Shown: one piece after another, positions 1 to 19,654 of the stretch | How positions within the stretch are numbered: the first letter of the stretch is position 1 | Layout of the letters: each line of letters opens with the position of its first letter | The notes under the pieces: model-generated | The model's database searches: none | What the model saw: only the letters and a program-made list of their open reading frames with translations | Told to the model about the DNA's origin: nothing | Made by a program: the position numbers and the translations under genes | From: Pseudomonadota bacterium | GTDB taxonomy: Bacteria > Pseudomonadota > Gammaproteobacteria > Burkholderiales > Thiobacillaceae | DNA: 19,654 bases | Direction of reading: 5' to 3' | Assembly (NCBI GenBank): GCA_021791235.1 | Contig: JAJYXA010000196.1 | Location: 1 to 19,654 of the forward strand

Positions 1-10
1 AAGACCCGCC

Positions 11-541
11 GTGCGCCTGATCGACCCTGATGCCGAACTGGAATTCGACCCCGATGACGTCTACGACGGTCCCAGCAAGAGCCAGAAGAAGCGCGAAGTC
101 GAAGCCCTGCAGGATCTGGGCGCGCTACTGGTCAAATTGCCCGACGCGCAATTCAAGCGCATCGAGCTGCCGGACGAGCTGCGCGAGGCGGTGGCCGCCT
201 GCCGCAAGATCACCCAGAACAGCGCGCTGCGGCGGCAACGGCAATACATCGGCAAGCTGATGCGCGGCATCGACCCGGCGCCGATCCAGGCGCAGCTCGA
301 CGCCTTCAACGGGGCATCCGCGGCGGAAAACGCCAAGCTGCACCAGGCCGAGAAATGGCGCGAGAAGCTCATCGCCGACAACGAGGCGCTGACGCTGTTC
401 CTCAACAGTTACCCCGCCACCGACGCCACGCATCTGCGGCAGCTGATCCGCAATGCGCGCGACGAGGCGGCGCGCAACAAGCCGCCGAAGGCCTTCCGCG
501 AGATATTCCGGATGATCCGCGAGGCCATGCGGAAGCAATAA
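11..541 (+). CDS. darP: DarP/YjgA-family ribosome-associated protein (DUF615)
   Basis: This 176-residue acidic/basic protein matches the DUF615 (YjgA/DarP) family, which associates with late 50S precursors and helps 50S subunit assembly in the cytoplasm. The sequence shows the family's N-terminal DDxxDGPSKSQKKRE segment (about residues 16-29). A long helical body follows, with LRRQRQYIGKLMR (residues 73-85) and a basic C-terminal helix ending in FREIFRMIREAMRK. The usual length is about 170-185 residues, so the gene is essentially complete. The first visible start is GTG at 11. The frame stays open to the window edge, so the true start could lie a few codons upstream. A CCGGCC/GGCCGG inverted repeat (550-555/570-575) follows the stop but has no T-run. 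Family assignment is firm; the start is not. Confidence 0.9.
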   Translation: MRLIDPDAELEFDPDDVYDGPSKSQKKREVEALQDLGALLVKLPDAQFKRIELPDELREAVAACRKITQNSALRRQRQYIGKLMRGIDPAPIQAQLDAFNGASAAENAKLHQAEKWREKLIADNEALTLFLNSYPATDATHLRQLIRNARDEAARNKPPKAFREIFRMIREAMRKQ

Positions 542-631
542 GCGGTCATCCGGCCGGAATTGCGACAATGGCCGGTTCAGACTGGTCGGCACCCTGCCGT
601 TAAGAAGGGGCCTCTTTCTGCATGCGCCGCC

Positions 632-1474
632 ATGACATTTCGCCGACTTCGCATTCTGCTTCTGCTGGGCGCGCTCGCTGCGGCGGCAGGCCTGACCTGG
701 CTGGAACAGTCCATCGTGCGGGCCTGGCGTGCGCCGCTGGACGTGGCGGTGATTCCGGTCAACGGCGACGGCTCGCCCGAAGCGGCCGAGGCGATACGCG
801 CGCTGCGGGCGGGCGATTTCGACGAGATCAATGTCTTCCTCGAACGCGAGTCTGCGCGTTACGGGGTGAAGCAGTCGCCCGCCATGCGGGTCACCCTGCT
901 GCCCGAACTCAAAGAGAACCCCCCGGCGCCGCCGCGCGACGGCAGCGTGCTGAAGACCGTGCTCTGGAGTTTGCAGCTGCGCTGGTGGGTGTATCGGCAA
1001 TCGGGAGAATTATTGCCGCAACTGGGCAAGGTCAAGCTGTTCGTGCTGTATCACGCACCGCAGGACGGCGTGGCGCTGGCGCATTCGCTGGGGCTGCAGA
1101 AAGGCCTGATCGGGGTGGTGCATGCCTTTGCCGACCCCCGGCAGGCGTCGCAGAACAATATCGTCATCGCGCACGAGCTACTGCATACGCTGGGGGCGAC
1201 GGACAAGTACGACGCCGTGGGCAGGCCGATCTATCCGCAGGGCTATGCCGAACCCGAACTGCCGCAGCTGATGCCGCGCCGCGAGGCTGAAATCATGGCC
1301 GGACGTCTGGTGGATGCCGCCGGGCGGCTGATGATGCCGCCTAGCCTGGAGCAGTGCGTGATCGGGGCGATGACCGCGCACGAGATCAATTTCGACGAAG
1401 GCTTTCGACGGCGTTTTGGCTCGGGCCATGAGGCGAGCGTCGACGCTCGAGTCGTGCGAGGCCGAAGTGGATGA
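632..1474 (+). CDS. Membrane-anchored putative zinc metallopeptidase (HELLH motif), family not recognised
   Basis: This is a 280-residue protein from ATG 632. An upstream in-frame TTG at 560 is possible but would put 24 unlikely residues ahead of the hydrophobic N-terminus. Residues 8-24 form a single membrane anchor or uncleaved signal after an RR pair, so the body probably faces the periplasm. Residues 181-185 are HELLH, followed by TLGATDKYD. This is an HExxH zinc site with a downstream Gly and acidic/Tyr residues as in zincin peptidases, and REAEIM (residues 217-222) could supply the Met-turn. I do not recognise the family and cannot name a substrate. The last 89 bp overlap the 3' end of the minus-strand EI24 gene. 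The last ~25 residues (HEASVDARVVRGRSG) look low-conservation and may simply be read-out into the neighbour. Confidence 0.72.
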   Translation: MTFRRLRILLLLGALAAAAGLTWLEQSIVRAWRAPLDVAVIPVNGDGSPEAAEAIRALRAGDFDEINVFLERESARYGVKQSPAMRVTLLPELKENPPAPPRDGSVLKTVLWSLQLRWWVYRQSGELLPQLGKVKLFVLYHAPQDGVALAHSLGLQKGLIGVVHAFADPRQASQNNIVIAHELLHTLGATDKYDAVGRPIYPQGYAEPELPQLMPRREAEIMAGRLVDAAGRLMMPPSLEQCVIGAMTAHEINFDEGFRRRFGSGHEASVDARVVRGRSG

Positions 1475-2141
1475 AGGCCAGCGCGGCAAACACCGGCCCC
1501 AGCAGGTTGAGCAGCGGAACGAACTGCAGCAGCCCGGTCAGCATCCCCAGTCCCCACCAGCCGCCGCGTTCCTGCTTGAACAGGGCTGCCATTTCGTCGG
1601 CGCTGGCGTGCTCGGCGATGGCGTCGTAGCGGAACAGGCGCTGGTTCAGCCAGGCGGCGGCCACGAAGGGCACGATCACGCCGACGCCGATCAGCCACAG
1701 CGGCAGGGTGACCACCCACAGGACGACGAACAAGGTCATCGCGACGACGGCGTTCCACAGGCTGCCGACCGGGCCGCCGCCGTTTTCGCGTCTGAGCCGG
1801 GGGTAGTCGCGCTCGGCCACCACGCGGATCAGCGCGGGCATGCCGAACAGCGCGGTGATGACGAGTGCGGTCAGCATCACCAGCGGCACGAACAGCATGA
1901 GGTGCAGCAGCGCCTGGATGCCGTTGGCGATCCACGCCGGTTCGAGGCCGGCCAGCCAGGTCTGGATGCCGATGGCGTCGAGCCCCAGTTCAATCCAGCC
2001 GGAGAAGGTGCCCCAGAACATCACGCCCAGCGCCAGCCACAACAGCAGGGCGGCCAGCATCGGCCACACCGCCACCCACAGCACCCGCAGGCTGAACAGG
2101 TCGCGCAGGGCGCGGGCGAGCGCATCGAGAACCGCTGTCAT
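1386..2141 (-). CDS. EI24 domain (CysZ-like) integral membrane protein
   Basis: This 251-residue polytopic membrane protein has four hydrophobic stretches (about residues 20-44, 74-104, 132-163 and 196-228). The layout and the motif set (P-x-L-x-R-V-V-A-E-R-D-Y near residue 103, and F-V-P-L-L-N-L-L-G-P-V near 207) are typical of the EI24/CysZ family. E. coli CysZ is a sulfate permease, but betaproteobacterial members like this one are mostly uncharacterised, so sulfate transport is only a possibility. Its ATG at 2141 overlaps the stop of mogA by 4 bp (ATGA), so the two are surely co-transcribed and translationally coupled. It converges with the HELLH gene and shares 89 bp with it. Confidence 0.85.
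   Translation of the reverse strand: MTAVLDALARALRDLFSLRVLWVAVWPMLAALLLWLALGVMFWGTFSGWIELGLDAIGIQTWLAGLEPAWIANGIQALLHLMLFVPLVMLTALVITALFGMPALIRVVAERDYPRLRRENGGGPVGSLWNAVVAMTLFVVLWVVTLPLWLIGVGVIVPFVAAAWLNQRLFRYDAIAEHASADEMAALFKQERGGWWGLGMLTGLLQFVPLLNLLGPVFAALAFIHFGLARLERRRSPHGPSQNAVESLRRN
1434..1449. repeat. Perfect 16-bp palindrome in the convergent gene overlap
   Basis: The segment CGAGCGTCGACGCTCG is its own reverse complement. It lies inside the 89-bp overlap of the HELLH gene (+) and the EI24 gene (-). It may act as a cruciform or a bidirectional transcription barrier, or it may be a chance palindrome constrained by coding. There is no T-run on either side. Confidence 0.5.
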
Positions 2142-2692
2142 GTCATTGGCCGCAGCGCTGATTTGGGACGGAATACGGCGATGGTGTCCGGGCGCGCTTC
2201 CAGATACGGCCCGCCGATGAGATCGATGCAGTAGGGCACGGCGGCGAAGATGCCGTCGAGCGTTTCCTTGATCGCCTTGGGCTGGCCCGGCAGGTTGAGG
2301 ATCAGGCTGGCGCCGCGGGTGACGCCGACCTGGCGCGACAGGATGGCGGTCGGCACGTATTTCAGCGACACGGCGCGCATCGCCTCGCCGAAACCGGGCA
2401 GCACCTTGTGCGCCACCGCGAGCGTCGCTTCGGGGGTGACGTCGCGCGGCGCCGGGCCGGTGCCGCCGGTGGTGAGGATGAGCGAGCAGCCCTCGCTGTC
2501 GGCCAGTTCGATCAGCGTCGCTTCGATCAGCGCCCGCTCGTCGGGGATCAGCCGGGTGACGAATTCCGCCGGATTGGCCAGCACGTCGCCAAACCAGGCC
2601 TGCAGCGCGGGCAGGCCCTGGTCCTCGTATATGCCGCTGCTGGCGCGGTCGCTGATGGAAACCAGACCGATGCGGACGGAGTCGTGAGTCAT
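2138..2692 (-). CDS. mogA: Molybdopterin adenylyltransferase MogA
   Basis: This 184-residue cytoplasmic enzyme adenylylates molybdopterin with ATP before molybdate insertion in molybdenum-cofactor synthesis. The family is clear from the N-terminal RIGLVSISDRASSGIYEDQG (residues 7-26), the nucleotide/pterin loop TTGGTGPAPRDVTPEA (74-89), and the later LSRQVGVTRGASLILNLPGQPKA. Length agrees with E. coli MogA (about 195). ATG 2692 gives the canonical N-terminus (MTHDSVRIGL). The open frame runs much further upstream, but that part lies antisense to the next gene and is not family-like. The stop overlaps the EI24 start as ATGA. The gene diverges from the thioredoxin-fold gene with about 70 bp between them. 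It implies that the cell makes molybdoenzymes. Confidence 0.93.
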   Translation of the reverse strand: MTHDSVRIGLVSISDRASSGIYEDQGLPALQAWFGDVLANPAEFVTRLIPDERALIEATLIELADSEGCSLILTTGGTGPAPRDVTPEATLAVAHKVLPGFGEAMRAVSLKYVPTAILSRQVGVTRGASLILNLPGQPKAIKETLDGIFAAVPYCIDLIGGPYLEARPDTIAVFRPKSALRPMT

Positions 2693-2709
2693 GTGGGCAT
2701 GAAAGAGGG

Positions 2710-2737
2710 TTGCGCGAATGTCCGAATTTATCAGAAT
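2710..2737 (+). promoter_or_regulatory. Candidate sigma-70 promoter for the exported thioredoxin/propeller pair
   Basis: TTGCGC at 2710-2715 and CAGAAT at 2732-2737 are separated by 16 bp, about 27 bp ahead of the ATG at 2765. The boxes match the consensus only in part. The position in the mogA-divergent gap makes a promoter here likely even if these exact hexamers are wrong. Confidence 0.3.
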
Positions 2738-2764
2738 GGCGGCATGTGATTGAAGGAGAACGGA

Positions 2765-3256
2765 ATGAACCCGATCAAGATGCTGCTGGCGGCAGGCTGT
2801 TTGTGGGCGGGCGCGGTGCTGGCCGACCCGCCGCCGGGCTATCCCTTCGTCGGCTACGACGCCGGCCTTGCGGCGGCGCGCGCGAGCGGCAAGCCGGTCT
2901 TTCTGTACTTCGGGCGCTACGGCTGCGCCTGGTGCGACCACACCAACAAGAAGACCTTTTCCGACGCGGCGCTTAAAAAGCTGTACACGGAAAACTATGA
3001 GCTGGTGTATGTCGATGCCGAATCGGGCAAACGGCTGACGCTGTCCTCCGGCGAGCGCATCACCGAGGCCGAACTGGGGGTGCGGCTGCAGGCCTTCGCC
3101 ACGCCGCTGTTCGTGTATCTGACGCCGCAGGGCGACAAGATCGTGCAGATCCCGGGCTTCAAGACCGTGCAGGATTTCCGCGATTACGACCGCTACGTGC
3201 GCGGCGGGCATTACAAGCAGAAAACCCTGCTCGAATTCCTGGGCGGCAAGTCGTGA
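2765..3256 (+). CDS. Periplasmic thioredoxin-fold protein (CAWC)
   Basis: This is a 163-residue exported protein. Residues 1-20 form a signal peptide (basic start, hydrophobic core, VLA before DPPPGYP). The mature part has a thioredoxin fold with redox motif C54-A-W-C57 in FLYFGRYGCAWCDHTNKKTF and the cis-proline at A-T-P114-L-F-V. It resembles SoxW-like and 'thioredoxin fold domain' proteins and probably reduces or isomerises periplasmic disulfides, or serves cytochrome/sulfur-enzyme maturation. The partner is unknown. Start choice: ATG 2765 is preceded by AAGGAG at 2753-2758; a TTG at 2750 also opens the frame but lies before that ribosome binding site. Its stop overlaps the GTG start of the propeller gene by 4 bp (GTGA), so the two form an operon. 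Confidence 0.85.
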   Translation: MNPIKMLLAAGCLWAGAVLADPPPGYPFVGYDAGLAAARASGKPVFLYFGRYGCAWCDHTNKKTFSDAALKKLYTENYELVYVDAESGKRLTLSSGERITEAELGVRLQAFATPLFVYLTPQGDKIVQIPGFKTVQDFRDYDRYVRGGHYKQKTLLEFLGGKS

Positions 3257-4431
3257 GGGCGGCCGCGCTGCTGCTGGCGGTGCTGGCGTGGCCGGCGCAG
3301 GCCGCGTGGGAGTGGAGCGCGCCGCTGACCGTCAATTCGGTTCAGGGCGTGGCGATTTTCCCGCATCTGGAATCGGCCAACCGCCGGGGCGTCGCGGTGT
3401 CGGGCGACACCGTGGGCGTGGTCTGGGAGGACAACCGCAGCGGCCGCCCGCAGTGCTATCTGGCGATCAGGCCCGCGGCCGCGGCAAACTTCCAGCGGGA
3501 GATTCAATTGAGCCAGGGCGAATGCTACGAACCGGTGGTGATGGCCCTGGGGAGAGGCCGTTTTGTGGCGGCGTGGGAAGAGGCCGGCAAGGCGCATGCC
3601 CGGGTGCTGCCCGGCGGCAAGGTGTTGAAACTGTCGGACACTGAAGCGGCGCAGGTGACGCTGGCCATGCGCGGGAACGCACTCTACGCGGCCTGGGCCG
3701 AGCAGGCGGGGCGGTTCCGCCGCATCGTCGTCGCCCGACTGGCGTTGAAGGCGGATGCGCTCGTCGTGAAGTCGGCGCAGCCGGTCGAAGCGGCGATGCC
3801 GGCCGACGAGCAGGGCTGGCCCGCGCTGGCGGTGGCGGGCGACGGCAGCGTGACGGTGGCGTGGGAAGACCGGCGAGCACGTCACACGGTGCCGATGGTG
3901 AGCCACAGCCGCGATGGCCGCAGCTTTGCGCCGCCCGCCAGCCTCACCGACCGCAAGAGCGGCAGCGCGCCAGGGGGGCTGGGCGCCGGCACCGGCGCGA
4001 TGCGCCCCACGCTCGCGGCCTGGGGAAAGCAGAGCGTGGCGGCGGTGTGGCTCGACAAGCGCGACTTCCTTTCCGGCTATGACGTCTATGCCGCGTTCGA
4101 TACGGGAACCCGCCGCTTCGGCAGGAACATCCGGGTGCAGGACAGCTTCGGCGACAACATGGCGCAATGGCATGCGCTGGTCGTCGGCGATGCCGACGGC
4201 CGGCTGGTGGCGCTGTGGGACGACGCCCGCGACGGCACCCCGGACGTGTGGCTGTCCGACTGGGAGGGCGAGGCCTTCGGCGGCGACGTGGCCATTCCGG
4301 GGGCTGCCGGGCGGGGTGAGCAGTCCGACCCCGCGGCGGCGATGGATGCCGCCGGATCGCTGCATGTGGTGTGGCTGGATCGGCAGGCGGCCGGCACGCG
4401 CATCCGCTATGCGCGCGCCGCGCGCAAGTGA
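3253..4431 (+). CDS. Exported sialidase-like beta-propeller protein
   Basis: This 392-residue protein starts at GTG 3253, which overlaps the preceding stop. Residues 1-18 (MRAAALLLAVLAWPAQAA) form a signal peptide. The rest is built of repeats, each with a 'V-x-x-x-W-x-D/E' strand: Trp 58, 108, 148, 204, 266, 322 and 374, spaced 40-62 residues apart. There is one clear Asp-box (SRDGRSF, about 219-225). This is the pattern of six/seven-bladed propellers of the sialidase/BNR superfamily. I do not see the arginine triad arrangement of true sialidases, so a hydrolase call would be unsafe; binding or scaffolding in the periplasm is as likely. Coupling to a CxxC thioredoxin-fold protein suggests the two act together, although only Cys68 and Cys91 are obvious in the propeller. 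Confidence 0.75.
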   Translation: MRAAALLLAVLAWPAQAAWEWSAPLTVNSVQGVAIFPHLESANRRGVAVSGDTVGVVWEDNRSGRPQCYLAIRPAAAANFQREIQLSQGECYEPVVMALGRGRFVAAWEEAGKAHARVLPGGKVLKLSDTEAAQVTLAMRGNALYAAWAEQAGRFRRIVVARLALKADALVVKSAQPVEAAMPADEQGWPALAVAGDGSVTVAWEDRRARHTVPMVSHSRDGRSFAPPASLTDRKSGSAPGGLGAGTGAMRPTLAAWGKQSVAAVWLDKRDFLSGYDVYAAFDTGTRRFGRNIRVQDSFGDNMAQWHALVVGDADGRLVALWDDARDGTPDVWLSDWEGEAFGGDVAIPGAAGRGEQSDPAAAMDAAGSLHVVWLDRQAAGTRIRYARAARK

Positions 4432-4441
4432 AGGTTTCGAA

Positions 4442-5419
4442 TCAGATCCAGCCGCGCCGCCTCAGGCGCCGGTACAGCACGACGACCGCCGCGCCGGTCG
4501 CCAGCAGCAGTGCCGGGTAGGCCCACGGCCACTTCAGTTCCGGCATGAATTCGAAGTTCATGCCGTAGAGGCTGAACACCACCGTGGGCAGCGCCAGCAG
4601 CGCGCCCCAGCCCGCCAGCTTCTGCACCGATTCGTTCTGCTTCACCGACAGCGTGGCGAGATGGAACTGCATCGCGTCCGAGGTCGAGGCACGCAGGTGG
4701 TCGATGGCGGCCGATACGCGCACCGCATGGTCGTGGATATCGCGGTAGTACGCCTTGAGTTCCTTGGTGGACAACTCCGGGTGCAGGCGAATCAGGTTCT
4801 GCGTGATTTCCTGCATTGGTTCGGCGGCGTCGCGCAATGCGGTCAGGTCGCGTTTCATCTCGTAGAGCCGCTCCAGCATGTCGCGCCCCGGCTTGGCGCC
4901 GCTCATCAGCAGGCTTTCGAGTGACTGAAACCGATCCTGCATGCTTTCGATCACCGGCCTGAACTGGTCGACGATGAGGTCGAGCACCAGATACAGCGCG
5001 TAGGGCGTGGCCGCCTTGATGCCGTTGGGGCGGCGTTGCAGACGGTCGATCACCCGCTGGTAGCCGATGCCGCTGTCGTGACGGATGGCGACGACGTAGT
5101 TGCTGCCGACAAACAAATGTGTTTCGCCGAGTTCCAGGTTCGATTCCCAGAGTTGGGCGGTGCGCGTGGCGATGAATACGTGCCCTTCGTATTCCTCGAG
5201 CTTGGGGCGCTGGTGGGTGGAAATCGCATCCTCCAGCGCCAGCGCGTGCAGGCCAAGTTCGTCGCCCAGACGGGTAATGGTCTGGCTGTCGGGCGATTTG
5301 AGCTCGACCCAGATGAAGCGATCCGGCTGGCCGACATGGTCGCTGATGTCGTCGAATGCAATCGCCTGGCTTTGGGAATCGTGGAAGAGCAGGCAGTCGA
5401 TGATGGCACCTGGCGGCAA
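4442..5419 (-). CDS. corA: CorA-family magnesium/divalent cation channel
   Basis: This 325-residue inner-membrane channel has a long cytoplasmic alpha/beta and coiled-helix part (1 to about 265), then two transmembrane segments (about 268-285 and 300-317). Between them lies the selectivity signature Y-G-M-N-F (285-289) followed by EFMPELKW, identical to the E. coli CorA loop. The C-terminus RRLRRRGWI is the usual basic tail. It transports Mg2+ (also Co2+/Ni2+) as a pentamer. The only start after the upstream in-frame TAG is TTG at 5419, with no evident Shine-Dalgarno, so expression may be modest or the start may be misplaced. The gene ends 10 bp from the convergent propeller gene. A TAGAAT -10-like box lies about 20 bp upstream of the TTG, but I see no good -35. 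Confidence 0.9.
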   Translation of the reverse strand: MPPGAIIDCLLFHDSQSQAIAFDDISDHVGQPDRFIWVELKSPDSQTITRLGDELGLHALALEDAISTHQRPKLEEYEGHVFIATRTAQLWESNLELGETHLFVGSNYVVAIRHDSGIGYQRVIDRLQRRPNGIKAATPYALYLVLDLIVDQFRPVIESMQDRFQSLESLLMSGAKPGRDMLERLYEMKRDLTALRDAAEPMQEITQNLIRLHPELSTKELKAYYRDIHDHAVRVSAAIDHLRASTSDAMQFHLATLSVKQNESVQKLAGWGALLALPTVVFSLYGMNFEFMPELKWPWAYPALLLATGAAVVVLYRRLRRRGWI

Positions 5420-5648
5420 TGTGTGTGAGCGTGAATTCTAGCCCGTAATCGAAGCGCTTCCCGGTTTGCGGAAACAGCGCCGTGCGGGAACGGAGAGGAG
5501 GGGCTGGCGGGGTTCAGCCCCCGCTACTCGGGAAATTTCGGGGCCGCAAGGCGCACTCGCGGCACAAAACCCATTGCTCTCTTGCAACAAATTACGCGGA
5601 GACGACATGAGGAGGCGAATCGGGCTGTGCCTGCATGCACGCGGTCGC
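5420..5648. other. Intergenic region between the pgm and corA genes
   Basis: These 229 bp hold no convincing gene. GGGGCTG (about 5501-5507) and CAGCCCC (5516-5522) can pair as a hairpin, and GAAGCGCTTC (5451-5460) is a perfect 10-bp palindrome upstream of corA. Neither has a T-run on the minus strand, so I call neither a terminator. The region probably carries the corA promoter. Confidence 0.5.
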
Positions 5649-7022
5649 TCAGAAGGGCAGATCGAGCGTGGGTGCGGCCTGATGAATCACGCGGCGGAAG
5701 TCGGCCTGGATCCGTTCCAGCGCCGCGGCATTGTCGGCCTCGAAACGCAGCACGATCACCGGCGTGGTGTTGGACGGACGCGCAAGGCCGAAGCCGTCGG
5801 CATATTCGACTCTCAAGCCATCCAGCGTAATGACTTCCTGGGCGTCGGGGAAGTGCGCGGTTTTCTGCAGCCGCTCCATCAGCGCGTAATGCTCGCCCTC
5901 GGCCATCTTGATGTTGAGTTCGGGGGTGTTCACCGAGTCGGGCAGGCCGTGCAGGGTGGCGTCGATGTCCGGCTGCCGGGAGAGGTATTCGAGCAGTCGC
6001 GCACCGGCGTACAGGCCGTCGTCGAAACCGAACCAGCGCTCCTTGAAGAACACGTGGCCGGACATTTCGCCCGCCAGCAGTGCGCCGGTTTCCTTCATCT
6101 TGGCCTTGATGAAGCTATGGCCGGTTTTCCATAGCAGCGGCCGGCCGCCGCGTTCGCGGATCCATCTGAACAGGTTGCGCGTCGATTTCACGTCGAAAAT
6201 GATTTCGGCACCGGGGTTGCGGCTGAGCACGTCGTCGGCGAACAGCATCAGCTGGCGGTCGGGGAAGATGATGCTGCCGTCCTTGGTGACCACGCCCAGG
6301 CGGTCGCCGTCGCCGTCGAAAGCGAGGCCGATTTCGGCGTCGCCGGATTTCAGCGCGGCGATCAGGTCCTGCAGGTTTTTCGGCTGCGAGGGATCGGGAT
6401 GGTGGTTGGGAAAGTTGCCGTCGACTTCGCAGAACAGTTCTTCCACCTGGCAGCCCATGTCGCGATACAGCCTGGGGGCGTACGCGCCTGGCACGCCGTT
6501 GCCGCAGTCGACGATGATTTTCATCGGGCGCGCGAGCTTCACGTCGGAGACGATGCGCGCGAGGTATTCGCCGGCGATGTCGTGCTGGCGGTAGCCGCCG
6601 TCGCCGTGCGCGAGGTCGTTGTTGACCAGCCGTTCGCGCAGCTTCTGGATGGCGTCGCCCGACAGGGTTTCGCCGCCGAGCACCATTTTCAGGCCGTTGT
6701 AGTCGGGCGGGTTGTGGCTGCCGGTCACCATCACCGCGCTGTGGGTGCCGAGCTGGTACGCCGCGAAATACGTCATCGGCGTGGCGACCATGCCCAGATC
6801 CACCACGCCGACGCCGGCCTTGCGGATGCCGCGCGCCAGCGCGGCCGCCAGATCGGGGCCGGACAGGCGGCCGTCGCGGCCGATGCAGATTTCTCTCTGG
6901 CCGCGCGCCACGGCCTCGGAGCCGATGGCTTGGCCGATGGCCTCGACGATCTCCGGCGTGAAGCTCTTGCCGACGATGCCGCGGATGTCGTAGGCCTTGA
7001 AGATTTCCTTGGGGTATTCCAC
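5649..7022 (-). CDS. Phosphomannomutase/phosphoglucomutase (AlgC type)
   Basis: This 457-residue cytoplasmic enzyme interconverts hexose-6-phosphate and hexose-1-phosphate (mannose or glucose), feeding exopolysaccharide, lipopolysaccharide and storage-sugar synthesis. All landmarks of the alpha-D-phosphohexomutase family are present. The phosphoserine loop is TGSHNP (100-105, Ser102). The metal loop is DGDGDR (236-241). The sugar-binding loop is GEMSGH (318-323). The phosphate-binding loop is RPSNTTP (415-421). Length and order match Pseudomonas AlgC. The start is GTG 7022 with AGGGAG six bases upstream. It follows the YheT-like gene by 32 bp on the same strand, so co-transcription is likely. 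Whether it prefers mannose or glucose cannot be told from sequence. Confidence 0.93.
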   Translation of the reverse strand: MEYPKEIFKAYDIRGIVGKSFTPEIVEAIGQAIGSEAVARGQREICIGRDGRLSGPDLAAALARGIRKAGVGVVDLGMVATPMTYFAAYQLGTHSAVMVTGSHNPPDYNGLKMVLGGETLSGDAIQKLRERLVNNDLAHGDGGYRQHDIAGEYLARIVSDVKLARPMKIIVDCGNGVPGAYAPRLYRDMGCQVEELFCEVDGNFPNHHPDPSQPKNLQDLIAALKSGDAEIGLAFDGDGDRLGVVTKDGSIIFPDRQLMLFADDVLSRNPGAEIIFDVKSTRNLFRWIRERGGRPLLWKTGHSFIKAKMKETGALLAGEMSGHVFFKERWFGFDDGLYAGARLLEYLSRQPDIDATLHGLPDSVNTPELNIKMAEGEHYALMERLQKTAHFPDAQEVITLDGLRVEYADGFGLARPSNTTPVIVLRFEADNAAALERIQADFRRVIHQAAPTLDLPF

Positions 7023-7054
7023 AACGCGCTCCCTGGTTGGCTAATGGGCCGATT

Positions 7055-8035
7055 CTACCTGCGCTGTGTGTCGAAATGCTGCATCAGGCGCCGCGGCAGC
7101 CAGTCGAGCTTGCCGGGAAAGGGGCCGGACGGGAAGGCGGCGTGGCCGCCGCCAGCGGGCTGCTCCAGGACGACGGCGGGCGAGACGTCGGCCGCCGTCG
7201 GCAACGCCCACGCCGGCAGGAAAGGATCGTTTTTCGCGTTGAGTATCAGGGTGGGAACGGCGATGGATTGGAGCAGGGGCTTGGACGATGCCCGGAGCCA
7301 GTAATCGTCGGCATCGCGGAATCCATGCAGGCGTGCGGTGACCAGGGTGTCGAATTCGTGGAAAGTGGAGGCGGCGGCAATCGCTTTCGCATCCAGCATG
7401 CCGGGAAATTGCTGCGCCTTCTTCAGCGCTTTTTGCTTCAAAGTGACCAGAAAGCGCGCGGTGTAGACGCGGCGGTTGAAGCCGCGATCGAGCGCGTGTC
7501 CGGCCGCGCTCAAATCGAGCGGCGCGGACACGCCCGCAGCGCGTTCGACCAGCGTGCGCGCCGCCTCGCCGGCCTCGCCCAGCCATTTCAGCAGCGCGTT
7601 GCCGCCGAGCGAGACGCCGACGGCGTAAATCGGCGCATCGGACTGCTGCGATTGGATATGAAGCAACATCTGTTCGATGTCTTCGCTGTCGCCGGCGAAA
7701 TAGGCGCGCGGCAGCCGATTGTCCTCGCCCGAGCAGCCACGAAAATGCGCCACCACGCCATGCCAGCCGCGCGCCCGGGCATGGATCATGAGGTCGCGCG
7801 CATAGTGACTGTCGGCGCTGCCCTCCAGGCCGTGAAACAGGACCACCACCGGCGCGCCGGCGGTGCCATCGACCCAGTCGAAATCGAAAAAATCGCCATC
7901 CGGCACTTCCAGCCGCTCGCGCCGGTAGGCGACCGGCGGGACGCGGATGAACAGGCCGGGGTAGATGGTTTGCAGGTGGCCGCCGGGCAGCCAGGCCGGG
8001 GCGCGGTAAAGGGCGGTGTCCGCGGCGCGCTTCAA
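7055..8035 (-). CDS. YheT-family alpha/beta hydrolase
   Basis: This is a cytoplasmic alpha/beta-fold hydrolase of the YheT/EMB8 family, about 326 residues from TTG 8035. Landmarks are PAWLPGGHLQTIYP near the N-terminus (the usual beginning of this family), the oxyanion region LFHGLEGS, the nucleophile elbow G-V-S142-L-G-G-N, the acid in NAKND270PF and the base in GGGH298AAF. The natural substrate of the family is not established; esterase activity is likely. Start: the frame extends upstream into the SnoaL-like gene, but the family N-terminus begins near TTG 8035, 7 nt after that gene's stop. No strong Shine-Dalgarno supports it, so the start is tentative and translation is probably coupled to the upstream gene. 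Confidence 0.86.
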   Translation of the reverse strand: MKRAADTALYRAPAWLPGGHLQTIYPGLFIRVPPVAYRRERLEVPDGDFFDFDWVDGTAGAPVVVLFHGLEGSADSHYARDLMIHARARGWHGVVAHFRGCSGEDNRLPRAYFAGDSEDIEQMLLHIQSQQSDAPIYAVGVSLGGNALLKWLGEAGEAARTLVERAAGVSAPLDLSAAGHALDRGFNRRVYTARFLVTLKQKALKKAQQFPGMLDAKAIAAASTFHEFDTLVTARLHGFRDADDYWLRASSKPLLQSIAVPTLILNAKNDPFLPAWALPTAADVSPAVVLEQPAGGGHAAFPSGPFPGKLDWLPRRLMQHFDTQRR

Positions 8036-8042
8036 CGGCCGT

Positions 8043-8474
8043 TCAATGCAGCACGACGGGCGGGGTGCGCGCGGGCGGCACGCCGCCCGCCTGGAGCGGC
8101 GAGGCATGATGCAGCACCATGCGCCAGCCGTCGACTTCCTTGCGATACACATTGGTGGCCAGGATCGGCGGGCGCGGCCCGGTTTCCTGGCCGATGACGA
8201 GGTACTCGCGCACGATGCGGATGACCTGATCGGCCTCGCGGATTTCGTGCGCGGATTCCACCTGCACGCGGAATTGCCCCGCGGCCTCGAATATGCTGCG
8301 CCAACCGGCTGCCACGGCAGCGCGTCCGTTCAGCGGCGCGGCCAGCGGATGGATGCAGGCGATGCGATCGTCGCCGGCCCAGACCGTCATCATGGCGTCG
8401 AGCGAGCGCGCCTCGAAGGCGGCGTAAAACGCCGCTTCGGCGGCTTCGGGGGTGGGAAAAGCGTGTTCGGACAT
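8043..8474 (-). CDS. SnoaL/NTF2-like domain protein
   Basis: This 143-residue single-domain protein has the NTF2/SnoaL fold pattern. An N-terminal helix pair with AEAAFYAAFEARSLDAMMTVWAGDD is followed by 'IACIHPLAAPLNGRAAVAAGWRSIF', then beta strands ending in 'ILATNVYRKEVDGWRMVLHHASPL'. This is the layout of the ketosteroid-isomerase-like/DUF4440 group. Many members of this exact type, with the W-x-G-D-D and C-x-H-P features, are small cytoplasmic proteins without known ligand. ATG 8474 starts the gene, with only a weak GAG upstream. It is the first gene of a probable minus-strand run: SnoaL, YheT hydrolase, hexose phosphomutase. The last ~20 residues are proline-rich and variable. Function is not predictable. 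Confidence 0.8.
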   Translation of the reverse strand: MSEHAFPTPEAAEAAFYAAFEARSLDAMMTVWAGDDRIACIHPLAAPLNGRAAVAAGWRSIFEAAGQFRVQVESAHEIREADQVIRIVREYLVIGQETGPRPPILATNVYRKEVDGWRMVLHHASPLQAGGVPPARTPPVVLH

Positions 8475-8530
8475 GATTCTCGGATTGCGTGAACCCGCCG
8501 CGTTCTGGCCAGCGGGGCGGGCGGCGTGGT

Positions 8531-8555
8531 CAATGAAATCAGCCCGGCCGGGGCT
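8531..8555 (-). terminator. Candidate intrinsic terminator after the ilvE pair
   Basis: On the minus strand AGCCC/GGGCT (8541-8545/8551-8555) form a GC hairpin with a 5-nt loop, followed by GATTTCATT, a moderate T-rich tail. It lies just after the zf-CHCC stop and before the SnoaL-like gene, so it probably separates two transcription units. Confidence 0.4.
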
Positions 8556-8561
8556 GCGGCA

Positions 8562-8765
8562 TCAGTGATGGGCGCCGCTGGGCTTGCCTTTCAAACGATA
8601 GAGTGTGCCGCAATACGGGCACAGCGCATCGCCGCGCGACTCGATGGGCAGATAGACGCGCGGGTGGGCATTCCAGTCGGCGTGCTGCGGCATCGGGCAA
8701 TGCAGGGGCAGGTCGCTCTCGGTGACCTCGATGACGCGCTGGGTGTTGTCGTACCGCTCGCTCAT
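8562..8765 (-). CDS. zf-CHCC zinc-finger protein
   Basis: This small 67-residue protein has the CHCC zinc-finger pattern C23-x10-H34-x14-C49-x2-C52 (LHCPMPQ...NAHPRVYL...ALCPYCGT), as in the bacterial zf-CHCC family (PF10276) related to the mitochondrial complex I subunit NDUFS6. It probably binds one Zn2+ structurally; its role in bacteria is not settled. ATG 8765 lies 11 bp after the ilvE stop on the same strand, an arrangement I associate with betaproteobacteria, so it is read with ilvE. All four ligands are intact. Confidence 0.88.
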   Translation of the reverse strand: MSERYDNTQRVIEVTESDLPLHCPMPQHADWNAHPRVYLPIESRGDALCPYCGTLYRLKGKPSGAHH

Positions 8766-8776
8766 GCCGCCCTCGC

Positions 8777-9700
8777 TTACTTGACCGGGGCGAGCCAGCC
8801 GGTGTGGGCCGCGGCGCGGCCGTGCACGCAGTCGAAATACATCGCCTGCAGCCTGGCCGTGATCGGTCCGCGCGTGCCTTCGCCGATGGCGCGGTTGTCG
8901 AGCTCGCGGATCGGCGTGACTTCGGCGGCGGTGCCGGTGAAGAAGGCCTCGTCGGCGGTATACACCTCGTCGCGGGTGATGCGCTTTTCGATCACCGGCA
9001 GGCCGATTTCGGCGGCCAGCTGCACGATGGTGTCGCGGGTGATGCCTTCCAGCGCGCTGGTGAGGTCCGGCGTGTAGAGCTTGCCGTTCCTGATGATGAA
9101 GACGTTTTCGCCCGAGCCTTCGGCGACGAAGCCGTCGACGTCGAGCAGCAGCGCCTCGTCGTAGCCGTCCATCTCGGCTTCCTTGTGCGCCAGGATGGAG
9201 TTCATGTAGTTGCCGTTGGCCTTGGCCTTGCACATGGTGATGTTGACGTGGTGGCGCGCGAACGAGCTGGTCTTCACGCGGATGCCGTTTTCCAGGGCTT
9301 CCTGCCCCAGATACGCACCCCACGGCCAGGCGGCGACGATGACGTGCACCGACAGGTTCTTCGCCGAGATGCCCATGGCTTCCGAACCGAAAAACGCCAT
9401 CGGCCGCAGGTAGCCGGATTCGAGCTTGTTCTCGCGCACCACGGTGCGCTGCGCTTCGGAAATCGTCGCCTTGTCGAACGGCAGCTTCATGCCGAGGATG
9501 TGGGCGGAGCGGAACAGCCGGTCGGTGTGTTCCTTGAGGCGGAAGATCGCCGTGCCCTGTTCGGCCTTGTAGGCGCGCACCCCCTCGAAGACGCCCATGC
9601 CGTAGTGCAGGGTGTGGGTGAGGACGTGGGTGGTGGCGTCGCGCCAGGGAACGAGCTTGCCGTCGTACCAGATGACGCCATCGCGGTCGGCCATGGACAT
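8777..9700 (-). CDS. ilvE: Branched-chain amino-acid aminotransferase
   Basis: This 307-residue cytoplasmic PLP enzyme (fold type IV) carries out the last step of valine, leucine and isoleucine synthesis, swapping the amino group with glutamate. Evidence includes LHYGMGVFEGVRAY (31-44), the PLP lysine K160 in CKAKANGNYMNS, and EGSGENVF (194-201). The phosphate-binding LEGITRDT and GTAAEVTPI (256-264) are also present. Length equals E. coli IlvE (309). ATG 9700 has AAGAGA upstream; a second ATG two codons in (9694) is an alternative. It heads a two-gene unit with the zf-CHCC gene and diverges from the ribonuclease gene with 77 bp between starts. Confidence 0.95.
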   Translation of the reverse strand: MSMADRDGVIWYDGKLVPWRDATTHVLTHTLHYGMGVFEGVRAYKAEQGTAIFRLKEHTDRLFRSAHILGMKLPFDKATISEAQRTVVRENKLESGYLRPMAFFGSEAMGISAKNLSVHVIVAAWPWGAYLGQEALENGIRVKTSSFARHHVNITMCKAKANGNYMNSILAHKEAEMDGYDEALLLDVDGFVAEGSGENVFIIRNGKLYTPDLTSALEGITRDTIVQLAAEIGLPVIEKRITRDEVYTADEAFFTGTAAEVTPIRELDNRAIGEGTRGPITARLQAMYFDCVHGRAAAHTGWLAPVK

Positions 9701-9732
9701 GGTGAAATTCTCTTAACGAATGGAAAACCGTG

Positions 9733-9738
9733 ATTTTA
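9733..9738 (-). promoter_or_regulatory. Candidate -10 box of the ilvE promoter
   Basis: The minus strand reads TAAAAT here, which would place the transcript start near 9726 and give a leader of about 26 nt before the ATG at 9700. No good -35 hexamer is visible at the expected distance. Instead there is a small hairpin, GGCAC-GATG-GTGCC (9748-9761), which may be an operator. Confidence 0.33.
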
Positions 9739-9777
9739 CCGGATTGTGGCACGATGGTGCCGCACGGGAGGCACGAC

Positions 9778-10527
9778 ATGCGATGGAAAGGAATGCTGCT
9801 CGCGCTGCTGCTGGCGCCGCTTGCCGGTTGCGCCGAGGCGGCGCGTTTCGACTACTACCTGCTTGCGCTGAGCGTGGCGCCGGCGTTCTGCGAGGACGAG
9901 CCGCAGCGCAAGCGGGAATTCGCGCAATGCCGGGCGCTGTCCGAGGCCGGCTTCAAGGCGATGCCACTGACGCTGCACGGCTTGTGGCCGAATCGCGCCG
10001 ATCGCAAGCATCCGGCGTACTGCGGCGACGGCGAAACCGGCGGCGCATTCTGCCGCCTGCCGCCGCTGCGGCTGCCGGCGGACACGCGCGCGCGGCTGGA
10101 CCGGGCGATGCCGGCGGCGGCGGATTGCCTGGACCGCTACCAGTGGGCCAAGCACGGAAGCTGCTCGGGGCTTGCCGAAGGGGAGTATTTCGCCGCTGCG
10201 GCCGCGTTGACCGAGCGCGTCAACCGCGCGATCGGCGGCGTGATCGCGCGCCGGATGGGGCGAGAAGTCGGCCTGGACTCGCTGCGCGAAGCGCTGGCCA
10301 GGGCCGATCCGGCGCTGAAGGATGCCGTCACCTTCGACTGCCGGACGCCGCGCACGCCGGATCCGGCCAAGCGCTTTTCCATGCTGCGCGAGGTGCGGGT
10401 CTACTTCGAGCGCGATCCGGTACGCAGGACGCCTGGGCACCCGCTTGCCTACACCCGCGCCGGCGTCAGGCACTACAACTCGGGGTGTCCGCAGGGTCGG
10501 GCGTACATCGATACGCCGCTGGATTAG
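9778..10527 (+). CDS. RNase T2-family ribonuclease (RNase I-like), possible lipoprotein
   Basis: This is a 249-residue exported endoribonuclease of the T2 family, which cleaves RNA through 2',3'-cyclic phosphates. Both catalytic blocks are present: CAS1 LTLHGLWP with His67, and CAS2 YQWAKHGSC with Lys125 and His126. The second resembles the E. coli RNase I version (A-K-H-G) rather than the E-K-H-G of fungal enzymes. Paired cysteines (38, 51, 82, 92, 117, 129 and others) fit a disulfide-stabilised periplasmic enzyme. The N-terminus has a hydrophobic core ending L15-A-G-C18, a lipobox, so it may be lipid-anchored; cleavage by signal peptidase I after A-E-A is the alternative. ATG 9778 is chosen because GGGAGG lies 6 nt upstream (9766-9771). 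Confidence 0.9.
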   Translation: MRWKGMLLALLLAPLAGCAEAARFDYYLLALSVAPAFCEDEPQRKREFAQCRALSEAGFKAMPLTLHGLWPNRADRKHPAYCGDGETGGAFCRLPPLRLPADTRARLDRAMPAAADCLDRYQWAKHGSCSGLAEGEYFAAAAALTERVNRAIGGVIARRMGREVGLDSLREALARADPALKDAVTFDCRTPRTPDPAKRFSMLREVRVYFERDPVRRTPGHPLAYTRAGVRHYNSGCPQGRAYIDTPLD

Positions 10528-10578
10528 CGGTGCGTCGCTGCGCGCGTGGTCGGGAAGGCAATCCTCGGGCAAGACGTC

Positions 10579-10902
10579 CTACAGGTAGGCTTTGGCTTCC
10601 TCGCCCGGATTGGGCAGCCCGGCGACCCGCCACGCTTCGCGCGGACTGGGGAACAGGTGCTGCATGCAGTCGGCGCTTTGCCCGGTGAGATGGCATACAT
10701 GACTGAGCGCGGTCACGGTGCCGTGCTTGGCAAATTCACGTCGCAAGGCGTGCAGCAGGCCGAGCTGCAAATCGCTCAACTCGCCCAGCCCGTCGGCCTG
10801 GGCGACGCGGTCGGCCAGGCTTTCGCTCCACATGGCCGGATCAATCAAAAAACCATCAGGGTCGAAGACGGCGGCGCTGGGGGCATCGAGGCGCGTATTC
10901 AT
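10579..10902 (-). CDS. DsrC/TusE-family protein lacking the active cysteines (RspA-like)
   Basis: This 107-residue protein has the DsrC/TusE fold signature: FDPDGFLIDPAMWSESLADRVAQADGL (residues 13-39), L-x-x-L-R-R-E-F (52-57) and LFPSPREAWRVAGLPNP (83-99). DsrC and TusE carry sulfur on a conserved cysteine next to the C-terminus (usual ending GLPKPxxCx), and DsrC has a second one in the '-ACRIAG-' segment. Here the second site is Trp91 and the C-terminus reads PGEEAKAYL, so neither is present. Cys70 and Cys79 lie elsewhere in the helical bundle. It therefore cannot do the known persulfide relay and belongs with the cysteine-less homologues (sometimes called RspA, thought regulatory). ATG 10902 has AGGAGC 6 nt upstream. 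About 98 bp separate it from mutY on the same strand. Confidence 0.85.
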   Translation of the reverse strand: MNTRLDAPSAAVFDPDGFLIDPAMWSESLADRVAQADGLGELSDLQLGLLHALRREFAKHGTVTALSHVCHLTGQSADCMQHLFPSPREAWRVAGLPNPGEEAKAYL

Positions 10903-11000
10903 GACAAGCTCCTGATACGGTTGGGCTCCTAGGATAGGTATAGCACCCTGTCCGCGCTCAGCCAGGCCCGGATGCGAGAACGACTTCGGCCGGCTTTGAC

Positions 11001-12038
11001 TCAGGGACGATCGAGTTGGCTGAGCAATTTGCGGATGGGGGCGGGCAGGGCCGCATCGACTGCGTCGGCAAGGGGCAGCCATATCTGCCCGGCCGGCGTG
11101 GCGCGGCGCGGCGCGACGAGCTGGAGCCGCACCGGCCGGATATGCAGCCTGAAATGGGTGAAGCTGTGCGTGAGTTGCGGCAGGTGCTGCCGGACGAGCC
11201 CGACGTGGCCGAAACGGTCGCGGCAATGGCTGGCCGGGTCGGCATCGGGCGCGAGTTCGGGCAGGCTCCACAGTCCCCCCCAGATGCCCCGAGCCGGGCG
11301 CTTTTCCAGCATCAGTTCGCCGCGATCGAGCAGCAGCAGCATCTGCACCTGCTTTTCGGGCAGCACTTTTCTGGGGCGCGGCGCGGGCAATTCGCCGGTT
11401 CGATGCTGCGTGTACGCGATGCAGTCGACGTTGACCGGGCAGGCTTTGCAGGCCGGCTGGCTGCGGGTGCACACGAGGGCGCCGAGGTCCATCATGCCCT
11501 GGGTATAGGTCTCGATGGCGCTGCGCGGCAGTTGCGATTCGGCCAGCTGCCACAGCGCGGTTTCGACTTTCTTGTCGCCGGGCCAGCCGGCAATCCCGCC
11601 GTGGCGCGCCAGCACCCGCTTGACGTTGCCGTCGAGAATGGCGCACGGTCGGCCGAACGCCAGAGCGGCAATGGCTGCGGCCGTGGATCGCCCGATCCCC
11701 GGCAGCTGCGCGATGGCATCGGGGCTGGCCGGAAATGTTCCGCCGTGGCGGGAAACCATGGCGTGCGCGGCGGCATGCAGGTTGCGCGCGCGGCTGTAAT
11801 AGCCGAGTCCGCTCCACAGCGCGAGCACTTCGTCCTCATGCGCGGCGGCCAGAGCGGGCAGATCGGGGAAGCGCGCGATGAAGCGCACGAAGTAGGGAAC
11901 GACCGTGGTGACCTGGGTCTGCTGCAGCATGATTTCCGACAGCCAGATTCGGTAAGGGTCGCGCGTGGCTTGCCACGGCAGGCTATGGCGGCCGTGGCGC
12001 TGTTGCCAGTGGATGACGCGGGAAGCGAAGGATTTCAC
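11001..12038 (-). CDS. mutY: Adenine DNA glycosylase MutY
   Basis: This 345-residue DNA-repair glycosylase removes adenine mispaired with 8-oxoguanine. Domains in order: a six-helix barrel with catalytic Glu35 (SEIMLQQTQV); helix-hairpin-helix LPGIGRSTAAAI (112-123); catalytic Asp136 in ILDGNVKRV; the [4Fe-4S] loop C190-x6-C197-x2-C200-x5-C206; and a C-terminal NUDIX-like 8-oxoG recognition domain (about 225-345, with RGIWGGLWSLPE and THSFTHFRL). All key residues are intact and the length is normal (E. coli 350). I take GTG 12038 as start because the family N-terminus begins there. The frame stays open upstream only through REP repeat DNA. No clear Shine-Dalgarno is seen. The REP cluster lies directly upstream. 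Confidence 0.94.
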   Translation of the reverse strand: MKSFASRVIHWQQRHGRHSLPWQATRDPYRIWLSEIMLQQTQVTTVVPYFVRFIARFPDLPALAAAHEDEVLALWSGLGYYSRARNLHAAAHAMVSRHGGTFPASPDAIAQLPGIGRSTAAAIAALAFGRPCAILDGNVKRVLARHGGIAGWPGDKKVETALWQLAESQLPRSAIETYTQGMMDLGALVCTRSQPACKACPVNVDCIAYTQHRTGELPAPRPRKVLPEKQVQMLLLLDRGELMLEKRPARGIWGGLWSLPELAPDADPASHCRDRFGHVGLVRQHLPQLTHSFTHFRLHIRPVRLQLVAPRRATPAGQIWLPLADAVDAALPAPIRKLLSQLDRP

Positions 12039-12090
12039 CCCGGCAGGGTAGCCGGGGTGAAGGGATGAGGCAATGGGAGAGCGTGGATTG

Positions 12091-12195
12091 CCCGCAAGAG
12101 GTAGGCCGTGGTTGTACGACGCTGAAGCCCTAAAGGACTCCGATCCACTACGCGCTGAAACGCGTGGGGAATCGTATGCGTCAACAACCACGCTC
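12091..12195. repeat. REP-like element, copy 1 (arms split by an insert)
   Basis: Positions 12091-12127 match 12198-12234 at 36 of 37 bases. The repeat contains GTAGGCC (12101-12107), the tetranucleotide head typical of GTAG-class REP elements, then GTGGTTGT (12108-12115) and GACGC. The matching right arm, GCGTC-A-ACAACCAC, lies at 12178-12191. About 55 bp separate the arms. The insert carries its own small palindrome with outer CCA/TGG (12145-12147/12165-12167) and inner CGCG/CGCG (12151-12154/12161-12164). A second outer pairing, GAGCGTGG (12079-12086) with CCACGCTC (12188-12195), is possible. Confidence 0.75.
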
Positions 12196-12197
12196 CA

Positions 12198-12251
12198 CCC
12201 GCAAGAGGTAGGCCGTGGTTGTAAGACGCTGAAGCGTCAACAACCACGCTC
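12198..12251. repeat. REP-like element, copy 2 (compact hairpin)
   Basis: GTAGGCC (12208-12214) is followed by a bulged hairpin: GTGGTTGT (12215-12222), bulge AA, GACGC (12225-12229), loop TGAA, GCGTC (12234-12238), bulge A, ACAACCAC (12240-12247). The order of head, arm, small internal bulge and inner GC stem closely resembles enterobacterial REP sequences. It abuts the DUF1631 stop codon (12252-12254), so it sits in that gene's 3' untranslated region and upstream of mutY. Confidence 0.8.
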
Positions 12252-14447
12252 TCAGGCGTGGGCGAGTTTCTGGCGGAACAGGTTCATCAGCTTGCCGAAT
12301 GCCGACTCGGTAATGGATTTGCGTTCGACCAGGACCGCTTCGCCGCGGCGCAGCTTGTCGGCCAGGCGATTCAGGCCGATGGAGAAGCTGTTCATGCCGT
12401 CCTGGTCCGAGAACAGGTAGGTATTCTTGATGTTGCTGGCCCAGCCCAGCCGTGCCCAGCGGAAGGTGCCGTCGTCGTAGTGGAATTCCACCCAGTCGCC
12501 CTTGTTCAGGGCGCGGGCGCGCTGGGTGAACTCGTCTTCGACTTCGGGGACGGTGGGGCCGGCTGCGGATGCGGTCGCCTCGGCAGTCTCGGCTGCCGGA
12601 GCGGCCGCGCATTCCTCGATTTCTTCGGGCGAGATATCGGGCAGCGGTACCGGTTGGGCGTTGGGGCGCACCGCGTTGGCGTGCAGAATGACCAGGGTGG
12701 CAAAGAAACGGTCGGAGAGCTTTTGCGGCAGATCGATTTCGGCCACGCCTTCGCGCAGCCGCTTCAGCAATCCGGGCAGGATGCGCACCAGCATCAGCCG
12801 CGCGTCCATGTCGGCCTTGGGCTGCACGCTCCAGACCAGTTCGCGCATGGTTTCGACATGGCTGTTGAAATGCGCGCCCTGTTCGCCTTCATTGGCATAG
12901 TCCAGGGTGAGCAACTGGGCCCAGTCGCGCCGCAGAAACTCGCGGACGGTGCCCTCTACCGGCTGATCCTTGAGCGCGCGATTGATGAAGTCATGCACGA
13001 TCACCGGCGCGAGCTCGGCACGCTCGGCCTGTTTGATCTGGGCGATGTCCCGTTGCAGGCTGGCGACTACCGTCTCCTCCAGCGTTTCTTCCAGGATGGC
13101 GCCCATCGACTCCAACTCCGCGGCGGCGGAATCGAATACGGCGATGTCCTTCTCGAAACTGTCGAGCACCCGGCTGACTATCTGCGAAATCGTCTCCAAC
13201 CGGGCGTTGCCCGCCTCGTTGTCGGGCAGATGGACGGACAGCGTGGCGATCGCATCCAGCATGCGGCGGACCGGGTGGTTCGATTGCGAGAAGAAGTTGC
13301 GGTCCAGCATCGCGGCTTTCAATACCGGGATCTGCAGGCGTGCGATTTGTGCCTTGAGTCGATCGGGGATGCCCGCCTCGTCGAACACCACGTCGAACAG
13401 CATGGCGACCGCGTCCACCAGAACCGCGTCGAGCGGACTGGCTGCCTGCATCACCGGGCTCTGTTGAAGGCTGCGCAACACATTGTGGACAGTCGCGGCT
13501 TCCAGCAGGGGGAGTTCGAAGCGCACGCCGCCAGGCAGCATCATGGCGCCGGATTGCAACTGACCGAGCGAATCGAGCAGGCTGAATCCGGCCAGCCCTG
13601 CCGGCGCGCCACCGCCCGTCCCGCTGCCATGCGCCAGTTGCTCGAACAGCTTGAACATGTCGTTGCCGGATTGTCCTGCCATGGCAGGGGCGGGGCCGGC
13701 TGCCGCTGCGCCGTGCCGGGCAGCGGCAGCGTTTTGAGCGCGGCTTTTCCCGCCGATCTTGAGGTCGGGCAGGATGCCGCGATCGATCAGGTGGCGGTTG
13801 ATGGATTGATAGATGTGCGCGAGTTCGGTGGTCAAGACCAGGTCGAACTGGTTCAACAGCACGATGCGGACAGCCTGTTCCAGCCGCATGCGGGTAATGC
13901 CATCCAGCAGTGCTTCGCACAATACGCGCGGCCCGAGCGGACTGTCGTTTTCGGACAGGTCGGAGCGGCCCAGCAGATGGGCGAGGCGGGCGTCCAGGGC
14001 AACCAGTTCTTCGGCACAATTGAAGCGCAGCCGAGAGGTGGCTTTGTCGACTGCCAGGGTGATTTCGAAATCCTGGTCGTCCACCAGGGACAACTCAAGC
14101 AGCTCGGTGCCGGCAGACTTTTCGCGGTTGTGGGTGAAATCGTCGAAGGTCTGGCAATACGCATCCTTGCAGGCGCTCAGCAATTCATTGGCCTGCTTGT
14201 TGAGGATGCGCTGGGCGTCGTAATAACTGTTGCGCGTGTCCAGCAGCGGCGAACGATCGGCCATTGCCAACAGCGCATTTTCCATGGCCTCGGATTGCCG
14301 GGTCAGCACACGCGTCGCGCCCTCGATCAACAGGTCGCGGCAGCCGTGCAGAATCGCCAGGGTCTCCGCGGAAACCTGTGCACGGCGCGAACGCTCAAAC
14401 TGATTGAGGTTGACTACGACGGAATTTTCTGGCATCTCGCGCTCCAT
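12252..14447 (-). CDS. DUF1631 family protein of unknown function under a c-di-GMP riboswitch
   Basis: This large cytoplasmic protein has 731 residues and no signal or membrane segment. It matches DUF1631, a family I know mainly from betaproteobacteria and gammaproteobacteria and without established function. Layout: an N-terminal helical part (1 to about 240); an Ala/Gly-rich linker (GKSRAQNAAAARHG...); a long all-helical region rich in SVHLPDNEAGNARLETISQ-type segments; an acidic Ala-rich linker (roughly 610-640); and a compact C-terminal beta domain (about 647-731) beginning NKGDWVEFHYDDGTFRWARL and continuing LGWASNIKNTYLFSDQDG. That last domain resembles PilZ-like barrels in outline, but I do not see the RxxxR and DxSxxG c-di-GMP motifs. 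ATG 14447 has GAGGTGA at 14458-14452; ATG 14435 is an alternative with GGAG before it. The leader holds a FliA-like promoter and a GEMM aptamer. Confidence 0.85.
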   Translation of the reverse strand: MEREMPENSVVVNLNQFERSRRAQVSAETLAILHGCRDLLIEGATRVLTRQSEAMENALLAMADRSPLLDTRNSYYDAQRILNKQANELLSACKDAYCQTFDDFTHNREKSAGTELLELSLVDDQDFEITLAVDKATSRLRFNCAEELVALDARLAHLLGRSDLSENDSPLGPRVLCEALLDGITRMRLEQAVRIVLLNQFDLVLTTELAHIYQSINRHLIDRGILPDLKIGGKSRAQNAAAARHGAAAAGPAPAMAGQSGNDMFKLFEQLAHGSGTGGGAPAGLAGFSLLDSLGQLQSGAMMLPGGVRFELPLLEAATVHNVLRSLQQSPVMQAASPLDAVLVDAVAMLFDVVFDEAGIPDRLKAQIARLQIPVLKAAMLDRNFFSQSNHPVRRMLDAIATLSVHLPDNEAGNARLETISQIVSRVLDSFEKDIAVFDSAAAELESMGAILEETLEETVVASLQRDIAQIKQAERAELAPVIVHDFINRALKDQPVEGTVREFLRRDWAQLLTLDYANEGEQGAHFNSHVETMRELVWSVQPKADMDARLMLVRILPGLLKRLREGVAEIDLPQKLSDRFFATLVILHANAVRPNAQPVPLPDISPEEIEECAAAPAAETAEATASAAGPTVPEVEDEFTQRARALNKGDWVEFHYDDGTFRWARLGWASNIKNTYLFSDQDGMNSFSIGLNRLADKLRRGEAVLVERKSITESAFGKLMNLFRQKLAHA

Positions 14448-14451
14448 GGGA

Positions 14452-14496
14452 TCACCTCGCGGTATCGGTGGCTGGCCGGCCTGGGAACGGGGTGAC
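14452..14496 (-). promoter_or_regulatory. Ribosome binding site and candidate anti-Shine-Dalgarno switch
   Basis: The minus strand carries GAGGTGA (14458-14452) just ahead of the DUF1631 ATG (14447). Upstream, GTCACC (14496-14491) can pair with GGTGAT of that site. No hairpin with a T-run lies between the aptamer and the gene, so control of translation start rather than termination is the more likely mode. The pairing was found by eye, without energy calculation. Confidence 0.4.
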
Positions 14497-14514
14497 GTGC
14501 GCGTGACAGGAATG

Positions 14515-14618
14515 CTGCCGGCGGTCCCGCCGTCTCGGCCGCCAGTGAGGCAGGCTGAGACCGGTAACTTTGCGTCCCCGCCTCGCGACGGGTTTGCCCT
14601 GTTCGGTAATCGGCGACT
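14515..14618 (-). promoter_or_regulatory. Cyclic di-GMP-I (GEMM) riboswitch aptamer
   Basis: Read on the minus strand, the segment contains the hallmark blocks of the class I cyclic di-GMP riboswitch. First is ACAGGGCAAACC (about 14602-14591). Next is P2, CCCGTC-GCGA-GGCGGG, capped by a GNRA tetraloop (14592-14577). Then comes GGGACGCAAAG (14578-14568). P3 is closed by GUCUC (14561-14557) and GAGAC (14536-14532), and the exit strand is GGCGGG-ACC. The G at the Hoogsteen-guanine position of ACAGGGC is kept, which favours c-di-GMP over the cGAMP-type variants. P1 is the least clear helix (GCCG at about 14614 with CGGC at about 14518). The aptamer lies between a FliA-like promoter and the DUF1631 start, in the same orientation, so it should control that gene. 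Confidence 0.9.
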
Positions 14619-14653
14619 GCGTCGGAAAATTGACGCACAACCGCACAACTGTT

Positions 14654-14680
14654 CTATCGGTCAGGGCGAAGAAAACTTGA
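14654..14680 (-). promoter_or_regulatory. Sigma-28 (FliA)-like flagellar promoter
   Basis: The minus strand has TCAAGTTT (14680-14673), 11 bases, then ACCGATAG (14661-14654). The FliA consensus is TAAAGTTT-N11-GCCGATAA, so 13 of 16 positions agree and the spacing is exact. Transcription would start near 14646, about 28 nt before the GEMM aptamer and 200 nt before the DUF1631 ATG. Confidence 0.6.
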
Positions 14681-15041
14681 GGGCCGGGATCGAGAATTTC
14701 AGGCGCCGGCGTTTTTCCAGCTTCGATTTGATACGGAACAAGGCTTTCCGGGTGAGTGAGTGCTCCGGTATGTGCGTCCGGCCGGCACCAATTTCGACCG
14801 CGGGCCGGGCGCAGTCGAGCGAAAACCGCTGTTCTCCCCGCTGTTCCAAAACAGCAGATAGCCCCGGATGCCGACCCCGGCCACGCCTGCGGTCGTCAGC
14901 CTTTCGCAGGCGGGTCGAAATCCATCCAGGAAGAAATTTTCCAGTGCCTGTGTGATGCGTGCATCGGATGCGCATAGCAGGTCTGCGGGAGAAAGGGGCG
15001 CAGCTTGGGTTCACCCCGGACCTGGCGGCAATCGTGGTCAC
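14661..15041 (-). pseudogene. Possible decayed coding remnant upstream of the DUF1631 leader
   Basis: No intact gene is evident between the DUF1631 promoter and the tRNA. On the minus strand one frame reads LENFFLDGFRPACERLTTAG followed by GIRGYLLFWNSGEN (about 14945-14830). A second frame downstream reads SLTRKALFRIKSKLEKRR, followed by LKFSIPALKFSSP and a stop (about 14765-14661). Both have sensible codon use, but no single frame joins them and no good start is visible, as if one gene had suffered a frameshift. I recognise no family. It may equally be noncoding DNA that happens to be open. Its 3' end overlaps the FliA-like promoter. Confidence 0.25.
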
Positions 15042-15092
15042 GAGAGGCCGCCATCGAACGGGCTAACCCCGTATCGGTCCGGATGCAGTAGC

Positions 15093-15166
15093 TGGAGCGG
15101 GCGAAGGGAATCGAACCCTCCTCATGAGCTTGGGAAGCTCAGGTAATGCCACTATACGACGCCCGC
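15093..15166 (-). tRNA. tRNA-Gly (anticodon CCC)
   Basis: The minus strand folds as a complete 74-nt tRNA. The acceptor stem GCGGGCG (15166-15160) pairs with CGCCCGC (15103-15097), then discriminator U and encoded CCA (15095-15093). The anticodon stem-loop is TGAGC-TTCCCAA-GCTCA, giving anticodon CCC, which reads GGG glycine codons. The T-arm contains GGTTCGATTCC. It closely resembles E. coli glyU. The gene stands alone on its strand, opposite to thiS. Confidence 0.97.
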
Positions 15167-15266
15167 GCGGGACTGCCCCTTCCAGGGGGCTTGCGTCTTC
15201 ATGCCCTGCAGGGTGCTTCAGGGTAGAATTCGGCATCATACTGAAACTCATGCCCGGATAGAAGCT

Positions 15267-15470
15267 GTGATTGAACTGGTCATCAACGGCGAAGCCCGTA
15301 CCTTCCCCGCGCCGCTCACCCTTGCCCAACTGATCGAGTCGCTGAATCTGGCGGGAAAACGCATCGCCATCGAAAAGAACGGCGAAATCGTCCCGCGCAG
15401 CCGGCATGCCGACACCCGGCTTGCCGGCGGCGACCGCCTGGAAATCGTCGTCGCGGTTGGCGGCGGCTGA
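15267..15470 (+). CDS. thiS: Sulfur carrier protein ThiS
   Basis: This 67-residue ubiquitin-like sulfur carrier serves synthesis of the thiazole half of thiamine. Its C-terminal glycine is adenylylated by ThiF, thiocarboxylated and used by ThiG. The sequence begins MIELVINGEARTFPAPLTLAQLIESL (beta-grasp fold) and ends VVAVGGG with the required terminal Gly-Gly. GTG 15267 is chosen because it gives the family N-terminus; the longer frame from 15201 adds unrelated residues. I see no TPP riboswitch ahead of it. A TAGAAT box (15224-15229) could be a -10 element. thiG follows after 110 bp of repeat DNA. Confidence 0.92.
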   Translation: MIELVINGEARTFPAPLTLAQLIESLNLAGKRIAIEKNGEIVPRSRHADTRLAGGDRLEIVVAVGGG

Positions 15471-15474
15471 AAGT

Positions 15475-15573
15475 GGGTGAGGGGTGAGGCGTAAGGGGTG
15501 AAGCACAAAGCTCCGGCCTTTTCCCCTCGTTCCTCTTTCCCCGCTCCTTACCCTTCACCCCTTACGCCTCACC
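15475..15573. repeat. Heptad-phased 21-bp inverted repeat between thiS and thiG
   Basis: The left arm (15483-15503) and right arm (15553-15573) are perfect reverse complements around a 49-nt pyrimidine-rich loop. The left side consists of 7-bp units: GGGTGAG, GGGTGAG, GCGTAAG, GGGTGAA (15475-15502). The right side mirrors them: CTTACCC, TTCACCC, CTTACGC, CTCACC (15547-15573). A read-through transcript would form a long stem ending 7 nt before the thiG ATG. Confidence 0.85.
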
Positions 15574-15580
15574 TGAACCT

Positions 15581-16369
15581 ATGGAACCACTCGTCATCGC
15601 CGGTCTATCCTATGCCTCCCGTCTGCTGGTCGGCACCGGCAAGTACAAGGACTTCGAACAGACGCGCCTCGCGGTCGAGGCCTCGGGCGCGGAAATCGTC
15701 ACCGTCGCCATCCGCCGCACCAACATCGGCCAGGATGCCGGCCAGCCCAGCCTGCTCGACGCGCTGCCGCCGTCGAAATACACCTACCTGCCCAACACCG
15801 CCGGCTGCTATACGGCAGACGACGCGATCCGCACCCTGCGCCTGGCGCGCGAACTGCTGGACGGCCATAGTCTGGTCAAGCTGGAAGTGCTGGGCGACGC
15901 CGAATCGCTGTATCCCAACGTGGCCGAGACCATCAAGGCCGCCGAGGTGCTGGTGAAGGACGGATTCCAGGTGATGGTCTATACGTCGGACGACCCGATC
16001 GCCGCCAAGCAGCTGGAGGACATCGGCTGCGTCGCGGTGATGCCGCTGGCGAGCCTGATCGGCTCCGGCATGGGCATCCTCAATCCGTGGAATCTGCAGA
16101 TCATCATCGACCGCCTCTCGGTACCGGTGATCGTCGATGCCGGCGTCGGCACCGCCAGCGACGCCACCATCGCGATGGAGCTCGGCTGCGATGCCGTGCT
16201 GATGAATACCGCGATCGCCGGTGCCGGCAATCCGGTGCTGATGGCCTCGGCAATGAAAAAGGCGGTGGAAGCCGGACGCGAGGCTTTCCTCGCCGGGCGC
16301 ATGCCGAAGAAAATTTACCAGGCCAGCCCTAGCTCGCCGACCAGCGGCCTCATCACCGGCAGCAAATAA
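15581..16369 (+). CDS. thiG: Thiazole synthase ThiG
   Basis: This 262-residue TIM-barrel enzyme condenses 1-deoxy-D-xylulose 5-phosphate, the glycine-derived imine and ThiS-thiocarboxylate to the thiazole phosphate of thiamine. Evidence includes [11 protein letters not shown] (18-28), the Schiff-base lysine K100 in LVKLEVLGD, and the phosphate-binding loops [15 protein letters not shown] and [26 protein letters not shown] and the C-terminal ASPSSPTSG are also typical. Length is typical (about 256-265). ATG 15581 lies only 8 nt after the right arm of the inverted repeat and has no visible Shine-Dalgarno, so translation may depend on the repeat's folding. trmB follows after 4 bp. Confidence 0.95.
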
Positions 16370-16373
16370 CAGC

Positions 16374-17057
16374 ATGACGACCGATTCCGGCGCGCATCCG
16401 CGCATCCGTTCCTATGTACTGCGCGCCGGGCGCGTCGGCTCCGGCCAGGCGCGCGCGCTGGCCGAACTCGGGCCGCAGTTCATGCTGCCGTACCAGCCTG
16501 CCGTGCTCGATCTCGATGCCGTGTTCGGCCGTGCCGCACCGCGCATCCTGGAAATCGGTTTCGGCATGGGCGAAGGGCTGGCCGAGATTGCCGCAGCCCA
16601 TCCCGAAAGTGACTACCTCGGCGTCGAGGTGCACACGCCCGGCGTCGGCGCGCTCCTGAAGCAGATCGGCGAGCGGGGTCTCACCAACGTGCGCGTCGTC
16701 CAGCACGACGCGGTCGAGGTACTGAGCCACATGCTGGCGCCGGCCAGCCTGGCCGGCATCCACATCTTCTTCCCCGATCCCTGGCACAAGAAGCGCCACC
16801 ACAAGCGCCGCCTGATCCAGCCGCCGCTGGTGCAACTCCTGGCCAGCCGCCTCAAGCCGGGCGGCTATATCCATCTGGCCACCGACTGGCAGGACTACGC
16901 CGGGCAGATGCTTGCGGTGCTCAGCGCCGAGCCGCTGCTCGCCAACACCGCGGCGGATTACGCGCCGCGCCCCGACACCCGGCCGCTCACCAAATTCGAG
17001 CAGCGCGGCATCCGGCTGGGGCACGGGGTATGGGATCTGGTTTTTCGCCGGATCTGA
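16374..17057 (+). CDS. trmB: tRNA (guanine-N7-)-methyltransferase TrmB
   Basis: This 227-residue cytoplasmic Rossmann-fold enzyme makes m7G46 in tRNA from S-adenosylmethionine. The SAM loop EIGFGMGEG (60-68), the acidic end of strand 2 ([10 protein letters not shown]) and the family hallmark [15 protein letters not shown] (132-146) are intact. The C-terminal [19 protein letters not shown] motif is the usual substrate-recognition end. It starts 4 bp after thiG and is read with it; this thiS-thiG-trmB order recurs in betaproteobacteria. Confidence 0.95.
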
Positions 17058-17088
17058 TTCGCGCTGTCATGCGGCTATGATGTAGCGC

Positions 17089-17724
17089 ATGGACATCCTC
17101 GAACTCGTCAAGGCGGCATTCGCGCTGTTTGCCATCGTCGACCCGGTCGGCGTGATTCCGATTTTTCTCCTCGCCACCCGCGGCTATACCCTGGCGCAAA
17201 GCCGCGCAGCGGCACGGATCGCAGCGCTGACCGTGCTGGGCGTGCTGACGCTGTTCACCTTTGTCGGTGAGCCCATGCTGGCGTTTTTTGGCATTCGCCT
17301 GGCGGCGTTTACGGTGGCGGGCGGTTTGCTGCTGCTGTTGCTGGCCCTGTCCATGGTGCAGGCGCACGTCAGTCCGCAGCGGCAGACACAGGACGAGGCG
17401 CTGGAGGCGGAGGAAAAGGATGCGGTCGGCGTGGTGCCGCTCGGCATTCCGCTGCTGGCGGGGCCGGGTGCGATCACGCATGTGATCGTGGCGGCCGGCG
17501 CGGCCCGGGGTGACGTGCTGCAGCAGGGCTTGTTGCTGATTCCGGTGGCGCTGGTGGCCCTCTCGGTGTGGCTGGCGTTTCGCGCGGCGCCGATGATCGC
17601 GCGGCGGCTCGGCAAAACGGGAATCCATGTCGTCACCCGCCTGATGGGCCTGATCATCGCGGCGATTTCGATCGAAATGATCGCGGGCGGACTCGGTACG
17701 CTGTTTCCGGGTCTGCTGGCCTGA
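17089..17724 (+). CDS. MarC family integral membrane protein
   Basis: This 211-residue inner-membrane protein has six hydrophobic segments in two groups of three, separated by a charged loop (SPQRQTQDEALEAEEKDAVG, about 95-114). FAIVDPVGVIPIFL (14-27) and the repeated VPLGIPLLAGPGAITHVI (116-133) identify the MarC/UPF0056 family. MarC itself is not needed for multiple antibiotic resistance, and the transported substrate is unknown. ATG 17089 lies 31 bp after trmB, so it may share the thi-trmB transcript. A strong hairpin follows its stop. Confidence 0.9.
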   Translation: MDILELVKAAFALFAIVDPVGVIPIFLLATRGYTLAQSRAAARIAALTVLGVLTLFTFVGEPMLAFFGIRLAAFTVAGGLLLLLLALSMVQAHVSPQRQTQDEALEAEEKDAVGVVPLGIPLLAGPGAITHVIVAAGAARGDVLQQGLLLIPVALVALSVWLAFRAAPMIARRLGKTGIHVVTRLMGLIIAAISIEMIAGGLGTLFPGLLA

Positions 17725-17725
17725 T

Positions 17726-17744
17726 CCGGTGCATCACGCACCGG
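17726..17744 (+). terminator. Hairpin after marC
   Basis: A perfect 7-bp stem, CCGGTGC-ATCAC-GCACCGG, begins 1 nt after the marC TGA. No T-run follows (CTTGGCG), so it may be a weak or factor-assisted terminator, or a 3'-end stabiliser of the thiS-thiG-trmB-marC transcript. Confidence 0.45.
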
Positions 17745-17853
17745 CTTGGCGCGAGCCTGGCCCAAAGCGCCTGTCATCCGTGCGTTCTATCATGCATTTA
17801 CTGCTGGCGCGATCATTGCGTCGGCTCCATTGATTTCAATACGGGAGCACGAC

Positions 17854-18768
17854 ATGGAATTCGGACTCGTCGGACTCGGCCGCATGGGCGGCAACATGGC
17901 GCGGCGGCTGGCGCGCAAGAACGTCCGCATCGCAATGAACAATCGCAGCCACGAGGTCAGCGAAGCCATCGCGGCGGAAACCGGGCACCTGGCCTGCGCC
18001 ACGCTGGTTGACCTGGTTGCCGCATTGCAGGCGCCGCGCATCGTCTGGCTGATGTTGCCTGCCGGCGAGGCGACCGAGGCGGCGCTGACCACGCTGCGGC
18101 CCCTGCTGAGCGCCGGCGACCTGGTGGTCGACGGCGCCAACGCGTATTACAAGGACGATCTGCGCCGCGCCGACCTCTTGGCGGCGCGGCAGATCGAGTA
18201 CGCCGATGCCGGCGTCTCCGGCGGCGTGTGGGGGCTGGAGAACGGCTACTGCATCATGTTCGGCGGCAGCGACGTGGCGGCGTCACGGCTCAAGCCCTAC
18301 ATGGAAGCGCTCGCGCCCACCCCGACGGATGGCTGGCTGCATACCGGCCCGGTCGGTTCAGGCCACTTCGTGAAGATGGTCCACAACGGCATCGAGTACG
18401 GCATGATGCAGGCCTTCGCCGAAGGCTTCGCGCTGATGAAGAACAAACCCGGCTTCGATCTCGATATCGGCGCGATTGCCGAACTGTGGCGGCACGGCAG
18501 CGTGGTGCGTTCCTGGCTGCTGGATCTGTCGGCGGATTTCCTGGCGCAGGATCAGGCGCTGGCGTCGATCGAACCGTTCGTCGCCGACTCGGGCGAGGGC
18601 CGCTGGACGGCGCTGGAAGCGGTCGAACAGGGCATTCCCGCGCCGGTGATGTCGCTGGCGCTGATGATGCGTTTTGCCAGCCAGGGCAGGAACGACTTCG
18701 CGGCGAAAATGCTCGCCAAGATGCGGCAGGGCTTCGGCGGCCATGCCGTCAGGGAGGAAGGCAAATGA
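17854..18768 (+). CDS. gnd: 6-phosphogluconate dehydrogenase, decarboxylating, short (GndA/YqeC-type)
   Basis: This 304-residue cytoplasmic enzyme oxidises 6-phosphogluconate to ribulose 5-phosphate and CO2. Landmarks are the Rossmann GLGRMGGNMARRL (7-19), VVDGANAYYKDD (91-102), the substrate motif DAGVSGGVWGLENG (118-131), and catalytic Lys174 and Glu181 in HFVKMVHNGIEYG. It is the short form (about 300 residues against about 470 in E. coli Gnd), a group often NAD-preferring, which I infer rather than read from the sequence. ATG 17854 has GGGAG (17843-17847) upstream; a longer in-frame start at 17746 lacks support. Its stop overlaps the zwf start (ATGA), so the oxidative pentose-phosphate steps are co-translated. 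Confidence 0.93.
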   Translation: MEFGLVGLGRMGGNMARRLARKNVRIAMNNRSHEVSEAIAAETGHLACATLVDLVAALQAPRIVWLMLPAGEATEAALTTLRPLLSAGDLVVDGANAYYKDDLRRADLLAARQIEYADAGVSGGVWGLENGYCIMFGGSDVAASRLKPYMEALAPTPTDGWLHTGPVGSGHFVKMVHNGIEYGMMQAFAEGFALMKNKPGFDLDIGAIAELWRHGSVVRSWLLDLSADFLAQDQALASIEPFVADSGEGRWTALEAVEQGIPAPVMSLALMMRFASQGRNDFAAKMLAKMRQGFGGHAVREEGK

Positions 18769-19654
18769 ACGCCGGCCTCGAAGCGTTGCTGCCGTGCACC
18801 TTCGTCATCTTCGGTGCCACCGGCCACCTTTCCACCCACAAGCTCCTGCCCGCGCTGTATCACCTGGAAGCGGCGGCCCGCCTGTCGGAATCGCTCAACA
18901 TCGTGGCTTTCTCGCGCAGGCCGTGGAATGACCAGGACTGGCGCAATCACATGCGCGAGATCCTGGCCGACAGGGTCGGCGACAAGATCAATACGCCGGT
19001 GTTCGAACGATTCCTGGCGCGCTTCAGCTATCAGCAGGGCGACCTCAACGATGTCGCCTCGTATCGGGCATTGGCCAGTCGCTTGCCGTCGGGCGATGCA
19101 TGCTCCAGCACGGTGTTCTATCTTGCGATCAAACCGGCGGAGTTTTCAGCGGTGATCCACAACCTCGAAGCCGTCGGCCTCAACAGGCCGCGCGGCCTCA
19201 ATCGCGTGGTGCTGGAGAAACCCTTTGGCGAGGACATCGAGTCGGCGCGCATTCTGAACCAGTTGCTGCACCAGCATTTCGACGAGGAGCAGATCTTTCG
19301 CATCGACCATTTCCTCGGCAAGGAGACGGTGCAGAACCTGTTCGTTTTCCGCTTCGCCAACACGCTGATCGAACCCCTGTGGAACCGCAACTTCATCGAT
19401 CACGTGCAGATCACCGTGGCCGAATCGATGGGCATCGAGAATCGCGCCGATTATTACGACCGCGCCGGTGCGCTGCGCGACATGCTGCAAAACCACCTGA
19501 TGCAGCTGCTTACGGTCATTGCCATGGAGCCGCCGCCCGCGCTCGAAGCCGATGCGCTGCACGACGAGAAGGTGAAGGTGTTGCGCTCGATCCGCCCGAT
19601 CGCCAAGCGTGCGGTGCACGCGCACGCCATTCGCGCGCAATATGCGCGCGGAGT
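18765..19654 (+). CDS. zwf: Glucose-6-phosphate 1-dehydrogenase, 3' end outside the window
   Basis: About 296 N-terminal residues are present of a protein that is usually 480-500 long; the frame is still open at the window edge. It oxidises glucose 6-phosphate to 6-phosphogluconolactone with NAD(P)+. Seen are the nucleotide loop FGATGHLSTHKLLPAL (16-31), VVLEKPFGED (148-157) and the active-site R-I-D-H-F-L-G-K-E (179-187). The nucleotide loop reads GATGHL where most family members have GASGDL, which could affect cofactor preference. The start is firm: ATG overlaps the gnd stop by 4 bp, with AGGGAGGAAGG just upstream (18751-18761). Confidence 0.93.
   Translation, partial: MNAGLEALLPCTFVIFGATGHLSTHKLLPALYHLEAAARLSESLNIVAFSRRPWNDQDWRNHMREILADRVGDKINTPVFERFLARFSYQQGDLNDVASYRALASRLPSGDACSSTVFYLAIKPAEFSAVIHNLEAVGLNRPRGLNRVVLEKPFGEDIESARILNQLLHQHFDEEQIFRIDHFLGKETVQNLFVFRFANTLIEPLWNRNFIDHVQITVAESMGIENRADYYDRAGALRDMLQNHLMQLLTVIAMEPPPALEADALHDEKVKVLRSIRPIAKRAVHAHAIRAQYARG

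Follow-up and report, generated by a model that had tools for sequence, protein, structure and literature searches.

The 19,654-nucleotide stretch of DNA analysed here, hereafter the window, contains a DUF1631 gene that is preceded on the same strand by a sigma-28 (FliA)-type promoter and a class I c-di-GMP riboswitch aptamer and is followed by mutY (Table 1). A FliA-like site, the aptamer and the DUF1631 gene had been placed in this order on one strand by the original prediction, and the arrangement was confirmed. The gap between the aptamer and the ATG of the DUF1631 gene is 68 nt. The host bacterium is sulfur-oxidising.

Table 1. Features of the DUF1631 locus, with positions in the window
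Feature	Position	Strand	Evidence or remarks
Order of the locus	14680-14654, 14607-14516, 14447-12252	-	FliA-type site, aptamer, DUF1631 gene
Sigma-28 (FliA)-type promoter	14654..14680	-	-35 TCAAGTTT (14680-14673), 11-nt spacer, -10 ACCGATAG (14661-14654)
Conserved hairpin P0, between promoter and aptamer	14618..14637	-	Covariation in 27 leaders
Second FliA-like match, TCAATTTT-N11-GCCGATTA	14607..14633	-	Score 17.5; overlaps P0; not conserved
c-di-GMP class I riboswitch aptamer	14516..14607	-	RF03167, 59.8 bits; covariation across the order
Candidate anti-SD UCACGCGC	14499..14506	-	Pairing with the SD region
Shine-Dalgarno (SD) GAGGTGA	14452..14458	-	Conserved before the ATG in leader alignments
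DUF1631 gene, 731 aa	12252..14447	-	PF07793, AlphaFold2 models, fold matches
mutY, possible operon partner	11001..12191	-	HhH-GPD and NUDIX_4; true start inside the ORF

The promoter, TCAAGTTT-N11-ACCGATAG, is a TAAAGTTT-N11-GCCGATAA-like site upstream of the aptamer. Counted by eye, 14 of its 16 letters agree with TMAAGTTT/GCCGATAA, C being allowed in the second place, and the scan with a FliA matrix that had been proposed as a check returned it with a score of 17.9. The matrix was built from 17 sites drawn from 30 flagellin loci, after omission of six without a recognised start, four weak sites and three duplicates; since the sites were picked by likeness to the FliA consensus, it reflects that consensus and is not independent of it. 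The sole further site scoring at least 14 on either strand of the window was TCAATTTT-N11-GCCGATTA at 14633 (-). This second match is probably due to chance, as it overlaps P0 and is not conserved, the sister loci mostly reading TCGATTTT...GCCGACCA at this place. No sigma-70-like site was found between positions 14380 and 15100.

The same promoter form recurs among relatives. The scan took 33 of 35 rows (the window and 34 sister loci, with L020 and L030 omitted), and a FliA-type site was present at a near-fixed position in all 33 leaders, that is, in the window and 32 of the 34 sister loci, each time above the 99th percentile of 800 shuffles. When 953 stretches of 300 nt were drawn at random from the sister loci, none reached the weakest leader score, 15.7. 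Across 29 leaders the conservation of the two boxes was 0.96 and 0.90 versus 0.56 for the spacer. The sister rows are mutually related, so these and the other statistical tests on them are not independent. The exact pattern TMAAGTTT-N11-GCCGATAR occurred once each in 10 of the 34 sister genomes, and nine of these ten sites were the DUF1631 leader; its reversed control occurred in 0 of 34. With two mismatches the pattern scarcely exceeded the reversed control in two genomes (6 versus 5 and 7 versus 5). One two-mismatch site precedes a CheY-like gene, identified by eye, in both genomes searched.

A c-di-GMP-I match above the RF01051 cut-off of 35 bits was found in 33 of the 34 sister genomes; at locus L016 the aptamer is lost and the promoter and gene are kept. 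In the wider order, which we take to be Burkholderiales in the wide sense, 33 of 200 genomes have an aptamer immediately upstream of a DUF1631 gene, the distance to the beginning of the DUF1631 domain match being 135-443 nt (median 190), and the riboswitch-linked proteins share 28-39% identity with the protein encoded in the window. At the gathering threshold, none of the 30 best class-level loci carried a riboswitch before DUF1631. From the wider-order matches listed, 80 leaders were chosen, 31 with and 49 without an aptamer; a search for hidden aptamers at an E-value of 0.1 gave none in L016 or in 19 of the 49 aptamer-less leaders. A FliA-type site preceded the aptamer in just 10 of the 31 riboswitch-DUF1631 leaders, which marks the riboswitch as the wider trait: across the order it is the more widespread layer, and the FliA-type promoter is fixed in the Thiobacillus group and present in some others. 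The dual control by flagellar sigma factor and c-di-GMP that had been predicted is supported in part, by the aptamer score, the FliA matrix and the orthologue leaders. Evidence against a reading confined to the flagellum comes from the 21 of 31 wider-order leaders with no FliA-type site upstream of the aptamer and from the 6 of 33 riboswitch-DUF1631 genomes without a flagellin match, one of which (G056) has a 3.96-Mb contig.

These 21 leaders would also fit a different reading of the promoter, in which riboswitch control is real but the site is recognised by a different sigma factor, such as a second FliA-type factor, and the flagellar link is weak. A FliA-type sigma factor exceeded the cut-off in all 34 sister genomes, in favour of the flagellar reading. 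The other reading gains some weight from the 28 of the 34 that had two such FliA/WhiG matches, and from the 15 of 17 flagellin starts examined in the Thiobacillus group that bear another promoter form, TTAACTTT-N11-GACGATTC. The leader site is nevertheless near the textbook FliA consensus, the exact pattern singles out the DUF1631 leader in nine of the ten genomes that have one, and the CheY-like gene behind a two-mismatch site, though it comes from searches scarcely above their control, points the same way. We regard recognition by another sigma factor as unlikely.

The protein itself matches PF07793 over its full length (581.2 bits against a cut-off of 33.7; profile positions 3-738 of 741). 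AlphaFold2 gave a mean pLDDT of 75 for the whole protein and 80 for the C-terminal 99 residues, and the fold is modelled as helical with a C-terminal small barrel of the Tudor/SH3 type. The best fold matches among those listed were TraI and Tudor-like barrels, a likeness that may reflect just a common arrangement. PilZ, which had been expected for the C-terminal barrel, is absent among the 50 fold matches listed. Membership of the PacR family (NCBIfam NF058594) was rejected, the score being 159.5 bits against a required 1200; the listings of the open literature yielded no matching protein. No DUF1631 relatives were found on viral contigs; plasmids gave two partial matches at approximately 30%. 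Among 5.39 million open papers, a set with few subscription titles, DUF1631 is named in three, as a table entry in the portions of text available, and PF07793 in none; an earlier description elsewhere is possible.

In all 34 sister loci the DUF1631 match is succeeded by a MutY match no more than 131 nt away, and in L027-L029 the distance is 6 nt. This spacing would suit a DUF1631-mutY operon as the main target of control, with repair of oxidative DNA damage, not motility, as the physiology concerned. The association was not seen in the wider order: across 20 loci there with riboswitch and DUF1631, the 1.5-2.2 kb examined downstream gave no MutY match, and we hold an operon-centred explanation to be very unlikely.

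The leader RNA was examined in alignment A1, comprising 27 of the 35 rows (the window and 34 loci) after omission of L002 (a near-copy), L016 (broken aptamer), L020 and L024 (with Ns), L027-L029 (distant) and L030 (without a leader); alignment A4 omits L147 (long loop). In the window, cmscan gave an RF03167 (c-di-GMP-I-GGC) match of 59.8 bits with an E-value of 4.2e-12 over the window and 1.1e-13 over 14300-14800. A covariance score below threshold had been named as grounds for abandoning the prediction; the score exceeds the gathering score of 59 by a margin of 0.8 bit and places the RNA in clan CL00126. Compensatory change was found in 9 of 18 pairs of helices P2 and P3 among 31 aptamers and was equalled by 0 of 500 shuffles. 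Within the Thiobacillus group alone, where the aptamer is nearly invariant, no compensatory change was seen. The hairpin P0 showed changes on both sides in 5 of 6 pairs, with a covariation score matched by 0 of 500 shuffles (27 leaders). The leader RNA is therefore a conserved, covarying structure, in which the putative aptamer would bind c-di-GMP.

It is most improbable that this RNA acts alone, as a c-di-GMP sponge or small RNA, with DUF1631 incidental: merRNA of Bdellovibrio, a non-coding c-di-GMP riboswitch RNA according to the available part of PMC3627812, offers a precedent, but here the aptamer has stayed adjacent to the gene over proteins as little alike as those of the wider order, and the SD and ATG are conserved. 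Nor does the ligand appear to be another. At what we take to be the Vc2 contact positions, the aligned aptamers carry G20 in 30 of 31, A47 in 31 of 31 and C92 in 31 of 31, and the window has G, A and C, presumably at 14598, 14571 and 14521. The GGC sub-family is marked by G at the A47 position in the printed Rfam consensus, the sense of the name being our own inference. The window has A there, so its RNA looks like an ordinary c-di-GMP-I aptamer, although Rfam ranks the GGC sub-model first. That ranking would speak for a different cyclic dinucleotide, a reading to which we give very little credence in view of the contact letters, the equivalent of G20 being a factor in selectivity among cyclic dinucleotides in the part of PMC9262584 available.

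Folding of the whole leader was no better than that of shuffled sequence (z 0.17). The candidate anti-SD/SD pairing included in the original prediction (UCAC-GCG with GCG-AG-GUGA) can form in 90.5% of cells, with covariation not above shuffles and a predicted probability near zero; a candidate anti-P1 helix pairs in 94.4% of cells, its covariation not clearly above shuffles. RNAalifold (27 leaders) paired the 5' strand of P2 with the SD region, in pairs that scarcely vary and have an ensemble probability near zero. Openness of the SD fell when the aptamer was enforced, from a mean of 0.33 to 0.25, and was lower in 21 of 26 leaders; in an earlier version with 32 sequences it was 0.36 in the free and 0.27 in the bound state. 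In the wider order the values were 0.31 versus 0.29, with a decrease in 18 of 28 leaders; the starts used here were chosen by script and are in some cases doubtful. These figures weakly suggest that DUF1631 may be OFF at high c-di-GMP.

We consider it likely that the window holds a two-input mRNA leader, in which a sigma-28-type promoter and a c-di-GMP riboswitch tie DUF1631 to the swim-to-settle switch. Going by the promoter letters, RNA polymerase with a sigma-28-type factor would initiate the DUF1631 transcript while the flagellar programme is on, and the 5' end of the transcript would fold into the hairpin and then the class I aptamer. Binding of c-di-GMP would refold the leader and thereby set translation of DUF1631; control at translation is proposed because the window showed no terminator-like site between 14380 and 15100. 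Production of the protein would then begin or stop as cells go from swimming to surface life, and DUF1631 would most likely be an effector or scaffold of this switch. An action in motility, attachment or c-di-GMP output, as originally suggested, would be the expectation from the control elements alone.

The layout may extend beyond DUF1631. Among the c-di-GMP matches not before DUF1631, 27 places were examined, and a promoter-aptamer layout of similar kind was found before a second gene, which in three loci encodes a secreted S8 peptidase. More tentatively, the Thiobacillus group may possess a portable two-input gate, placed before DUF1631 and at least one unrelated gene (the secreted S8 peptidase in three loci), that limits expression to flagellated cells at a given c-di-GMP level, with DUF1631 as a core and so far unrecognised c-di-GMP-controlled player in the swim-to-surface passage across the order. 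We lean against this fuller reading, the more so since a full S8 gene was found in only 3 of 10 second-gene leaders. If the two-input leader of DUF1631 is upheld, flagellar-sigma transcription and ligand sensing by a leader can be stacked as one logic gate. A widespread family without an assigned role gains a regulatory address (riboswitch in 33 of 200 genomes, flagellar-type promoter in 33 of 33 Thiobacillus-group leaders), by which its function becomes directly testable in motility, attachment, and c-di-GMP binding or output.

With GEMM-I riboswitches in general (RF01051/RF03167) the RNA shares the common architecture, a GNRA-type P2 loop, the core letters AGGGCAAAC and GACGCAAAG and a position before a gene; it differs in its DUF1631 target, in the 5' FliA-type promoter of the Thiobacillus group and in that the search of the window for terminator-like sites gave none. 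Cd1 of Clostridioides difficile also joins a class I aptamer to a flagellar context; it is described in the available part of PMC9262584 as a transcriptional OFF switch that reduces flagellar proteins, whereas the target here is DUF1631 and the window yielded no terminator-like site. In Bdellovibrio bacteriovorus, merRNA, a non-coding RNA that carries a c-di-GMP riboswitch, is massively expressed in a motile phase whose promoters are mostly of FliA type (PMC3627812, in the part available). The two systems are alike in the c-di-GMP aptamer, the motile-phase setting and the promoter type prevailing in that phase; in the same portion of PMC3627812 merRNA has no conserved downstream reading frame and is listed in the table without a FliA mark, whereas here the aptamer forms the leader of a conserved gene.

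The original prediction placed a FliA-like promoter, a class I c-di-GMP aptamer, a possible anti-Shine-Dalgarno/Shine-Dalgarno (anti-SD/SD) pair and the DUF1631 start on one strand in that order; for promoter, aptamer, SD and start this order is borne out by the coordinates.

Elements of the DUF1631 leader in the window, from the 5' end
Element	Position	Strand	Remark
FliA-type site	14680-14654	-	first element, 5' end of leader
Short hairpin	14637-14618	-	between FliA-type site and aptamer
c-di-GMP class-I aptamer	14607-14516	-	RF03167 match
SD	14458-14452	-	before ATG
DUF1631 gene, 731 aa	ATG at 14447, gene to 12252	-	

Neither a sigma-70-like nor a terminator-like site was found in window 14380-15100. 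The best 119 other neighbours of the encoded protein are at 79-88% identity and mostly bear the name Thiobacillus where one is given. Upstream of the ATG the DUF1631 frame continues without a stop codon, across the aptamer, as far as a TTG at 14648 (14648-12252, minus strand); conservation of the SD and ATG, together with the covariation described below, argues that this opening is due to chance.

A FliA matrix was derived from 17 sites in flagellin leaders of the order, with a threshold of 14.5 bits (99th percentile of 800 shuffles). The window's protein recovered 34 sister loci (L001-L034; here called the Thiobacillus group), whose titles mostly name Thiobacillus or Hydrogenophilales and in some cases only Proteobacteria. 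All 33 leaders tested, from the window and 32 of these loci, exceeded this threshold, and the predicted promoter thus recurs before its orthologues. The site lies 207-250 nt upstream of the ATG (180 nt in sister locus L016), and the lowest leader score was matched by none of 953 random 300-nt windows from the same loci. Conservation across 29 leaders was 0.96 and 0.90 in the boxes and 0.56 in the first 8 letters of the spacer. The exact pattern with N11 occurred in 10 of 34 sister genomes, once in each, nine times in the DUF1631 leader and once (G029) away from it; the reversed pattern, used as a control, had no exact match in the 34. Leaders of the remaining 24 genomes differ by a letter or in spacer length. 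Allowing 2 mismatches yielded 6 and 7 sites in two genomes, in each of which the reversed control yielded 5, and such searches are therefore hardly above chance. In each of these two genomes, one 2-mismatch site precedes a gene with a product that is CheY-like by eye.

Matches to FliA_WhiG above the NCBIfam cut-off were present in all 34 sister genomes, 28 of which carry two FliA/WhiG-type sigma factors above it, and flagellin was present in 21 of the 23 examined. Starts were recognisable at 17 of 30 flagellin loci; 15 of these 17 exhibited TTAACTTT-N11-GACGATTC, unlike the DUF1631 promoter, so promoters of two forms exist, and there may be two sigma factors as well.

The window aptamer scored 59.8 bits against RF03167 (c-di-GMP-I-GGC), above the gathering score of 59, in support of the riboswitch originally proposed. 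RF03167 matched at E 0.01 in 33 of 34 sister genomes (above its cut-off in 25) and RF01051 (c-di-GMP-I) above its cut-off in 33, so the riboswitch also recurs among the orthologues. The exception, G016, the genome of L016, yielded no c-di-GMP-I match by either measure. Ligand-contact positions, which we take to be G20, A47 and C92 of the reference aptamer Vc2, held G in 30/31, A in 31/31 and C in 31/31 aligned sequences, letters suggestive of an ordinary c-di-GMP aptamer. No covariation was detected within the Thiobacillus group because the aptamer there hardly varies; across the order, compensatory changes were observed in 9 of 18 pairs (30 cells), a level attained by none of 500 shuffles.

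L016, from a MAG, retains the FliA-type site and the DUF1631 gene with a broken aptamer that is missing P3. In L027-L029, which are more distant (51-52% identity at the protein level), the aptamer is accompanied by a weaker site, TAAAGTTT-N11/12-KCCGCAAW. These loci show that the promoter and riboswitch layers can be separated.

Beyond the DUF1631 leaders, 27 further places with a c-di-GMP-I match were read in the sister genomes. Ten of these (L066, L068, L073, L077, L080, L082, L089, L090, L092 and L093) share a common protein start, and in all ten leaders a FliA-type site ends approximately 10 nt before the aptamer, with scores of 12.9-22.7 (L073 and L077 below the 14.5 threshold). L068, L077 and L080 carry a complete gene for an S8 subtilase that has Ig-like domains, assigned by Pfam in L068; the other two proteins match at 73% identity across 617 residues. 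Likeness to the S8 protein is limited to the first 167 residues in L066 and the first 47-48 in L082, L089, L090, L092 and L093; L073 was grouped by eye only. The frame ends soon after the conserved first 47-48 codons in L082, L089, L090 and L073 (in the last the likeness was judged by eye); these four, L092 and L093 may represent pseudogenes, rearrangements or leader ORFs. Aptamers also precede a small Cys-rich protein (L065, L067, L075, L078, L081 and L084), assigned to DUF1540 by Pfam in L067 only. Weaker c-di-GMP-I-like aptamers (L069, L074, L076, L086 and L087; also L070, L079 and L085) precede genes for secreted proteins, PEP-CTERM-like by eye; their core GCC...CGG replaces GGC...CGC, resembling a swapped G21-C46 pair, and is possibly a variant class. 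No FliA-type site was found before the DUF1540-type or PEP-CTERM-like genes (scores at most 4.0).

The wider survey covered 200 genomes from the order of sister genome G018, presumably Burkholderiales in the wide sense (GTDB). RF01051 matched above its cut-off in 79 and the DUF1631 profile PF07793 at E 1e-20 in 83, and the two co-occur (Fisher p 1.3e-4, kinship ignored). PF07793 matched at E 1e-5 in 47 of the 79, and in 33 of these 47 the aptamer preceded a DUF1631 gene on the same strand, at a distance of 135-443 nt (median 190) counted to where the domain match begins. Among the matches listed, 41 DUF1631 genes scored 500 bits or more, and 26 of these had an aptamer in that position; of the other 15, one stands second in a tandem in which the first gene bears the aptamer. 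Aligned riboswitch-bearing proteins of the order share 28-39% identity with the window protein. Excluding two Thiobacillus genomes, 11 of 31 aptamer-bearing leaders reached the FliA threshold, the site preceding the aptamer in 10 and following it in L129, as did 3 of 49 aptamer-less leaders. Flagellin was matched in 65 of 83 DUF1631 genomes vs 69 of 117 others (p 0.006, kinship ignored) and in 27 of the 33 with adjacent aptamer and gene; the six without a match include G056, which has a 3.96-Mb contig. At class level, DUF1631 was found at E 1e-60 in 108 of 369 genomes, with no riboswitch at the best 30 loci; the link was therefore seen in this order only.

A MutY match lies downstream of DUF1631 at 34/34 sister loci and 0/20 wider-order loci. 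At three of the latter the next gene belongs to one EAL-HDOD-like family: that of L254 matched HDOD above and EAL below the cut-off, and those of L255 and L259 share 56-65% identity with it. What remains of another DUF1631-family gene, internally deleted, lies at 14718-15010 of the window (minus strand); stretches near either end of that gene match at 15010-14879 and 14950-14718. A DUF1631-like match, short in two cases, lies directly upstream of the riboswitch gene at 22 of 34 sister loci. In the assembly of Thiobacillus thioparus DSM 505 (L018, near 7975), DUF1631 is split over two frames close to the C-terminus.

The promoter letters, covarying aptamer, SD and ATG are conserved, and FliA-type factors are encoded in the sister genomes. 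The leader would be transcribed by FliA, its aptamer would bind c-di-GMP, and binding would control translation of DUF1631. With the aptamer enforced, the SD became less accessible in 21 of the 26 leaders from the Thiobacillus group but in only 18 of 28 from the wider set, for which a script chose the starts; this modelling leans, with little weight, towards a riboswitch that is OFF at high c-di-GMP. DUF1631 is predicted to be mostly helical with a C-terminal Tudor/SH3-like barrel. Judged by its control alone, it is slightly more likely than not to serve the motile-to-sessile switch, as effector or scaffold.

DUF1631 occurs in 3 papers of the open literature searched, as a list entry only in the available extracts, and, by their titles, the 8 works found on Thiobacillus, c-di-GMP and riboswitches do not concern this layout. 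The nearest precedent found is Bdellovibrio, for which PMC3627812 describes attack-phase promoters that are mostly FliA-type and abundant c-di-GMP riboswitch RNA.
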